A DNA stretch of 64,000 nt from Gemmatimonadaceae bacterium (lineage in GTDB: Bacteria > Gemmatimonadota > Gemmatimonadetes > Gemmatimonadales > Gemmatimonadaceae): NCBI GenBank assembly GCA_025358925.1, contig JANYHT010000030.1, forward strand, positions 1-64,000, written 5' to 3'. The notes beneath the pieces were generated by a model. The model ran no database searches, had not been told where the DNA came from, and worked only from the letters and a program-made list of their open reading frames with translations. The position numbers and the translations under genes were made by a program. Below are positions 1-64,000 of this stretch, piece by piece. Position 1 is the stretch's first letter, and each line of letters begins with the position of its first letter.

Positions 1-2060
1 AGCACCGCGCTTGGTCCAATGCGCGAAATAATGTCTTTCGGCTGCAACCAATCGGGCGTAGTGAACACGTTGTCGCTCAGAAACGCGAGCGCCGCTTTTT
101 GTCTGGCCTTGGGCACCACACGAAAGACAGCGCCCGATTGGTCTGCTGTTTTCAGATCGACGTTCACACCACCGATCATTGTTGCCACGTGCCCCATGTA
201 CCCCGACCAACGACCAACGGCTTCTTCGTACACCTCCTGCAAATCGGCGAAATCACTCCCCGACTTTGTTGTCCACGAGATCAGTTGTGGGATCATGCGT
301 TTGTAATTCATCACGGCATACGTCGATGATTTTATTGGATCATCACCTAAATCTTCCGTTTGATTCCGCGGGTCACTGCTACCAAGCCCTTGCGATACAA
401 ATCGATACGGAAATGGCCCCGACTGATCGGTGAGCCACCGATTGAGCGTGATCTTCTCATCGTCCACGCTCGTCGCGCTGATCAATCGATAGCCCCAGTT
501 GATCGCGAACTCATCGAACGGTCCAAGCCGACGAATGAAATCTTTCGTCTTCAGTCCATCCGTCGGTTGCGCGACGTAATTCTGTCGCGCGTAATCCATA
601 ATGGTTGCACTCACGCCGTACTTACTTGTGAACGTCGGACTCCGCAACGAGTCGGTCGGAAACGAGGCCGACGCCATCATGTTGTGCTGCAGGCCGAGCG
701 CGTGACCAACCTCGTGCGTGATCACTTGACGCATGGTTTCGCCCATCAGTTCTTCCGGGATATCGAGCGAACGCGCAGCAGGATTGGACGCACCAGTTTC
801 CATGATCAACCAATTGCGATACGAACGCATGTGGTTGTGATACCAGGTGATCTCACTGTTGATAATTTCGCCTGAACGCGGATCATGCGTGTGCGGACCC
901 GTTGCGTTACGCACCAAACTCGCGGCCCACCGCACCATCGAGTACCGCGCGTCGTCCGGATCAAAATCAGGGTCCTGCGCTTTCGTCGGTGCATCCTTGG
1001 CAATGATGGCGTTCTTGAACCCCGCCTTCTCAAAAACCTTTTGCCAATTCTCGACGCCTTCCTTGACGTAGCGCTTCCACTTCAGTGGCGTGCCGGCATC
1101 GATGTAATAAACAATTGGTTTGACCGGCTCCACCAACTCGCCGCGCGCATACGCGGCTGGATCTTTCGGCTCCAAGCGCCAGCGCGTGATAAACTCTTGC
1201 GATGCCGCCTTTTGTTCGTCGAGGCCATAGTTCACGCGATTGATCGAAAAAAAGCCGACACGCGCATCAGCGTTGCGTGAACGCATCGGCACCTTTGGCA
1301 GCAGGACCATCGACTGGCGCGTTTCCATCGTGACGGTCGCACCATTGCGATCATCGGGCGGTGTGGCGGCATCAAACGTTTGTACCTGTCGCACCTCGAT
1401 ATTGAGTGGGAAACCACGCACACCGCTGATGTAGCTGCGCGCGGGATCATAGCGACGCACTCCGTACGTGCGTCGCTGGTCGGCACTCAGTCCAGACGTG
1501 GCCGGATTGTCTGCCGAGAAAAAATCTGTTACGTCAATCACGTACGACGTGCTGTCGCTCGAAAACGCGGCGATGGAAAAGGCGCCGAGTATCGGAGCGT
1601 AATTGTTTTGCGCGACGCTTTTCGCGATCGGCAATGAATCATCGGCCACCGCATCCGTACTGATGCTCTTCAACAGCACACGCTCGGCGACGCGCTCCCA
1701 GCGAATCATGCGCTCATTCAACGAGCTGCCAGCGCTCTGAAAGCCGCCGGCACCGGCCGGTACGCCCGCAACGCGCGTGACCATGAGAAAGTCACGCCCA
1801 ATCAGCGAGTCTGGCACTTCGAAGAAGTATCGATCATCCACGCGGTGCACTGTGATGCCACCGCGTTCTGTTCGTGCGCGTGAGGTGATCACTTGCGCAT
1901 ACGGTCGTGGTGCGCGCCGAACGGCCGCATTTTGCCCGCTCTCCGCGACAACTGGCGGTGCCACCGGTGGCGATGTCACGGGTGGCGTTTGCGCTGCTGC
2001 CGTGCGCGCCGTAATAGCGCACAGGGCCACGGCAAGGAGGTTCGTTCGGCGCGTACTCAT
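1..2060 (-). CDS. Exported zinc-dependent metalloprotease (DUF5117/DUF5118 type), C-terminus cut by window edge
   Basis: Reading the minus strand from the ATG at 2060 gives at least 686 residues with no stop before the window edge. An N-terminal signal peptide ends near an alanine-rich TAAAQ site. The metzincin-like zinc site HEVGHALGLQHN lies at residues 449-460 (H449, E450, H453, H459). Upstream segments such as FFSADNPATSGL and the downstream YDARYSMVRW-type region fit the large family of secreted zinc proteases with DUF5117/DUF5118 domains. The start codon directly abuts the stop of the S41-like protease gene upstream, so the two are probably co-transcribed. Likely acts in the periplasm or outside the cell on proteins or peptides; substrate unknown. 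The missing C-terminus is only a window effect. Confidence 0.9.
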   Translation of the reverse strand, partial: MSTRRTNLLAVALCAITARTAAAQTPPVTSPPVAPPVVAESGQNAAVRRAPRPYAQVITSRARTERGGITVHRVDDRYFFEVPDSLIGRDFLMVTRVAGVPAGAGGFQSAGSSLNERMIRWERVAERVLLKSISTDAVADDSLPIAKSVAQNNYAPILGAFSIAAFSSDSTSYVIDVTDFFSADNPATSGLSADQRRTYGVRRYDPARSYISGVRGFPLNIEVRQVQTFDAATPPDDRNGATVTMETRQSMVLLPKVPMRSRNADARVGFFSINRVNYGLDEQKAASQEFITRWRLEPKDPAAYARGELVEPVKPIVYYIDAGTPLKWKRYVKEGVENWQKVFEKAGFKNAIIAKDAPTKAQDPDFDPDDARYSMVRWAASLVRNATGPHTHDPRSGEIINSEITWYHNHMRSYRNWLIMETGASNPAARSLDIPEELMGETMRQVITHEVGHALGLQHNMMASASFPTDSLRSPTFTSKYGVSATIMDYARQNYVAQPTDGLKTKDFIRRLGPFDEFAINWGYRLISATSVDDEKITLNRWLTDQSGPFPYRFVSQGLGSSDPRNQTEDLGDDPIKSSTYAVMNYKRMIPQLISWTTKSGSDFADLQEVYEEAVGRWSGYMGHVATMIGGVNVDLKTADQSGAVFRVVPKARQKAALAFLSDNVFTTPDWLQPKDIISRIGPSAV

Positions 2061-5000
2061 CTACTGACCCTTCGTCCGCTTGCCCCACGTTGGCGGCGCT
2101 GGCTCACGTTTTGCGCGATCCGACGGCTTCGCCTTCAACAGTCGCATGCCTTCCTGAATGGCGCGATCCAACTGCGCATCACGACCGGCCATCATGTCCT
2201 TCGGCCAGTTTTCTACTTCGATGTCTGGCGCGACGCCTTCGTTTTCTACAGCCCACTTATCGTCGCGTGCAAAGAATCCAAATCGGGGTGCGATCATGGA
2301 GCCGCCATCGACAAAGTTTGGCGTGTCCGTTGTTGCAACAAGACCGCCCCATGTGCGCATACCAACAAGTGTACCGAGCTTCCGCCGCTTGAACATGTAC
2401 GGCATTAAGTCGCCACCCGAGCCGGCCATTTCGTTGATGATCATCACCTTCGGTCCCCAAATGCCGTTCGCGGGGCTAGTGAATGGCACGCGATCACCGA
2501 CCGGATTGTTGAAGTAGCCATCGTAGTCGCGGCCGAGCATATCAACGATGTAATCGGCTGCTGATCCACCGCCATTGTAACGCTCGTCCACCACCACACC
2601 TTCGCGATCCTGCTGCGCGAAATAGTAGCGATTGAAGCTCGTGAAGCCCGGTTGGCCGGTGTTCGGCACGTACACATAGGCGAGCTTCCCACCGCTTAGT
2701 GAGTCGACGTGACGGCGGTTGGCCTCAACCCATGCACGTGTGCGCAAGCCTTGCTCGTTGGCAATTGGCAGCACTGTGATCTGTCGTGCACCATCCATCA
2801 CAGGTCGCGCGTTGACGGTGAGCACCGTTTGCCGATTGGCCGTGCCATCCAGCAGCCGATATATGTTGTCCGGCGCGCGGAGTTCGATGCCGTTAATGGC
2901 CAGGATGTAGTCGCCATTACTCACGTTCACGCCCGGCGTTGCAAGCGGTGCACGCAATTCGGGATTCCAGCTTTCGCTTTCGAAGATGCGCGTGATGCGA
3001 TACCGACCGGCGTCAACGGCAAGATCGGCGCCGAGTAGGCCGACCGTGGATGGCGGCGGATCAATACCCATGTCGCCACCACGCACGTAGGAATGCCCGA
3101 TGGAAATTTCCGCGCCCATCATGTCCATCAAATAATTCAGATCCGCGCGATGATTCACCGACGCGAGCAACGGCTCGTACATCGCACGATCGGCCGCCCA
3201 ATCGGTGCCGTGCATGTTCGGCACATACAGGTTGTTGCGCTCGTTGCGCCAGCCTTCCGCAAAAATCTGTTTGAATTCAGCTTTCGGATCGATGTACGCG
3301 CGTAATGTCGCGGTCAGTTTTCCGGCAGCTGGAAGTGGTACCGTTTTATCTGCATCCACGAGAAACAATCCACCCTGCGCGCCGACAGTGCGATACAACA
3401 ACTTGTGCCCGTCGCCACTGACCACGAATTGTGCAACGCCTTGCATGAACGGCGCGGCGCGGCGTGAGCGGAGTTCGTAACGATGTAACGTGTTTGCGCC
3501 GCCTGCTGCCGCGCGATCATTTGTGCCCGACGCTGGGACAGGTTCCAAAAAGAACACCGTGCCAGCAGAACCAGCGCGCAACGACGTGTAGTTACGCAAC
3601 GCCACATCCTGCACGGCAATGATGCGCTGTTGCACACCGTCAAAATCAATGCGTGTGACACGGCGCGCGTTGCGCGCGGCAGCAGTGTCGGATGATGCGG
3701 CCGAGTCATTCACCGCGCGCCGAACAACGGTTGCGCTTTCGTCGTCGCTTTCCGGCAGCAACGGTGATGGCTCATTCTTCGCGAGCACCATCAAATACAG
3801 CGCTTTGGTGACTGGATGATCGTACGCCGACATATCCAGCAACGACGAGTTCAATCCAATGGTGGTTGACGCGAAGAACCATAGATACTTGCCGCTCGCA
3901 TCCCACGTGGGCATCGTCGCGTCAGCAAGTCCGTCCGTAATTTGCTTCTTCTCTCCAGTCTGCGTATCGAACACATAAATCACCCGCATGAGCGACGGCA
4001 GATGCTTCGCGTATGCAAGCCACCGTCCGTCCGGACTCCACGATGGAACGATGGAGCGTTCAGCGTTGAAGTGCTGATCTGCATCGGCCAACGTTGTTTT
4101 GCCCGTTGACAGATCCACAATCCAAATACGAAAACGCGAGTCTTGATACGCAATGCGACGTCCATCCGGACTCCACGCGGGCGCATACGGCCGACTCGGT
4201 TCTGGTAACGCAATTTCGCGCGGCGCAACGAGACCTTCCTGCGGTGCGATGTACAGCGCGTACTCGCCGGACTTGTCGCTGAAGTACGCAATCGACTTGC
4301 CATCGGGCGCCCACATCGGCGCGATCTCGGCCGATCCACTTGTGGCCGTGATGTTTCGCACGTCGCCCTTTTCGGCGGGTACCGTGAAAATCTCGCCGCG
4401 TGCTTCGACGGCTGCGCGCTTACCGGTCGGCGACAGTGCGAGCGTTGTCACGCGTGACGTGACGTCTTTCCATTGCGGCATCATCCACGGAAAATCACCG
4501 GCGGCCGTAATGTCGACCGTGTGTTCTTTCGATGTTTTCGTGTCGAGTTCGTGGACCACGCCCGCTTGTTCAAACACCAAGACACCGGCGGCGGCATCGA
4601 GGGTTTTTACGTCAAAGTCACGAAATTTCGTGAGCTGCGTGAGTGCTTTGCTTTTTGTGTCGTACGACCAAACGTTCGCCACGCCATCGCGATCCGAGAT
4701 GAATGACACCACGTCACCCGTCCACACGGGGTCCATGTCTTTCGAGTCTTTCCATGGTGGCGACGTGACGTCGTGCGATGCGAGATCGAGAATCCAGATC
4801 GGTCGATTCTGTCCGCCGCGATAGTTGCGACGTTCTTCATCCCACGAATTATTCATGCGATACGCGAGCCGTTTGCCATCGGCGGACAGCTTGCCTTGAT
4901 ACGCGCGCGGCATGGGCATCGGTTCTTCAATGCCACCGGCGGCGGCAATGGTCCAAAAGCGCGGTGATGCGCTGGGTGCAGCCGTTGCGCGCATTGTGGA

Positions 5001-5372
5001 GAAGACGATGGACTTTCCGTCGGGTGTCCAGCCTTGCACGAGGTCCGCCGCGGGATGCCATGTCAAACGCTTTGGTTCCCCTCCGCTTGCAGCGACGACA
5101 TACACATCCGAGTTGCCAGAGTAATCACCGGTGAAGGCGATCCATTTGCCGTCGGGTGACAGTTTCGGATTGCTCTCGTTGCCGCCGCTCGTGATGCGTC
5201 GCGCATTGCCACCGGAGCGCTCGGTGATCCAGATGTTATTCGCGTAGGTGAAGGCGATCTGTGTCGCGCTGACGGTGGGACTACGAAGGAGACGAGTTTG
5301 CGCGGTCAGTGTTGTGACGGAGGGTGCGAGACACAGCACCGCGGCGAGGAGCGAGCGCATCGGACGAGACAT
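2061..5372 (-). CDS. Tricorn-like S41 family peptidase with WD40/TolB propeller and PDZ domain
   Basis: 1103 residues. A signal peptide (cleavage after TLTAQ) is followed by a long beta-propeller region with TolB/WD40-like repeats (SPDGKWIAFTGDYSGNSDVY, SPDGRRIAYQDSRFRIWIVD) over roughly residues 30-680. A PDZ-like segment with NGDYILAINGIEL is followed by a C-terminal S41 protease domain. The nucleophile is predicted as Ser985 in NEMAGSGGDLMPY, with the tricorn-type GGGSAADY segment before it. Archaeal tricorn is cytosolic, whereas the signal peptide here indicates an exported version, as is common in Bacteroidota and Gemmatimonadota. Predicted to degrade oligopeptides or proteins in the periplasm. 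First gene of an apparent two-gene unit with the zinc protease downstream (stop and start are adjacent). Confidence 0.93.
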   Translation of the reverse strand: MSRPMRSLLAAVLCLAPSVTTLTAQTRLLRSPTVSATQIAFTYANNIWITERSGGNARRITSGGNESNPKLSPDGKWIAFTGDYSGNSDVYVVAASGGEPKRLTWHPAADLVQGWTPDGKSIVFSTMRATAAPSASPRFWTIAAAGGIEEPMPMPRAYQGKLSADGKRLAYRMNNSWDEERRNYRGGQNRPIWILDLASHDVTSPPWKDSKDMDPVWTGDVVSFISDRDGVANVWSYDTKSKALTQLTKFRDFDVKTLDAAAGVLVFEQAGVVHELDTKTSKEHTVDITAAGDFPWMMPQWKDVTSRVTTLALSPTGKRAAVEARGEIFTVPAEKGDVRNITATSGSAEIAPMWAPDGKSIAYFSDKSGEYALYIAPQEGLVAPREIALPEPSRPYAPAWSPDGRRIAYQDSRFRIWIVDLSTGKTTLADADQHFNAERSIVPSWSPDGRWLAYAKHLPSLMRVIYVFDTQTGEKKQITDGLADATMPTWDASGKYLWFFASTTIGLNSSLLDMSAYDHPVTKALYLMVLAKNEPSPLLPESDDESATVVRRAVNDSAASSDTAAARNARRVTRIDFDGVQQRIIAVQDVALRNYTSLRAGSAGTVFFLEPVPASGTNDRAAAGGANTLHRYELRSRRAAPFMQGVAQFVVSGDGHKLLYRTVGAQGGLFLVDADKTVPLPAAGKLTATLRAYIDPKAEFKQIFAEGWRNERNNLYVPNMHGTDWAADRAMYEPLLASVNHRADLNYLMDMMGAEISIGHSYVRGGDMGIDPPPSTVGLLGADLAVDAGRYRITRIFESESWNPELRAPLATPGVNVSNGDYILAINGIELRAPDNIYRLLDGTANRQTVLTVNARPVMDGARQITVLPIANEQGLRTRAWVEANRRHVDSLSGGKLAYVYVPNTGQPGFTSFNRYYFAQQDREGVVVDERYNGGGSAADYIVDMLGRDYDGYFNNPVGDRVPFTSPANGIWGPKVMIINEMAGSGGDLMPYMFKRRKLGTLVGMRTWGGLVATTDTPNFVDGGSMIAPRFGFFARDDKWAVENEGVAPDIEVENWPKDMMAGRDAQLDRAIQEGMRLLKAKPSDRAKREPAPPTWGKRTKGQ

Positions 5373-5871
5373 GGCGAGAGGAGGGACGGAGGCGGAACGA
5401 CGTCGGCGGAGCGAATGGCTGAGTAAAACTTATGCCGTGCGCGTCGCAGTGACATGCGCCAATTGGTCCCACTCGGTATTCATCACGATAAATCGGAGTA
5501 AATGCGATGCTGCACCGAACAAGTCAGTTGTGCCGTCCGAAAAACCTGTCTTCGATAAACCAACTCAGGAGCACTAGGATCACAGCGATCACCATTGCTC
5601 GAGCTCAGTGATTTTGATTTTTCCATGGCGGTTCGCGCATGCTCTTACCTTTTAGATGTCTTGTCCGGTAGTAAGCTGGCGAGGAAAAGTAACCGCATCA
5701 GCACAACCGTCTCGGACCTTTCAACGACGTTCGAACACGAAGTAGACGAAGTCTACTGAGTACTGCGCGCGTAATTGCAGTGCACACGTTTGCATCCTTG
5801 CGCTACACTGCGCATCGCGCGCTCGCGACTAGCGGGCAGGGGCACATGCCCCCACCCGCCTTTGGTTCGAT
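5373..5871. other. Intergenic stretch without a convincing gene
   Basis: About 500 bases between two minus-strand genes. Short open frames here have atypical composition and no recognisable motif. The only clear structure is the hairpin at 5832-5859. The segment next to 5372 must carry the promoter of the protease pair, but I could not pick out a convincing -35/-10. Confidence 0.5.
5832..5859 (-). terminator. Strong GC hairpin just past a minus-strand gene end
   Basis: The arms at 5832-5844 and 5847-5859 pair at 12 of 13 positions with a two-base loop. The hairpin sits 12 bases beyond the stop codon of the minus-strand membrane protein gene. There is no clear U tract, so the role as an intrinsic terminator is inferred from position and stability only. 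Confidence 0.45.
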
Positions 5872-6246
5872 TTAACGGTGGCGCGTCCGTTTGTCCCAAA
5901 GCCACGAAATGACTACAACGGCAGCAAAACCTAGCGACGCACTTCGCAACGCCCATCGTGCGGTTTCGCTTGTTGTAAACTGCCGAGCAAACTCACAGCA
6001 TGCGAGCACCGCTAGAGACACGAATGGAACAGCATTCCGTGACCTGTTTGCGCGCAGCATCACCACCATGGCGACAATGGACACAGCTGCAACGCATGCG
6101 GAGAGCCATATTGAAACCATCGACATGATGGCATCGCCTTCCGGAATGCGAGAGAGTAGCACGACAGACACAGTTGCAAGGACGATGACGACACTATGAC
6201 TCGCCTTAACCAAAAGCCAGCGAGAGGATACTTTGGATCCGTTCAC
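5872..6246 (-). CDS. Small four-helix membrane protein of unknown function
   Basis: 124 residues with about four hydrophobic helices (around residues 12-32, 38-62, 72-86 and 100-117) and a basic C-terminal tail (WDKRTRHR). I do not recognise a family. It lies downstream of, and in the same direction as, the lipoprotein gene at 6371-7084, with a gap of 66 to 124 bases depending on where that gene truly ends, so the two may form one unit. Codon use is consistent with a real gene, and a stable hairpin follows its stop. Confidence 0.6.
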   Translation of the reverse strand: MNGSKVSSRWLLVKASHSVVIVLATVSVVLLSRIPEGDAIMSMVSIWLSACVAAVSIVAMVVMLRANRSRNAVPFVSLAVLACCEFARQFTTSETARWALRSASLGFAAVVVISWLWDKRTRHR

Positions 6247-6370
6247 GTTCTACTCCACTCCAAAGGTTTGTGCGGCGCTAGCATCGAAACGACCGCCGCC
6301 TGTATCCGCATGCTACTGTTCGTATTGATGGCAAATCGTATCGGATCCGTCATATCTCCAAGTGGCCCCA

Positions 6371-7084
6371 TCATCGTAGCCGATGTACCAGTCGACTACA
6401 GTACATTCTCCTTCGGTGAAATGGGTTCGACAGGAGTGCGCTGGAGTGTGCGTTACCCAGATCCGTTTGGACGATATGAGTCGGCCTTCCGTTGACGTCA
6501 AGGGTCGATGTCGTCATACGCGACATCATCCATTGATTGCCGGTCCGCTTATAGGCTATGTCTTTGACCGCAACTGCACGACCGTCGACGTTGAATATCA
6601 TCTTTGTCGGCGGCTGGCCGGATACGGCAGAATTCGGAGAGTAATCGATTGTCGTTCTTTTCCCGTTATACAGCGGCAACACCAACGTTTTCCCACCAGA
6701 TAGTTTCGGACTGCGAACACTCATGCCGCTAACTTGAGAACGGGTGTTATTAGCCCGGAGACCAGTTTCAACAATGCTGTGAATCACCGTCTGCGTCTGG
6801 ATCTCATCTTTCAGCGTTGCAACAGCTGTTGGCGAGAGATTCATGGATTCGCCGGTGTCTACGATCAACCGACCGTTTGCAGTTCGGTACGCACCGACGG
6901 TCGCTGCGGCGAATTGAAGACCACTGTCGGTGACGTTCCAAATGGTGGTTCGGTAAACTCCCCCGGGAATGTTGGGTGTCGTTGACGCGGGTGCGGTGAT
7001 GCTTTTGGCGAGATCATCACATCCTGCGGCAAATACGACTCCGACAATGCTTGTGAGGAATAACTTACGGCCAATACGTTTCAT
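6371..7084 (-). CDS. Putative lipoprotein, probably frameshifted near its C-terminus
   Basis: The ATG at 7084 is chosen because a GAGG ribosome site lies just upstream and the protein begins with a lipoprotein signal (MKRIGRKLFLTSIVG, then VVFAAGC). Mature part of about 200 residues with no known domain; contains GLQFAAATVGAYRTANGRL and PKLSGGKTLVLPLYNGKR. In this frame the last ~25 residues (NPFHRRRMYCSRLVHRLR) are basic and unlike the rest. One frame over, the DNA continues as a more natural acidic, aromatic tail (TVVDWYIGYDDGATWRYDG) ending at 6313. A single-base change in the GGG near 6460 would join the two frames. Function unknown; likely outer-membrane or periplasmic. Confidence 0.65.
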   Translation of the reverse strand: MKRIGRKLFLTSIVGVVFAAGCDDLAKSITAPASTTPNIPGGVYRTTIWNVTDSGLQFAAATVGAYRTANGRLIVDTGESMNLSPTAVATLKDEIQTQTVIHSIVETGLRANNTRSQVSGMSVRSPKLSGGKTLVLPLYNGKRTTIDYSPNSAVSGQPPTKMIFNVDGRAVAVKDIAYKRTGNQWMMSRMTTSTLDVNGRPTHIVQTDLGNAHSSALLSNPFHRRRMYCSRLVHRLR

Positions 7085-7491
7085 GAAACCCTCGGACAAA
7101 TAATGTGGACTTGAATCTCAACGCCAATGAAACTGCGCAGATGGGTCTGGGACTTCCCCGAACAAAGCCGTCAGCGCAAACGGGACTTTCCGAGTAGAGA
7201 GCTTGCTCTGCTCAACTTGGTGCTAGGAGTTGCTCGTTCAGGGAATGATGTGCGCTAGGCCGTATCCCTCCGTGATTGTGCAATTGCCGTCGACCGAATA
7301 GAGCGTGTGGTCGACGTCCCGAAACGTTAGGAGTTGCCGTCATCGCATCGTCACCGAGACATCTGCTTTTTGACAGTAATCCTCATTCGTTTCGTCCCAG
7401 TGCCAGTTCGCGAACATTTCATATCGTTGCAAATACGCGCGATCAGTGGCCCATTTTTTATCCATCCGACGATGCCATAGTGCCCCTACGC
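7085..7491. other. Intergenic stretch, no gene recognised
   Basis: About 400 bases between the lipoprotein start and the end of the beta-lactamase-like gene. No recognisable protein motif on either strand. It should hold the promoter of the lipoprotein gene and the 3' end of the beta-lactamase-like transcript. No strong hairpin was noticed. Confidence 0.4.
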
Positions 7492-8709
7492 TCATGGCGA
7501 CGTCGCGAGGTACTGTCTCACCGCGTCGCTCAGCGCACGCTCGGCCATCGCCGCGCCCGTGAGGTTCGCAAAACTTGATGTGTTGTAGACCGCAATCACG
7601 GCGCGCGTGGTGCGGGGATTGAAATAGAGGAATGAACGAAAGCCCGCTTGCGTACCCGTGTGTCCAATGATGCGTTCTGCGCCCACGCCGTAGAGGAAGA
7701 ACGACAGTCCCATGGAACCGTTTGCGGGATGCGCGGCATCGAGCGGAACGACTTGGCTCCACATTTCACTAAATGATTTTCGCGAGAGTATGAGGTCGTA
7801 CGTGTGTTGCAACTTCTGGTCATCGTGTGCGGCGTTCGTGAGAAATGCCGCGTACGTCATGAGATCGGTGAGTGGCGCATTCCAGCCACCGTTTGGAATC
7901 GTGATACCCGGATCGAAATCGCGCCCGTTGGCTGTGACGGAGAGTGTACGCGTTGACGAGTCACGTCGCACGTAATAATTGTTGGAGCGATCACCCGCGA
8001 GATGATACGGCGTGGTATTGACGTAACTGTGCGTGAGGCCGAGTGGTGTCCAGATATTTTTCTGGATGTAATGAACCCACGGGTCACCGGTGATCTGTTC
8101 AATGACGCGCGCGAGATAGACGAATCCTGGATTGCTATAGCCGAATTGCGTGCCCGGTTTGAATAGCAATTGTTGATACGGCATCATGGCAACGAGCTGT
8201 TCCCACTTCGTTGGTTCGAACGGTTGCCATGGACTGTTGTCGTCACTGTACGGCCACGTACCGTTGCGTGTGCCTGCGCTGTGCGAAAGTAACATGCGCA
8301 ATGTGATGTCATCCATTGAACCGAAGGCATCGTGTATTTGCCGCAGCTCTGGGAGGTACATGGTGATGCGATCGTCGAGACTGAGTTTGCCGCGATCACG
8401 GAGCTGCATGATCGCGATGGCCGTCAGCGTTTTGGTGATTGAGCCCCAATGGAAGATCGTTGCATCGGTGACGGGCTCACGGAGCGCCCGATCGCCCATG
8501 CCCACATTGTCGCGCGCGATGCTGGTGCCATTGCGCATGACCACGATGGATGCGCCGACAATGCTATCGGCGCTGATATAGCGACGAAACGCTGCGTCAA
8601 GCGTACGCCAGCTCGTGTCTGCAACCGCAGGCTGCGCGATTGCCGTGCGAGCGGTCGCACTGATCAAGCAGGCCGCAAGCACGAAACCAAAAATTTTGTT
8701 AAGCGTCAT
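7492..8709 (-). CDS. Serine hydrolase, beta-lactamase family (class C-like / penicillin-binding fold)
   Basis: 405 residues with a signal peptide (cleaved near TAIAQ). The three catalytic motifs of the family are visible: SxxK as S90-I-T-K93, YxN as Y191-S-N193, and a KTG equivalent as HTG in GHTGTQAGF near residue 355. Length and motifs fit Pfam Beta-lactamase (PF00144), which covers class C lactamases, esterases and D-aminopeptidases. Calling it a drug resistance gene would go beyond the evidence. It is divergent from the PadR gene at 8859 across a 149-base gap, so PadR may also control it. Confidence 0.9.
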   Translation of the reverse strand: MTLNKIFGFVLAACLISATARTAIAQPAVADTSWRTLDAAFRRYISADSIVGASIVVMRNGTSIARDNVGMGDRALREPVTDATIFHWGSITKTLTAIAIMQLRDRGKLSLDDRITMYLPELRQIHDAFGSMDDITLRMLLSHSAGTRNGTWPYSDDNSPWQPFEPTKWEQLVAMMPYQQLLFKPGTQFGYSNPGFVYLARVIEQITGDPWVHYIQKNIWTPLGLTHSYVNTTPYHLAGDRSNNYYVRRDSSTRTLSVTANGRDFDPGITIPNGGWNAPLTDLMTYAAFLTNAAHDDQKLQHTYDLILSRKSFSEMWSQVVPLDAAHPANGSMGLSFFLYGVGAERIIGHTGTQAGFRSFLYFNPRTTRAVIAVYNTSSFANLTGAAMAERALSDAVRQYLATSP

Positions 8710-8744
8710 CTCGCGAAAGTACCGCCGCCACGCTGGATGCCCAA

Positions 8745-8765
8745 ATCCCTAATCCCTAGTCCCTA
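8745..8765. repeat. Three tandem heptamers RTCCCTA
   Basis: ATCCCTA, ATCCCTA and GTCCCTA follow each other without gaps, reading as TAGGGAY on the other strand. They sit just upstream of the padR -35 element. The same arrangement recurs at 14235-14255, directly before another start codon. Confidence 0.8.
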
Positions 8766-8769
8766 TCAG

Positions 8770-8798
8770 TTGACAAGTTATATCTTCCGTACTATCGT
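8770..8798 (+). promoter_or_regulatory. Promoter of the PadR-family gene
   Basis: A perfect -35 TTGACA (8770-8775) is separated by 17 bases from a -10-like TATCGT (8793-8798, four of six consensus positions). The -10 falls inside the palindromic repeat at 8793-8816, so a repressor bound there would block transcription. Confidence 0.65.
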
Positions 8799-8816
8799 AC
8801 GATATATCGTAAGATA
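8793..8816. promoter_or_regulatory. Probable PadR operator: duplicated 12-bp palindrome
   Basis: TATCGTACGATA (8793-8804) is a perfect palindrome. It is followed immediately by TATCGTAAGATA (8805-8816), the same 12-mer with one change. PadR dimers bind dyad sites near their own promoters, and this one overlaps the -10. Autoregulation is an inference from that placement. Confidence 0.6.
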
Positions 8817-8858
8817 GAGCTTACGATGTATCTCAACACGATAAAAAGGAACAATACC

Positions 8859-9467
8859 ATGTGGCACCAATGCAGAAACAACGAATCGTCCGAAGGGCGC
8901 GGCGAACGTGGGCGCCGCGGATGGCCAGGGTTTGATGCCGATTTCGGCGCATTCTTTGGCGGCGGCGGACACAAGCGGCGCGGCCCGTTTGGCGGCGGAC
9001 GCATGTTCGACCAAGGCGATCTCAAACTCGTCATCCTCCGTTTGCTCGACGAAAAACCGCGGCACGGTTACGACATCATCAAGGAGCTCGAAGAGCGCTC
9101 TGGTGGTCGCTATACGCCAAGTGCCGGCGCCGTATATCCAACGCTGACGATGCTTGAAGACTTAGGCTACGCCATTGCCACGCCAGAAGAGGGCGGCAAA
9201 AAGGTTTACGCGATCACGGACGCAGGGCGCGCCCATCTCGCCGAAAATCGCAACACAGTCGACGAACTTTTTGAGCGTGTCGGACAGATCGGCGATGCAG
9301 TGTTTGGAGAAGGCGTGCGACCTGCGCGTGACGCCATGATTACGCTCGCGAAAGAATTTGGGGGCGCAATGATGAACGGCAGGCGTAGCACGGAAGACGT
9401 CGCACGGATTGCCGAGATTTTGGAGCGCGCCGCAAATGAGTTGCGCGCGGTCGGTAAGACGGTGTGA
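8859..9467 (+). CDS. PadR-family transcriptional regulator
   Basis: 202 residues from the ATG at 8859, chosen over the upstream ATG at 8826 because AAAAGGA (8844-8850) gives a well-placed ribosome site. A Gly/Arg-rich N-terminal extension of ~45 residues precedes the winged-helix domain: LKLVILRLLDEKPRHGYDII, then GGRYTPSAGAVYPTLTMLED and the wing GGKKVYAITDAGRAHL. The C-terminal helices (about residues 140-200) resemble the dimerisation part of subfamily 1 PadR proteins. It probably represses its own transcription through the operator at 8793-8816 and may regulate the divergent beta-lactamase-like gene. The ligand is unknown. Confidence 0.92.
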   Translation: MWHQCRNNESSEGRGERGRRGWPGFDADFGAFFGGGGHKRRGPFGGGRMFDQGDLKLVILRLLDEKPRHGYDIIKELEERSGGRYTPSAGAVYPTLTMLEDLGYAIATPEEGGKKVYAITDAGRAHLAENRNTVDELFERVGQIGDAVFGEGVRPARDAMITLAKEFGGAMMNGRRSTEDVARIAEILERAANELRAVGKTV

Positions 9468-9479
9468 AGGGGCAATAGC

Positions 9480-9518
9480 ATCTCGGCGATTCGAACATTC
9501 ATGTTCGGTCGCCGAGAT
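9480..9518. terminator. Long hairpin behind padR
   Basis: A perfect 10-bp outer stem (9480-9489 with 9509-9518) encloses a second 6-bp stem (9492-9497 with 9502-9507) and a four-base loop, 13 bases after the padR stop. No U tract follows directly. It may end the padR transcript or serve as a processing structure. Confidence 0.5.
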
Positions 9519-9534
9519 GACGCTCGACGTACAC

Positions 9535-9554
9535 ACCGCTCCCGCGGTATTTTT
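9535..9554 (+). terminator. Possible intrinsic terminator between padR and the M16 operon
   Basis: A short GC stem ACCGC/GCGGT with loop TCCC is followed by ATTTTT. The stem is only 5 bp, so this is a weak call. The position between padR and the next operon is fitting. Confidence 0.4.
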
Positions 9555-9607
9555 CTCGGGCATGCACGCCGCTCCGGCGTCCGTACCCCCTTGTACCAGA
9601 GAATCCT

Positions 9608-11056
9608 GTGACTCGCGCATCGATTGTGTTTACTGTGGCGGTCGCCTGTGCGACGCTGCCGAGTGCGACCAGTGCCCAATCGTCAAAACACAAATCGGTG
9701 GCTGTCGCTGCGAAGAGCGTCGCACCGCGCATCCCGGTGGAGACATTCATTCTCCCCAACGGATTAACAGTGTTGCTCTCCGTTGATCACTCAGCGCCCG
9801 TTGTCGCGGTGGATGTCGAACATCACGTTGGGTCGAAAAACGAAGAAGTTGGACGCACCGGTTTTGCGCATCTATTCGAGCACGTGATGTTTACCGGTTC
9901 GGGCCACGTGCCGTATGGCTTGCACGATAAATTGACCGAGGGCGTTGGCGGGTCGAACAACGGCTCTACAAACAATGACAAGACCAACTTCTACGAATCG
10001 GTTCCGTCCAACTATCTCGAAACCGAGTTGTGGCTTGAGGCCGATCGATTGGGCTGGTTGCTCGATGCACTCGATATTGCGAAGCTCAACGCGCAGCGGG
10101 ACATCGTGAAAAATGAACGGCGTCAAAGTACTGACAACGTACCGTATGGACGCGTCAGTGAGATCATGGATTCGTACATGTATCCCGATAGTCATCCGTA
10201 TCACTGGCCAGTAATTGGTTCGATGGAAGACTTGAGCGCCGCGTCGGAAGCGGACGTGAAGTCGTTTTTCAAACAGTGGTACGGTCCCAACAATACCGTG
10301 CTGGTGATTGCCGGTGATTTCAATGTTGCGCAAGCGAAGTCGTGGGTGACCAAGTATTTCGGCGCGATCCCGAAGAGCGCAAACGTGAAACGGCCGATCG
10401 TTGCTGCTGCATCGCTGCGCGCTCCGCTCCGATTTGTGTACGAAGACAACGTGTCGCAGCCGCAACTCTTCGTGAGTTGGCCCGGTGTTGGCGTGCGCGG
10501 CACTGATCGTGCCGCGTTGAGTGTGATGGGCGCGATTCTCAGCGGCGACCGTACGCAATGGTTAGCGCAGGAGTTTGTGTTCAATCGCAAATGGGCTTCG
10601 TCCATCAATCTTGGCAGCGGCGCGAACGAGGACGTCGGTACGGTTGAGATGAACGTCGTGCCAACACCTGGCGTAGATCTCACGATGCTGGAAGCGGCCA
10701 TCGATTCCGTCATCACCCGATTTAAAGCAGAAGGACCGACGGCAGAGCAAATGAAGAAGGCCACTGCACGCATCGAGTTCAGTTCATACAATCGCCTACA
10801 ATCCATGCTCGGCAAAGCCACGACGCTGGCGAGTGGTTGGATCTATCACAACAATCCGAGTTGGTATCTCACCGACCTGAACGAGACGATGGCGGTGACG
10901 GCCGCTGACGTGAAGCGCGTCGCGGCGAAATATCTCGTGAACAATCGGATCGTGCTGTCGGCAGTGCCGATTGGCAAGAAAGCGTTGGCATCCAATCCCG
11001 GTCACTCCACCTCCGTGACGTCAAAATTCGCGTCGAAGAAAGAGGTGGGATCATGA
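9608..11056 (+). CDS. M16 family zinc peptidase, catalytic subunit
   Basis: 482 residues starting at GTG 9608, with a signal peptide ending near the SATSAQ segment. The inverted zinc motif HxxEH is at residues 88-92 (HLFEH), and the downstream glutamate region (NVKNERRQ-like segment, here DIVKNERRQSTDN) is present. It has the usual two-lobe M16 layout with LFVSWPGVGVRGTDRAALS in the second lobe. Forms an ATGA overlap with the next gene, an M16 paralogue lacking the zinc site. The pair therefore looks like a heterodimer of active and inactive subunits, similar to mitochondrial processing peptidase and bacterial PqqF/YmxG-type pairs. Periplasmic; substrate unknown. Confidence 0.93.
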   Translation: MTRASIVFTVAVACATLPSATSAQSSKHKSVAVAAKSVAPRIPVETFILPNGLTVLLSVDHSAPVVAVDVEHHVGSKNEEVGRTGFAHLFEHVMFTGSGHVPYGLHDKLTEGVGGSNNGSTNNDKTNFYESVPSNYLETELWLEADRLGWLLDALDIAKLNAQRDIVKNERRQSTDNVPYGRVSEIMDSYMYPDSHPYHWPVIGSMEDLSAASEADVKSFFKQWYGPNNTVLVIAGDFNVAQAKSWVTKYFGAIPKSANVKRPIVAAASLRAPLRFVYEDNVSQPQLFVSWPGVGVRGTDRAALSVMGAILSGDRTQWLAQEFVFNRKWASSINLGSGANEDVGTVEMNVVPTPGVDLTMLEAAIDSVITRFKAEGPTAEQMKKATARIEFSSYNRLQSMLGKATTLASGWIYHNNPSWYLTDLNETMAVTAADVKRVAAKYLVNNRIVLSAVPIGKKALASNPGHSTSVTSKFASKKEVGS

Positions 11057-12501
11057 ACATGTCATGTCGAGCATGGGTGCTTGTACTGCTCGCAAGTGTT
11101 GCGCAGCGCGGTGTGGCACAAAGTGTGAAAGGATCAGCGTTGGATCGTTCGAAAGCGCCGAGTATTGGTGCTGCGCCAACGTTCACGGTGCCGACGTGGA
11201 CGGTCGATACACTTTCGAACGGCGTACGATTGGTCGTGGTGGAAAAACATGATTTGCCCATCGTGTCACTGTCGATTCATTTCAATGGCGGTGCGGATCA
11301 GTTGGGGACGAAGCTGGGCGTCACCGGATTTCTTGGTGCTATGCTGCGCGAAGGGACGACATCGCGCTCGGCCGATCAGTTGAATAACGATCTCGCATTG
11401 CTTGGTACGGCGGTGTCGTTCGGCGTGGGAAACGAGAATGGAAGCGCAGGGTTCTCGTCACTGTCGCGCACGTTCGATCAAACGGCGGCAATCATGATGG
11501 ACATGATGTTGCATTCGACGTTTCCCGCTGCATCGCTCGAACGGTTACGCACGCAATCCCTTGCGGCTTATGCGCGCGGACAGGATGTGGTAGGACAGAT
11601 AGCCGCGCAAATCACTCCGGCGCTGCTGTACGGAAATCAGCCGTATGGGAAGGTTGCGAATGACGCGGATCTCAAAGCCGTCACGCGCGACGACGTAGCG
11701 AATTTAGCCAAGCAATTTTTTGTACCAGTCAACGCGACGGCATACATCGTCGGCGACATGACGCGTGCACAGGCGAAATCCAAACTTGAATCGGCGTTCA
11801 AAGTGTGGCCCGCGAGCGGTACCAAGCTTGCCGTGACATACCCGACCGCACCGCTGCCGGCGCCCACCACGATCTATCTGGTGGACATGCCCAACAAGCC
11901 ACAATCGGAGCTGGTACTCTCGCGGACGATCGTGCCCGAGTACTCACCGGACATGGCGAAAGTCGACGTCATGAACGCCATCATGGGCGGCATGTTTCAG
12001 TCCCGCTTGAACTCGAACATTCGCGAAGTACATGGCTACAGCTACGGTTTTAATTCACGAACGTTTTGGTTGAAAGGACCGGGGTCGCAGCGCGCGCAGG
12101 GAGCGGTGACACGTGAAAAGACCGACAGTTCGCTGATCGAAGCGATGAAAGAAATTCGCGGAATGACCGGTGGAATTCCGGTGACCGCAGACGAACTGAC
12201 GGCCGCAAAAAACTCGTTGACGCTCTCGTTGCCATCGCGCGTGCAATCCGTGGGAGGAATTTCGGGAGTGGTGTCGCGTATCGTTGACGAGCATTTACCG
12301 AAAGATTGGTGGGCACAGTACATCGCCGCCGTGAACGCCACGACGTCGACCGACGTAGCTGACGTGACAAAAAAGTATATGGATCCCGACCATCTTGTGA
12401 TCCTCATCGTTGGTGACGGGGTCAAGATTGCTGATGCAGTGAAAGCGACGGGCATTGCGCCAATCGTGAAGCTCGACAAAGCGGGGAAGAAGATCCCATG
12501 A
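11053..12501 (+). CDS. M16 family peptidase-like protein, non-catalytic partner
   Basis: 482 residues with a signal peptide (cleaved near GVAQ). The HxxEH zinc motif is replaced by GAMLREGTTSRSADQLNND, so this copy should be inactive. It keeps the substrate-binding Arg/Tyr element typical of inactive partners (REVHGYSYGFNSRTFW, residues ~320-335). ATGA overlap with the catalytic subunit upstream and another ATGA overlap with the metallophosphatase downstream show translational coupling of all three genes. Confidence 0.92.
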   Translation: MNMSCRAWVLVLLASVAQRGVAQSVKGSALDRSKAPSIGAAPTFTVPTWTVDTLSNGVRLVVVEKHDLPIVSLSIHFNGGADQLGTKLGVTGFLGAMLREGTTSRSADQLNNDLALLGTAVSFGVGNENGSAGFSSLSRTFDQTAAIMMDMMLHSTFPAASLERLRTQSLAAYARGQDVVGQIAAQITPALLYGNQPYGKVANDADLKAVTRDDVANLAKQFFVPVNATAYIVGDMTRAQAKSKLESAFKVWPASGTKLAVTYPTAPLPAPTTIYLVDMPNKPQSELVLSRTIVPEYSPDMAKVDVMNAIMGGMFQSRLNSNIREVHGYSYGFNSRTFWLKGPGSQRAQGAVTREKTDSSLIEAMKEIRGMTGGIPVTADELTAAKNSLTLSLPSRVQSVGGISGVVSRIVDEHLPKDWWAQYIAAVNATTSTDVADVTKKYMDPDHLVILIVGDGVKIADAVKATGIAPIVKLDKAGKKIP

Positions 12502-13676
12502 GTGTTGCCTTTTTCGATGTGCGTGGAGTGCGGATCGCCGCACTCACCCTGACACTTGTTGCGGCAACACATCCAGCATCCGTGTTGGCACAGCGAGCCG
12601 TGACAATTCCGCGCGACTCACTGGTGGCGTCGTTGGCACCTAAGGTGCCGCTTCCCTCTGAGGCGTCGACGGCAAGCGTGACGAAGTTTTCGTTCATCGC
12701 CTATGGTGACACGCGTGGTCGCCATGATGGTGTGGACGTGCAAGCCGAACATACGTTGGTGGTCGAATCGATGTTGGGCACGATTAAGGCGGCGGCATCG
12801 ACCGATCCCATCCGATTTGTCTTGCAGAGTGGCGACGCGGTAGTAAATGGCAGTGTGGCGGCACAGCTCGCGGTGAGTTATGTGCCGCTGATCAATCGAC
12901 TGACGCAGGACGGTGGTGTGCCGTACCTGTTGTCGGTGGGCAATCATGACGTTGGAAACTCGGTCGACCTCAGCGATGCGCGTCGACTCGCCGGTTTGCG
13001 CAACTACTTCACGGTGAATGCGAATCTCATTCCCGCCGAAGGCACACCGCGTCGATTGAAGGGTTACCCGACATATGCCTTTGGCTACGGCAATACGTTT
13101 TTCATCGCGTTCGATTCGGATATTCCCGCCGACGAAGTACAATTTGCCTGGGTGAAAGCCCAGTTGGATGGACTAGACCGCAAGCGCTATGTGAACATCG
13201 CGCTGTTCTTTCACCATCCGCCGTTTTCGTCTGGTCCGCACGGCGGCGCGACTCTCGAAACACAAGCCGCGACGATTCGTAGCAAATGGATGCCGTTGTT
13301 TCGTCTGCATCATGTGAAACTCTTGCTCACGGGGCATGAGCACTTGTACGAGCATTGGGTGGAACGCTACACCGACGCGTCAGGCGTGCATCGCATTGAT
13401 CAAATTGTGAGCGGCGGCGGTGGGGCGCCACTCTATCAATACACGGGCGAGCCAGATCTTCGCGCATACCTCGATGCCAACGCCGAACAAAAAGTGTCGA
13501 TGCAACACCTCGCGCGAGCCTCGGTAGATCCGGGCGCCAATCCATTTCATTACGTCGTCGTTCATGTGGATGGTGCAAAGATCAGTCTCGAGGTCGTCGG
13601 CGTCGACTGGGGGCGAGGGTTCGCGCCGTATCGCTCGAACTCGGCGACCATGAACGACAGTACGCCGTCACGTTGA
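12498..13676 (+). CDS. Exported calcineurin-like metallophosphoesterase
   Basis: 392 residues with a signal peptide (ATHPASVLAQ). The metallophosphoesterase motifs appear in order: GDTRG (D-x-R variant of the first DxH), GDAVVNG, GNHDVGN, FHHPPFSSGPHGG and LTGHEHLYEH. This matches Pfam Metallophos (PF00149), as in purple acid phosphatases and phosphodiesterases. Third gene of the M16 operon by ATGA overlap. Likely periplasmic; substrate unknown. Confidence 0.9.
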   Translation: MSVAFFDVRGVRIAALTLTLVAATHPASVLAQRAVTIPRDSLVASLAPKVPLPSEASTASVTKFSFIAYGDTRGRHDGVDVQAEHTLVVESMLGTIKAAASTDPIRFVLQSGDAVVNGSVAAQLAVSYVPLINRLTQDGGVPYLLSVGNHDVGNSVDLSDARRLAGLRNYFTVNANLIPAEGTPRRLKGYPTYAFGYGNTFFIAFDSDIPADEVQFAWVKAQLDGLDRKRYVNIALFFHHPPFSSGPHGGATLETQAATIRSKWMPLFRLHHVKLLLTGHEHLYEHWVERYTDASGVHRIDQIVSGGGGAPLYQYTGEPDLRAYLDANAEQKVSMQHLARASVDPGANPFHYVVVHVDGAKISLEVVGVDWGRGFAPYRSNSATMNDSTPSR

Positions 13677-13680
13677 ACCG

Positions 13681-13918
13681 CTGACCGCGTGATTCGCGGT
13701 GCTGTTGTTTGTTGTGTCTGCTGGTAAACCACATCAACAGCTAACCGCGAATTACGCGAATGACGCGAATTTGAACGGAGCGTAAGCTGGCTGACGGGTC
13801 GCGCCATTTTTTTGAAGGGGTACAGCAAAAAAATCCGTACGCGCGCATGGTGTTTCGGTGCTGTTCATGTACAGCCTTTGAAGATCTCAGCGCACCGCTA
13901 CTCGCCAACCGTGCCAGT
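13681..13918. repeat. 238-bp tandem repeat, copy 1, with internal palindrome
   Basis: This copy and the next are nearly identical with a period of 238 bases, checked at three landmarks: GATTCGCGGT at 13691/13929, GAAGGGGT at 13813/14051 and GATCTCAG at 13883/14120. The first ~80 bases fold into a hairpin: an arm with TGATTCGCGGTGCTGTTG pairs with CAACAGCTAACCGCGAATTA across a loop of about 27 bases. A block of CGCGAAT-like 9-base units follows. No coding capacity was recognised. Confidence 0.85.
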
Positions 13919-14156
13919 CAATTCGCGTGATTCGCGGTGCTGTTGTTTGTTGTGTGTGCTGGTAAACCACATCAACAGCTGACCGCGAATTACGCGAATG
14001 ACGCGAATTTGAACGGAGCGTAAGCTGGCTGGCGGTTCGCGCCATTTTTTGAAGGGGTACAGCACAAAAATCCGTACGCGCGCATGGTGTTTCGGTGCTG
14101 TTCATGTAAAGGCTTGGAAGATCTCAGCGCACCGCTACTCGCCAACCGCTGCAATC
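13919..14156. repeat. 238-bp tandem repeat, copy 2
   Basis: Near-identical to copy 1, with a few substitutions and small indels (for example in the poly-T stretch at 14045). The hairpin arms are slightly longer here, since both begin or end with ATTCGCG/CGCGAAT. Ends with CTCAGCGCACCGCTACTCGC as in copy 1. Confidence 0.85.
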
Positions 14157-14215
14157 AATTCGCGTGATTCGCGTAATTCGCGGTGCGGTTGTTTGTCTGT
14201 TGTCCGCCAGTACGC
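14157..14215. repeat. Partial third copy of the 238-bp repeat
   Basis: Starts with the same CGCGTGATTCGCG element, carries an extra GTAATTCGCG unit, keeps GGTTGTTTGT, then diverges. It ends before the heptamer repeat at 14235. Confidence 0.7.
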
Positions 14216-14234
14216 CGAACCAACGCATCACCCA

Positions 14235-14255
14235 GTCCCTAGTCCCTAATCCCTA
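14235..14255. repeat. Three tandem heptamers RTCCCTA (second site)
   Basis: GTCCCTA, GTCCCTA and ATCCCTA occur back to back and end five bases before the ATG at 14261. Same units as at 8745-8765 in a different order. Confidence 0.8.
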
Positions 14256-14260
14256 GATCC

Positions 14261-14662
14261 ATGCCGCACATCCACGGTTCCTTCGACGTTGCACTCAAAC
14301 CACAGCCGTACATCGATGGTGTCGGCGACCCAGGTATTGGCCGCATGGCCATCTCCAAGCAGTTCCATGGCGATCTCGAGGCCGAAAGCAAAGGCGAAAT
14401 GATCGCCGCGAGCAGCGACGTCAAAGGCTCAGCGGGTTATGTCGCCATGGAACGCGTCGTCGGGACGATGCTCGGCAAAAGGGGCACGTTCGTGCTACAG
14501 CATAGCTCCACCATGAATCGCGGTGAGCCTACGCAGAGCATCACCGTCGTACCAGACTCAGGAACCGACGAGCTCACTGGATTGTCGGGGTCGATGACCA
14601 TTACAATCATCGAAAAAAAGCATTTTTACGATTTCACATTTACGTTGCACAAAGCGCACTAA
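14261..14662 (+). CDS. DUF3224 domain protein
   Basis: 133 residues, the normal full length for DUF3224 (PF11528). Typical parts are HGSFDVALKPQP at the N-terminus, ISKQFHGDLEAESKGEMIA, YVAMERVVGTMLGKRGTFVL and the end ITIIEKKHFYDFTFTL. The family is cytoplasmic with an allene-oxide-cyclase-like barrel, and its biochemical role is unknown. The start codon follows the heptamer repeat with no clear ribosome site, which is unusual. Followed 25 bases later by the methyltransferase gene. Confidence 0.9.
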   Translation: MPHIHGSFDVALKPQPYIDGVGDPGIGRMAISKQFHGDLEAESKGEMIAASSDVKGSAGYVAMERVVGTMLGKRGTFVLQHSSTMNRGEPTQSITVVPDSGTDELTGLSGSMTITIIEKKHFYDFTFTLHKAH

Positions 14663-14687
14663 CCACCCGCGTCGCTGGAGCGCCGAC

Positions 14688-15362
14688 ATGAATCAATCGA
14701 TCTGGAACGCCGTCGACGAATACATCGCCGATGTGATGATTCCGCCCGATGCCGCGTTGGAGCACGCGCTTGCGTCAAGTGTGGCTGCTGGACTTCCGGC
14801 TATCAGTGTTGCACCCAACCAGGGCAAGCTGTTGCAACTGATCGCGCGCATGCTCAACGCGCGTCGCATTCTCGAGATCGGCACGCTTGGCGGATACAGC
14901 ACCATCTGGATGGCCCGCGCACTACCAACCGACGGTCAACTGATCACGCTTGAGTATGACGCGCACCACGCAGCGGTTGCACGTGAGAACATTGCGCACG
15001 CCGGCCTCTCAGCACTCGTCGATGTTCGCGTCGGTCGAGCCATTGAAACGCTATCCATGCTTGCATCAGAGCAAGCAGGACCATTCGATCTGATATTTAT
15101 CGATGCGGATAAGGCCAATATCCCCGCGTATTTCGAGTGGTCGCTCAACCTTGCCCGTGAAGGCAGCGTGATTGTCGTGGACAATGTTATTCGCGACGGC
15201 CATGTCGTCGATAACGACAGCACCGATGCAAATGTCTTGGGTGTCCGTCGCTTAAACGAGGAGTTACGTACGAACCGCCGAGTCGATGCGACATGCTTGC
15301 AAACGGTGGGGAGCAAAGGCTATGATGGGCTCACGATCGCGCGTGTCATGGCGGTTGTGTAA
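14688..15362 (+). CDS. SAM-dependent O-methyltransferase (family 3, catechol/caffeoyl-CoA type)
   Basis: 224 residues. SAM-binding motifs: ILEIGTLGGYSTIWMA (motif I) and the acidic residue in LITLEYDAHH. The metal and catalytic region DLIFIDADKANIPAYFEW and VVDNVIRDG is characteristic of PF01596 O-methyltransferases that use Mg2+ to methylate vicinal hydroxyls. Cytoplasmic. Substrate cannot be told from sequence. Confidence 0.92.
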   Translation: MNQSIWNAVDEYIADVMIPPDAALEHALASSVAAGLPAISVAPNQGKLLQLIARMLNARRILEIGTLGGYSTIWMARALPTDGQLITLEYDAHHAAVARENIAHAGLSALVDVRVGRAIETLSMLASEQAGPFDLIFIDADKANIPAYFEWSLNLAREGSVIVVDNVIRDGHVVDNDSTDANVLGVRRLNEELRTNRRVDATCLQTVGSKGYDGLTIARVMAVV

Positions 15363-15389
15363 CGCTGATCATTCGCGCGGAGGAGTACT

Positions 15390-15695
15390 GTGGGTACCGC
15401 CGTTATCGCCATTATTGTTCGTCAAGAACGCGAACTCGTTGAACACTTTCGGCAGATGCGCGCGATAAGCGTGCAAACCGCGCAACCGCTCTCCACGTTG
15501 GGTGTGGAGCAAAATTCCGCGTGGAATCGGCTGGTGGTTCGATCAATCATTCGCACAACACCCAGCGGCGATTGTTGGCTCGATGAAGCAACGTGGGAAG
15601 CGTTCAACACCAAACGACGTCGCTCAACGATGGTCATGCTTACTATCGTGATTGGCCTGCTTATCATTTCAGCGGTTGTAGCGCTGAGGCGCTGA
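15390..15695 (+). CDS. Small tail-anchored-like protein of unknown function
   Basis: 101 residues from GTG 15390, supported by a good ribosome site (GGAGGAG at 15378-15385). The soluble N-terminal ~75 residues contain EHFRQMRAISVQTAQPLSTL and a Trp-rich part (CWLDEATWEAF). A single C-terminal helix (MVMLTIVIGLLIISAVVAL) ends in RR. No family recognised. Confidence 0.6.
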   Translation: MGTAVIAIIVRQERELVEHFRQMRAISVQTAQPLSTLGVEQNSAWNRLVVRSIIRTTPSGDCWLDEATWEAFNTKRRRSTMVMLTIVIGLLIISAVVALRR

Positions 15696-15718
15696 AAATT
15701 ACTGCGCGCGCGAAAACG

Positions 15719-16090
15719 TCAGCTCCCGCGCGCGGCCGCCAACGCGAGACATATCCAACCGGCGATAAAACACACGCCGCCCAACGGCGTAATGGCGCCG
15801 AGTGCACGGACGTCGGTGAGTGCCATGGCGTAGAGTGAGCCGGAAAACAGCACGGTGCCCGCGAGAAAGAGCCAACCGCTGGCGTTTGCCAGTGATCCGG
15901 GAAATCGCGTCACCACCCATGCGGCGGCGATGAGCGCGACCGCGTGATACATCTGATAACGCGCACCAGTTTCAAACACTTCCAGCATGCGAGGTTCGAG
16001 TTTGGCGCGCAGCGCGTGTGCGCCAAAGGCACCCGCGGCCACACCGAGGGCGCCCGAGATTGCGCCGATCATCACGAAGAGTCGTTCCAT
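15719..16090 (-). CDS. DUF423 family membrane protein
   Basis: 123 residues from the ATG at 16090; the longer frame upstream lacks the conserved N-terminus. Four hydrophobic helices, with the family signature GALGVAAGAFGAHALR at the start, MYHAVALIA in the middle and TPLGGVCFIAGWICLA at the end. Matches DUF423 (PF04241, related to YgdD/TMEM256), inner-membrane proteins of unknown role. Convergent with the small protein at 15390. Confidence 0.9.
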   Translation of the reverse strand: MERLFVMIGAISGALGVAAGAFGAHALRAKLEPRMLEVFETGARYQMYHAVALIAAAWVVTRFPGSLANASGWLFLAGTVLFSGSLYAMALTDVRALGAITPLGGVCFIAGWICLALAAARGS

Positions 16091-16100
16091 GATGCGAAAC

Positions 16101-16727
16101 CTAACCTCGCCACCCAGGAAGGTCGTGCGCAGCACTCTCGCGAGCGAGGACGGCACACGCGGCGGCATCCGCCTCGAAATGTCCCGTAGGGTGTGGCATC
16201 ACTTCACGCAGCCACAGCGCCCAGTGAAATTCTGCAAACGGCACATCCACTTTGTCGACGGCGTCGCGTTCTCGGATGGCCCACGCGAGTGAGCGATAGT
16301 AGTCGTCGCCCAGCGCGCGTAACGAGTCCGGAATTTCTTCTGCGGGACGCGGACCGTGCCCGTTGACATCGTATCGCCACACCCAATCGTGCGTCTGCAT
16401 CCGCGTCCAAAACGTGGGCACATCGAGAACGCCCCACGCGGCAACGATGCGACCGTGCAATCGGTTGTCGGACGAGGCGTCGAGCATCGCCCGCGCTAAA
16501 TGATGTCGGTCCACAATGTACGGTCGACCATGCGGACCGATCACCAACGGCGCTTCGCGAGCGACCAGATATTCGTGGCGCTCGACTTTGTCCATGCGCT
16601 GCAATTTCGCGGCCCGCCATCGCACCTCTTCCATACCCACGCCAAACTGCGTAGGATGCAAAATGTCCGGGCTGACCCGACAACTATCGCCTTCTTCGAG
16701 ATGCGGTGCGTAATCGAGTTTCGGCAT
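16101..16727 (-). CDS. ParB-like nuclease domain protein (ParBc_2 type)
   Basis: 208 residues. The region DILHPTQFGVGMEEVRWRA, then PLVIGPHGRPYIVDRHHLAR, matches the putative ParB-like nuclease family PF08857, which is distinct from chromosome-partitioning ParB. The C-terminal part is rich in Trp and His (FWTRMQTHDWVWRYDVNGHG, FAEFHWALWLREVM). Activity of this family is not well established; a stand-alone gene with no parA nearby argues against plasmid partition. Ten bases upstream of the DUF423 gene in the same direction. Confidence 0.8.
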   Translation of the reverse strand: MPKLDYAPHLEEGDSCRVSPDILHPTQFGVGMEEVRWRAAKLQRMDKVERHEYLVAREAPLVIGPHGRPYIVDRHHLARAMLDASSDNRLHGRIVAAWGVLDVPTFWTRMQTHDWVWRYDVNGHGPRPAEEIPDSLRALGDDYYRSLAWAIRERDAVDKVDVPFAEFHWALWLREVMPHPTGHFEADAAACAVLARESAAHDLPGWRG

Positions 16728-16738
16728 ACAAGGAAGCG

Positions 16739-17214
16739 ATGAGATTCGAGCGAAACGTCACGATGCGAAACGTTACTACGCGATGCATCGCAATACTGGT
16801 CGGGCTGGCCACGACCATCGCGTTCGCCGGCAGTTGCCGTGCACCAACACTAACGCCAGACGACATCGTACGCGTGCAACGCGCCGCACTGACGGCGCTC
16901 TTTCTGCACCGCGAACATGCGCAACAACTCACACTCTGGCGCGGCACACGACGGCAGGCGCCATGCTTGAACAATTTTTCCAATCGCATCCCACCGGATG
17001 GGATGCATGGTACGCGAAATATCCTGGCAGCAACGGTGTCATCGAACTCACCGCCCCGAGACTGAGCACCAGATCCCGCCACGAGGCCACGCTCTTGATC
17101 GCGCGCACCTGTGGTGATCATTGTCGCTCAGTGTGGCGGCTCACGGCGCAACGGGCGCCTGATGGCGAATGGAACATCACCGTCATTACCGCGCTGCTCT
17201 TACCAAAACTTTAA
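16739..17214 (+). pseudogene. Small exported protein gene broken by a frameshift
   Basis: The ATG at 16739 opens a frame with a lipoprotein-like signal (ILVGLATTIAFAGSC) and a helix TPDDIVRVQRAALTALFLHR. It turns into low-quality sequence after LWRGTRRQAP near 16960. The next frame continues sensibly as MLEQFFQSHPTGWDAWYAKY, then LLIARTCGDHCRSVWRL and DGEWNITVITALLLPKL, and stops at 17214. One missing base near the CC before ATGCTTG (about 16961) explains the break. No named family; looks like a small periplasmic protein with a paired-cysteine motif (CGDHC). Confidence 0.6.
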
Positions 17215-17216
17215 GA

Positions 17217-17248
17217 ACGCGCCGCCCGACTGAACGGCGCGTCCTTTT
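17217..17248. terminator. Bidirectional intrinsic terminator
   Basis: A perfect 8-bp stem ACGCGCCG/CGGCGCGT with a 10-base loop is followed by CCTTTT. It lies between two convergent genes ending at 17214 and 17263. Confidence 0.7.
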
Positions 17249-17262
17249 GCAATGATCGCGTG

Positions 17263-17781
17263 CTAGGCGGACGCCTTCGTACTGGGCTCACTTTCATCAT
17301 GCGGCCCGTCCGCGTCACCCTCAAGCTCCGCATCAATTTCAGCGATAATCTCTGCGTCGATCTCGGCATCAAGTTCTGCATCAAGCGCCGGATCAGCAGC
17401 GACTGGCGCGGCTGCAACAGCAGGGGCCGGTCGCAACCCACGACGCCAATGCGACGCCACCGGCTCCGCACGACGCACCATCAAGTCGTGGTAATACGTC
17501 ACGACGCGCTCTTGGATGTCAGCCTGCTTATCATCATCAGTGGCGCGAAAGGGCGCGTAGCGGTGACGATCGTCCGTCGACACACCAAACCACCACCAAG
17601 CATCCTTACGGCCGCCGGTCGCGGCCTCGATACGGCAGGAAAATCGCTTGCCGTCATGTTCGAAATCAAATGCGTCTAACAGTGGAGCCTCGTTGATAGC
17701 GATTGACGAAAGATAAACTAGTTGACGCCAGGGGGTGGTGAGGAGCACGTCACACGATGGCCCGCGATACTTTTTCGCCAT
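17263..17781 (-). CDS. Conserved hypothetical protein with acidic C-terminal tail
   Basis: 172 residues from ATG 17781 (MAKKYRGPSC). The globular N-terminal part contains LVYLSSIAINEAPLLDAFDF and KDAWWWFGVSTDDRHRYAPF. A proline/alanine linker leads to a strongly acidic tail with near-repeats of DAELDAEIDAEIIAEIDAEL. No family recognised. The tail suggests either a charged interaction surface or simple low-complexity expansion. Divergent from the HNH gene. Confidence 0.6.
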   Translation of the reverse strand: MAKKYRGPSCDVLLTTPWRQLVYLSSIAINEAPLLDAFDFEHDGKRFSCRIEAATGGRKDAWWWFGVSTDDRHRYAPFRATDDDKQADIQERVVTYYHDLMVRRAEPVASHWRRGLRPAPAVAAAPVAADPALDAELDAEIDAEIIAEIDAELEGDADGPHDESEPSTKASA

Positions 17782-17865
17782 CAGGCTAAACTTCCGAATG
17801 CTTCTGGACTCATTCATTCACACAGTTGCCGCTACGGAAGACCCGGCCACCCTTGGTGAGCGCGC

Positions 17866-18300
17866 GTGACTCCGAGCCGCAAACGCCGATTCCGCAGTGG
17901 TCCTGCGCCGCAGCAGCACACGTCAGTCCCCACCGGACGACTCGCATATACAGAAACTCGGCGATGGCTCGTCGCTCGGCACGGACCCGTGTGCGCCTAC
18001 TGCGAACGTGTGGTCGCCGAACGGGCCATCACGCTTGACCACGTCACACCGCGGCGCGGACAAAGCGCCTTCGATCGTCGCGACAACTTGGTGTTGTGCT
18101 GTCGGCTGTGTAATGCGGCCAAGAAGGATCTGAGCTTCCTTGCGTTCTTACTGCAGCGTCCGGCGCGTGCCGTAAGTTTGCTCAAATATGGAGACCATTT
18201 GAGCCATATGCTGGTCGAGCTGATCCACCAGATTGCCGGGCCCGAGGCTGTCGCCCGCGCCGTCCGGTTGGCGGATCCGGATTACCCGTACAAGGATTAG
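17866..18300 (+). CDS. HNH endonuclease
   Basis: 144 residues from GTG 17866, preceded by GGTGAG at a suitable distance. The HNH motif is complete: zinc pairs CAYC and CRLCN, with ITLDHVTPRRGQ (catalytic His in DH) and NLVLCCRLCNAAKKD. This is the stand-alone HNH form (PF01844/PF14279) often found in small bacterial nucleases of unclear role. Its stop overlaps that of the convergent phosphatase gene by two bases (TAG 18298-18300 against TAA on the minus strand at 18297-18299). Confidence 0.9.
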   Translation: MTPSRKRRFRSGPAPQQHTSVPTGRLAYTETRRWLVARHGPVCAYCERVVAERAITLDHVTPRRGQSAFDRRDNLVLCCRLCNAAKKDLSFLAFLLQRPARAVSLLKYGDHLSHMLVELIHQIAGPEAVARAVRLADPDYPYKD

Positions 18301-19889
18301 GGCTTCGACCCCACCTGTAGGACCACGCCATCAACACGCTCGCCCACCCTCACGCCAACAACCGCAGCCAAGGTAGGTGCAATGTCTACCGTCCGAACAA
18401 ACTCCACGTGTCGTCCGGGCGCGATGCCGGCGCCGTAAAAAATTAAGGGCACATTTGAATCGTAATTGTACGGCGAGCCGTGCGACGCCACGTTGCCGCC
18501 AAATGTGCTGAATCTTGTCAGCGTAATCACGAGTTCGATCTGCGCTGTAGCGGGAAACTGATGCGCCCAGCGTCTGGCAATCGGATCGGAGAGCGTATCT
18601 TCGAACAACGCGCGAAATCGATCGACGCGACTGACGCCGGGCTGCTGACGCGCGGCCACGGCAAATGCGTCCACCAACGAATCAGCGAACGCTTGGTTTT
18701 TGAACATTGTGCGATTCATCAACAGGATCTGCTCGTCGAGATCGATCGCGTTCGTGTCCACCTTGGCCGCCACCATACGCGCAATAAGCGGTGTGAGCAA
18801 TCCGTACAGTTTTACGCGAGTGGGTCGCGGCTGAATGCTATCCGGCGCTAACTCGGGAATCGTGCCAACACCATGATCGCCCGTCAGCACGATCGTGACC
18901 GTCGTCGAATCGCGCAGCGCGTACAACGAATCGAGAAAGCGGCCGAGTGCGCGATCCACGCGCAAAATCTGATCGTGAATTTCACGCGAGTCCGGGCCGT
19001 ACCGATGACCAATCACGTCCGTGGCCGACAATGAAATTGCGAGCAGATCGGTTTGCGTGCTTGTCGTGCCCAACGCCATTGATGAGATGCCATGCAGCGC
19101 GAACGCGAGCACTAGATCATCCATGAACGGAGTCGCGCGCACCAGACTCCCCGCGTCTATCGGATCAGTCGGTAATCGGTGTGGAAACACCACGTCGATG
19201 CCGCCACCTTCCACTGGCACACTGTCCGTTTCGGCGTATGCAACGTCCGGCAACAATAACGTCCAACTTTTTCCGGCGTAGCTTTGCGGTAAATGTCGTT
19301 CGTTAAATCCATTCACCCACTTCGGCAGCGCATCGCGATAATACGTACTTGTCGTGAAACGTCCGTCGGCCGAATACCAGTACACATCGGATTTTGAACG
19401 TCCGATGGGCAAGATCGCGCCCCTGTCTTTCATCGACACGGAGAGCGTGCGTGTGCGTGCATTGGCCGCTCGGAGCCAGTCGGCGAACGTCGTACCGATG
19501 AACCGCTTGGGAGACGCGCCGGTGCCGTACGCCCCCGCCGTCAGTGGTGCATCGGCATCGTCGACTCCGATGCGATTCATCATGATGCCGGTGGACCGCG
19601 GGAAACGCCCGCTCAGGAGCGACGCGTGCCCAGGTGCCGTTTCCGTGATGGCATGATCGTGATGCGCATCGGTAAAGCGAGCCCCCCCGTTGGCGAGCCT
19701 TGCTAAACCGCCATGCATTTGCGACGCAAAGCGGTCGAGATAATCCGCGCGCATTTGATCAATCGTGACGAGCACGACGAGTGACGGACGTTTCGCTGGT
19801 AATTGCGCGAATACGGGCAGCGGCGCCAGCAGGCGGATAGCGCCGACGAGAAGCCGAAGCACGGTGCAACGACGAAAGAGTGAAGACAT
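18297..19889 (-). CDS. Exported alkaline phosphatase superfamily protein (NPP / PafA-like)
   Basis: 530 residues from ATG 19889, where a signal peptide begins (RRCTVLRLLVGAIRLL, cleaved near FAQ). Metal and nucleophile motifs of the type I phosphodiesterase/alkaline phosphatase fold: VTIDQMRADYLDRF, the nucleophile Thr in ITETAPGHASLLSG, TDLLAISLSATDVIGHRYGP and LTGDHGVG, with a late histidine in GSPYNYDSNVPLIF. Resembles the PafA-like phosphatases with a Thr nucleophile. Acts in the periplasm on phosphate esters; may contribute to phosphate acquisition alongside the polyphosphate genes at 20043-24279. Confidence 0.9.
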   Translation of the reverse strand: MSSLFRRCTVLRLLVGAIRLLAPLPVFAQLPAKRPSLVVLVTIDQMRADYLDRFASQMHGGLARLANGGARFTDAHHDHAITETAPGHASLLSGRFPRSTGIMMNRIGVDDADAPLTAGAYGTGASPKRFIGTTFADWLRAANARTRTLSVSMKDRGAILPIGRSKSDVYWYSADGRFTTSTYYRDALPKWVNGFNERHLPQSYAGKSWTLLLPDVAYAETDSVPVEGGGIDVVFPHRLPTDPIDAGSLVRATPFMDDLVLAFALHGISSMALGTTSTQTDLLAISLSATDVIGHRYGPDSREIHDQILRVDRALGRFLDSLYALRDSTTVTIVLTGDHGVGTIPELAPDSIQPRPTRVKLYGLLTPLIARMVAAKVDTNAIDLDEQILLMNRTMFKNQAFADSLVDAFAVAARQQPGVSRVDRFRALFEDTLSDPIARRWAHQFPATAQIELVITLTRFSTFGGNVASHGSPYNYDSNVPLIFYGAGIAPGRHVEFVRTVDIAPTLAAVVGVRVGERVDGVVLQVGSKP

Positions 19890-20042
19890 GGTAGCGAATG
19901 TGAGGAGCGTCGGGGTGCGGGGCAAGCGTGTCTTGTGTAGAGGTCGTGACGGCGGAAGCATGGCGCGATTGCCGGTAGCGCACGATTATAGCTCGACCAC
20001 GAGCGAACAACGGCGGATGAGCTTTTTTTGGAGCGATAGGTT

Positions 20043-21062
20043 GTGACGAGCGAGAGCCGACAAGCCGCACCCGCAACACGCCTTGTGCTGCGATCTATTC
20101 TGTACTACGTCATCCTCATTGGTGGCGCGACCCTTGGTTGGCGCTCAATGCCGCACGGGTCTGCGTACGCGCCGACCTCGTTGGATGCGCTGTTCGGAGC
20201 TGGAGGTCCGCCGGTCTCTGTAAAAGGTGGTCCGGATGCGGCATTGGATGAAGTCAGCCTTGCGCTAACGGTTGGGGTCGCGATGCTCGCAGCGGTGTTG
20301 CTCTCGTTGCCAGTGGCGTGGGTATATCTGTTGACGCGCTCCAAGCGCGGGTATCAGCAGTCGGTCGTGCAATTGCTCATCATCTTGCCGGCGGTGGTCG
20401 CTGGCATTGGGTTGCTCGTGAAATACAGTGTGGCACTCGCGTTTAGTCTGGCGGGCATTGTCGCAGCAGTCCGATTTCGTAATACCCTCGATGATAGCAA
20501 AGATGCCGTGTACGTATTTCTGGCAACGGCGGTGGGTCTGGCATCGGCCGTCAATTTGCCTGTTGCGGCGGTTATTTCGGTGGGATTCAACGCCACCGTG
20601 CTCGTGCTGTGGTATACGGATTTTGGTAGCGCACCGGTGGAACTCGACGGGCGCATCGCCGAAAATCGGCTGAAGCGGGCGAAACAACTGGCGCGCACAG
20701 GTACCTTCGTCGCGCGCATCGATGATGAAGTGTTTCGCAACATGACGCGCGAGCAGCTGGAAGGTGTGGCCGAGCGGGCGTGGAAGCGCGCGAACAATAC
20801 GGCGGACGATGAGGCGTCGGCACCCGACGACGAGACGCGACTCCGCGTCTCCACCGACGATGTCACGGCCATGCGTCGCGCGGTGGAACCCCGCCTGCAA
20901 GATTTTACCAAACGTTGGCGGGCAGGCGCCGTGCACACGTCCGAGGAAGGCAGCATTGTTGAGTATTTCGTGCAAATGCGCAAGAAAACGACGTCCGAAG
21001 AACTCCTCACGTTGGTTCGCGCGGCAGGCAGTTCGCACGTACGCACCGTCGAACTGGTCTAG
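20043..21062 (+). CDS. DUF4956 membrane protein
   Basis: 339 residues. Four or five membrane helices (about 18-35, 75-97, 106-125, 128-145, 158-190) with the DUF4956 signature LAFSLAGIVAAVRFRNTLDD and DAVYVFLATAVGLASAVNLP. A long cytoplasmic tail of ~140 residues follows (LDGRIAENRLKRAKQLARTG onward). In other bacteria DUF4956 genes occur next to VTC-type polyphosphate polymerase and CotH genes. Here the gene is followed by a kinase-fold-like exported protein and polyphosphate kinase, which supports a link to polyphosphate. Biochemical role unknown. Confidence 0.88.
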   Translation: MTSESRQAAPATRLVLRSILYYVILIGGATLGWRSMPHGSAYAPTSLDALFGAGGPPVSVKGGPDAALDEVSLALTVGVAMLAAVLLSLPVAWVYLLTRSKRGYQQSVVQLLIILPAVVAGIGLLVKYSVALAFSLAGIVAAVRFRNTLDDSKDAVYVFLATAVGLASAVNLPVAAVISVGFNATVLVLWYTDFGSAPVELDGRIAENRLKRAKQLARTGTFVARIDDEVFRNMTREQLEGVAERAWKRANNTADDEASAPDDETRLRVSTDDVTAMRRAVEPRLQDFTKRWRAGAVHTSEEGSIVEYFVQMRKKTTSEELLTLVRAAGSSHVRTVELV

Positions 21063-21101
21063 CTTGTGTTTCCTCGTCCATTATCACTCACCCACGGTGT
21101 T

Positions 21102-22220
21102 ATGCGACTCCACCGCGTTCATGTCTTCGCGATATCGCTGCTCTTCGCGAGTGTCGCCGCGCCACTCGCTGCAATGCTTGCCGCGCAGCCGCCGACCAAG
21201 GTGAAAGCAGCGAAGAAATCGGCAGAGAGCGATTCGACGCCGAACATCAAGGTCGCAAAACCGTCGCCGTTTTTCCAAAGCGAAATGCCGGTTGCGATCA
21301 CGTTCACCACGAATCTCAAACAGCTTCGCAAGGACAAAGGCGAAACATCCCCGTGGCACGCCGCTACCGTCGCCATGGTCGACTCGGCCGGAAAATCCGT
21401 TGTGGTACCAGCAACGGCAAAAACACGCGGTATCTGGCGATTGAAAAACTGCGAGTTCCCGCCGGTGCGTTGGAAGTTCTCCAAAGCGAACACCAAAGGC
21501 ACCATCTTCCACGAATTGCACGAACCGAAGTTGGTGAGCTACTGCCGTAACTCCGACGCGTACGAGCAATACATTTTGCAGGAGTACATGCTCTATCGCG
21601 TGTATCGTCTGCTCACGCCAGCGAGTCATCAAGCGCGATTGATGCGCGTCACGTACGTCGACAGCGCGAGCGGCAAGGTCGACGCCGCGCGCTACGGATT
21701 TCTTCTTGAAGACCCGGCGCAAGTCGCGGCGCGACTCGGCGGTCGTATCGTGAAAACGAAGGGCGCCGGTCCGGAGGACCTCGACACTGAGCTCCAGACG
21801 CTCACGTTTCTTTTTGAGTACATGATTGGCAATACCGATTTTTCGTTCGCGGGCCTGCACAATACTGAGCTCATACAGAAATCAAACGGTGACTTGTTGC
21901 CCATCGTCTTCGATTTTGATTACTCAGGTGCAGTCGATGCCTCCTACGCCACGTCCGATCCACGCATGCGCAGCGTGCACGTACGTGATCGTCAATTTCG
22001 CGGCTATTGCTCCAATAAAACAGAATATTCCAAAGCCATCGATGTCTTTAAGGAAAAAAAGGATGCAATTTACGCGCTTTACGCCGATGACGTCGGCCGC
22101 TTACTCCAGCCGCGCACCGTCAAAGCGACGCTCAGCTACTTCGACGAGTTCTACCGCGACCTCGCGACACCGAAGGACTTTGAACGTCGTGTTATGAGTG
22201 ATTGTCTTGCCACACACTGA
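21102..22220 (+). CDS. Exported kinase-fold-like protein (CotH/HipA-like)
   Basis: 372 residues from ATG 21102, where a signal peptide starts (HVFAISLLFASVAAPLAA); a GTG at 21066 is possible. The conserved core contains RLKNCEFPPVRWKF, YEQYILQEYMLYRVYRLLTP, YGFLLEDPAQVAARLGG, EYMIGNTDFSFAGLHNTEL and FDFDYSGAVDASYA. The IGN-D and DFD elements recall the catalytic loop and metal-binding motifs of atypical kinases such as CotH and HipA, but this is a distant resemblance. Lies between DUF4956 (gap 39 bases) and ppk1 (overlap), so likely part of the same unit. Confidence 0.65.
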   Translation: MRLHRVHVFAISLLFASVAAPLAAMLAAQPPTKVKAAKKSAESDSTPNIKVAKPSPFFQSEMPVAITFTTNLKQLRKDKGETSPWHAATVAMVDSAGKSVVVPATAKTRGIWRLKNCEFPPVRWKFSKANTKGTIFHELHEPKLVSYCRNSDAYEQYILQEYMLYRVYRLLTPASHQARLMRVTYVDSASGKVDAARYGFLLEDPAQVAARLGGRIVKTKGAGPEDLDTELQTLTFLFEYMIGNTDFSFAGLHNTELIQKSNGDLLPIVFDFDYSGAVDASYATSDPRMRSVHVRDRQFRGYCSNKTEYSKAIDVFKEKKDAIYALYADDVGRLLQPRTVKATLSYFDEFYRDLATPKDFERRVMSDCLATH

Positions 22221-24279
22221 GCAACGGCATGAAAGCGCGGAGATGCTCAGCCCCGAGTTGAGTCTCCTCGCGTTTCAGCGACGTGTGCTGGCGCTCGCGG
22301 AAGACGCGACAACACCACTGCTTGAGCGCTTGCGTTTCTTAGGTATTGTGACCAGCAACATTGACGAGTTGTACATGGTGCGTATGGCAGAATTACGCCG
22401 AGCTGCTGCGGACGATTCGCGCGACGGCACTACACATGAGGCGCACGGATTGACGACGCGTGCGCGACTCATCGCCGTCACGCGCGAGATCGCCGAGATT
22501 CTCGCCGCGCAATCGCGCTGTGCTGCGCAATGCTTGCGCGACGCTGAACGCGTGGGTGTGCACGTTGTGACGTGGAACATGCTCACGGATGGAGAGCGAG
22601 AAGCACTCCGGACACGGTACCTCGACGAGATTCAGCCAGACTTGATGCCGTTGGCCATCACGTTGAGTCCGGGCCATCCGCTACCGCATTTGCCACATCT
22701 CGGCCTCTTTGTGGCGGTGGTGTTTCGCGGTGCGGCGGGCGGACGCACGCATTTGGCGGAGCACGAACTCCCGCGTGATGTGCCGCGGATGTTGGCCGTA
22801 CCTGGCCGCGGGAACGATGTGATCGCGATTGAGGAAGTGCTACGCGCCAACGCGCATTTGTTGTATCCGAATGCCCTCGTGGACGGCACGTATCTCTTTC
22901 GCGTGACGCGGGGTGGCGACTTACTTCTGCAGGACGACGATCAAAATAATTTGCTTGGCGCCGTCGAATCTGCCGCCGAGCGGCGCCTGCATAACCCCGC
23001 CGTGCGTGTTGAAGTTGAACGTAGCATGCCCGCAAATATCAGCGCGCTCATTCTTAACAGCCTCCGGCGCGAAGCGATTGGACGCGAGATGGAAAGTACA
23101 GTCGACGACGTCCAAGTGATCGATGGGCTACTCGACTTGCGCTGTCTGTCGGCGTTGCCACTCCCACGAACGGCTGCATTAGAATTTCCGCTGCTGGTAC
23201 CGCGTTCGCCGCTTGCGCCCGACGTGTCGATCTTCGACGCGATCCGCGCGGGCGATGTGCTCGTGCATCATCCGTTCGAATCATTCGATGATACCGTCGT
23301 CCGTTTTCTACGAGACGCGGCGGCTGATCCGGACGTGACAACAATAAAGATCACGCTCTATCGCGTGGGCGATCCGTCGCCGGTGGTCGAAGCATTGCTC
23401 GCCGCAGCGCGATCAGGAAAAAAAGTGTTCGCGTTGGTCGAACTGCAAGCGAGGTTCGACGAGGCACACAACGTGCACTGGGCGCGCGCATTGGAGCGTG
23501 CGGGTGGTCGAGTCGTGTACGGCTTAGTGGGGCTGAAAGTACACGCCAAAGTGGCGCTGATTATTCGCCGCGAAGGTGCGCGCCTCGCGCGATACGTCCA
23601 TGTCGGGACGGGCAACTACAACACGCGCTCTGGTCGACAGTACACCGATCTCTCCCTCTTCACCGCACGCGACGCAATCACGACCGATGTGGCCGATTTG
23701 TTTAATGAACTCACCGGATCGTCGCGTCCACCGCGAAGTTTGGCGCACGGCGCTCTTGTGGCGCCGCACCAACTCCTGCCCGAGCTCTTAGCGCGCATTG
23801 AACGCGAAGCGCACCACGCGCGTGACGGACGTGCGTCGGGCATCGCGATTAAACTCAACGGACTGGCCGATTCAGAAGTCGTGCGTGCCCTGTACGCCGC
23901 ATCCAAGGCTGGTGTGCGCATCGATTTGGTCGTGCGGGGTATTTGCACACTGCGCCCAGGCGTACAAAATCTTTCGGCAACGATTCGCGTGGTCTCCGTG
24001 GTGGGGCGGTTTCTCGAGCATTCGCGAATTTATCGTTTCGAAAATGACGGCGATCCAGAATATTTTATCGGCTCATCAGACCTTCGGCCGCGCAATCTTC
24101 GTCGACGCGTCGAATTGTTGGTGCCCGTGTGCGACGAGGCTAACCGCGCGCGGTTAGATCTGCTCTTATTCCGCTATCTTAACGACGCGACCGCGTGGGA
24201 GCTTACCTCAACTGGACAGTACGAGCGTCGCGACGGGCACGCCCTCGGAGCGCAGCTGCAAGCGGCGGCGAATATTTGA
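22198..24279 (+). CDS. ppk1: Polyphosphate kinase 1
   Basis: 693 residues, the usual size of PPK1. It makes polyphosphate reversibly from ATP in the cytoplasm or at the membrane. N-domain signature ELSLLAFQRRVL and LGIVTSNIDELYMVRMAELR. The phosphohistidine is predicted as His449 in GLKVHAKVALIIRRE, followed by HVGTGNYNTRSGRQYTDLSL. The second catalytic histidine is His608 in RFLEHSRIYRFEND, and GSSDLRPRNLRRRVELL follows. Spacing between the two (159) is close to that of the E. coli enzyme. GTG 22198 overlaps the upstream gene by 23 bases. ATG 22243 (MLSPELSLLAF) is an equally plausible start. Confidence 0.95.
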   Translation: MIVLPHTEQRHESAEMLSPELSLLAFQRRVLALAEDATTPLLERLRFLGIVTSNIDELYMVRMAELRRAAADDSRDGTTHEAHGLTTRARLIAVTREIAEILAAQSRCAAQCLRDAERVGVHVVTWNMLTDGEREALRTRYLDEIQPDLMPLAITLSPGHPLPHLPHLGLFVAVVFRGAAGGRTHLAEHELPRDVPRMLAVPGRGNDVIAIEEVLRANAHLLYPNALVDGTYLFRVTRGGDLLLQDDDQNNLLGAVESAAERRLHNPAVRVEVERSMPANISALILNSLRREAIGREMESTVDDVQVIDGLLDLRCLSALPLPRTAALEFPLLVPRSPLAPDVSIFDAIRAGDVLVHHPFESFDDTVVRFLRDAAADPDVTTIKITLYRVGDPSPVVEALLAAARSGKKVFALVELQARFDEAHNVHWARALERAGGRVVYGLVGLKVHAKVALIIRREGARLARYVHVGTGNYNTRSGRQYTDLSLFTARDAITTDVADLFNELTGSSRPPRSLAHGALVAPHQLLPELLARIEREAHHARDGRASGIAIKLNGLADSEVVRALYAASKAGVRIDLVVRGICTLRPGVQNLSATIRVVSVVGRFLEHSRIYRFENDGDPEYFIGSSDLRPRNLRRRVELLVPVCDEANRARLDLLLFRYLNDATAWELTSTGQYERRDGHALGAQLQAAANI

Positions 24280-24334
24280 CCTTGCTGGCGCGCCCGCCGC
24301 TATGTTCCGGTAGCCGAACGAGACCCGGGCGGCA

Positions 24335-24365
24335 GGGACGTTAGTGACGCGTCTCCCTTTTTCCG
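24335..24365 (+). terminator. Possible terminator behind ppk1
   Basis: GGGACG and CGTCTCCC can pair with one bulged base around a 7-base loop and are followed by TTTTT. The stem is imperfect. Placed 56 bases after the ppk1 stop. Confidence 0.35.
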
Positions 24366-24393
24366 CAACACGCACGGACTGGAGTTTCCTCGC

Positions 24394-24588
24394 TTGGCAC
24401 GCAAACCGAACTACGATTACGAGAAGCGCCGGAAAGAAATGGAGCGACAGGCAAAGAAAGACGCGAAGCGCGAAGAGCGGGCGCGTCGCAAGCTGCTTGG
24501 TTTGCCCGATGAGGCGGATGAGGCCATTGATCCGGAAACTGGATTGCCGATCGAACCAGCCTCCGACGCGGATCCAGGTAATCCGTAG
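24394..24588 (+). CDS. Small charged protein of unknown function
   Basis: 64 residues from TTG 24394, with GGAG nine bases upstream. Very basic, helical N-terminal half (YDYEKRRKEMERQAKKDAKR, then EERARRKLLGLP) and an acidic, proline-rich C-terminal half. Likely a short coiled coil with possible nucleic-acid or ribosome contact; this is only a guess from charge. The codon pattern supports translation. Confidence 0.5.
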   Translation: MARKPNYDYEKRRKEMERQAKKDAKREERARRKLLGLPDEADEAIDPETGLPIEPASDADPGNP

Positions 24589-24600
24589 TTTGGCGCGTGC

Positions 24601-25746
24601 TCAGAGCGCGCGTAACTCCGCTTGCGGCGCACGGATTCGCGCCGAAGCGGGCAGTATCAATTTGAATTCCGCACCGCCATCGGGCCTCGACTGATAAAGC
24701 ACGTCGCCCTGCTGCGCGCGCGCAAATGTGCGCGAGATCGCCAGCCCCATGCCAATACCTTCTGTGCGTTGCGCTGCGCGACCACGTTGCAACGGTTCAA
24801 ACACCGACTCCAATTCATCCGGCGCCAGCCCCGGTCCGCGGTCGGACACCGTGATGCGAATCTCACCGTCACTATCGAGTGCTGTCACGTCGATGGGTGC
24901 GCCGATCGGTGAATACCGCGACGCGTTTTGCAACAGATTCCCGAGGATTTGGAGGGAGAGTGTGAGATCGCAGTCTACCATGAGGAGCTCTGTGGTTGGC
25001 GGCAGATGCACGTGTACCGGATGTCCGACCAGACCGATACCTGCCGATCGAATGGCGGTACCGATTAAGTCGTCCACAACATGCGGTTCAATGACCAACA
25101 GTGAACCGTCACTCGCGCCGACAAAGACGAACCGCTGCATCGTATTGAGGAAGTCGCCTAACCGCCGCGCTTCTTCACCAACGCGATCCAGCGCGATGCG
25201 GCTTGCGACTCCCGACGCGGGATCGGCCAAGAGTGAGATCGTGGAGATAGGCGTTCGCAGGTCGTGCGCGAGCGACGCGATGAGGGCGTTCTTTAGACGT
25301 TCCGCTTCGTTGAGGACTGTGATGCGCGCGGCATCGCGTTCAAGCGCGAGTCGCTCCGCGCTTAGTCGCTCGATTTCGGCGGCCCGATTGGTCGCGATTT
25401 CCGCAGTGCGACGCAGACGCGTCATCAGTTGTGAGATCACGGCACCAGTGAGCACGAACCCGACAAGCAGAATAAAATCGAGGTCTGACGGCATGCCCAG
25501 CGCGTGTCGCGGCGGCACGAAGATCCAGTCGACCGCAAGATAACCCATTAGCACCATCACGCCTGATAACGCGCGTTTCGCTTCGCGACTCGCGCCAATA
25601 ATGAGCAGCAAATAAGCCAAAACGCTGTGCGCGATGCGAATGGTAGTCATATCCGACAGACTATTAAAAAACACCGTAACCAATAGCCAAGCAACCAACC
25701 AACGGCCCCAGACGACAGTATTGCGCCAGGACCGCGACTGCATCAT
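24601..25746 (-). CDS. Sensor histidine kinase, KdpD C-terminal-like
   Basis: 381 residues from the ATG at 25746, which overlaps the regulator stop (ATGA). Four short membrane helices with the KdpD-type DUF4118 arrangement (about residues 15-30, 38-52, 60-76 and 90-108) are followed by a coiled linker (RAAEIERLSAERLALERDAA). The H-box SLAHDLRTPIS carries the phospho-accepting His161, then come the N-box NLLQNASRYSPIG and G-boxes DRGPGLAPDELESVF and GIGMGLAISRTFA. The N-terminal KdpD and Usp domains of true KdpD are missing and no kdp transport genes are nearby, so the stimulus is open. Confidence 0.93.
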   Translation of the reverse strand: MMQSRSWRNTVVWGRWLVAWLLVTVFFNSLSDMTTIRIAHSVLAYLLLIIGASREAKRALSGVMVLMGYLAVDWIFVPPRHALGMPSDLDFILLVGFVLTGAVISQLMTRLRRTAEIATNRAAEIERLSAERLALERDAARITVLNEAERLKNALIASLAHDLRTPISTISLLADPASGVASRIALDRVGEEARRLGDFLNTMQRFVFVGASDGSLLVIEPHVVDDLIGTAIRSAGIGLVGHPVHVHLPPTTELLMVDCDLTLSLQILGNLLQNASRYSPIGAPIDVTALDSDGEIRITVSDRGPGLAPDELESVFEPLQRGRAAQRTEGIGMGLAISRTFARAQQGDVLYQSRPDGGAEFKLILPASARIRAPQAELRAL

Positions 25747-26462
25747 GGTGATACGAAACGATAGCCGACGCCGGGGTCGGTAATGATGAGCCGTGGATTG
25801 GCGGGCTCTGGTTCGATTTTCCGTCGCAGGTGGGTGATGTGCACGCGCACATGAACGGCGTAATCGCCAAACTCGCGGTCCCACACAAGATCCCAGAGCT
25901 GCTTGGCCGTGAGCGGGCGACCGGCGTGTAAAATGAGGGCGCGCAACAGCGACCACTCGGTTGGCGTAAGCCGCTGCAGCACGCCGTTGCGAGCGACGCG
26001 CTGGTTAACGAGGTCGATCTCCACGCCATGCCCGACCACACGTGCTGCTGCGCGCGCGGCGACGGAGAACGCGGACCGCCTCAGCTGCCCGCGAACCCGC
26101 GCGATCAGCTCCGCCGACCCGCACGGTTTGATAATGAAGTCGTCAGCCCCCGCGTCGAGGAGCGCGACTTTTTCTTCGTCGGCCTCGCGGCCAGAGAGCA
26201 CGACGATGGGAACAGCGGTCAGCACACGGAGCTGCGCCAGCAACTCGGATCCTTCGCCATCGGGCAGTCCTAGGTCCAGCAGTACCAAGTCTGGCGGCTC
26301 TTCAGCGCACGCTGCCAGCGCTTCGGCCAGCGTTGCTGCGCCGCGCACGCGAGGACAGATGGAGTGCAGCACCTGAATCAGCGAGGTACGCAGCGCGTCG
26401 TCGTCTTCCACGACAAGCAGCGATCGCGGGTCAGGCCCCGGTCCAAACGGAGGTACGGGCAT
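25743..26462 (-). CDS. OmpR/KdpE-family response regulator
   Basis: 239 residues. The receiver domain (residues 14-130) has the acidic pair in VVEDDDALR, phospho-accepting Asp63 in LVLLDLGLPDGEG and the Lys in FIIKPCGSAEL. The C-terminal winged helix runs from LTPTEWSLLRALILHAG to HVRVHITHLRRKIEPEP. Overlaps the histidine kinase gene by four bases, a normal two-component operon. Two GGTTAA direct repeats 11 bases apart lie 19-35 bases upstream of its start, as expected for an autoregulatory site of this family. Confidence 0.94.
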   Translation of the reverse strand: MPVPPFGPGPDPRSLLVVEDDDALRTSLIQVLHSICPRVRGAATLAEALAACAEEPPDLVLLDLGLPDGEGSELLAQLRVLTAVPIVVLSGREADEEKVALLDAGADDFIIKPCGSAELIARVRGQLRRSAFSVAARAAARVVGHGVEIDLVNQRVARNGVLQRLTPTEWSLLRALILHAGRPLTAKQLWDLVWDREFGDYAVHVRVHITHLRRKIEPEPANPRLIITDPGVGYRFVSP

Positions 26463-26480
26463 GGCCGATGTGCCGAAGGA

Positions 26481-26497
26481 GGTTAAGAGAAGGTTAA
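26481..26497. promoter_or_regulatory. Direct repeat GGTTAA-n5-GGTTAA, likely OmpR-family binding site
   Basis: GGTTAA at 26481-26486 and 26492-26497, exactly 11 bases apart (one helix turn). OmpR/PhoB/PhoP regulators bind tandem hexamers or heptamers with this period. It lies in the 118-base divergent region between the response regulator (minus) and the glycosyltransferase (plus), so it could control either. Confidence 0.5.
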
Positions 26498-26580
26498 TGC
26501 CGAACAGGTGCGGTAGTTGTGAACGCCGCGCTTAACGAAGATAATACACGCACGTCTATTACTTATTTCCCCTCCGCGAC

Positions 26581-27444
26581 ATGGCGCTGACGTCCGTTCC
26601 ATCTAAAGTCCCGGTGACGGTGGTCATTCCGACGCTAAACGAGATTGATCGTTTGCCGGGGTGTCTCGCGTCCGTGCGCTGGGCGGCGCAGGTAATTGTG
26701 TCCGACGCCGGCTCGACGGACGGTACGCAAGCGCTTGCCCGTTCGCTGGGTGCAACGGTGCTGGAGCAATGCGGCCCAACGATCGCGGAGCAACGGAATA
26801 TCGCGATTTCCGCCGCCACGCACCAATGGATTTTGGCGCTCGACGCCGACGAACGCGTTTCGCCAGAGCTCGCGCAGTCCATCGAGCAGGAAATTAGCAC
26901 GCCGAGAGGCAATGCGTTTCGCGTTCACATGCGCAATCGGTATCTGGGCGCAACCATGGAGCACGGCGGTTGGGGTCGAGATCGTCACGTGCGGCTGTTT
27001 CGTTCCTCGCTTCGATACCAAGTCAAGCGGGTGCACGAGGGACTGCAATTTGATGGTGCGGCGTACGATCTCGCGGGGCGAGTCGACCACGATTCCTATC
27101 GCGATTTGGGACATCAGCTCGCGAAAGTCAATTGTTATGCGAAGTGGGGTGCGGAGGATCTTTTTGCGCGCGGCAAGCAGGTCAGCGTGTTGCAGATTGT
27201 TGTGCGGCCCTCGTGGCGTTTCGTCAAATGCTATTTTCTGCAGGGTGCGATACTCGAAGGACAGCGTGGTTTGGTGCTTGCCGTCGTGCACGCGTGGTCG
27301 GCGTTTGCCAAGTACGCATTGCTGTGGGACATGCAGCGCGTGGCGAACGCCGCGCGCGTAAAAACCGCACCATCGATGGCTCCGATTGTCGTGTTAGACG
27401 ACGCGCGCGCAAAGCGCGGAGACACGTTGGCTCGTACCGCGTAG
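26581..27444 (+). CDS. Glycosyltransferase family 2 (WaaE/KdtX-like)
   Basis: 287 residues. GT-A fold start VTVVIPTLNEIDRLPGCLAS, VIVSDAGSTDGTQALAR and the DxD-type motif in ILALDADERVSPEL. The further segment GGWGRDRHVRLFRSS fits the WaaE/KdtX branch that adds sugars to the inner core of lipopolysaccharide, and a late hydrophobic stretch around residues 205-240 may dip into the membrane. First gene of a likely surface-glycan unit with a deacetylase and a methyltransferase. Confidence 0.9.
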   Translation: MALTSVPSKVPVTVVIPTLNEIDRLPGCLASVRWAAQVIVSDAGSTDGTQALARSLGATVLEQCGPTIAEQRNIAISAATHQWILALDADERVSPELAQSIEQEISTPRGNAFRVHMRNRYLGATMEHGGWGRDRHVRLFRSSLRYQVKRVHEGLQFDGAAYDLAGRVDHDSYRDLGHQLAKVNCYAKWGAEDLFARGKQVSVLQIVVRPSWRFVKCYFLQGAILEGQRGLVLAVVHAWSAFAKYALLWDMQRVANAARVKTAPSMAPIVVLDDARAKRGDTLARTA

Positions 27445-27459
27445 TTCGCAACGTCTGTC

Positions 27460-28179
27460 GTGCGCGTTCCGGTGCTCTGTTATCACCGTATTGAAACGCC
27501 ACCCGCTAGCGCGCCGTCGGATAGCAACTTCGTTTCGCCCTCACTATTTGGCGAGCACTTGGGCGTGTTGTCAGCGCTGGGCTTTACCGGTGTCACGGTG
27601 CGCGATATCGCCGCGTGGCAGCATGGCCAGCGCGAATTACCTCAGCGACCGATTGCGATCACCTTCGATGATGCGTACCAAAGTGTGGTCGACGAAGCCG
27701 TGCCGCGTTTGCAAATGTACGGTTGGCCGGCCACAGTCTATGTCGTGACGTCGTGTATCGGCGGCACCAATACTTGGGATCTTGCTGCCCCACGCGCCAC
27801 GTTGCTCGACGCCCGCGCGTTGCGAGTGCTTTCGTCACGCGGATACGAGCTTGGATCACACAGTCGGTTGCATCGACGCATTCGCGGACTCAGTGAGGAG
27901 GATGCGGCGAGTGAACTGGCGGGTTCGCGCCTCGAGCTGGAAGCATTTGTTGAAGCGGAGGTGACCAGCTTCGCGTTTCCGTACGGATCGCATGATCGTC
28001 GCGCGCTCGACGCCGTCGCAGCTGCGGGGTACGCGTCGGCCTGCACACTCAAACGATGGGCGAATAGACGGCACGGCAACGCGCTGCGTCTGGGGCGGAT
28101 GAGTGTGGGCGGACCGCTTCCCGCATGGCAGCTCGCCGCCAAACTCATCAAGTTGTTCGCGATGCCGTCGTTTTCCTGA
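27460..28179 (+). CDS. Polysaccharide deacetylase (NodB-type, CE4)
   Basis: 239 residues from GTG 27460. NodB motifs: PVLCYHRIE near the N-terminus, motif 1 ITFDDAYQSV (catalytic Asp and metal Asp), motif 2 GSHSRLHRRI (metal-binding His pair) and FAFPYGSHD (motif 3). Removes N- or O-acetyl groups from a polysaccharide. No signal peptide, so it probably acts at the inner face of the membrane or on lipid-linked sugar. 15 bases behind the glycosyltransferase gene. Confidence 0.92.
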   Translation: MRVPVLCYHRIETPPASAPSDSNFVSPSLFGEHLGVLSALGFTGVTVRDIAAWQHGQRELPQRPIAITFDDAYQSVVDEAVPRLQMYGWPATVYVVTSCIGGTNTWDLAAPRATLLDARALRVLSSRGYELGSHSRLHRRIRGLSEEDAASELAGSRLELEAFVEAEVTSFAFPYGSHDRRALDAVAAAGYASACTLKRWANRRHGNALRLGRMSVGGPLPAWQLAAKLIKLFAMPSFS

Positions 28180-28799
28180 GCGCGCCGTCTTTTCGTTTCC
28201 GCGCCCTTCGTGCGCTGCGACGTGTGCTCCGACTTGATCGCGAACGGCGATGGAACGCGGAGTACGCGAGCGGTACGTGGCGTCGACTGGGGACACTCGA
28301 TGAATTGGCGCATCAGGCCATGCTGGCGTCGTACTTTGCGCGCCTGAAACCCGGCGGCTCCGTGCTGGATGTCGGCTGCGGCGAAGGTCTGTTCCAACAG
28401 GAATTGCGCGGATGTTATTCGCGCTACGTGGGCATCGACTTCGCGGAGCCGGTCCGGCTCGCCCGTGCGCGGTGTGATGCCGTCAGCGATGCGGAGCGCG
28501 CCACGCGTACGGCGTTCGTTGCCGCTGACATGCACGACTTTGCCACGCACGAGCGGTTTGACGCCGTGGTGTTCAACGAAAGCCTGTACTACTACGACGA
28601 CGCGATCCGAGGCCTCGCGCGCTATGCGGAATTTCTTGCGCCACAGGGCGTGTTGCTCGTCTCCATGCACACCAAAGACCGTACGGAACGGCTGTGGGAT
28701 CGCATTGGGGACCGTTACGGCATCGTTGATGCCGTAACGGTCGAAAACTGTCACGGCGTACAATGGATCATTAAAGTGCTGGCTCCGCAGACGGACTGA
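28125..28799 (+). CDS. Class I SAM-dependent methyltransferase
   Basis: 224 residues from ATG 28125, overlapping the deacetylase gene by 55 bases. The first ~15 residues look like readthrough of that overlap and the true start may lie later, but no better codon is evident. Motif I is SVLDVGCGEGLFQQEL, with GIDFAEPVRLARAR as the acidic binding loop and FDAVVFNESLYYYDD as motif IV. The preceding RERRWNAEYASGTWRRL is typical of methyltransferases in polysaccharide clusters. Likely modifies the same glycan. Confidence 0.85.
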   Translation: MAARRQTHQVVRDAVVFLSAPSFRFRALRALRRVLRLDRERRWNAEYASGTWRRLGTLDELAHQAMLASYFARLKPGGSVLDVGCGEGLFQQELRGCYSRYVGIDFAEPVRLARARCDAVSDAERATRTAFVAADMHDFATHERFDAVVFNESLYYYDDAIRGLARYAEFLAPQGVLLVSMHTKDRTERLWDRIGDRYGIVDAVTVENCHGVQWIIKVLAPQTD

Positions 28800-28846
28800 T
28801 TGTCGCGATAAAATCGTTGTTTGAGCTATTGTGGTGTGTCTGAACC

Positions 28847-28968
28847 AACGGCAACAGCGGGGCACGGATACGAACGGGAAATAGCGGATAACTCACGGAG
28901 ACAGCGAACTTCGTAAAAAATGTCTTTTACCCGTTCAGTTTATCCGTACTCCGCTGTTGCGGCTGATT
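28847..28968. repeat. Large imperfect palindrome with CACGGATA-type arms
   Basis: The left arm around 28855-28880 (GGCAACAGCGGGGCACGGAT) pairs with the right arm around 28935-28968 (TATCCGTACTCCGCTGTTGC) to form a stem of about 30 imperfect pairs. A TAAAAAATG stretch is at the centre. The same CAACAGCGGG-ACACGGATNNGAACGG text recurs at 29186-29216. Confidence 0.65.
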
Positions 28969-28984
28969 CTGGCACGCCACAACC

Positions 28985-29340
28985 GGTACAGCAGACCGCG
29001 AATTTCGCAAATTGATCGGGGTGGATTGGAGTAGCGGTGCGACGTTGGCCACAAAGCATTGAGAATGAACAAACAAACCCATCCCACGCGCCTTACTAAA
29101 AACATGAGGCGCTCCGCCAGCCCGTTCGCGCTCCGTTCAAGTTCGCGTCATTCGCGGTCACCTGTTGTGGGTGTTCAACAAACTCAACAGCGGGACACGG
29201 ATCGGAACGGAAACAGCGGACCACTCACGGGCACAGAGAACCACTCAAAAAAGTGTTTGTCGTTGTGGTATCCGTGCGTTTCCGTCGTATCGATTCCTAT
29301 CCCGTGTCCTTGTCGTCGCCGTTTCTTACAAACGTCAACC
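28985..29340. repeat. Dispersed palindromic repeat remnants, CGCGAAT and ACACGGAT types
   Basis: ACAGCAGACCGCGAATTTCG near 28989 matches the arm seen in the 238-bp repeat. GCTCCGTTCAAGTTCGCGTC near 29130, running into ATTCGCGGTCACCTGTTG, is its reverse complement (GAACGGAGC block). GGGACACGGATCGGAACGGA near 29191 pairs with the TATCCGTGCGTTTCC block near 29269 and with TATCCCGTGTCC near 29300 to form a second large hairpin. No gene was recognised between 28800 and 29393. Confidence 0.65.
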
Positions 29341-29393
29341 ACAACAATGGGACGCAGAGAAAAACGACATCCCATCACGCAGTCAAGATCTCG

Positions 29394-30446
29394 TCAGCTG
29401 GTGATCGTCGAGATGTCGATCACGAAGCGATACTTCACGTCGGATTTAAGCATGCGTTCGTAGGCAACGTTGATGTCCGACGCCCTAATCAGCTCGATGT
29501 CCGAGGCAATGCCGTGTGCAGCGCAGAAGTTCAGCATCTCCTGCGTTTCTGGCAATCCACCAATGAGCGAACCGGCCAAGCGACGCCGACCCGTGATGAA
29601 CGGCCACACCGACGTTGCCGGATGCGGTACGGGAGATCCGCCCAACAGCACCAACGTGCCATCTCGCCGAAGCAGCGTGAGTTCCGCGTCGAGATCATGC
29701 GGCGCGCTCACGGTGTCGAGAATCAGGTCGAGCGAATTGCGCACGGACTTCATCGCCGCTGCGTCTTTCGAAATAACCACGGCATCCGCCCCTAAACGAC
29801 GTGCGTCGTCGGCCTTGCCCGGTGACGTGGTGAAAAGCGTCACGTGCGCGCCCATCGCATGCGCGAGCTTGACGCCCATGTGTCCAAGCCCGCCAAGTCC
29901 AACAATGCCGACGCGCTTACCCGGACCAGCTTTCCATTCGCGAAGCGGCGAATAGGTGGTGATGCCCGCGCACAGGAGTGGCGCGGCGGCGGCGGGGTCC
30001 ATGCCCTCGGGGATATGCAATACAAAACGCTCGTCTACGACGATGGCGCTGGAGTAGCCACCTTGCGTTGGCTTTCCCGATTGCTTCTCGATGCCGCCGT
30101 ACGTACCGGTCGATCCTTTCTCACAGTACTGCTCCAGCCCCTGTGCGCACGACGGGCAGTCTTGGCAGCTATCGACCAAACATCCCACACCGACCAGTTG
30201 TCCGGCTGTAAACCCCTTCACGTCGGCACCCGTGGCCACGACGCGGCCGACAATTTCGTGGCCGGGCACCTGCGGGAAGACAATCGCGCCCCATTCGTTG
30301 CGCACGGTGTGCAAGTCAGAGTGGCACACGCCACAATAAAGGATTTTGATCTGCACATCGCGTGACCCCGGGGCGCGCCGTTCAAGACTCCATGGTCCGA
30401 GTGGCGATGCTGGATCGAAAGCGGCGTAGGATTGTGTCGGAATCAT
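29394..30446 (-). CDS. Zinc-dependent NAD(P) alcohol dehydrogenase (YahK/cinnamyl type)
   Basis: 350 residues. Medium-chain dehydrogenase: catalytic zinc ligands Cys41 (YCGVCHSDLHTVRNEWG), His63 and Glu64 (PGHEIVGRV). Structural zinc cysteines are 94, 97, 100 and 108 (CQDCPSCAQGLEQYC). The Rossmann motif GIVGLGGLGHMGVKLAHAMG suggests NADPH preference as in YahK and cinnamyl alcohol dehydrogenases. Reduces aldehydes to alcohols in the cytoplasm. Stands alone, next to the repeat region. Confidence 0.94.
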   Translation of the reverse strand: MIPTQSYAAFDPASPLGPWSLERRAPGSRDVQIKILYCGVCHSDLHTVRNEWGAIVFPQVPGHEIVGRVVATGADVKGFTAGQLVGVGCLVDSCQDCPSCAQGLEQYCEKGSTGTYGGIEKQSGKPTQGGYSSAIVVDERFVLHIPEGMDPAAAAPLLCAGITTYSPLREWKAGPGKRVGIVGLGGLGHMGVKLAHAMGAHVTLFTTSPGKADDARRLGADAVVISKDAAAMKSVRNSLDLILDTVSAPHDLDAELTLLRRDGTLVLLGGSPVPHPATSVWPFITGRRRLAGSLIGGLPETQEMLNFCAAHGIASDIELIRASDINVAYERMLKSDVKYRFVIDISTITS

Positions 30447-30582
30447 GACAAGGGTAGCGTGAGTGGATGCTCAACATGGCGAACCAGCGTTGCGTCATGT
30501 TGAATGTGACGATACGCGAGCTGTTTCCGTAGTTCTCCATGAAAAGGCAAGACTCGCGCCGCTAGTTCCGTAGGTTTCTCTC

Positions 30583-33500
30583 GTGACTCCATTCATGACT
30601 CGACTTCGAATTCATTCGCTGCGCGTCGGCAGCGCGGCGCTGCTCCTCGCGGGCTCCGCGTCGGCGCAGACACTCGACTCCGCCACCGTTGCTGGCTTGC
30701 GATGGCGCACCATTGGTCCGGCCAATTTCATGGGACGGTTATCCGATGTGGTCGGCATCCCCGGACCATCCAAGACTTTCTTTATTGCTGCGGCCGCAGG
30801 CGGTATTTGGAAGACGACTAATAACGGCACGACGTGGCGTCCTGTATTCGATGACAAGCGTGTGATTTCGATGGGCATGTTGGCCATTGCCCCCTCGGAT
30901 ACGAACCAAGTGTGGGCGGGTACGGGCGAGCCGAATTCGCGCAACTCGATTGAAGCGGGAGCGGGAATTTACAAGTCGTCCGATGGGGGCCTGACATGGA
31001 CGCTCAAGGGACTCGAGAAGACCGAGCACATCGGCCGCATCGTGGTGCATCCAACCAATCCAAACATCGTCTACGTCGCCGCCCTCGGAGCCGCCTGGCG
31101 TTCGAATCCAGAGCGTGGTCTATACAAGACCATCGACGGCGGGACGACGTGGCAGCTCATCAAATTCATTAGCGATAAAGCGGGCTTTGTTGATGTCGCG
31201 ATGGATCCGTCCGACCCGAACACGTTGTTCGCGGCAAGCTGGGAGCGTTTGCGCACACCGTATTCGCTGAAGAGCGGTGGACCGGGTTCGGCGTTGTGGA
31301 AGACGACGGATGCCGGCGCGACGTGGTCTGAGGTGAAGGGTGGCAATTTCCCCGCCGGTCCAAAGGGTCGTATCGGTCTCGCGATTGCGCGGAGTAATCC
31401 GAAGATGATTTACGCGCTCACTGAAGCCGCAGCACCGGAAGCGGGCGGTGGGTACACGCCGTCGCGCACGCCGCGCGATAACGGTCTGTGGCGCAGCACG
31501 GATGGTGGGGTGACGTGGACGAAGATGAGCAGCGTGAACGTGCGTCCGTTCTACTACTCACAGGTGCGGGTCGATCCGAGAAATGCCGATCGTGTCTATT
31601 TCTCGAGCACCGAACTGCAAGTCTCTGATGACGGTGGGAAGACCTCACGCAACGCGGCGCAAAATGTGCACGTCGACGATCATGGATTGTGGATTGACCC
31701 GAACGACCCCGAACGGTGGGTGATTGCCAATGACGGCGGCATTGCCTTCACATACGACAAGGGCGGCAACTTCAACCAAATGCAGAATTTGGCATTGGGT
31801 CAGTTTTACGAAGTGAGTTACGACATGGCTGTCCCGTACAACGTGTGCAGCGGCGCACAGGACAACGGCACGTGGTGTGGTCCCAGTCGTCGTCGTCAGG
31901 GAAATACCACTCTTGGTTACTGGTACACGATCGCGGGCGGCGACGGCTTCTATGCCGCGCAGGACCCGACGGATCCGAGCATTGTGTACGGCGAGTCGCA
32001 GGGCGGCAACGCGTCGCGCTTAAATCTGAAAAGCGGCGAACGTTTGCAGTTTGTGAAACCATCGTGGCAACCGCAGTACAAGTCGTGGGAAGATTCGATC
32101 GCGGTCGTGCGTGGCGATCCGCTCGTCCCGGCAACGAAAGACATGAATGGCAAGATGGCCGCGTTTCGTGCGATGCAGAAGAAAGACTCGATGGATCTTT
32201 CGCTGCGCTTCAATTGGAATGCGCCGTTCATAATCTCGCCGCACAACCCGTCGGTGATTTACTTCGCCGGCAATCGCGTGCTCAAGTCGGTGAAGAAGGG
32301 CGAAGACTTTGCGCTCATTTCTCCCGACATGTCGAAGAAGTTAGACGCGAAGATCGACACGTCGATTCGGCTGACCGGTGGCATTACGCTCGATGCGACT
32401 GGTGCAGAAACGTACGGCACTGTGGTGGCGCTCGAAGAGAGCCCCATTCGTCCGGGTCTGGTATTTGCCGGCACCGACGATGGCAATATTTGGAAGACGT
32501 CCAACGACGGTGCCACGTGGGAGAATCTCGCGTCGAAGTTCACGCTGCCAAACAATGGCGAGGTGTACACCGCGCGCATTGAAGCATCAGCGTTCGACAC
32601 CGCCACGTTTTATGTCGCGTTCGACAATCATCGGTGGGGCGATTTTAAACCGTATCTGTTTGTGACGACGGACGGCGGCAAGAACTTTCGCTCACTCTCG
32701 AACAACTTGCCGAAAGATGGTCCGGGCGATCAGATCCACGTCATTCGTGAGAGTGCACGCAATCGCGATCTCCTGTTCGTTGGCACGTCGATCGGCGTAT
32801 ATGCGTCGATTGATCGTGGGAAGACATGGACAAAGTTCACCACGAACTTTCCCAGTGTACCGGTATACGATTTGCAAATCCATCCGCGCGATCACGAGCT
32901 AATTGCGGCCACACACGGACGCAGTTTATGGATCGTGGATATTTTGCCCCTTGAGCAGATGACGGCGAAAAATGCGGCCGCGACGGTCGTGCTCTTCGAT
33001 CCAAAGCCAGCGTTTCAATGGGGCGAAGCACCAACGGCAGGCGCTGCCGGTAACGGCAACGGTCAAGCATTCTTCAGCACGCCCAATCCAACCTACGGTG
33101 CGCTCATTACGTATCGCGTGACTGGCGCAGGCGGTGGACAAGCGCGCGTGAGCATTGTCGATGCGTCGGGCGACACGCTGCAAACGTTGAACGGGCCGGG
33201 CACGCCGGGCACGCACAGTCTCACGTGGAACTATCAGATCACGCGCGCTGCGGCGCCGCGCGAGCCGCTGTCGTCGAGTGAACGCCGCGACAGCATTCTG
33301 CGGGTCGTGCGCGGACCCGTGGTGCTGGATTCGCTCACCAAGGCCAAGTACGACAGCACGGCGCTCGCATTGGCGAAACAATTGCTTGCGCCGCCCATTC
33401 CGGGTGCTGCGGTAGGCTTAGGTGGTCGAGGTGGTGGTGGTGGTGGCGGCGGACGTGGTGGCGCGAATGCCAACTGCGAACGTCCACTCTCACAGTGGGA

Positions 33501-33924
33501 ACCGTTCTGTGCGCGTCCCGCGGAAGCCGCAGCGCGTGGCGGACCGGGCACACCTGGTGCTATCGCTGGTGAAGGTGCGTCACCGGCCGATCTTGCGGCG
33601 CTGTTTGGTGGACGTGGCGGTGGTGCCGCCGGCAATCCCGCCGTCGTCAAGATTTTTCAAATCATCGGCATTCCAATACCGAATCCGATTGGTGGTGGTC
33701 GCGGCGGCGGTGGTGGCGGATTTGGTGGCGGCCGAGGGAATGCAGCAACAACGGGCGACTACGGCGTGGTACTGACAGTGAATGGCACGACGCTGAAGAA
33801 GAAGTTGCGCGTAGAGAATGTTGGTGCGGGCGAAGCCGGTTCGCCGTTTGGTCCGGCGAGTGGTGATGACGACGACCGCACGGCGAAAGCCGCGAAGACC
33901 ACCAAGGCGGCGAAGCAGCGGTAG
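30583..33924 (+). CDS. Exported BNR/sortilin (VPS10-like) propeller protein with Gly/Arg-rich tail
   Basis: 1113 residues from GTG 30583; ATG 30595 is also possible. Signal peptide ends at GSASAQ. Residues ~25-800 hold repeated BNR/Asp-box units such as GGIWKTTNNGTTWRPVF, GIYKSSDGGLTWTLKG, GLYKTIDGGTTWQLI and VYASIDRGKTWTKF, which build one or two large beta-propellers as in sortilin/VPS10 and xyloglucanase-like proteins. Residues ~945-1065 are a low-complexity Gly/Arg-rich region broken by a short ordered insert with two cysteines (NCERPLSQWEPFCARP). The C-terminus is lysine-rich. Exported; function not established for this family in Gemmatimonadota. Confidence 0.9.
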   Translation: MTPFMTRLRIHSLRVGSAALLLAGSASAQTLDSATVAGLRWRTIGPANFMGRLSDVVGIPGPSKTFFIAAAAGGIWKTTNNGTTWRPVFDDKRVISMGMLAIAPSDTNQVWAGTGEPNSRNSIEAGAGIYKSSDGGLTWTLKGLEKTEHIGRIVVHPTNPNIVYVAALGAAWRSNPERGLYKTIDGGTTWQLIKFISDKAGFVDVAMDPSDPNTLFAASWERLRTPYSLKSGGPGSALWKTTDAGATWSEVKGGNFPAGPKGRIGLAIARSNPKMIYALTEAAAPEAGGGYTPSRTPRDNGLWRSTDGGVTWTKMSSVNVRPFYYSQVRVDPRNADRVYFSSTELQVSDDGGKTSRNAAQNVHVDDHGLWIDPNDPERWVIANDGGIAFTYDKGGNFNQMQNLALGQFYEVSYDMAVPYNVCSGAQDNGTWCGPSRRRQGNTTLGYWYTIAGGDGFYAAQDPTDPSIVYGESQGGNASRLNLKSGERLQFVKPSWQPQYKSWEDSIAVVRGDPLVPATKDMNGKMAAFRAMQKKDSMDLSLRFNWNAPFIISPHNPSVIYFAGNRVLKSVKKGEDFALISPDMSKKLDAKIDTSIRLTGGITLDATGAETYGTVVALEESPIRPGLVFAGTDDGNIWKTSNDGATWENLASKFTLPNNGEVYTARIEASAFDTATFYVAFDNHRWGDFKPYLFVTTDGGKNFRSLSNNLPKDGPGDQIHVIRESARNRDLLFVGTSIGVYASIDRGKTWTKFTTNFPSVPVYDLQIHPRDHELIAATHGRSLWIVDILPLEQMTAKNAAATVVLFDPKPAFQWGEAPTAGAAGNGNGQAFFSTPNPTYGALITYRVTGAGGGQARVSIVDASGDTLQTLNGPGTPGTHSLTWNYQITRAAAPREPLSSSERRDSILRVVRGPVVLDSLTKAKYDSTALALAKQLLAPPIPGAAVGLGGRGGGGGGGGRGGANANCERPLSQWEPFCARPAEAAARGGPGTPGAIAGEGASPADLAALFGGRGGGAAGNPAVVKIFQIIGIPIPNPIGGGRGGGGGGFGGGRGNAATTGDYGVVLTVNGTTLKKKLRVENVGAGEAGSPFGPASGDDDDRTAKAAKTTKAAKQR

Positions 33925-33955
33925 TCCGGCGCCGTAATGCCAGTGGTGTTATGCA

Positions 33956-33995
33956 CAACAAACGCGGCGCGCTACACAGCGCGCCGCGTTTGTTG
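33956..33995. terminator. Perfect 18-bp hairpin between convergent genes
   Basis: Arms 33956-33973 and 33978-33995 are fully complementary with a four-base loop ACAC. It overlaps the last codons and stop of the ABA4-like gene (minus strand, ending 33972) and lies 32 bases after the BNR gene. Short T runs occur in the arms, so it can serve as terminator in both directions. Confidence 0.7.
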
Positions 33996-34385
33996 CGTGC
34001 GTAGCGCGAGATACAAGAGCAACCCAGCGGGACCAAACATAAAGGTGAGAAAGAGACAAGGAATAACGAATACGTGGCGGATGCCACGCTCTTGTGCGTC
34101 AAGCACTTCCCAACAGCCGACGAATAAATCAAAGGCGAGATAATGCACCCATCCAGCCAACACAGCACGATCATTTGTGAAGAGCAGCTTCACATGCTCC
34201 AGCGAATCGAAACCGCCCTCGGCACTCGGCAGTGACGTCGCAATGAGCCAGATGTACAGCACCGCAAAAACACTCGGCACTGCAAAACGCAGCACCGGCG
34301 CGACGCGACGCGGTTGTACCGCTAACGCGATCCAACTGAGCACCGCGCAGAGGTTGGCAATTTTGAATACGGCGGCATCAGACAT
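33972..34385 (-). CDS. ABA4-like (DUF4281) membrane protein
   Basis: 137 residues with four membrane helices. The conserved part WVHYLAFDLFVGCWEVLDAQ and VIPCLFLTFMFGPAGLLLYL is the signature of the ABA4-like family (PF14108). Plant ABA4 is needed for neoxanthin synthesis, and bacterial members are sometimes near carotenoid genes, but none are seen here. Its last codons form one arm of the hairpin at 33956-33995. Confidence 0.9.
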   Translation of the reverse strand: MSDAAVFKIANLCAVLSWIALAVQPRRVAPVLRFAVPSVFAVLYIWLIATSLPSAEGGFDSLEHVKLLFTNDRAVLAGWVHYLAFDLFVGCWEVLDAQERGIRHVFVIPCLFLTFMFGPAGLLLYLALRTQQTRRAV

Positions 34386-34387
34386 CG

Positions 34388-35179
34388 TTAACTCCGAGCG
34401 AGTGAGACAAACGGTTGACCGTGTAGCGCTTGCAGTAGTATGACGACCACAAACGCAGCGTACGCAGCGCTCGTAGCGGTGAGGAGCACTCGTTCGGGCG
34501 CCTCATTCGTCCCGCCGCGCGCGGCACGGAATGCGAGGAGGAGCAACGGGAGAATTTGCAGCGCATGCATCCCCACAAAATGCGCGACGCGAAGGTCGCC
34601 GTGCTCGGTGCTCCAGCGTGTGATCGGGAGGCCGGGTCCGCCATCGCGTGCACCCACGGTATGCGCGCCGATCGTCATCGGACGAACACCGTGCTGCATT
34701 GCCTCAACTTGTCCAGGGAATGGTCGCGTCATGATCCAGCCAATGCCGGCGCCGCCGATTTGTAACAGAAGGCCAAGTCGGCAAGCAAGCGCCATCGTCC
34801 GGTCGCGCGCGGGCGTGCGCCAATGCACCCAGAGAATCACCATTGTGCAGAGCCAGACAGTGGCGATTCCGACCCCCATCGTCGAAAACACTGCAGCGTC
34901 AAACGCACTGTTGACGTTGAAGTGGCTCACCGTTCCGCGCGCTGCCTGCATCAGGATGAGCAACACTTCGGCGGAAATAATCCACGCGATCGTGAGGAGA
35001 TACACGGCGGTCGACAGACAAAACTTCGCGGGCTTGAGCCACGCCGGCGCGCCGGCAATAACGCGCGGGTCAATGAGCAAACCAACAAGCGTGCCGATAA
35101 AAAGCGCGATATTCAACCACGCGGCGCGCACGAGCGGTGGTGACCAGGCGTCAATTGCAGCAAGCTGGACGCGGAGCAT
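34388..35179 (-). CDS. Seven-helix membrane protein of unknown function
   Basis: 263 residues with about seven hydrophobic helices (near 18-36, 54-78, 94-118, 128-150, 198-215, 234-255). Notable polar motifs inside the membrane part are WLKPAKFCLSTAVYLLTIAW and DLRVAHFVGMHALQILPLLL. No named domain recognised, though the layout is common in uncharacterised inner-membrane proteins. Just upstream of the ABA4-like gene with a two-base gap, so the two are one operon. Confidence 0.8.
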   Translation of the reverse strand: MLRVQLAAIDAWSPPLVRAAWLNIALFIGTLVGLLIDPRVIAGAPAWLKPAKFCLSTAVYLLTIAWIISAEVLLILMQAARGTVSHFNVNSAFDAAVFSTMGVGIATVWLCTMVILWVHWRTPARDRTMALACRLGLLLQIGGAGIGWIMTRPFPGQVEAMQHGVRPMTIGAHTVGARDGGPGLPITRWSTEHGDLRVAHFVGMHALQILPLLLLAFRAARGGTNEAPERVLLTATSAAYAAFVVVILLQALHGQPFVSLARS

Positions 35180-35278
35180 AGCGATAGCGTGGTTGAGGAA
35201 TGTGTATTGTCCGTCGTCGCCCTACGTTGGGCGACCGCAACCGGTTCCACGCGCGTCTTCTCACCCTGCGCCAACACG

Positions 35279-35950
35279 ATGTCCGCACCGTCCTCACTTA
35301 CGCACGCTGGCTTGCAGGCAGCGGTTGCACATCTCGTGCAATATGACACTGGACTTGCCGCGATTGTCGAAGCACACGGCGCGCCACCGATGTGGGATCG
35401 TCCGCGCGGATTTGCCACGTTGGTGCAGATCATTCTGGAGCAGCAAGTATCGCTGCAGTCGGCCGCGACCTTGTACGCGCGAGTGGCGCTGGCTTTAGGT
35501 GCAGTAACGCCGGCCACCGTCACGGCGTGTGGCGTTGATGGACTACGCGCCAATGGATTGACTCGACAAAAGGCAGCGTATGTTGTCGCGCTCGCGCAAT
35601 CTACATCCAGCGGCGCACTCCCCCTGCAGCACTTGCATCGGTACTCCGACGATGCGGCGGCGCAGTTGCTGACGCGTGTTCCCGGCATTGGACCGTGGAG
35701 CGCGAGCGTGTATCAGCTGATGGTGCTGAAGCGAGCAGATATCTGGCCACCCGGAGATTTGGCCTTGCACAAGGCGATGCAAAAACTCCGTGGACTTGCC
35801 GTGGTGCCGACGAGCGCTGAGGCGACGGCCTTTGCGTCCGTGTGGTCGCCGTTTCGTGCGGTGGCGGCGAGAATCTTGTGGCACGGGTATTTGCAAGATC
35901 GTGCCGCGCTCTCGCGAAATGTGCGCGTGCGGCCGCTACCGGCACGTTAG
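35279..35950 (+). CDS. DNA-3-methyladenine glycosylase 2 family (AlkA-like)
   Basis: 223 residues from ATG 35279; the 30 residues upstream have no conserved sequence. HhH-GPD fold: LVQIILEQQVSLQSAATLYA, the helix-hairpin-helix VPGIGPWSASVYQLM (residues 134-148) and catalytic Asp160 in WPPGDLALHKAM. Removes alkylated purines from DNA to start base excision repair. First of a dense plus-strand series; lies nine bases before the FMN reductase gene. Confidence 0.92.
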   Translation: MSAPSSLTHAGLQAAVAHLVQYDTGLAAIVEAHGAPPMWDRPRGFATLVQIILEQQVSLQSAATLYARVALALGAVTPATVTACGVDGLRANGLTRQKAAYVVALAQSTSSGALPLQHLHRYSDDAAAQLLTRVPGIGPWSASVYQLMVLKRADIWPPGDLALHKAMQKLRGLAVVPTSAEATAFASVWSPFRAVAARILWHGYLQDRAALSRNVRVRPLPAR

Positions 35951-35959
35951 ACTTTTGCC

Positions 35960-36505
35960 ATGCAGATCTTAGCGATATCGGGCAGCCTACGCGCCGCGTC
36001 GATCAACACCGCCTTGTTGCGTGCGACAATGATCGTTGCTCCGTCGTCGATCACAGTGTCGCTGTACGCTGGATTGCGATCACTCCCACCGTTTGATCCG
36101 GATGTGGAGATGGCGAGTATCGACGATCCATCGCTGATGCCAGCATCGGTGGCCGCATTTGGCGTCGCGTTACGTGCTGCAGACGCCGTAATATTCTCAA
36201 CGCCCGAGTATGCGCACGGCTTACCCGGCGTGTTGAAGAACGCACTCGATTGGGTGGTAGGGAGCGGTGAGTTCGTCGGTAAGCGCGTCGCGATCTTCAA
36301 TGCTTCGGCGTATGGCACGTTTGCGCACGCGTCGCTGCTGGAAACGTTAACGGTGATGTCAGCGCGTGTTGTTGCGGACGCTGCCGCGACGTGTACGACG
36401 CTGCATCGCTCCATGACGGATATGGAGATTGTTGCTGATGTATTGGTTGCGCATTCGTTGACGCGGGCGCTCGACATGCTTGCCGCATCGGTGCGTGCAG
36501 GATGA
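35960..36505 (+). CDS. NADPH-dependent FMN reductase family protein
   Basis: 181 residues with flavodoxin-like fold. Phosphate-binding loop SGSLRAASINTALL near the N-terminus, and the FMN-contacting segment STPEYAHGLPGVLKNALDWV is typical of the YieF/ArsH/azoreductase group (PF03358). Reduces quinones or flavins with NAD(P)H in the cytoplasm. ATGA overlap with the pseudouridine synthase gene. Confidence 0.92.
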   Translation: MQILAISGSLRAASINTALLRATMIVAPSSITVSLYAGLRSLPPFDPDVEMASIDDPSLMPASVAAFGVALRAADAVIFSTPEYAHGLPGVLKNALDWVVGSGEFVGKRVAIFNASAYGTFAHASLLETLTVMSARVVADAAATCTTLHRSMTDMEIVADVLVAHSLTRALDMLAASVRAG

Positions 36506-37260
36506 CGTCACAACGCAAGCGCGCTTCCGACGTCAAGCTCGGCACCGTGAGCATTGCGCGTGGATTGTCCAAGCTTGGCGTGTGTTCGCGCGCCGAGGGT
36601 GAACGACTGGTGCGTGCGGGACGCGTGACCGTAGGCGGTCACGTTATCCGTGACATCACATTTCGCGTGCGGCCAGAAACCGACGTGATGGCGATTGATG
36701 GCACACGTATCGCCAAAGTCGCGCACGTGTATGTGGCGCTCAATAAACCGCGAGGTCTTGTCACCACACGCGATGATCCACAGGGTCGCGCCACTATTTA
36801 CGATTGCCTGCCGAGTGACGTGCTGCCGTTTGTGGGTCCGGTGGGTCGACTTGATAAAGCGAGCGAAGGATTACTGTTACTCACCAACGATACGCAGTGG
36901 TCGGCGCGCGTCTCCGATCCGCTGTCACACGTCGACAAAACCTATCACGTCCAAGTACGTGCGCTCGTCACTGACGACATGATCGTGCAGCTCGCTGCGG
37001 GCGTGGTAGAAGTTACCACGGGCGAGCGTCTTGACGTAAAGCGTGTGTCGTTGCTACGCGTTGGGTCACGCAGCAGCGCCTGGCTGGAAGTTGTGCTTGA
37101 TGACGGGAAGAACCGGCACATTCGGCGATTGTTGGCGGTGCTCGGCATTGAGGTGTTGCGGTTGGTGCGTGTTGCGATAGGCCCGCTATTGCTGGGAACG
37201 TTAGCGAAGGGTGAATGGCGGATGTTGACAGCCGAGGAAACAAAACAGCTGGCGGGTTGA
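36502..37260 (+). CDS. Pseudouridine synthase, RsuA/RluB/E/F family
   Basis: 252 residues. S4 RNA-binding domain (about 18-70, GLSKLGVCSRAEGERLVRAG), then VALNKPRGLVTTRDDPQGR and the catalytic Asp118 in VGRLDKASEGLLLLTND. The later motif GKNRHIRRLLAVLGIEVLRL matches the RsuA family rather than RluA/C/D. Converts specific uridines to pseudouridine in 16S or 23S rRNA, or in tRNA for the RluF branch. Confidence 0.94.
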   Translation: MTSQRKRASDVKLGTVSIARGLSKLGVCSRAEGERLVRAGRVTVGGHVIRDITFRVRPETDVMAIDGTRIAKVAHVYVALNKPRGLVTTRDDPQGRATIYDCLPSDVLPFVGPVGRLDKASEGLLLLTNDTQWSARVSDPLSHVDKTYHVQVRALVTDDMIVQLAAGVVEVTTGERLDVKRVSLLRVGSRSSAWLEVVLDDGKNRHIRRLLAVLGIEVLRLVRVAIGPLLLGTLAKGEWRMLTAEETKQLAG

Positions 37261-37347
37261 CAACTACACGGGCGATCGGCGTTACTGCCACACGATGCGG
37301 CGCGCGCGTCACTCGAACAGTTGCTACGCTTGGAAACGAGAGGCACT

Positions 37348-37524
37348 ATGCAAAACGGACGACGCATCGCCGATCGACTGAGGCGCGCACACAGCGGGCC
37401 GATGTGGCACGGGCCTGCAGTGGGAGAGCTGCTCGTTGGCGCGGTGGGCGCGATGCCTCACGACGTGATTGAACACACCTCCTATCACGGTGGGCAGATC
37501 GCGCTACTCAAACGGGCGCTGTGA
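37348..37524 (+). pseudogene. DinB-family remnant with a large internal deletion
   Basis: 58 codons with a good ribosome site (GAGAGG) at ATG 37348. The first part (IADRLRRAHSGPMWHGPAVG) matches the N-terminal helix of DinB/YfiT-like proteins. The last part (DVIEHTSYHGGQIALLKRAL) matches their C-terminal metal-binding helix. About 90 residues normally between them, including the other metal-ligand histidines, are absent. The frame is intact and its TGA overlaps the next ATG (TGATG), so it could still be translated and couple to the fusion gene, but cannot form the usual four-helix fold. Confidence 0.6.
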
Positions 37525-38891
37525 TGGAACTGTTCTCTGATGTGTGGGCGCAGGCGTTGCAAAGCGCGCTCCGAGCAAGCGAGTCGTACCAACATGCGGC
37601 GCGTGGTTGGGAAGGTGCCGTAGTCCTCGACTGGAGCGACGCTCCATCACGCGCGTCGACCAACGACTGTGGTGTGTACCTTGATCTGTGGCACGGCGAT
37701 TGTCGTGTTGCGCGCGTGGCCACAAGCGCTGACTACGCAAGCTCGCGCTATGTATTGTCCGCGGACATGGCGTCATGGCTCACGGTGTTGGAAGGAAGAA
37801 TGGCTCCAACAACGGCAATTTTGCGCGGTAAGATTAAGCTCAAACGCGGAAGCTTAGGCGGCCTGATGCCGCACGTAAGCGCAGCGACCGAGCTGGTGCG
37901 CGTGGCGCAGACGGTGAGTCGCGACGTGTACGGCGCGACGGAGCCAAACAAGGATATTGCTGCGCCGAACGTAAACATCCGCGTAACAGAAGCCAAGACA
38001 CAACGCGCTCCATTACAGAGCACGAGTGCGATCGGTATTCGCTTCAACCTGTTTCCCATGCGCCTGTGGGAGAAAGCGAAACGGCTTGGCATCTGGAATC
38101 CAGCAGATATTGATTTTTCGCAAGATCGCATGGACTGGCAACGTCTTGCGCCAGACGAGCAGGATATGCTGCTGCGACTCACATCGTTGTTTCAAGCGGG
38201 CGAAGAAAGTGTCACGCTCGAGATACTTCCGCTGCTCGATGTGATTGCGCGCGAAGGCCGGCTCGAAGAGCAACTGTATCTCACAAGTTTTTTGTGGGAA
38301 GAAGCAAAACATGTCGAGGCGTTTCGCCGGTTTTTCGACCACGTTGCGGAAGTGACCGGTGATCTGACGCACTATCACTCAACAAGCTACCGACAGCTGT
38401 TTACCGACGAGCTGCCGGCAGCGATGGGTCGGTTACGCACGGACCGTTCACCGATTGCGCAGGCGCGCGCGTCCGTGACGTACAACATGATTGTCGAAGG
38501 AGTGCTAGCTGAAACGGGCTATCACGTTTACCATCGTGTGTTGGTCGAGCGCGGCATTATGCCGGGAATGCAGCGCGTCGCGGCGCTGCTCAAAGCCGAT
38601 GAGTCACGACATCTCGCCTACGGCATTTTCTTGCTGTCGCGTCTTGTCGTGGAGCATGGCGATCCCGTGTGGCAGGCCATTTCGTCGCGTATGGACGAGC
38701 TTTTGCCGGGCGCCATACAAATTATCAACGAAGCGTTCGCTGCATATCCTGTTGATCACCGTCCGTTCAACCTCGAACCCGAAGTGTTTGTGCAATTTGC
38801 GATGACGCAATTTCAACGTCGATTCGATCGTATTGAGCGCGCTCGTCGCCAATCGATCCATGATGTGCATGCCCTTGAGGCGATGGAGTAA
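37524..38891 (+). CDS. SCP2-like domain fused to R2-like ligand-binding oxidase (R2lox)
   Basis: 455 residues from ATG 37524 (TGATG overlap with the preceding frame). Residues 1-130 resemble SCP2-type sterol/lipid-carrier domains (VYLDLWHGDCRVARV, YVLSADMASWLTVLEG, AILRGKIKLKRGSLGGLMP). After a ~30-residue linker, residues ~165-440 form a full R2lox. All six metal ligands of the Mn/Fe site are present: E227, E260, H263, E325, E360 and H363. So are V230 and Y320, the pair that forms the Val-Tyr ether crosslink in Mycobacterium Rv0233. R2lox proteins bind a long-chain fatty acid and are distinct from ribonucleotide reductase R2. Residue numbers are my count. Confidence 0.88.
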   Translation: MELFSDVWAQALQSALRASESYQHAARGWEGAVVLDWSDAPSRASTNDCGVYLDLWHGDCRVARVATSADYASSRYVLSADMASWLTVLEGRMAPTTAILRGKIKLKRGSLGGLMPHVSAATELVRVAQTVSRDVYGATEPNKDIAAPNVNIRVTEAKTQRAPLQSTSAIGIRFNLFPMRLWEKAKRLGIWNPADIDFSQDRMDWQRLAPDEQDMLLRLTSLFQAGEESVTLEILPLLDVIAREGRLEEQLYLTSFLWEEAKHVEAFRRFFDHVAEVTGDLTHYHSTSYRQLFTDELPAAMGRLRTDRSPIAQARASVTYNMIVEGVLAETGYHVYHRVLVERGIMPGMQRVAALLKADESRHLAYGIFLLSRLVVEHGDPVWQAISSRMDELLPGAIQIINEAFAAYPVDHRPFNLEPEVFVQFAMTQFQRRFDRIERARRQSIHDVHALEAME

Positions 38892-38894
38892 CCC

Positions 38895-39431
38895 GTGCAC
38901 GAATATCGGTTCCAAGCGACGCCAGAAACAGTCGATGCTCTCCGTCGCCTTCGCCGCGCGTGGGCGGCATTGTTTATCTCTGAACGCGCCATCGACATAC
39001 GACTTGTCGACGGCACGGCGGTTCGTATTGAGGTAGAAGCCGCAGACATCGAAGATAAATTCGAAGCGTTTCGTATTAACGCGTGCGTGCAAGCAGGCGC
39101 CGATGTCGGCATGGAAGACGTGGTTGCGTTCGCGAAGGGCGGCAACGACATCGTCCTGTTTAGTGGCGTCACGTGGAGCGAGCCAGGTGCCGAAGTTGTC
39201 GGTATTGAATTGCAACCTGGCGCCGTGATGCACTTCAGCGGCCATCCGGGACAACTCTCGGAGACGGCAGAAGTGGTGTGTATTACCACCGACGCATTCG
39301 TGGTTGCGTCGTCGATCGGTGCTGGCCTGTTGGTGCGCACTGGCCTCAAGCCCAACACGCTCCAAGTTGTGCGTGATCGTGAGACGATCACTGCGTTTCT
39401 GTTTGAGCGCGGATACCAGAGCGACGCGTGA
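38895..39431 (+). CDS. Conserved hypothetical protein downstream of the SCP2-R2lox gene
   Basis: 178 residues from GTG 38895, with a GGAG ribosome site inside the end of the upstream gene. No signal peptide or membrane helix. Alternating short strands (AIDIRLVDGTAVRIEVEAAD, IVLFSGVTWSEPGAEVVGIE, GAVMHFSGHPGQLSETAEVV) suggest a mostly beta protein. No family recognised. Three bases downstream of the SCP2-R2lox gene and overlapping the HhH gene, so likely part of the same unit. Confidence 0.6.
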   Translation: MHEYRFQATPETVDALRRLRRAWAALFISERAIDIRLVDGTAVRIEVEAADIEDKFEAFRINACVQAGADVGMEDVVAFAKGGNDIVLFSGVTWSEPGAEVVGIELQPGAVMHFSGHPGQLSETAEVVCITTDAFVVASSIGAGLLVRTGLKPNTLQVVRDRETITAFLFERGYQSDA

Positions 39432-40018
39432 ACAGTGCGCTGTGGCTGTCGCTGGACAAACACGATTGGCACGCCGCATTGGCGTCGTATTCCATCGTGA
39501 TCGCACGCCAAGGTGTAGCACGATTGCCCACGCTCGACGCGTGGTACACTGACCAGCTTCCGCGCGCCATCGCATCACGAACGGTCCCGCACATCACGCA
39601 CGACGAACTCGTGCAGCTTACCGAATGGAAAATGGCGCGTGGGGTTTGGCGCGCGCCAAACTTGGTATTGGTGAGAAGCAATGCGCCGGATGTTGTTGAG
39701 GACGTCACCACATTGGCGTTCGCCAGAATCCCGCACCCAACGGCGCCTGTAGCGAAGATCGCGGAGTTAAAAGGCGTCGGCCCTGCAACCGCCTCCGCCG
39801 CCGTGGCCGCATTTGCACCGCAATACTATCCATTTTTCGACGAAATCGTCGCCGCACAGGTTACCGGACTTGACGCGGTCGCATGGACGCTCGGCTTCTA
39901 TGGTCGCTACGCGACGCGGCTGCGCGAGCGTGCGATTTCGCTGGGCACAGACTGGACGCCGACGATGGTGGAACGCGCACTATGGTCGTACGCGGGCGGT
40001 AAGGGTGGCCGCACGTGA
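39428..40018 (+). CDS. Helix-hairpin-helix protein related to DNA glycosylases
   Basis: 196 residues from GTG 39428 overlapping the upstream stop. The core resembles the HhH-GPD region: TEWKMARGVWRAPNLVLV, then AELKGVGPATASAAVAAFAP as the hairpin and YPFFDEIVAAQVTGL. A catalytic Asp in the usual place cannot be assigned with certainty (the FFDE acidic pair is a candidate). Similar uncharacterised proteins exist in fungi and plants. DNA binding is likely, enzymatic activity uncertain. Confidence 0.65.
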   Translation: MNSALWLSLDKHDWHAALASYSIVIARQGVARLPTLDAWYTDQLPRAIASRTVPHITHDELVQLTEWKMARGVWRAPNLVLVRSNAPDVVEDVTTLAFARIPHPTAPVAKIAELKGVGPATASAAVAAFAPQYYPFFDEIVAAQVTGLDAVAWTLGFYGRYATRLRERAISLGTDWTPTMVERALWSYAGGKGGRT

Positions 40019-40021
40019 TGA

Positions 40022-40987
40022 CTACTTCGGCGCGCGCGTAAACAATACAAAGTCGGCGCGTTTTGCGTACTCCGCGCCATTGGCTTTGGAGAGGTCCGCG
40101 AGCGGAACGGCTGTCAGTATTAAAACATTTGCTGACGTCGCGCGTCGACGTGCGCGTTCGGCGGTGCCGAGTCCAAAGTCACTGTGAAATGCGCCGTCGA
40201 CGTGAAAGACAATTGCGCCGGAGCCAGCGCGAGCAAGCGCATTCGCCACGGATTCGCCCATCGTTTCGTCTTTCACACACTGCGCCTCGTAAAAACGATC
40301 CGTCATGGCAGCAGCGGCAGCTAATTCTGCCGCGGACGGCTGCGCACCGGACGCGCCGTGGCCAGGTGTATCACCCATCAACGCTGCGAAGTGTTTGTAG
40401 TACGCATCTTTCGGACAAATATTCTGGGTGGCACTGTAGCTGCGCTCTGTTGCACTCATTGTGTCTAACGCCACGAGTCCTTTTCGACTCACGGCACTCG
40501 CGATGCGACGAGGCACGTTGGCCGCAATCACGGGCCAGCCGCGAATTCGCGACAGTTCCACGAGCGGTCGATAGTCGGTGTTGTAGCGGTCCCATGGACG
40601 CGAGCCAGCCATAAAATCCTTTTCGCTCACCGAGCCATCGAGATACTGGTTCAGCAAAAACTGCACATCACGCTCGAACATTTCAACGGAAAGCACAACG
40701 CGTTCGCGCCGTTCCCCGAGTGATGCAAGCACGGCAAGTTCGGCCGCGTGTGTAGCGGGATCGTCGTGCTGCTCGCCGAAAAACACGATGTCGACGCGCG
40801 ACGCGGCAGCAGCAAGTCGCGAGAACGGTACGAAGCGCGCCGCTTTCGTGTCGTAGATGCGGAGTGCAGAGGTGCCGTTGTCGGGCGATGTGGCATTCTT
40901 GCCGGGTCGCGAGACGCTGGCGCATGCAGTAAATGCGAACGGCGCAACGCAGAGCAGCAACGCGCGGACGGGCTTTCGGAGGGACAT
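40022..40987 (-). CDS. ChaN family lipoprotein
   Basis: 321 residues from ATG 40987, where the lipoprotein signal starts (RKPVRALLLCVAPFAFTAC). The core IVFFGEQHDDPATHAAELAV, VLSVEMFERDVQFLLNQYLD and WDRYNTDYRPLVELSRIRGW fits PF04187 (ChaN/EreA-like). ChaN of Campylobacter is an iron/heme-binding lipoprotein. A late GAIVFHVDGAFHSDFGLG segment supplies another family histidine. Periplasmic side of a membrane. Convergent with the HhH gene (three-base gap). Confidence 0.9.
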   Translation of the reverse strand: MSLRKPVRALLLCVAPFAFTACASVSRPGKNATSPDNGTSALRIYDTKAARFVPFSRLAAAASRVDIVFFGEQHDDPATHAAELAVLASLGERRERVVLSVEMFERDVQFLLNQYLDGSVSEKDFMAGSRPWDRYNTDYRPLVELSRIRGWPVIAANVPRRIASAVSRKGLVALDTMSATERSYSATQNICPKDAYYKHFAALMGDTPGHGASGAQPSAAELAAAAAMTDRFYEAQCVKDETMGESVANALARAGSGAIVFHVDGAFHSDFGLGTAERARRRATSANVLILTAVPLADLSKANGAEYAKRADFVLFTRAPK

Positions 40988-41117
40988 GCCTGTTTTTCGG
41001 GAGAGGCGGACTATCGTGTGTGGTAGCAGCGGGGTCCTCTTGATCCTCACGCTACGTGAGGTATTAGTCTAGAGATATTCACAGGCACGTACCAAATTAC
41101 GGGGAGACCAACGCCAA

Positions 41118-41867
41118 GTGCACTCCGAACACGAAATCGCAGCGCATATCCTCGACCTGCAAGACCTCGACAAGAATAAGCGCCTCCACGCGGTCATGGC
41201 GCTCGGCCAGACAGCCAACGTCGCGGCACTGCCAGCGCTACTCGCGCGCCTTGGCGCTGAGCCTGATTTTTTTGTGCGCGATAATGTGTCATGGGCGCTA
41301 CTGCGAATGGGTGACGCAGCGGTCCTTCCGTTAATTGCGATGCTCGACGATACAGACCACGTGGTGCGATACCACGCGGCACATTCGTTAAGCAAACTCG
41401 CTGATGCGCGTGCGGTCGAAGCGTTGATTGCCACACTCGACGATACCGATGTACACGTCGTACAGAAGGCGATCTATGCGCTCGGCAGCATTCGCGACGC
41501 GCGCGCGCTCTCGGCGCTCACATCGCGAATTGGGATTGGATCGCGCGAGTTGCAGAATGCGTTGCATGATGCGCTCGTGACGTTTGGGGCGACAGCAGTA
41601 CCGCACTTGTTAGTCATGTCGGAACATGCTGACGTTGCCGTACGGGTTGCAGTCACGGAAATACTGGGAGCCATTGGTGGGAGCGCCGTGTCGTCGGCGT
41701 TCGTTGCGGCGATGACGGATGACGCTTGGGAAGTGCGATTCGCCGCGGTGAATGCGATGCGTGGTATGCACGATCCGATTGTTGCACATGCGCTTGGCAT
41801 TGCTGCACAAGACGAGCATTTGCACGTGCGGCTGCTCGCCAAGCGCGTGTTGCAAGAGCGCCACTGA
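41118..41867 (+). CDS. HEAT-repeat protein
   Basis: 249 residues from GTG 41118. Almost entirely HEAT-like helical pairs of ~31 residues: RLHAVMALGQTANVAALPAL, VRDNVSWALLRMGDAAVLPL, VRYHAAHSLSKLADARAVEA, VVQKAIYALGSIRDARALSA and later copies. Such repeats (HEAT_2, PF13646; also in PBS lyases) form curved protein-interaction scaffolds. No catalytic or signal sequence. Probably couples to the unknown protein four bases downstream. Confidence 0.88.
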   Translation: MHSEHEIAAHILDLQDLDKNKRLHAVMALGQTANVAALPALLARLGAEPDFFVRDNVSWALLRMGDAAVLPLIAMLDDTDHVVRYHAAHSLSKLADARAVEALIATLDDTDVHVVQKAIYALGSIRDARALSALTSRIGIGSRELQNALHDALVTFGATAVPHLLVMSEHADVAVRVAVTEILGAIGGSAVSSAFVAAMTDDAWEVRFAAVNAMRGMHDPIVAHALGIAAQDEHLHVRLLAKRVLQERH

Positions 41868-41871
41868 TTTC

Positions 41872-42663
41872 GTGATATCAAACGTCGTGGTTGCGCCCAC
41901 TCTTCACACGATCTCTGGGATGTACGCGCTGAGTCGTGACGGTGGCCTTAAATCCGAGCGCTTCACCGCCTACGTTGCACGCGTCGAACACGAGTGGGGG
42001 TTGGTCGCGTACAATCCGATGGCGGGCGACGCGGCGCGTGAAACGGTCACGCAGTTACTCTCGCTTGATGCCGAGAATGTTGCGTGTAACATTGCCGAAC
42101 ACACCGCCATGCTTTGCGAGTACGAGCAGCAAATCACGATGGCGTTCGTTGTTCGATCCAAAGGGATGTGGACGGATCGTATAGCGACGGAGGTCGATGA
42201 TCGCTTCTCGACGAGACGGTCGCGACGAGACCACGGCTTGGTGAGTATGTGGTCGCGCGAGTCGTGCAATCTCGATGACGTGACGCGTGAAGTTGTGGCA
42301 GAGGTGGTGCGTGTAATGTGGGCGTCAATTCACGGCGCGAGCGATCGCATGGAGGCGCTGTTTGCTCGCGAAGGATTGGCGTACGCGATCGCAGCGTGCG
42401 TTTGCAATGCCGAGCCGTATGGTGGCTCGCCAAGTATGGAAGAGCGCGCGTTAGTGTCGGACGCGTTAGAAATGCTGCGTGGTACGCGCCTGCAGCGCGA
42501 CATCGTCGGCATCTTGTACGGAGACGATGTCGCCACTACGATGGGATTTTACACTCTCGGTATCGGTGATCGCGCAGGCTATCGCGTTGCGATTGCACAA
42601 GCCGCTGATCGCGTGCGATTGGTTGGTGCGGCACACGCGCTGCGCAATGGCGCGCCAACGTGA
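41872..42663 (+). CDS. Unrecognised cytosolic protein
   Basis: 263 residues from GTG 41872, close behind the HEAT gene; GTG 41887 is another candidate start. No signal peptide or membrane helix. Features: YVARVEHEWGLVAYNPMAGD, CNIAEHTAMLCEYEQQITMA and LDDVTREVVAEVVRVMWASI. Several cysteine and histidine residues in the middle might bind metal, but no known motif is visible. No family recognised. Confidence 0.55.
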   Translation: MISNVVVAPTLHTISGMYALSRDGGLKSERFTAYVARVEHEWGLVAYNPMAGDAARETVTQLLSLDAENVACNIAEHTAMLCEYEQQITMAFVVRSKGMWTDRIATEVDDRFSTRRSRRDHGLVSMWSRESCNLDDVTREVVAEVVRVMWASIHGASDRMEALFAREGLAYAIAACVCNAEPYGGSPSMEERALVSDALEMLRGTRLQRDIVGILYGDDVATTMGFYTLGIGDRAGYRVAIAQAADRVRLVGAAHALRNGAPT

Positions 42664-43409
42664 CATCCTCAATGAAAGTTGGTGCGTTGGCGCGTCGTAC
42701 GGGACTCTCGGTGCGCACGTTACATCACTATGATGACATTGGCTTGCTCGTACCGTCGTCGCGCACGTCGTCTGGACACCGGCTCTATGCGCATGCCGAC
42801 ATCGCGCGATTGCAGCAAATACAGGCGCTGCGCATTACGGGAATTCCATTAGACGAGATCCGGTGCATGCTCGAGGGCGAACAGTTGTCGCCTCAGCAGG
42901 TCATTCAAATGCATTTGGATCGGCTGTACGAGCAGATTGCGGTGCACACGCGATTGGTCGATCAGCTGCAACGGTTAGCGCGCCAGGGTGACACAATGAT
43001 GGAATTAACGACAGAAGCATTATGTCAGCTTATCGACGACATGACGAAACTGGACAGCTATTTCACGTTAGAGCAACTCGCGACGATGAAGGTCTTTGCG
43101 GCGGAGACAAGTCAACCGCGCATGCGACAAATCGGAAATGAATGGGCAGATATCGTTCCCGCCGTGCGCCATCACATGCAGCACGGCATTGCGCCAACGG
43201 ATACCGCAGTGCAGGCACTCGGTCTCCGTTGGCGCGCTCTGGTAAACGAGTTTACCGGTAGCGACAAAAAAATTGCCGCAAACCTTCGCACGATGCATCT
43301 CTTCGAGGCACCGATGCTTGCCACGAAAATGCAGCATGTGCCAGAGCCGGAAATGTTCACGTATATGGCAAACGTCTTTGCGACACTTCCCGGCGGCGGG
43401 CCAGGCTAA
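42660..43409 (+). CDS. MerR-family regulator with TipAS-like effector domain
   Basis: 249 residues from GTG 42660 (overlaps the upstream stop); ATG 42672 is equally good. N-terminal winged helix KVGALARRTGLSVRTLHHYD and GLLVPSSRTSSGHRLYAHAD, then a coiled dimer helix. The C-terminal ~110 residues (FTLEQLATMKVFAAETSQPR, LRWRALVNEFTGSD) resemble TipAS, which binds thiopeptides in Streptomyces TipAL. Likely activates transcription in response to a small molecule. Its target is not obvious here. Confidence 0.9.
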   Translation: MTSSMKVGALARRTGLSVRTLHHYDDIGLLVPSSRTSSGHRLYAHADIARLQQIQALRITGIPLDEIRCMLEGEQLSPQQVIQMHLDRLYEQIAVHTRLVDQLQRLARQGDTMMELTTEALCQLIDDMTKLDSYFTLEQLATMKVFAAETSQPRMRQIGNEWADIVPAVRHHMQHGIAPTDTAVQALGLRWRALVNEFTGSDKKIAANLRTMHLFEAPMLATKMQHVPEPEMFTYMANVFATLPGGGPG

Positions 43410-43430
43410 GCCATTGGCCTCCGCGCTTCG

Positions 43431-45413
43431 TTACGGCACTATTGCCGCAGGCTTCTTCACTATTGTCACCGTAATCGTGGACGGATACTGCGCCGAATGG
43501 TGCACCACATTGTGCGCGATGACGGCCTTCGTTTCATCGTAGTTGTTGCCGCCCGTATTCAGGTTGCGATCAAAGCGCGGAAAATTGCTGCTCGTGACTT
43601 CGATACGCAGACGATGCCCCGGTGCGAAATAATTGCTGGTATTCAAGGGCTGCAACGTCACCTTATACACCTTACCGTTCTCCATCATCACTGGTGCTTT
43701 ATCGTATCCCTCACGATAGCGCATGCGCTGAATCGATTCGTCGAGATTATATGCGCGACCGTCAGGATACACATCGATAATCTTGACGGTGAAGTCGGTG
43801 TCTTTCGCATCGGACGATACGTACAAGGTAGGCGAAATCGGTCCACTCAACTCCGTCCCTTCTTTAAACGGCTCGGTCGTGTACACGAGAATGTCCGGAC
43901 GCGCTTCCATCTTGCTCTGGTCCAGTGAACCCGGGACAACCGCATTGCCCTGACAACACACATTGCCACCATACGAGGTGACCGGTTTCATCGGATCATA
44001 CGTGAACAGATCGGGTTTGTCAGTTTTCTGTGCGGTCATTGATAGGGTACCGTCTCCATTCAACGTGTTGGCGTTGCCGTTGCTGCCGAGGTGGAAGGTC
44101 ATTGGCGCGGCATCTTTCGGCGGCCACGTATCCGACGTACGCCACTGGTTCATCCCCATCAGGAAGTAGCGCACCTTGGGCATGGTATCCATCGCGTGAT
44201 CGCCATTTCCCTTGAGAAACTGGTCGAAGAAAGAATACGTGATGTCGAGATAGCCAAGTCGCGCATCACCCATGTCGCGCTCTCCAACCACGGTGTGTTC
44301 GCTCGCGCGGGTGTATGCGCAATGACCGACCGGCGCGATAATCGCCCACTGCTGATTTGCGGCCGCACCTTTCGCCGTCTTTCGCACATGATTGTACATC
44401 GCGAGGTTCGGTCCAACCGACACGTCATACCACGACATGAACCACAAGCCGGGAATATTGATTGGCATATCGTCATGCCACAGCCCACCGCGACGCCACG
44501 CCGGATCGTTCGGCGCGCGCTTGATCATTGCACCACCACTGGCCACGGGCATCGAATCGGCAAAGATGCCATGCGGTCCATCAACAGCCTTGATCAGATC
44601 CTGCTCTGGGAGATGCCAGAACGCCGTCGCCCAATCGACCGGTGGCAGATGCTGCGCCAGATCGAAAGACTTGGACACGCGAATGAGATCGGCCTGCGTT
44701 GCATTGGCCGGAAACATCGGACGCACTTGATTCTGCTCGCCCATCAGCCAGTCGATGAAGAGCATCTGCACCGCACCACCACGATACCAATTTCCCATTT
44801 CGTTGTATGGACCAACTTTTCCAACACCGGCGCCGAAGCCCTGCACATTCATCGCGGCAAAAGCGGGATTGCCGAGTGATGCTACTGCGGGTTGCCATTC
44901 TGCGGTCGAGGAGCAGCCGGTCGTACCGACTTTGCCATTCGACCACGACTGTGCGCTGAGATATTTCAGTTCATCATCACCATCAGAGAGCGGCGCGCCA
45001 AGAATGTCGTAGTTGCCTTCGGCGAAGAAATGACCGCGCTCCTGCATATCGATATACGCATACCCGCGCTTGACCGCCGTCAGCGCCGAGGTCATGTCAC
45101 GCGGAACTCCATTCGCGACATCCCAATAGTTGAAGTTGTACGGAGTACGGACCCAAATCGCGGGATATTTGGACGACGCGCCTTTCGGATAGTAGACGTC
45201 TGCCGGAATGCGAATACCATCGCGCATCGGGATCATCACTTTGCGATTGACGACGGCGAGCGATTGCAGCTCATTCTCGATCGCCCACCGCTTCGCTTTT
45301 ATACTGTCCGGGAGGGTGCCGCCCGGTTGGGCAACGGAAGCGCGCGCGCCGACGAACAACGCAAGGGCGAGCAATGGCGCGCTACAACGTGTGCGGAGCT
45401 TCGGCGTTCGCAT
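43431..45413 (-). CDS. Exported CocE/NonD family hydrolase (S15-like)
   Basis: 660 residues from ATG 45413, where a signal peptide starts ([16 protein letters not shown]). N-terminal alpha/beta-hydrolase (PF02129) with [40 protein letters not shown] and the nucleophile elbow [14 protein letters not shown]-terminal jelly-roll domain (PF08530) follows with [20 protein letters not shown] and [17 protein letters not shown]. Members include cocaine esterase, X-Pro dipeptidyl peptidase and glutaryl-7-ACA acylases. Periplasmic or secreted; substrate unknown. Confidence 0.92.
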
Positions 45414-45472
45414 GTGAATTCTCGATGTCAGTGTTGAATGTGAACCACTCGGGCGCTGGACCGCTCGCTTGG

Positions 45473-47923
45473 TCACGGCGGTCCAATTGCACTTCGCAAC
45501 TGCGATTTCCACGCATCGTTCGCGATGAACAACGTCGTCGGAAATGTACGATGTTTTACGATCTGCTCGAAGATACTCGCTTCTTGATACTTGTTGATAC
45601 CGATACCGGCCAAATACTGCAGTCGAAGATTGCGATCTGTATTGATTGCCGCATCGCTGAGCCACTGTGCGAGGTCGCGACCGCTCCCGGCGTAGGTCGC
45701 AAAGAGCTCCATCGGCGAAATGAAACCGACGTCAGTAAGCGACGCGCCCACTTTTAGATACCCCGCTTGTTCGAAGCGCTTTTGCATGCCTTCGATGTCG
45801 ATGTGCGTCGCTTCTGCTTGGCCAAGTAAAACGATGTCATAGCCGCGACCATCGATGTTGTTGGCCCAGACTGTGCCGTCAGGAAACACAGCAAAAAATG
45901 TAGCCAGTTCGCTCTGTACGGCCGCCAGCGTACTCTCGTACAGCGGCACCCATTGCGTGACCACACCGCCGGGTTTGAGATGTCGCTTCACGGCCTCAAA
46001 ATATTCGCGCGTGTACAGCGTTGCGGCGCCCTTCACCCACGGGTGGATCGGGTCGGACGTAATGACGTCAAATTGTTCATCTGTTGTCAGGACAAAACTG
46101 CGTGCGTCATCGAAGTACACTTGCGTACGCTTGTCGTGCAGAACGTCATTGTTCTCGACCGTGAACCATGTAGATACAACCTGCGGTATGAGCGGTTCGA
46201 GTTCGCAAATCACGAGACGCACGAGACTCGGATACGGCAAGAACGAGCCTGCTGTCACACCCGCGCCAAAACCCACCACAAGCACGGATTTTGGATTGGG
46301 ATGCACCAACGCTGGTAAGTGCGCGAGCATACGCTGTAATCGCATATCCTGCGGCAAGCTTGATGCTTCGACTTTGCCGCTCACATGAAATTGTGTAGCA
46401 CCACTCGCGGAGACTTTTGTGACGGCCACCGAACTATTCATGCCTTCGCCAACGTAGAGCACGGTGGTGCGATCAATCCACGTGACGGCGTATCGACCAT
46501 ATGCAACGAGCAAGCCCGGCAGCGCGGGAACCGTCACGATCAAGAGAATGGCAACGATCGGCGCGATCAGCGCACCGAAGCGACCCCGTATGTGGTTCGC
46601 CGACGCTGCTGTTGGTGCAAGGCGACGCTGCGAGAGGAAGAGCAGTGTCGCCGAGACGCCGGAGAACGCGATGAGCACACGTTGTGCGTCTCGAGTACCG
46701 ATGAATGGAATGAGCAATAAGCTGCAGATTATTGCGCCGAGAATAGCGCCGATGGTGTTCGCGGCATAGACGCGACCGACGAGACGACTTGTATCCTGAT
46801 TGGGCATTGCAAGCGCGGCCAACGCAAACGGAAAACTTGCGCCCCACAAACATGCCGCGGGCAAGATTGCGAGAGCGCAGCGCACCAGATCCATTTGTAA
46901 GGCGTACCACGCACTCGGTGCGAGCGACGGATTGATCGGCCAATTAGGAAGCGCCAGAAAAATCACTGCGGCCGACCATGCGATGGCGAGCATGACGAGA
47001 AATTGACACCACGCAAACGCGGAGCGCGGGGACGCAACAATCTGTGAGATCCAAGCGGCGATGGCGCTGCCAATGCCTAAGCCCGTAAGAAATACGGCGA
47101 GGATCATCGAGAACGTGTACGTCGATGCGCCGAAAGTGAGCGACAGGAGACGAGTCCAGACCACTTCGGATGCCAAGGCACACGCACCCGAGATGCCGAT
47201 AGCGATGAATACCGCACGTGTATCGAGCAGCGTCGTGGGCGCACTCGTTGTTCCGGACACGTCGTCGTGGACAACGCGTGGTGCACGAGTCGCCAACAGC
47301 CACGCCGTAGCCGCCACGCACACGTTGACAATCGCCGCGACGTACGTGGCATACGCGCTATCGTGTTCCTTCAACAGATAGAAACCCGCGAGCACGCTGC
47401 CAAAGACTGCACCCGCGATATTTCCGCCGTAAAAAAATCCAAGCCACGACACACCGCGTGGCGTGGATTCAATCCATCGAGCGATTGCCGGCAACGTGGC
47501 GCCCATCAACACGGTAGGCGGTAGCAGACAAATACCGGCGACAATCGCGCGGAGCAAAATGGCCGTCAGGCCGTGTCCTACAGCGGGCGAATACAGTTTG
47601 CCAACGAGCGGAATCGCAAACAGCTCCAACACGCCGATGATCGCGATGCCCGCTTCAAGCATGGCGTAGGTGCGCAGAGGATGCTGCGTACGCGATGCAA
47701 ACCGGGGGAGAGCGAGACTGCCAATGCACATGCCACCCATAAATGTGGCGAGCAAAACGCCCAAAGAAATGGCGGACGACCCAACGACCAATTCGAGCAA
47801 CTGAAACCAGACCACTTCGTAAATCAGCGCCGACAGTCCGCTGCCAACAAAGAGCACGAGTAAAAACGGCAGGAAGCGATGCGGATCGTTCGCACGATCT
47901 GAATTTTCAGCAGTTGTTAGCAT
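45473..47923 (-). CDS. Membrane protein fused to a spermidine-synthase-like domain
   Basis: 816 residues from ATG 47923. The first ~490 residues hold about 13-14 membrane helices in two bundles, MFS-like ([39 protein letters not shown]). The C-terminal ~300 residues are a Rossmann methyltransferase-like fold of the spermidine synthase type: [40 protein letters not shown] and [20 protein letters not shown], as in other integral-membrane spermidine-synthase-like proteins. Polyamine synthesis is not proven for this fused group. 43 bases behind the anti-sigma gene in the same direction. Confidence 0.88.
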
Positions 47924-47966
47924 GCGTATCTTACGCACCGTGCCGGTGTTTCGCTCGAATGGATCC

Positions 47967-48920
47967 TCAAGGGCAGGTTGTACGACGCGCAGCGTATTCC
48001 GTAGCGGTTGACGCGTTCAATGAGACACGCATCGCTGGCGCATCAGGATCCGCATTGCGAGTGAGCGAAAATACGTCGGGCGAAATGGTTTGCCACCGGA
48101 GTGACTGCGCCGTAACGCCTACGCTCGAACGACCGTACGCAACAAAGGTTGTTGCGGCACCTGAGGCAATCACAACAGAATCTGTAAGCCGAATGTTGGT
48201 CGGAAGTTCGGCGAACGGCGGACCCGCGCTCTTTGCGTCGCCGCTGCGAGAACGCGACACCACGTAGCATCCCACCATGCCAGCGGGTGTCGCTTCGCGT
48301 TCGGACGCGGCCAATGCATTCGCCCCGCGTGCGCTCATGGTCAGTGGCATCGGCGCGGCGATCGCCTCCGCACGACCCATCGCGCGGTCGGCGATCGCTG
48401 CATTCACGTTTGCGCTGCTACCCTCGGTTGCACTCGCTGTTTTATCGCGCGACATCTTCGCCACTGTTTGCGCGGGCGCAGCAACGGGCCTTTTAGGTGG
48501 TGCAGGCGTTGCTGTTTGCGTTGGCGATAATCGGGCGGGTTCCACCGCCATCGGCGTCGTCACCGCAGCAACCGGCGCAGCGGCAGGCGTAATAACCGTT
48601 TGCTTCTCGCGAAGTGCGATCCAACTCATCGTCGTCACACCCAATGCCGCCGCGGCAGCGAAGCCCCGATGCTGCCACCACGCGCGTCGACGCTGCTGTT
48701 TCCGGTGGGCCGTCACCGTATTCCTGGGAATAACGTTGGCCGACACGTGATCCAACTGCGCAACGATACGCGTGGACGCCGCCATGAAACCGCGTGCTTC
48801 CGCGACAAGCGCCGCACACGATACGCACGATTGTACATGCGACGCGATGTCGCGCGCTTCGTCGGCCGACAGCGCGTCGTCGAGCCACGCGTGCACCAAC
48901 CCTTCGTCAAGATGCTCCAT
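47967..48920 (-). CDS. Anti-sigma factor with zinc finger (zf-HC2) and single membrane helix
   Basis: 317 residues from ATG 48920, overlapping the sigma gene by 14 bases. N-terminal zinc-binding anti-sigma motif H-x3-C-x2-C in IASHVQSCVSCAALVAEARG. A membrane helix follows at about 84-100 (RGFAAAAALGVTTMSWIALR), then a long Ala/Pro/Thr-rich periplasmic region and a C-terminal domain (GCYVVSRSRSGDAKSAGPPF onward). Expected to hold the upstream ECF sigma factor at the membrane and release it on an envelope signal. Confidence 0.88.
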   Translation of the reverse strand: MEHLDEGLVHAWLDDALSADEARDIASHVQSCVSCAALVAEARGFMAASTRIVAQLDHVSANVIPRNTVTAHRKQQRRRAWWQHRGFAAAAALGVTTMSWIALREKQTVITPAAAPVAAVTTPMAVEPARLSPTQTATPAPPKRPVAAPAQTVAKMSRDKTASATEGSSANVNAAIADRAMGRAEAIAAPMPLTMSARGANALAASEREATPAGMVGCYVVSRSRSGDAKSAGPPFAELPTNIRLTDSVVIASGAATTFVAYGRSSVGVTAQSLRWQTISPDVFSLTRNADPDAPAMRVSLNASTATEYAARRTTCP

Positions 48921-49437
48921 GCAAACCTCCGCCGCGTCGCGAGTCGTGCTGTTGTAGCGCTTCGTAAGATTCGGTGAGCCGACGTCGCGCGCGCGCCAGC
49001 GTTGTCCCGACCGATCCCACCGACAACTGCAGCGCCGCCGCAATTTCCGTGTAGTTCAATCCCTCCTCACGCATCAACAGCGCAAGTCGATCGTTCTCGG
49101 CCAATCCATCAACGGCTCGACGCGCCAACGCCCGCTCATGCGCGTTGTCGACCGATGCGGTATCCGGCTCAACGACACGACCGCGCTCGTCATCCGCGAG
49201 TAACTGCAGATGATGTCGACGACGCGCTTCCTTCCGCGCGTCGTCGCGCACCAAATTCGTCGCCACCGCGAAAAGCCATGATCGTTCGCTGGTGAGTACG
49301 TCTTGGCGAAGCGCGCGCAAGAATGTTTCCTGCGCAACCTCCTCTGCCCAATCACGATCACCTAGACGACGCGTGAGGTAGCGCACGAGCGGCTCGTGAT
49401 AAAGTTTGAACAATCGCCCGAGCGCGTCGTCGTTCAT
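48907..49437 (-). CDS. ECF RNA polymerase sigma factor
   Basis: 176 residues with sigma region 2 (FKLYHEPLVRYLTRRLGDRD, WAEEVAQETFLRALR, SERSWLFAVATNLVRDDARK) and region 4 (RLALLMREEGLNYTEIAAAL, SVGTTLARARRRL). Extracytoplasmic-function type. Followed by its anti-sigma factor with a 14-base overlap and preceded by the VIT/VWA protein gene with a six-base gap, so the exported protein is probably in the same operon. Confidence 0.94.
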   Translation of the reverse strand: MNDDALGRLFKLYHEPLVRYLTRRLGDRDWAEEVAQETFLRALRQDVLTSERSWLFAVATNLVRDDARKEARRRHHLQLLADDERGRVVEPDTASVDNAHERALARRAVDGLAENDRLALLMREEGLNYTEIAAALQLSVGSVGTTLARARRRLTESYEALQQHDSRRGGGLHGAS

Positions 49438-49443
49438 CGTGGC

Positions 49444-51654
49444 CTACCAGTCGCGCACGATCGTACTGATCTGCGCATCGTCGACACGTTCGCCACCATC
49501 CGTTTTGAGCGCGAGCGCAACAGTGCGTCCCGCGACTATCACGCGGTCACCCAAGGCGAAGGCCGCTTGTAACTCCGGGAGTCGGCGCATGAGTGCAAAA
49601 TACATGGCGGAGTACGGCCGAACGGCAATGGTCCGCATCGTTGTGACGTAGCGAGCGTCGGTCCACACGCTATTCACGAGCGCGAAGCGACGAGTGCCTA
49701 CCGCTCGTGTAGCATTTGCCGCGTTCGCGATGTCGTCGAGTGCCGAGACGGACCGTGCGTCCCGCTGTTTCGCCGAAGAGCGCGCCGCTTCAAACTGCGC
49801 CTCAGCACGAGCCAATGGGGCCGATGCAGACGCGAGCGACGGAGCACCACTGTTGGCGAGATCACCTCGCGTATTGCCACTTGCGGAGGTCATACCGGGT
49901 TCGACCACGAGATACGAGGAAAATTCCGTGGGTATGCCGAAGCGTTCGCCGAGCGAGCGAATTTCATCGTCGAGTTCGCGCGTGCTGCCGCTATGACGCT
50001 TTTCCGCAGCCAGCCATCCAATACGTTGAGCAGCCCACAAACGCGCAACGAAGGGATTGCTCCGATCCTGATCAACAAAGTGCGCGCGCGTCGACCACGT
50101 GACGGGCCCGGTGGGCGACCGGCCTTCCAGTCGAACCGCCGCGTCACCGGTACCTTCGTAGCGTGCCAACACCACGAGGTCTTGCCCAGCAAAGACATCA
50201 ATAGGGCCGACGGGCAAAAGCGAAGTCAGTCGCACGCCACTACTCACGATGCGTACGTCGGTCAGCACGGGCGATGACAGTCGACGTGCGAGTAGCGACA
50301 CAGATGCTTCGACCGATTCATCATCACGAACAAAATGTGCAGTACCGTGACCCTGCAACGCGAGTTGCTCGACGAGCGCGGCATTCACTCCGGTGCCCAC
50401 GCCGACCGTGAAAACGCGCGCGTCACCGCGTAGCCGGGCAGCAAGTGCGGCGATAGCGTCTGGATTGCGTTCGCCGACCGTTGGTTCACCGTCGGTGACA
50501 AAGACAACGAGCGGCAAGCGATGTTCTTCGCGCCAGCCATCATTTCGTGCTGTTGTTTGCAGTGCCGTCGTGAGCGCTTCGCTAATGTTGGTTGAGCCTT
50601 CCGCGCGCAACGCGTCCAAATAGCGTTTCGCTGCACGCACGTTGTCTGGTGTCGCTATGCTCCAATCGGTGCTGAACGAACGCACATCAGTGGAGAAGTC
50701 GATTAAACGAAAACGATCTGCTGGACGCAGTGTTTCGAGCAGTGCAACGCCTGCAGCTTTGGCTTGTTCAAGCTTACGTCCTTGCATTGACCCAGATACG
50801 TCGACCACGAACGTGAGGTCGCGCGGCGTGGATCGCGCAGCGGCGTTTGATGGCGGCGTGACGGTGATCATCGCGAAACCGGGATCGTTGCCCAATCGGT
50901 GCGTGAGCACGCTCATAGACGCAACGTCGGCACGCCGCATGGGAATGAGTACGCTCACATCGCTGCCAGATCCGCGCGCTTCGACGAAGTGCATGCGGCC
51001 TTCGTCCCCCGATCGCAGTGTGTGCGTGGGCGATGATGGGTCCCCGAATGCGTCGTTGCGTTGGTAGCGCAGCGTGAAGCGCGACGAGAGAGCGTCACTG
51101 CCACGTCGATAATCAATGCGGAGTGCGTCGCCCTCTCGCACAGCAACGCTTTGAAAACGGACAACGACCGTTTTTTCCTCGCCCGGTGCGATCGGAAAAA
51201 TGCGCGCACGTAATAGACCGCTGCCCATCCATTCTACAAGCGCGGGGTCGCGCATTTTGCGCACAATTTCTTCATAAATTCCGCGCGCCTTGTCGGCGTT
51301 CATCGTTTCGCCAGACACCAGCTCGCCGTTGATGGAGAGTTTGAGGTCTTCAAATGCGGCACCAGCGGGAAGTGGAAACACATAGTCCGCTTCGGCAACC
51401 GCACCGCCAGCATTGCGAAATATTTCGCTCACTTCGTACCGCAGGACACGGTCAACCAGTTGTACTTGTACCGCACTCGAAACGCGTTCGATGCGCCCGC
51501 TGCAGCGCACTGAGGTGGGCATCGGCAACGGTCGTTCGCAGATCGCATCAGCGGGACACGGCGGTGATGCGCACGGACGCGCGAAGAGTCGCCCTTGCGC
51601 GTTGGCGAAGGCGGGGCAGAGCAGGACCACAAGCGCCAGCAGCGTGCGTCGCAT
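49444..51654 (-). CDS. Exported VIT plus von Willebrand factor A domain protein
   Basis: 736 residues with a signal peptide (LLALVVLLCPAFANAQ). The VIT domain (about residues 55-190) contains LVDRVLRYEVSEIFRNAGGA, ADYVFPLPAGAAFEDLKLSI and KARGIYEEIVRKMRDPALVE. The VWA domain follows with a complete MIDAS start DLTFVVDVSGSMQGRKL and VVFVTDGEPTVGERN. These are as in inter-alpha-trypsin inhibitor heavy chains and bacterial BatA-like proteins. The C-terminal ~200 residues have no known domain. Likely a periplasmic or surface protein binding a ligand through a metal site. First gene of the VIT/sigma/anti-sigma unit. Confidence 0.9.
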   Translation of the reverse strand: MRRTLLALVVLLCPAFANAQGRLFARPCASPPCPADAICERPLPMPTSVRCSGRIERVSSAVQVQLVDRVLRYEVSEIFRNAGGAVAEADYVFPLPAGAAFEDLKLSINGELVSGETMNADKARGIYEEIVRKMRDPALVEWMGSGLLRARIFPIAPGEEKTVVVRFQSVAVREGDALRIDYRRGSDALSSRFTLRYQRNDAFGDPSSPTHTLRSGDEGRMHFVEARGSGSDVSVLIPMRRADVASMSVLTHRLGNDPGFAMITVTPPSNAAARSTPRDLTFVVDVSGSMQGRKLEQAKAAGVALLETLRPADRFRLIDFSTDVRSFSTDWSIATPDNVRAAKRYLDALRAEGSTNISEALTTALQTTARNDGWREEHRLPLVVFVTDGEPTVGERNPDAIAALAARLRGDARVFTVGVGTGVNAALVEQLALQGHGTAHFVRDDESVEASVSLLARRLSSPVLTDVRIVSSGVRLTSLLPVGPIDVFAGQDLVVLARYEGTGDAAVRLEGRSPTGPVTWSTRAHFVDQDRSNPFVARLWAAQRIGWLAAEKRHSGSTRELDDEIRSLGERFGIPTEFSSYLVVEPGMTSASGNTRGDLANSGAPSLASASAPLARAEAQFEAARSSAKQRDARSVSALDDIANAANATRAVGTRRFALVNSVWTDARYVTTMRTIAVRPYSAMYFALMRRLPELQAAFALGDRVIVAGRTVALALKTDGGERVDDAQISTIVRDW

Positions 51655-51678
51655 AGAAGACTCCCAGGTGAGGTTCGC

Positions 51679-52877
51679 CTAGGAGACGCCGGCCGCGCAA
51701 AAACTTGCACACTCGGCGCAATCACACCTTTTGAATGCCCGCTTTCCCGCGCACAGCACATATCCACGCTGACGGTTGTGCCATTTCACATGCGGATTTT
51801 CGGCGAGTGCCGCCACGGCAGGTGCGGGTAAGACTGCGGTGCCATCGCCACCAGAGGAAATGCTGGTGGCGACAAATTCTGCGCCAATCACCGGACGACC
51901 GGGTCGCGAAAAATCTGACGACAGTTCATTCACCCAATTGGAATGAATGTCGCCAGTAATCACGACTGTTCGATTGGCTGCGCGTTCGGCAAGTGATTTT
52001 AACAATCTGTCTCGCGCGACAGGATAACCGCTCCACTGATCCATCGGCACCGTCGTGTCCGGACCAACGGTGCTGTCATATGGCGCCATCATGACCTGAT
52101 TGGCGAGCACTTGCCACGCGGCTTTCGATGCGCCCACGCCGTCAACCAACCATTTCCCCTGTGCAGCGCCCAAGAGCACGCGTTTCGGATCAGCCCAATC
52201 GCCACACGGCACTTTCTTCGCGCCGTCACCGCACGCTTGGTCATCACGGTATTGACGCGTGTCGAGCATCCAGAAACGCGCCAAGGCACCCCAATTGATC
52301 GACCGCGTGATGGTGAGGTCGGCCCACGATTTTGCGCGCGGTACGCGCACCGGCTGATGTTCCCACCACGCTTGATAGGCGGCCGCACGGCGTGTGCGCA
52401 TCTGCTCCTCTGATTCCATGCCGTTTTCACCAAACAAGCCGGCGTAGTTATTGTCCACTTCATGATCATCCCACACCACGAGCCACGGACACCGAGCGTG
52501 AGCGGCCTGTAGTGCGGGATCACCTTTGTAGAGCGCATAACGACGTCGATAATCATCAAGCGTGCGAATCTCGAGTCCAACATGCTTTCGCACTTGATTC
52601 GTGGCACCGCCGTCTTCGTAAAAATAGTCGCCGAGGAATGCGACAAGATCGATCTCTTCGCGCGCCATGTGATCCAACGCAGTGAAGTGCCCTTGCTCCC
52701 AATGTTGACACGACGAGAACGCAAACCTGAGTGGTGTGATGACGCCGTCCGCAGGTGCGGTGCGAATTTGCCAACGGGACTGGTCGCACCCCCACTTTGA
52801 AAACGATACCAATACCAACGGTTCGCATCGAGTCCGTCGACATCCACATGCACGCTGTATGACAGTTCTGGAGCCAC
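51679..52877 (-). pseudogene. phoD: Alkaline phosphatase D (phoD), 5'-truncated and frameshifted
   Basis: The main frame encodes most of the PhoD catalytic domain: LRFAFSSCQHWEQGHFTALD, LVAFLGDYFYEDGG, WLVVWDDHEVDNNYAG and VVITGDIHSNWVNELSSDFS. The matching N-terminal piece (VHVDVDGLDANRWYWYRFQS) is in another frame from 52877. The two join if the TTT at 52767-52769 (AAA on the coding strand) had one more base. Upstream of 52877 there is a stop in frame, and the antisense of a plus-strand methyltransferase gene begins, so the first ~100 residues and the signal peptide are missing. Phosphodiester hydrolysis is therefore doubtful unless this is an assembly error. Confidence 0.8.
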
Positions 52878-52995
52878 CGTCTACAACGCTACACCTCGCC
52901 ACGGACTCGGCCAGACGCGCCCGGGGTTGTTGCACAAAATCGACAAACGGTGGTACACGCTGGCCTTCTTCATGCACACGCGACATGATTTGCGG

Positions 52996-53487
52996 ATGAC
53001 CAGTTCTCAAACCGACGCTCCGCGTGATCTCGGACCCGCCGTGCGTTTCCCTCCGCCATTGCTGTTCGCGTTTGCGTTTCTGCTCGGGTCCGTATTCGAT
53101 CGCTTCGTGCCGCTTCCGGTTGTCGTGCCGAACGCCGCATGGACCGGAGTTGCGGGAGCGACGATGTTTGTCGCTGGTGTCGCGCTCGTACTCACGGGAA
53201 TAAATACGTTTCGAAAAGCACGCACGGCCATTTATCCCAATCGACCAGCGCGCAATCTCGTCACGCATGGCATTTATGCGTACACACGAAATCCGATGTA
53301 TCTCGGGCTCACTGTTGCGTATCTCGGCGGGGTTGTGGCGACGGGTTCGCTGTGGTGTTTGTTGCTCTTGCCGTTGGTGTTATTCGGAATTGTGACGCAG
53401 GTGATTCATCGCGAAGAGCGGCATTTGCGCGAACGATTTCCCGACGAATTTGCCGAATATAGTGTGCGGGTGCGGCGCTGGGTGTAG
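52996..53487 (+). CDS. Isoprenylcysteine carboxyl methyltransferase-like membrane enzyme
   Basis: 163 residues from ATG 52996 (earlier ATGs lie in sequence without family similarity). Four hydrophobic helices and the signature NLVTHGIYAYTRNPMYLGLT followed by IHREERHLRERFPDEFAEYS, the SAM- and substrate-binding core of the ICMT/PEMT family (PF04191/PF04140). In bacteria without prenylated proteins such enzymes often methylate lipids or unknown amphiphiles. Divergent from the broken phoD, whose 5' end it seems to replace. Confidence 0.88.
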   Translation: MTSSQTDAPRDLGPAVRFPPPLLFAFAFLLGSVFDRFVPLPVVVPNAAWTGVAGATMFVAGVALVLTGINTFRKARTAIYPNRPARNLVTHGIYAYTRNPMYLGLTVAYLGGVVATGSLWCLLLLPLVLFGIVTQVIHREERHLRERFPDEFAEYSVRVRRWV

Positions 53488-53519
53488 AGCGCTTTGAGCA
53501 GTGAATGATGCAGCGCGGT

Positions 53520-53915
53520 TTACGACCAGATCGTGTTCGCGTAAAAACGACCGATCGCTACGTCGGAGGAGATGAGCGGAAGTCCAGTGATCTGCGCGGT
53601 GGTCACGATCACGCGATCGGCCGGGTCACGATGCGTCCACTTGAGCGCGAGCACGCCAAGCCATACACGCGTGTCCATCGGCACGAACGACAATGCGTCA
53701 ACGCGCTCTAGTCGCTGTACATAGTCGTGAAACGGCACGCCAAGTGAAAGCGTGCCGCGTTCCGCTTTGAGTCCAATTTCCCATAGTGAGATTGCGCTTG
53801 CGAGAATGCCGTGTTGCTCACCAGCGTTGATGGCAGCGCGCGCAGTTTTTGGCAGCCGATTTGGCGACAATGTCCAGATCAATAACGCAGACGTATCCAA
53901 CACTACTCGGCTCAC
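53520..53915 (-). CDS. PIN-domain toxin, VapC type
   Basis: 131 residues. The four acidic PIN residues are seen in LDTSALLIW (Asp), SLWEIGLKAE (Glu), DPADRVIVTTA (Asp) and LISSDVAIG (Asp). Shortness and pairing with an upstream Phd/YefM-like antitoxin give a type II toxin-antitoxin module in which VapC cuts tRNA or rRNA. GTGA overlap with the antitoxin gene. Confidence 0.92.
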   Translation of the reverse strand: MSRVVLDTSALLIWTLSPNRLPKTARAAINAGEQHGILASAISLWEIGLKAERGTLSLGVPFHDYVQRLERVDALSFVPMDTRVWLGVLALKWTHRDPADRVIVTTAQITGLPLISSDVAIGRFYANTIWS

Positions 53916-54148
53916 TCGTCAGGCCATTCGGCTTGTGTCGGGTCGTTGAGATTTCCACTCCATTTCAGTTTGCCACGAATGTCGGCGAATGCGTCGTCGA
54001 CTGACAGCTTTTCCGTGAATGGCACAGCTTTCAGTACGGGTATGCCATCGCTGGTGACGATCAGCGGCTCGCCGGTTTGCTCTACTTCCCGAAAGTATTC
54101 GAGCATGCGGGGTTTGCGGACGCTCTTGGAGACTGTGACCATAGTCAT
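53912..54148 (-). CDS. Phd/YefM-type antitoxin
   Basis: 78 residues from ATG 54148; ATG 54142 or 54160 are alternatives. The N-terminal part (VTVSKSVRKPRMLEYFREVE) and GEPLIVTSDGIPVLKAVPF match the Phd/YefM fold that binds operator DNA. The C-terminal acidic tail (SGNLNDPTQAEWPDE) would neutralise the PIN toxin. A 14-bp palindrome (54147-54160) overlaps its start region. Confidence 0.85.
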   Translation of the reverse strand: MTMVTVSKSVRKPRMLEYFREVEQTGEPLIVTSDGIPVLKAVPFTEKLSVDDAFADIRGKLKWSGNLNDPTQAEWPDE

Positions 54149-54160
54149 GGCTATAGCCAT
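54147..54160. promoter_or_regulatory. 14-bp perfect palindrome at the antitoxin start
   Basis: ATGGCTATAGCCAT is self-complementary. Antitoxins of this class bind palindromes near their own start to autoregulate. The overlap with a possible ATG (54160) means either operator or chance; the former is an inference. Confidence 0.45.
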
Positions 54161-54199
54161 TACGTCGTTTGGAGTCAGCGAAACGCCGGTGCGGGCGTT

Positions 54200-54637
54200 C
54201 TACATCCGGTGGGATCTGCGATGAGACGTGTGAAATGTTGCGCGGCGCCTGAAACGCGACACCTTACTTGTGCTCCGGCTCAGCCGTACTCTTCGCGCTA
54301 TTCGAGCGTAGTCCTCTTTCCTCAGTCGCTCGTCCACATCGGCGACAAGATCAACAAGCAGATTATCCAACCGCTGATCGAAGCGAATGATCGTCTTGCC
54401 AGTAGCGACTTCCCCGACTTTACTGACCCGAACAAACTCGGCGAAAGTCTCGCGCATCACCAAACCGTTCTCCGTTTTTGGTACCGTCGACGAGCCACAG
54501 CTCGCTCGCGCTCCGCGTTTGCAATGCTGCCTTAACGTTCTTGGGTTTTTGTGCTTGCACGGTGTTGTAGGACACGCATAGCAAAGCAGTGGCGAGTATG
54601 AGCAGTGCTGCAACCGCTGATCGTGTGCTCGTGGGAG
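54200..54637 (-). pseudogene. Small exported protein, frameshifted and without an evident start codon
   Basis: After the M1 peptidase stop the minus strand shows a signal-peptide-like run (ALLILATALLCVSYNTVQAQ) and then KAALQTRSASELWLVDGT in one frame. The next frame continues as ENGLVMRETFAEFVRVSKVG and TIIRFDQRLDNLLVDLVADV. A single extra A in the AAAAA run near 54480 would explain the break. No ATG, GTG or TTG precedes the signal run, and the nearest upstream in-frame stop lies just before it. Function unknown. Confidence 0.5.
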
Positions 54638-56314
54638 TTATCTCCGCGAACTACGTATGGTGCCGAGCAGCGAAACATCGGCGTCGAAGTTGAGCGAGCG
54701 TGGCGCTGTAGTGAGCGGTATTGTGATCGATGACGTCGAAGCGGCGGGTATTGCTAGCCGGACACGTTTTGTTGCACCTTTTGCGTCGACGACGTCCACT
54801 GTCAGCGACAATTTGTACGGCGCAAACTGATGACCTTGCACCACTGCGACGACGACGCGCTTTCGCGTGCTGTCCCAGTGCCACGTCGCGGTCAGGTCTG
54901 CAACACCTGGTCGACGCATCCATTGCGCGAAGAACCACTCGAGTGAGCGACCGGCCGTCTTTTCGAATGCACGTTGCAGGTCTGCGGTGAGCGCATTGCT
55001 GTGACGATGCGCCACGTAGTACGCACGAATTCCGCGAAAAAATGCCGAATCACCAATCTCGCGACGTAGCAGATGCAAAGTGAAACCCGCTTTCTCATAG
55101 ACATTGGTGTTGAGCACCCGCGCAACGCTGTCTAAGCCTTCATCGACCACCGGTTTTTCGACGGTAATAGGTGACTTCAGTACTTTCGTGCGCATGTTTG
55201 ACAGGTCTTGCCGAAACGCGCTATCTCCGTGTGCATGCTCAGTCCACAGCGCGGCAAAATAGGTTGCAAATCCTTCGGACAACCATACGTGCGGCCACTC
55301 GCGCTCGGTCACGGCGTCACCAAACCACTGATGCGCCGTTTCGTGCGCAATTAACGATTCCGTCGGCGATCCCGGTTTGAACAAATGCTCGGCGTAAAAA
55401 ATTGCGCCAGCGTTTTCCATTCCACCGTATCGCGTGGACGATGCAACATGCGCGAGCTTCTCGTACGGGAATGGACCAACTAGCTTCGAGAAGAGCGCCA
55501 CAATCTCACCAGCCCGCGCAAAGTTTCCGGGAATCACGGCACGTCGCTCGGGGTTCGTCCAAACCGATTGTCGGACACAGCCCGCGCGTTCGGCGAGTCC
55601 GCACGCCGTGTCACCAAGTTCAAGCACTGCGAATGGTGCAACACCAATGACCATGACCGCTGTATAAATCGGGCGAATGGTTCGCCAATGCGTGCGCACA
55701 ATCGGCGCCGTTGTCACGCTCGGCTCTAAACTCTCCTCTACTAACTCGCCGTTCGCAATAACACGATGTGGCGCTGGTGCGCGCACAATCCAATCGACGA
55801 GGGCCTTGTCACTCGGATGATCCACCGTCGCCAACCACTGCCGCGCGCGGTCAGGGAAATTATCGCCGAATGCGGTCCAGGCGCCGGTCGCATCGCGGCG
55901 AATGATAAGTCCGTCGGTTGGCACTCCGTGATAAAATATTGCTACGCGAATCGTGTCCATTGACCCAGCCGGAAGCGCGACGTTGACGCTGTCACCAGGG
56001 CGGGTAAACGTTGAAGGCACACCGTTCACGTAGGTCGAATCGACATGCAGCGAAGCCACTAAATCGAGCGACAGTGAAGTGACGGCACTCGTGCGACGTG
56101 CCGTTGTGGTCGCTGCAAACCGAATCGTATCAAGAGCGCCTCGATTCGGAAAATCAATGCGAAATTCATAGTGCAGCACGTCGATGTTTGCGCGACTGCC
56201 ACCTGTGAGGCTTGGTGTTGGCTGCGCGAACAGGGCAGGCGCCGCAGGGTGAAACGTCACGAGTGCGGTGAGCAAAACCACAAACGCGGACGACGGTACA
56301 AAGCTGATTCGCAT
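54638..56314 (-). CDS. Exported M1 family metallopeptidase
   Basis: 558 residues from ATG 56314, where the signal peptide begins (SAFVVLLTALVTFHPAAPAL). The aminopeptidase substrate motif is GGMENAGAIFYAEHL (GAMEN type). The zinc site HExxH is at residues 324-328 (HETAHQWFGD), with the third ligand Glu in WLSEGFATYFAALW. Shorter than full aminopeptidase N; lacks the C-terminal ERAP-like domain and ends in a beta-rich segment. Periplasmic aminopeptidase; specificity unknown. Confidence 0.93.
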   Translation of the reverse strand: MRISFVPSSAFVVLLTALVTFHPAAPALFAQPTPSLTGGSRANIDVLHYEFRIDFPNRGALDTIRFAATTTARRTSAVTSLSLDLVASLHVDSTYVNGVPSTFTRPGDSVNVALPAGSMDTIRVAIFYHGVPTDGLIIRRDATGAWTAFGDNFPDRARQWLATVDHPSDKALVDWIVRAPAPHRVIANGELVEESLEPSVTTAPIVRTHWRTIRPIYTAVMVIGVAPFAVLELGDTACGLAERAGCVRQSVWTNPERRAVIPGNFARAGEIVALFSKLVGPFPYEKLAHVASSTRYGGMENAGAIFYAEHLFKPGSPTESLIAHETAHQWFGDAVTEREWPHVWLSEGFATYFAALWTEHAHGDSAFRQDLSNMRTKVLKSPITVEKPVVDEGLDSVARVLNTNVYEKAGFTLHLLRREIGDSAFFRGIRAYYVAHRHSNALTADLQRAFEKTAGRSLEWFFAQWMRRPGVADLTATWHWDSTRKRVVVAVVQGHQFAPYKLSLTVDVVDAKGATKRVRLAIPAASTSSITIPLTTAPRSLNFDADVSLLGTIRSSRR

Positions 56315-56490
56315 TTCAACGGAGCGGAGAGGTACACGAGACCAACGGATCGACGCGCAAACATAACACGCTCGGCGAAATTCGCGAACAACGGTATTGG
56401 CAACGCGCTTGGCTTTCGCTGCTGTCATCGCCGCCCCAGATTACCCTTGATCAACCCGTCGCGCGATGCGCACCATTTACTGGTCATGTC

Positions 56491-57330
56491 ATGAAACTCC
56501 CGATTCGTACGTTGTTTGTCGCTGCCGCACTGACGTTCAGCGTATCGATCGCCACCGCGCAATCCGTGCAGTATCGTAGTCCTGCGGGCCTCGAGTATCG
56601 CGCACAGGCGGATACTGGACCAATCGCGCGCGCAAAGGCGGCACTCGATGCTGACCCACGCAACGTACAGCGATTTATCGCGCTCGGCGTCGCACAATCT
56701 GGTGTCCGACAATTTCGCGAGGCGATTGAGACGTTTACGCGCGGCATCGCGGTCGCACCAAACGAGGCGATGCTCTATCGCTGGCGTGGTCACCGCTATC
56801 TTTCAGTACGCGAGTTTGCAAAAGCGACGGCCGATTTGAAACACGGCTACACGCTTGATAGCACAAACTACGGCATTTTGTATCACACGGGCGTGCTACG
56901 TTTTGTACAGGGCGACTTCAATGGCGCTGCTGCCATGTTTGCAAAGGCACAGCCGCGCGCGCCGGACGGAGGCGAACTCGCGGGCAGCACTGATTGGTTG
57001 TGGATGTCACTATCGCGCGCGCGCCGCAATGCGGAAGCCGCCGCGATGCTTGCTCGTCGTCCGGATACGTTGCCAACAACGCCTGGTTACGCGTATGTGT
57101 CACGACTCAAGATGTATCGCGGAGAGATCGCACCGTCTGCGCTCTTTTCTCCGTCAGACACGGCCGACGTGCAAGTCGCAACGCTCAGTTTTGGGTTGGG
57201 GAATTGGTATCTTGTGCACGGCGACACCGCGAAGGCGAAGGCCGCATTTCAGCGCGCGATAAAATCTGGTGGATGGCCCGGATTTGGTTTTATCGTATCA
57301 GAGGCAGAGTTGAAGCGGATGCGAAAGTAG
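56491..57330 (+). CDS. Exported TPR-repeat protein
   Basis: 279 residues with a signal peptide (TLFVAAALTFSVSIATAQ). Tetratricopeptide-like units at about 45-175 (RNVQRFIALGVAQSGVRQFR, EAMLYRWRGHRYLSVREFAK, YGILYHTGVLRFVQGDFNGA) and a last one near 230-262 (FGLGNWYLVHGDTAKAKAAF). Such proteins act as periplasmic scaffolds. Divergent from the M1 peptidase gene. Confidence 0.88.
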   Translation: MKLPIRTLFVAAALTFSVSIATAQSVQYRSPAGLEYRAQADTGPIARAKAALDADPRNVQRFIALGVAQSGVRQFREAIETFTRGIAVAPNEAMLYRWRGHRYLSVREFAKATADLKHGYTLDSTNYGILYHTGVLRFVQGDFNGAAAMFAKAQPRAPDGGELAGSTDWLWMSLSRARRNAEAAAMLARRPDTLPTTPGYAYVSRLKMYRGEIAPSALFSPSDTADVQVATLSFGLGNWYLVHGDTAKAKAAFQRAIKSGGWPGFGFIVSEAELKRMRK

Positions 57331-57368
57331 GCGCATTACGGAGATGCTGCGCAAACGTAAACGCAGCG

Positions 57369-57737
57369 TCATATCAATTTCGTCATCCGGAAAGTGGCAA
57401 AGAACAGTGCGGCGCCGACGAGCACAAACGCATCGATACTAAAGACCACCCAGTGCGGAATGGTCAGTGTGTGTCGCGTGGATAGTGTGACCGCACTCAA
57501 AATACACACGAGTATCGCGTAGAGCGGTACGAGTTGGTCGGTGTAGTACCACGTGATGTTGTGTACAATGTAGCTGTACCATTTTTGTACCCAATACGCG
57601 AGAACGCAGAGCGCGACGGCAAGATTCAGCATTGCGACGACCGGTGCGTCGCTTGATCGGCGTCGCACAAGCACCAACACGGCGACGTGCGCAGCGAGGC
57701 CAAACCACACAATGCGCACAGGAACGACGTCCTTCAT
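57369..57737 (-). CDS. Small four-helix membrane protein
   Basis: 122 residues, four hydrophobic helices (7-24, 32-50, 66-85, 94-115). Aromatic motif WVQKWYSYIVHNITWYYTDQ between helices 2 and 3. No family recognised. Its start overlaps the stop of the gene upstream (ATGA), so both are translated together. Confidence 0.7.
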   Translation of the reverse strand: MKDVVPVRIVWFGLAAHVAVLVLVRRRSSDAPVVAMLNLAVALCVLAYWVQKWYSYIVHNITWYYTDQLVPLYAILVCILSAVTLSTRHTLTIPHWVVFSIDAFVLVGAALFFATFRMTKLI

Positions 57738-58258
57738 TTGGTGTCCTCGTGTCGAGCAAGAGAGAAACTTTGCGCGATGACCTTAACTATGGGCAACGCG
57801 ACGAAAGGAATGTGCCCGAACAACTGTACCCACCAGCGAAAATTCACGGTCGGTGGTCGGTGTGTGAACGACGGCATAAATGCGAAGGACATGAACATCC
57901 AAATGATTGGGCCAAACAGTGTAGCAGTTTTGATGGTGCCGAACGGTGACGCGAGCAGTGCTTGCACGTGCGACGCTCGCATGAGCACAAACAGAAAAAC
58001 TGCTGTCCACGAAAGTGCTACCGTAAAATGCAGCATCAACCCAAGTGCCACTGGTTGCACATCTCCGTCGATTGCGCTCTTACCGATGAGGACCGATGCG
58101 ACGCCTTGCCAGAGACGCGCGACAGTTGAACCGTAGAACACGGCATTCAGGACGCTTGAGAAGAGCATATCCGTGATGCCGGCAATGAGACCGGCGCGCA
58201 ACCACAGTGACACGGTGTGGTTGCCTCTGGCGGGTGTGGATGCGACAACGACAGACAT
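57734..58258 (-). CDS. Membrane protein of unknown function
   Basis: 174 residues from ATG 58258. Four to five hydrophobic helices; contains AGITDMLFSSVLNAVFYGST, VALGLMLHFTVALSWTAVFL and GPIIWMFMSFAFMP, with a histidine-rich segment (FTHRPPTVNFRWWVQLFGHI). This resembles small integral membrane proteins that sit beside each other in Gemmatimonadota and Bacteroidota, but I cannot name a family. Confidence 0.75.
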   Translation of the reverse strand: MSVVVASTPARGNHTVSLWLRAGLIAGITDMLFSSVLNAVFYGSTVARLWQGVASVLIGKSAIDGDVQPVALGLMLHFTVALSWTAVFLFVLMRASHVQALLASPFGTIKTATLFGPIIWMFMSFAFMPSFTHRPPTVNFRWWVQLFGHIPFVALPIVKVIAQSFSLARHEDTK

Positions 58259-58641
58259 AGGTGGACGCTCGCTTCGCGCAGGGAGATACCATCGCTCGCG
58301 GCGCGGGTGCATGCCGGTTGCATAAACTGGTGCACGCGTTGCTTTTGCACTAGCAGGATTGGCAACTGGCCCAAACCATTTGACCACGAATTTCACGAAT
58401 AACGCAAATTGGATTGGCGTGGCACGAGATTGAAAACAACCACCACGCCTGAAGACGCACGCGCAGACGTATTCCCGCATCACTCTAAAAAATGATGCGT
58501 TTCGACCGTCGGCGAATCGCCTCGTCCAAATTCGCGGCATTCGCGAAATTCGCGGTCCGCCGTTGTCAGTATACCAGCATAGAACTCGCGCACTGTAGTT
58601 TTCCTCGAGCGTGCCGAACATCCTCACCTACGCCACCCCCG
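58259..58641. repeat. Intergenic region with inverted CGCGAAT-type repeat arms
   Basis: The arm at about 58380-58412 (GACCACGAATTTCACGAATA) and the inverted arm at about 58519-58553 (TTCGCGAAATTCGCGGTCCG) pair imperfectly over ~33 bases around a ~105-base loop. Both consist of 9-base CGAAT units like the 238-bp repeat at 13681. No gene with recognisable motif lies in this stretch. Confidence 0.6.
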
Positions 58642-59727
58642 ATGCCACGATTTCTACTCCTCACGTTTACCGTCGTCGGTCTCAGCGCCTGCATGGCGAC
58701 AGCGCCACAGTCTCCCTCGGCAAATCGCAACACCAGCTTTTTTTGGGCCGAGTACCCAGTTGGTAAACGGCACACGCTTATGCCGTCGCCGAAAACGGTC
58801 GTGTATGGTGGCTATGACGCCGATGCAAAACCCGCACTGCGCATCGCGTCGGGTGATGAAGTGGAAGTTGGCGCCGTTTCCACGTGCGGCGTGCGTTTGC
58901 TGCAACCCGGAAAAGACACGGGCACCGTCGAACACGCGTATCGCGCAATCGCGGGCCCTGATCGCGACACCACACTGCGTCGTGGCCCCGGTGGACACAT
59001 TTTGACAGGGCCAATTTTTGTCGAGGGTGCCGAACCTGGTGATGTGCTTGAGATTCGTATTAAGGCCGTGGATATGGACATCCCGTACGCCTGCAATTCG
59101 TTCAGTTCGCGCAGCGGATTTTTGCCGGAAGATTTCCCCAATACCACACGCTCACGTATCGTGCCGCTTGATCGACAACGGATGATTGGGCATTTCTCCG
59201 ACTCGGCGAAAATTCAAATTCCGTTACGGCCATTCTTTGGTAGCATGGGGTTGGCTCCCGCAACGGGACGCATCAATAGTGCGCCACCAAGCACGCACGC
59301 GGGCAATCTCGATAACAAAGAACTTACTGCGGGCACCATTCTGTACATCCCCATCAAGTCACGCGGCGCGCTGTTTGAAGCGGGCGACGGACACGCCGCG
59401 CAAGGTGATGGAGAAGTGGATATCACGGCACTCGAAACTGCATTGCGCGGTCATTTCCAGTTCATCGTGCGCAAAGACATGAAGCTCACATGGCCACGCG
59501 GCGAAACACGCACGCATTGGATTGCGATGGGTACCGACAGCAGTCTTACGCTCGCGACCAAGACGGCGGTGCGCGAAGCGATTGCGCTGCTCGTCGATGT
59601 GAAGAAGATGTCGCGCGAAGATGCGTACATGTTGGTAAGCACCGGATGCGATGTGCACATAACGCAGCTTGTGGACGGTACCATGGGTGTTCACGTGATG
59701 ATACCGAAAGGGCTATTCGTGCAATAA
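58642..59727 (+). CDS. Exported acetamidase/formamidase family lipoprotein
   Basis: 361 residues from ATG 58642 (MPRFLLLTFTVVGLSAC, a lipobox). The conserved metal-binding segment GDGHAAQGDGEVDITALE and IPIKSRGALFEAGDGHAAQG, with GHILTGPIFVEGAEPGDVLE and RLLQPGKDTG before, fit PF03069 (FmdA/AmdA). Family members hydrolyse formamide or acetamide to ammonia; here the lipoprotein signal puts the enzyme outside the cytoplasm, and substrates may differ. The start follows the repeat region, so the N-terminal frame extension into it is not coding. Confidence 0.88.
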   Translation: MPRFLLLTFTVVGLSACMATAPQSPSANRNTSFFWAEYPVGKRHTLMPSPKTVVYGGYDADAKPALRIASGDEVEVGAVSTCGVRLLQPGKDTGTVEHAYRAIAGPDRDTTLRRGPGGHILTGPIFVEGAEPGDVLEIRIKAVDMDIPYACNSFSSRSGFLPEDFPNTTRSRIVPLDRQRMIGHFSDSAKIQIPLRPFFGSMGLAPATGRINSAPPSTHAGNLDNKELTAGTILYIPIKSRGALFEAGDGHAAQGDGEVDITALETALRGHFQFIVRKDMKLTWPRGETRTHWIAMGTDSSLTLATKTAVREAIALLVDVKKMSREDAYMLVSTGCDVHITQLVDGTMGVHVMIPKGLFVQ

Positions 59728-59754
59728 CACCTTGTTGGCAACGACGGAGCGAGC

Positions 59755-60228
59755 ATGCGCGCGAATAAAGTTGTTGTTTCGACGGACTCTCCAGACGACC
59801 AGTTGGACTCATTTTTTGACAAATATGAGTCGGCCATCGCGGCGCTTGCACGCGCGTGTCGCGGTGCCATGCGTAAACGCATGCCCACGGCGAACGAGTT
59901 GGTTTATGACAACTATCAGTTTCTCGCGATTGGCTACAGTCCCACGGAGCGTACGTCTGAGTGTATTGTGTCTCTCGCGATCAACAAGCATGGAGTGGCG
60001 CTCTCTTTCTATTACGGCGCCACGCTTGATGACCCAGACGGTGTTCTGCTCGGTACTGGAAAGCAGAGCCGATTCATCCGATTGCCAACTGCGAGCACGC
60101 TGTCAGAGCCTGTTGTTGAAGCCAGAATCGACGCAGCGATTGCGCAGGGTGCGGTGCCGCTGCCCGTTGGTGGCAAGGGGAAATTGATCATCAAATCGAT
60201 TTCGGCGACACAGGTGCCGCGTCGCTGA
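59755..60228 (+). CDS. DUF1801 domain protein
   Basis: 157 residues. DUF1801/YdhG-like (PF08818): LDSFFDKYESAIAALARACR, LVYDNYQFLAIGYSPTE and IVSLAINKHGVALSFYYGA. Proteins of this fold are small cytosolic units of unknown role, sometimes linked to iron-sulfur or stress systems. Lies 27 bases after the amidase gene. Confidence 0.85.
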   Translation: MRANKVVVSTDSPDDQLDSFFDKYESAIAALARACRGAMRKRMPTANELVYDNYQFLAIGYSPTERTSECIVSLAINKHGVALSFYYGATLDDPDGVLLGTGKQSRFIRLPTASTLSEPVVEARIDAAIAQGAVPLPVGGKGKLIIKSISATQVPRR

Positions 60229-60323
60229 CGCTGGGCACATTGCGCTCCACCATGATCGGCTTTACGTTCGCCGATGTGCTCCCGAGCTTGCACGTCAGAC
60301 TAAACGTTGGATAAGAGGATGCT

Positions 60324-60884
60324 ATGAGAGTTGGATCGAGGACACGCACTGCGTTCGTGATCGGGTTAATGATGCTCGGGGTGAGCTCGCAGGCGCATGC
60401 GACGTTAGCCCTCATCCCCGGCAGCGGGGTGTGGCGGTTTTTTGGCAACTGTACGGACTGCGCCGGTACGGTGTTTGGAGACGTGGCCCCGTACCCGGTC
60501 ACCGCGACCCTTACATTGCAGAATTACATTCAAGGTCAGACCTTGGTCAACTCAAACTTTGTCTCGTTTGCGTACGGCGGCTCGAACCTCCTGCTGCCTT
60601 ACACGGTGCCGACGTCATTCGCGTTTGTGGGTTTGACCGGCAACCTTACCAATGGCGGAGTCGAGGAACTGCGGTTGACGTTTAGTTCCGGCGGATATTT
60701 TGACATGCGGTCTAGCAGGACATGGTCAACGTGTGCTGCCGGCGTGAATTGCCCACTCGACTATGGCACCAACGGCAATCTTGTGCTTGATACGACAGTG
60801 CCCGAACCCAGCTCATACGCGCTACTCGCGTTCGGACTTGGTACGCTCGGTGTTGCATCCACGCTAAAGAAACGCACCCGCTAA
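60324..60884 (+). CDS. PEP-CTERM sorting domain protein
   Basis: 186 residues from ATG 60324 with an AGAGGA ribosome site. Signal peptide (TAFVIGLMMLGVSSQAHA), a beta-rich body with four cysteines (NCTDCAG, TCAAGVNC), and the C-terminal sorting signal VPEPSSYALLAFGLGTLGVA followed by LKKRTR. PEP-CTERM proteins are processed by exosortase EpsH/XrtA-type enzymes, usually with an exopolysaccharide locus elsewhere; no exosortase is in this window. Likely exported and surface bound. Confidence 0.93.
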   Translation: MRVGSRTRTAFVIGLMMLGVSSQAHATLALIPGSGVWRFFGNCTDCAGTVFGDVAPYPVTATLTLQNYIQGQTLVNSNFVSFAYGGSNLLLPYTVPTSFAFVGLTGNLTNGGVEELRLTFSSGGYFDMRSSRTWSTCAAGVNCPLDYGTNGNLVLDTTVPEPSSYALLAFGLGTLGVASTLKKRTR

Positions 60885-61022
60885 TTTTCGCAGCAGTATT
60901 CGATGGCTGCGCAACTCATTGCGCGGCCATTTGTGTTTGTAAGCCTCGATTCACGGAACCTTTTGTAGAACACCCGGATAGGTGCGCCAGAATCACTCTG
61001 GTCGATCCCCGCACCCGTCCCA

Positions 61023-61754
61023 ATGCCTTTTCCGCACGTCGCCGCGCTCCTCACCGAAAGCCCAGCATCTGCATTCCCGTTGGTATTTCTGGGCGGTGTG
61101 CTCACGAGTTTGACGCCGTGCATCTATCCAATGATTCCGATCACCGCCGCTGTCGTGGGTGGGCAATCGGGTTCGCTCACGAGTAGCGCCGCGCCAACGC
61201 GATCGCGCGGTCGCGTCATCGCGCTCACGACCGCGTACGTGCTTGGTCTCGCGACTGCTTACGCGTCGCTCGGAGTTATTGCCGGTCTTACCGGCACGCT
61301 GTTTGGGGGTATCAGCACTAATCCGTGGCTGTTGATCGCAATGGCCAATCTCTTGTTCGCATTTGCGCTCATGATGATCGATGTGCTGCCAGTGCCCGTA
61401 CCTCATCGCCTCCTTGCACGCGCCGCGGGCATGAACAGCGGTGGCCGAATTGCCGGAGCGTTCGGTATGGGCGCAGCGTCAGGACTCGTCGCCGCGCCGT
61501 GCGGTGCTCCAATAATGGCAACGCTATTGACGTGGGTTGCGGCCACGCACAGCGCGTTCCTCGGCTTCCTCTATCTGTTCGTGTTCTCGCTCGGCATGTG
61601 CACCCTGCTCGTTGTGGTTGGACTCGCCGCCGGTGGTGCCGTGCGTTTACCGCGCGCCGGTGCTTGGATGATCAATGTCAAACGAGTATTTGCGTTACTG
61701 ATGTTTGGTACCGCGCAGTACTACCTGATTCAAGCCGGACAAGTGTTGTTGTAA
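61023..61754 (+). CDS. ccdA: CcdA / DsbD membrane-domain protein
   Basis: 243 residues with six hydrophobic helices. Both redox cysteines are in place: Cys in SLTPCIYPMIPIT and Cys in VAAPCGAPIMATLL, as in the CcdA/DsbD electron-transfer channel (PF02683) that carries reducing power from cytoplasmic thioredoxin to periplasmic partners. Immediately followed by a TlpA-like thioredoxin, its likely partner, and by sigma/anti-sigma and cytochrome b genes in one run. Confidence 0.9.
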   Translation: MPFPHVAALLTESPASAFPLVFLGGVLTSLTPCIYPMIPITAAVVGGQSGSLTSSAAPTRSRGRVIALTTAYVLGLATAYASLGVIAGLTGTLFGGISTNPWLLIAMANLLFAFALMMIDVLPVPVPHRLLARAAGMNSGGRIAGAFGMGAASGLVAAPCGAPIMATLLTWVAATHSAFLGFLYLFVFSLGMCTLLVVVGLAAGGAVRLPRAGAWMINVKRVFALLMFGTAQYYLIQAGQVLL

Positions 61755-61790
61755 CGCTCACATCATCCACATCACATCGGGATTCATCAC

Positions 61791-62342
61791 ATGTTTGCAT
61801 TCTCGCTCGCAGTCCGTCATGCGGCTCGTCGCACGCTCCACGCATCGTCACTCACGCTCGCCGTCTCACTCGTCGCCGCTCGAGCCAATGCGCAGGAAGC
61901 GGGCATCGCCATCGGTGCTCATGCACCAAGTGCCGCCGTCGAAACGCTGGACGGTAAAGCGATGGACCTTGCGCAATACATAGGCAAGAAACCGACGGTG
62001 CTGGAGTTCTGGGCAACGTGGTGCCCGTTGTGCAAAAAGCTTGAACCCGCGATGTCGGCCGCGCGCGAAAAGTACGGCAAGGACGTGGCATTCGTGTCCG
62101 TCGGTGTACCACAAAATCAAACGGCGGAGCGGCAGCAGGCGTACGTGACGGAAAAACAAATGAAGGGCACCTTTGTATTCGACAAAGACGGTGCCGCGTA
62201 TAAAGCATACAAAGCCACGCACACGTCGTATGTTGTGGTAGTCGACGCCAACGGGATGGTGGTGTACACCGGTGTCGGACCAGAACAGGATATCGATTCG
62301 GCGGTGAAGAAGGCCTTACCCGCCAGTAAACGCAGCATGTAG
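61791..62342 (+). CDS. TlpA-like thioredoxin, exported
   Basis: 183 residues with a signal peptide ([16 protein letters not shown]). Thioredoxin fold with active site CPLC at Cys78-Cys81 ([15 protein letters not shown]), then [20 protein letters not shown] and [15 protein letters not shown] resident of the periplasm that receives electrons from the CcdA gene just upstream. May reduce cytochrome apoproteins or a metalloenzyme of the operon. Confidence 0.93.
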
Positions 62343-62355
62343 ATCACGAGCACGC

Positions 62356-62967
62356 ATGACGACCGCTGGCGACACGCCGCATAACACGACTGATGCGTTG
62401 TCGTTTGAAGACGACGCGCTTCGGTGCCTCGATGACGTCGCGCGATTTGCGCGATCGCTCACGCGTGCCCCAGATGATGCAGATGATTTAGTACAGGAGA
62501 CGTACCTGCGAGCGTTTCGCAGTCGGCATACATGGCGCGAGGGAGCAGACATGCGACGCTGGTTATTTACAATTTGTAAAAACATCTTTCTGCGCGACGA
62601 AGAACGCGCGAGACACGTTGTTGCATTGGATGATGAACCCACCGAAGAAACGTTGTCGGTGGTGCGGCTACACAATACCATCGTCGCCAACGGTGAGTCG
62701 TCGTTGTTTGACCGCATTGATGTCGCTCCCGCAATCGCACGCGCCATGCAACAGCTCGCTGAACCGTTTCGACTCGTTGTCGCGCTAGTCGACATGGAAG
62801 GGTACGGTTACATCGAGGCCGCTGAGATGCTCGGCATTCCAGTTGGTACGGTGCGGTCGCGCTTGTTCCGAGCGCGCCGCGTGCTGCAAGATGCTCTGCT
62901 GGTCCACGCACGCGACGCCGGTCTATTGGGTACGTCAGCGTTTCGCGAAAAAGGAGTTCGCTCATGA
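62356..62967 (+). CDS. ECF RNA polymerase sigma factor
   Basis: 203 residues. Region 2: VARFARSLTRAPDDADDLVQ, ETYLRAFRSRHTWREGADMR and LFTICKNIFLRDEERA. Region 4: PFRLVVALVDMEGYGYIEAA and GTVRSRLFRARRVLQDAL. Coupled to its anti-sigma gene by ATGA and placed behind the thioredoxin gene, so it may control a redox-related regulon including this operon. Confidence 0.94.
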   Translation: MTTAGDTPHNTTDALSFEDDALRCLDDVARFARSLTRAPDDADDLVQETYLRAFRSRHTWREGADMRRWLFTICKNIFLRDEERARHVVALDDEPTEETLSVVRLHNTIVANGESSLFDRIDVAPAIARAMQQLAEPFRLVVALVDMEGYGYIEAAEMLGIPVGTVRSRLFRARRVLQDALLVHARDAGLLGTSAFREKGVRS

Positions 62968-63254
62968 TCACGGACATACTCGCGCCGGTCGTTCCGGTGT
63001 TTGACTGCAAGGAAACCGTTCGTCGGTTGTGGGATTATCTCGATCGCGAGCTCGCCCCAGCTGATATGGCAGCGATCGATTCGCATCTCGCACAGTGCGA
63101 CAAATGCCCGCAACATTTCGCATTTGAGCGACAGTTTCTCGCCGCGGTGAAAGCCGCGCGGTCACAACACACCGCACCAGACGCGTTGCGCGCGCGTGTT
63201 CGTGCCACGTTGGGACTCGCGCCGAGCAAAAAAGATGACGGTGCACATGGCTGA
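62964..63254 (+). CDS. Short anti-sigma factor with zf-HC2 zinc finger
   Basis: 96 residues. HxxxCxxC in DSHLAQCDKCPQHFAF, preceded by CKETVRRLWDYLDRELAPAD. No membrane helix: resembles soluble redox-sensing anti-sigma factors (RsrA/ZAS type) that release sigma when the zinc thiols oxidise. This fits the thioredoxin and CcdA genes just upstream. The start overlaps the sigma stop (ATGA). Confidence 0.9.
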   Translation: MITDILAPVVPVFDCKETVRRLWDYLDRELAPADMAAIDSHLAQCDKCPQHFAFERQFLAAVKAARSQHTAPDALRARVRATLGLAPSKKDDGAHG

Positions 63255-63984
63255 GAAAGCGCGACATCACTGGATTGTGCGCGTCACGCACTGGATGAGT
63301 GCCATCGCGTTCTTCATCATGGTTGGAAGTGGCCTACGCATTTTCAACGCGTATCCTTCGTTTCACCGTCGTGGCGAAACGTTTTGCTGCTATCCGTTCG
63401 AAGGCACCCCAATCCCGTCGTGGGCAACCTTTGGCGGTTGGCTCGGCGGTGCACGACACTGGCACTTCGCCATGATGTGGGTCCTGGTGGCGAATGGACT
63501 CGTCTATCTCGCCTTCATTTATTTGCATGGTGAATGGCGGGATCTCGTGCCGCGCAGAGGCGACCTGCGTGACACGATCGAGATGATCAAGTTTTACGTG
63601 TTCGCGCGTAAGGATCATCCAATTCAAGGCAAACACAATGCGCTGCAAAAAGGTACGTACTTCATTATGCCCATTCTTGCGGCGATGATTGTCATCTCCG
63701 GCATCGCGATTTGGAAGCCTGTTTCGTTGGGGTGGCTGACCAACCTGTTGGGTGGATATGTGTGGGCGCGCTACTGGCATTTTAGTGGTATGGTGGCGCT
63801 CGTGGGGCTCTCGATTGTGCACGTGTTCATGGTCTTCAGTGTTGATCCGTACAGTTTGCGCAGCATGACCACTGGCGGTTACAGCGAGCGGTTATCGCCC
63901 GAAGCCCGCAACGCGCGACCATTTTGGCATTTGTTGCCGCGACGAAGACGCGAAGAACCCGTAGCAGAGGAGAACGCGACATGA
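63247..63984 (+). CDS. Membrane cytochrome b561-type subunit
   Basis: 245 residues from ATG 63247; ATG 63235 is possible. Four to five helices with heme histidines: HHWIVRVTHWMSAIAFFIMV, GGARHWHFAMMWVLVANGLV and RYWHFSGMVALVGLSIVHVF. Belongs to the cytochrome b561/hydrogenase-type family (PF01292). Such subunits usually pass electrons between quinone and a periplasmic oxidoreductase. The next gene starts with an ATGA overlap but leaves the window. Confidence 0.9.
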   Translation: MAEKARHHWIVRVTHWMSAIAFFIMVGSGLRIFNAYPSFHRRGETFCCYPFEGTPIPSWATFGGWLGGARHWHFAMMWVLVANGLVYLAFIYLHGEWRDLVPRRGDLRDTIEMIKFYVFARKDHPIQGKHNALQKGTYFIMPILAAMIVISGIAIWKPVSLGWLTNLLGGYVWARYWHFSGMVALVGLSIVHVFMVFSVDPYSLRSMTTGGYSERLSPEARNARPFWHLLPRRRREEPVAEENAT

Positions 63985-64000
63985 GTGACCGTGTCTTGCG
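63981..64000 (+). CDS. Start of next operon gene, cut by window edge
   Basis: ATG at 63981 overlaps the cytochrome stop (ATGA) and reads MSDRVL before the edge. By context it could be the molybdopterin or other catalytic subunit that often partners this cytochrome, but six codons cannot show that. Confidence 0.5.

Follow-up and report, generated by a model that had tools for sequence, protein, structure and literature searches.

An SCP2-type lipid-carrier domain fused to an R2-like ligand-binding oxidase in Gemmatimonadota, Acidobacteriota and Chloroflexota

The R2-like ligand-binding oxidase (R2lox) is a manganese/iron oxidase whose natural role has been disputed since its discovery; the fatty acid in the R2lox crystal could be an artefact of expression. 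In G. kaustophilus, GkR2loxI lies in an alkane cluster (GK2771-GK2774) together with alcohol dehydrogenase (ADH), aldehyde dehydrogenase (ALDH) and beta-oxidation genes, and GkR2loxI lysate depletes C10-C22 alkanes (PMC10867098, 2024). The E202A/H205A mutant shows a loss of just 11-21 percentage points (PMC10867098). An earlier, sequence-only reading of the DNA described here had called the real substrate of R2lox unknown; the published alkane loss qualifies that statement, although the activity is weak and the effect of the mutation modest.

Proteins of the sterol carrier protein 2 (SCP2) type have been placed beside hydroxylases in another pathway. The SCP2 domain of UbiJ binds hydrophobic ubiquinone intermediates that are handled by hydroxylases, and ubiT, which also encodes an SCP2 protein, is fused to the hydroxylase gene ubiU in Zymomonas (PMC6747719). 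Both families are known, and an alkane role of R2lox has been published; what is new in this report is the domain architecture that joins them and their recurrent genomic partnership. In the open literature, our searches turned up no publication that connects SCP2 with R2lox, while subscription R2lox papers could mention the pairing. The earlier suggestion of a new architecture holds to that extent, but other genomes carry the fusion too.

The fused gene, its domains and its neighbors

The window is a stretch of 64,000 nucleotides from a Gemmatimonadaceae bacterium (assembly GCA_025358925.1, contig JANYHT010000030.1, positions 1 to 64,000). The SCP2-R2lox fusion gene occupies 37524..38891 on its forward strand, from an ATG at 37524 to a stop at 38889-38891, and encodes 455 amino acids with 0 internal stops over 455 codons. 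An upstream open frame of 58 codons, with no Pfam match, begins at ATG 37348, and its stop shares nucleotides with the fusion's start codon in a TGATG on the forward strand (37522..37526); this overlap may couple the translation of the fusion gene to that of the upstream frame. The genome (4 Mb) has one SCP2 match and one R2lox match above cut-off, both of them within the fusion gene.

Residues 1-132 (37524..37919, forward strand) form the SCP2-type lipid-carrier domain. The Pfam profile PF02036, whose cut-off of 21.3 bits lies above the scores of some relatives, spans residues 15-107 with 25.9 bits for the whole protein and 28.3 bits for the N-terminal part alone. The domain matches the T. 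thermophilus SCP2 protein TT1886 (1wfr/2cx7) end to end (phmmer, E about 2e-29), and the corresponding part of the predicted model has the SCP2 fold, with a target TM of 0.89 and an rmsd of 2.3 to 2cx7 (Foldseek). C60 (37701-37703), the cysteine of a GxC motif, is kept in 49 of the 51 SCP2 rows of our alignment and in TT1886.

The R2lox domain comprises residues 167-455 (38022..38888, forward strand). It scores 399.7 bits over residues 167-451 against the NCBIfam R2-like ligand-binding oxidase model NF006202 (cut-off 315), Pfam Ribonuc_red_sm spans residues 189-403, and the R2lox structure 3ee4 matches residues 166-448 (phmmer, E 8e-71). The R2lox fold is evident from the comparison of the model with 3ee4, both by Foldseek (target TM 0.94) and by VIA (Z 39.6, rmsd 1.5, 287 residues aligned). 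A class I RNR small subunit was considered and rejected, the best RNR-beta model reaching 48.3 bits against a cut-off of 237.

Conservation was assessed in a 92-row alignment, 63 rows of which cover R2lox and 51 SCP2. All six metal ligands are present and invariant in 63/63 rows: E227 (38202..38204), E260 and H263 in an EEAKH motif (38301..38312), E325 (38496..38498), and E360 and H363 in a DESRH motif (38601..38612), all on the forward strand. The same holds for V230 (38211..38213) and Y320 (38481..38483) on that strand, the pair predicted to form the ether crosslink. Y333 is likewise invariant in the R2lox rows, and we take it to be the conserved channel tyrosine (Y175 of GkR2loxI). The sequence-only reading had described a single unbroken frame at this place, about 130 N-terminal residues of SCP2 type, and a complete R2lox with six metal ligands and the Val230/Tyr320 pair. 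All of these survive scrutiny, including the SCP2 similarity, which a profile search might have failed to find.

Between the domains lies a linker, residues 133-166 (37920..38021, forward strand), which is unconserved and at its start extends the last helix of SCP2. The structure prediction that had been proposed as a check, by AlphaFold2, models SCP2 and R2lox as two domains with confidence (mean pLDDT 91.3, pTM 0.85) and residues 144-156 between them as disordered; Foldseek assigns the two separately, R2lox to 3ee4 and SCP2 to 2cx7. The linkers of fused relatives measure 28-55 residues and are rich in Pro, Ala, Ser and Val, with no conserved sequence. Because pTM is 0.85 for the window protein and 0.74 for a Chloroflexota fusion, a fixed docking of SCP2 on R2lox is not established.

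Several neighbors deserve mention. Two small genes lie directly 3' of the fusion, at 38895-39431 (after a gap of 3 nt) and 39428-40018 (overlapping its predecessor by 4 nt); neither has a Pfam match, and no homologues were found near other fused genes. One kilobase upstream, on the same strand, is an NADPH-dependent FMN reductase-like gene (PF03358, 35960-36505), a possible electron donor, which is not conserved near other fusions. When the surroundings of the fused genes were compared for a shared operon, no neighbor family recurred beyond near relatives. An ADH gene of the window (29394-30446) was rejected as a member of the dehydrogenase cassettes described below: it is 7 kb off and on the other strand, and it is unmatched to the cassette-type ADH (tblastn, E<1e-20). 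Also rejected as a syntenic partner was a VPS10/BNR-like neighbor of 1109 amino acids (30595-33924); since about a dozen of its homologues exist in the window's genome, those seen near SCP2 or R2lox elsewhere are likely background.

Recurrence of the fusion and of separate gene pairs

R2lox loci were scanned by profile in one genome per species, and the best 80 were taken. A fusion was called at these loci when profile searches placed both domains in one stop-to-stop frame; at very GC-rich loci, genes were placed by profile and tblastn matches only. Eighteen of the best 80 loci are fused, and they come from Gemmatimonadota, Acidobacteriota (Thermoanaerobaculia and others) and Chloroflexota (Roseiflexaceae and Thermoflexus). 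Among the 148 genomes of a family-level sample, the same unbroken fusion occurs in five besides the window's, at 54-62% identity; a phylum-level sample contributed another genome from the window's genus, and two from different families at 48-49% identity. Altogether, 23 distinct fused proteins occur in these three phyla, which answers the count that the earlier reading had put forward as a check.

The chance that the halves are separate genes, joined by an assembly error or a fortuitous read-through, is negligible. Several relatives are in fact unfused, with gaps of 2-131 nt, and one missed stop could join such a pair. Nonetheless, the fused frame appears in independent assemblies from three phyla, at 45-62% identity and with linkers of 28-55 residues; these in-frame relatives exclude the missed stop or frameshift near 37950-38000 on which the fusion might have foundered. 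With 23 distinct fused proteins in three phyla, the fusion is not an assembly error. It is real.

The fused state changes repeatedly in our trees. With fusion and fission events counted alike, a quick tree of 113 R2lox domains requires 7 changes of the fused label, and a careful tree of 72 domains requires 6 (bootstrap range 6-7), at least 4 of them forced by well-supported branches. None of the 200 bootstrap trees of the careful set groups the fused rows into a single clade. In the quick tree, one Acidobacteriota fusion is nested within a supported clade of split pairs.

Split neighboring genes are about as common as fusions. SCP2 of this subfamily is found at 33 of the best 80 R2lox loci, fused in 18 and upstream in 15. 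Where the SCP2 gene is separate, it stops no more than about 150 nt before R2lox at 11 loci (Acidobacteriota, a Bacteroidota MAG, Ignavibacteriota, a Marinimicrobia MAG and one unclassified) and is 1.2-1.9 kb upstream at 4 (Deinococcales and Bacillota). Without exception, the 33 SCP2 matches lie on the 5' side of R2lox and share its strand, which would have a chance of about 1e-20 if position and strand were free and relatedness were ignored. Further, SCP2 is no more than 13 kb from R2lox in all 15 R2lox genomes of the family-level sample; in 6 it is fused and in 8 it lies within 4 kb. Nine genomes of that sample carry another R2lox lineage, a diverged one of about 35% identity, whose SCP2 gene is separate, within 4 kb in 8 of the nine and with gaps down to 2-5 nt; the search found just one such SCP2 gene in these genomes. 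This second lineage (L037-L046, Gemmatimonadota of the window's family) keeps all ligands and the Val/Tyr pair, and an LPG_synthase_TM membrane protein lies upstream in some of its loci.

The association is not universal. In the quick tree, 61 of 113 R2lox domains are without a nearby SCP2 of this subfamily, and many genomes of the family- and phylum-level samples have SCP2 without R2lox; therefore, neither protein needs the other everywhere. A stand-alone SCP2 gene in a genome of the window's genus (L040:1554-1976) is about 52% identical to the fused domain and has no R2lox on its 12-kb locus; either the oxidase was lost there, or the gene is an unfused relative. A correlation between SCP2 and R2lox distances (Spearman 0.42-0.47) was set aside and is not counted as evidence, because shared species history explains it.

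In other phyla, the two genes belong to dehydrogenase cassettes. The order SCP2, zinc ADH, R2lox, ALDH occurs in three Thermus genomes, in Alicyclobacillaceae and at five other Bacillota loci. The Thermus cassettes are compact (L184:2628-6482, L185:2450-6304 and L186:2556-6411), the R2lox frame of the last being split in two; further cassettes are found at L119:4448-8383, L144 and L274-L277 (Bacillota). Two Deinococcales have SCP2-ADH-R2lox, and in one of them an ALDH follows about 4 kb further on. Annotated Rhodococcus plasmids carry an NDMA-dependent ADH, R2lox, an NAD(P)/FAD reductase, a ferredoxin, an ALDH and an SCP2-domain protein, joined in two plasmids by a fatty acid-CoA ligase. In R. 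opacus B4 pROB01 (L284:6816-16858), these seven genes form an unbroken series on one strand, after which come lipid-uptake genes of the MlaE-type permease and Mce kinds. R2lox might draw its electrons from the reductase and ferredoxin. On the M. intracellulare plasmid pMyong1, the genes after R2lox encode a small protein whose SCP2 match is sub-threshold, an acyl-CoA ligase and an ADH.

The role of the carrier domain

We propose that SCP2 carries a hydrophobic substrate and, being tethered to R2lox, delivers it there for hydroxylation. The fusion would then be a self-contained lipid oxidase module, a reading to which we give a probability of roughly 60%. The SCP2 cavity would take up a long hydrophobic molecule, which could be an alkane, a fatty acyl or an isoprenoid-type lipid. 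The flexible tether would hold the loaded domain near the oxidase, so that the lipid could pass into the R2lox ligand channel, and the Mn/Fe (or Fe/Fe) site would activate O2 for its hydroxylation or another two-electron oxidation. In organisms with split genes, the alcohol would go on to an alcohol dehydrogenase and then to an aldehyde dehydrogenase, ending as a fatty acid. Lipid transfer, hydroxylation and the kind of compound that serves as substrate are inferred here. SCP2 probably feeds R2lox, because the two are fused or adjacent in many unrelated bacteria, often beside enzymes that would finish lipid oxidation. The same logic is seen in COQ9, whose lipid-binding fold is unrelated and which offers quinone to COQ7, a ferritin-like di-iron hydroxylase. 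The coupling of lipid delivery and oxidation, first suggested by the sequence-only reading, gains strong independent support from the repeated fusion in three phyla and from the order and orientation conserved when the genes are split. Counting against this carrier reading, many R2lox domains have no SCP2 of this subfamily nearby, many genomes have SCP2 without R2lox, the fused genes have no cassette-type ADH or ALDH near them, the published alkane activity is weak, and the Rhodococcus SCP2 belongs to a different SCP2 branch, one missed by the profile used here.

SCP2 could instead act mainly on the product side, taking the oxidised lipid from R2lox to the alcohol and aldehyde dehydrogenases or shielding it. 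In the cassettes SCP2 does adjoin ADH rather than R2lox, and another Thermus genome (L189) pairs a TT1886-like SCP2 with an ADH of the same type away from R2lox. The fusions, however, link SCP2 to R2lox and not to ADH, and no cassette-type ADH or ALDH was found near the fused genes; we consider a product-side role unlikely. It is also conceivable, but quite unlikely, that R2lox acts on a prenyl quinone or another isoprenoid lipid that the cell makes, with SCP2-R2lox serving as a biosynthetic hydroxylase rather than in hydrocarbon degradation. Such a role would resemble that of UbiJ and UbiT in quinone hydroxylation, for which the ubiT-ubiU fusion is known (PMC6747719). Against it, the ADH, ALDH and acyl-CoA ligase neighbors in Thermus, Bacillota and Rhodococcus are typical of terminal oxidation, and no quinone-like gene appears among the recurrent neighbor families at the best 80 loci.

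A final alternative makes SCP2 a mere anchor of the oxidase to a membrane or lipid droplet, with no direct hand-over. The long, unconserved and disordered linker would suit an anchor, as would the unproven fixed dock (pTM 0.74 in the Chloroflexota fusion). Yet the SCP2 family motif is kept, including the cysteine in 49/51 rows and in TT1886, and an anchor is less likely to need it; this alternative is very unlikely.

A broader view offers itself, for which we judge the odds slightly unfavorable. A large fraction of bacterial R2lox proteins would have SCP2 as their general partner for lipid delivery; with ADH and ALDH (and, in actinobacteria, flavin reductase and ferredoxin), the pair would form an overlooked, widespread and repeatedly fused Mn/Fe-dependent pathway of terminal oxidation of lipids or alkanes.

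A lipid carrier repeatedly fused to R2lox, or encoded just 5' of it, argues for a hydrophobic substrate that a protein brings to the enzyme. The partnership makes the question of the R2lox substrate testable. The fusions supply tractable single-chain constructs, SCP2 is the natural partner to add in assays, and the operons with R2lox name electron donors and next enzymes to try.

Comparison with known systems

UbiJ and UbiT resemble the fused domain as SCP2 proteins that serve lipid hydroxylases, with one ubiT-ubiU fusion reported, but they work with flavin monooxygenases or U32 iron-sulfur proteins rather than R2lox, and the substrate is a quinone (PMC6747719). The GK2771-GK2774 cluster of G. 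kaustophilus likewise has R2lox beside ALDH and ADH; there, however, R2lox stands alone, and SCP2 is unmentioned in the text of the paper (PMC10867098).

TT1886 (1wfr, 2cx7) shares with the fused SCP2 about 42-44% identity over the whole domain, the LDLWHG-C motif and the fold, but differs as a stand-alone protein. Thermus SCP2 genes of its type sit 5' of ADH, in some genomes within the SCP2-ADH-R2lox-ALDH cassette. The solved members of the R2lox family (Rv0233/MtR2lox, 3ee4; GkR2loxI, 4hr0; SeR2lox, 7qbp; SaR2lox, 6qrz/7qbk) have the same fold as the fused oxidase (VIA Z 36-40) at 38-43% identity, and share with it the six metal ligands, the Val/Tyr crosslink pair and the channel tyrosine. 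Whereas those proteins are single-domain chains of 316-330 residues, the protein of the window adds an N-terminal SCP2 domain and a linker.
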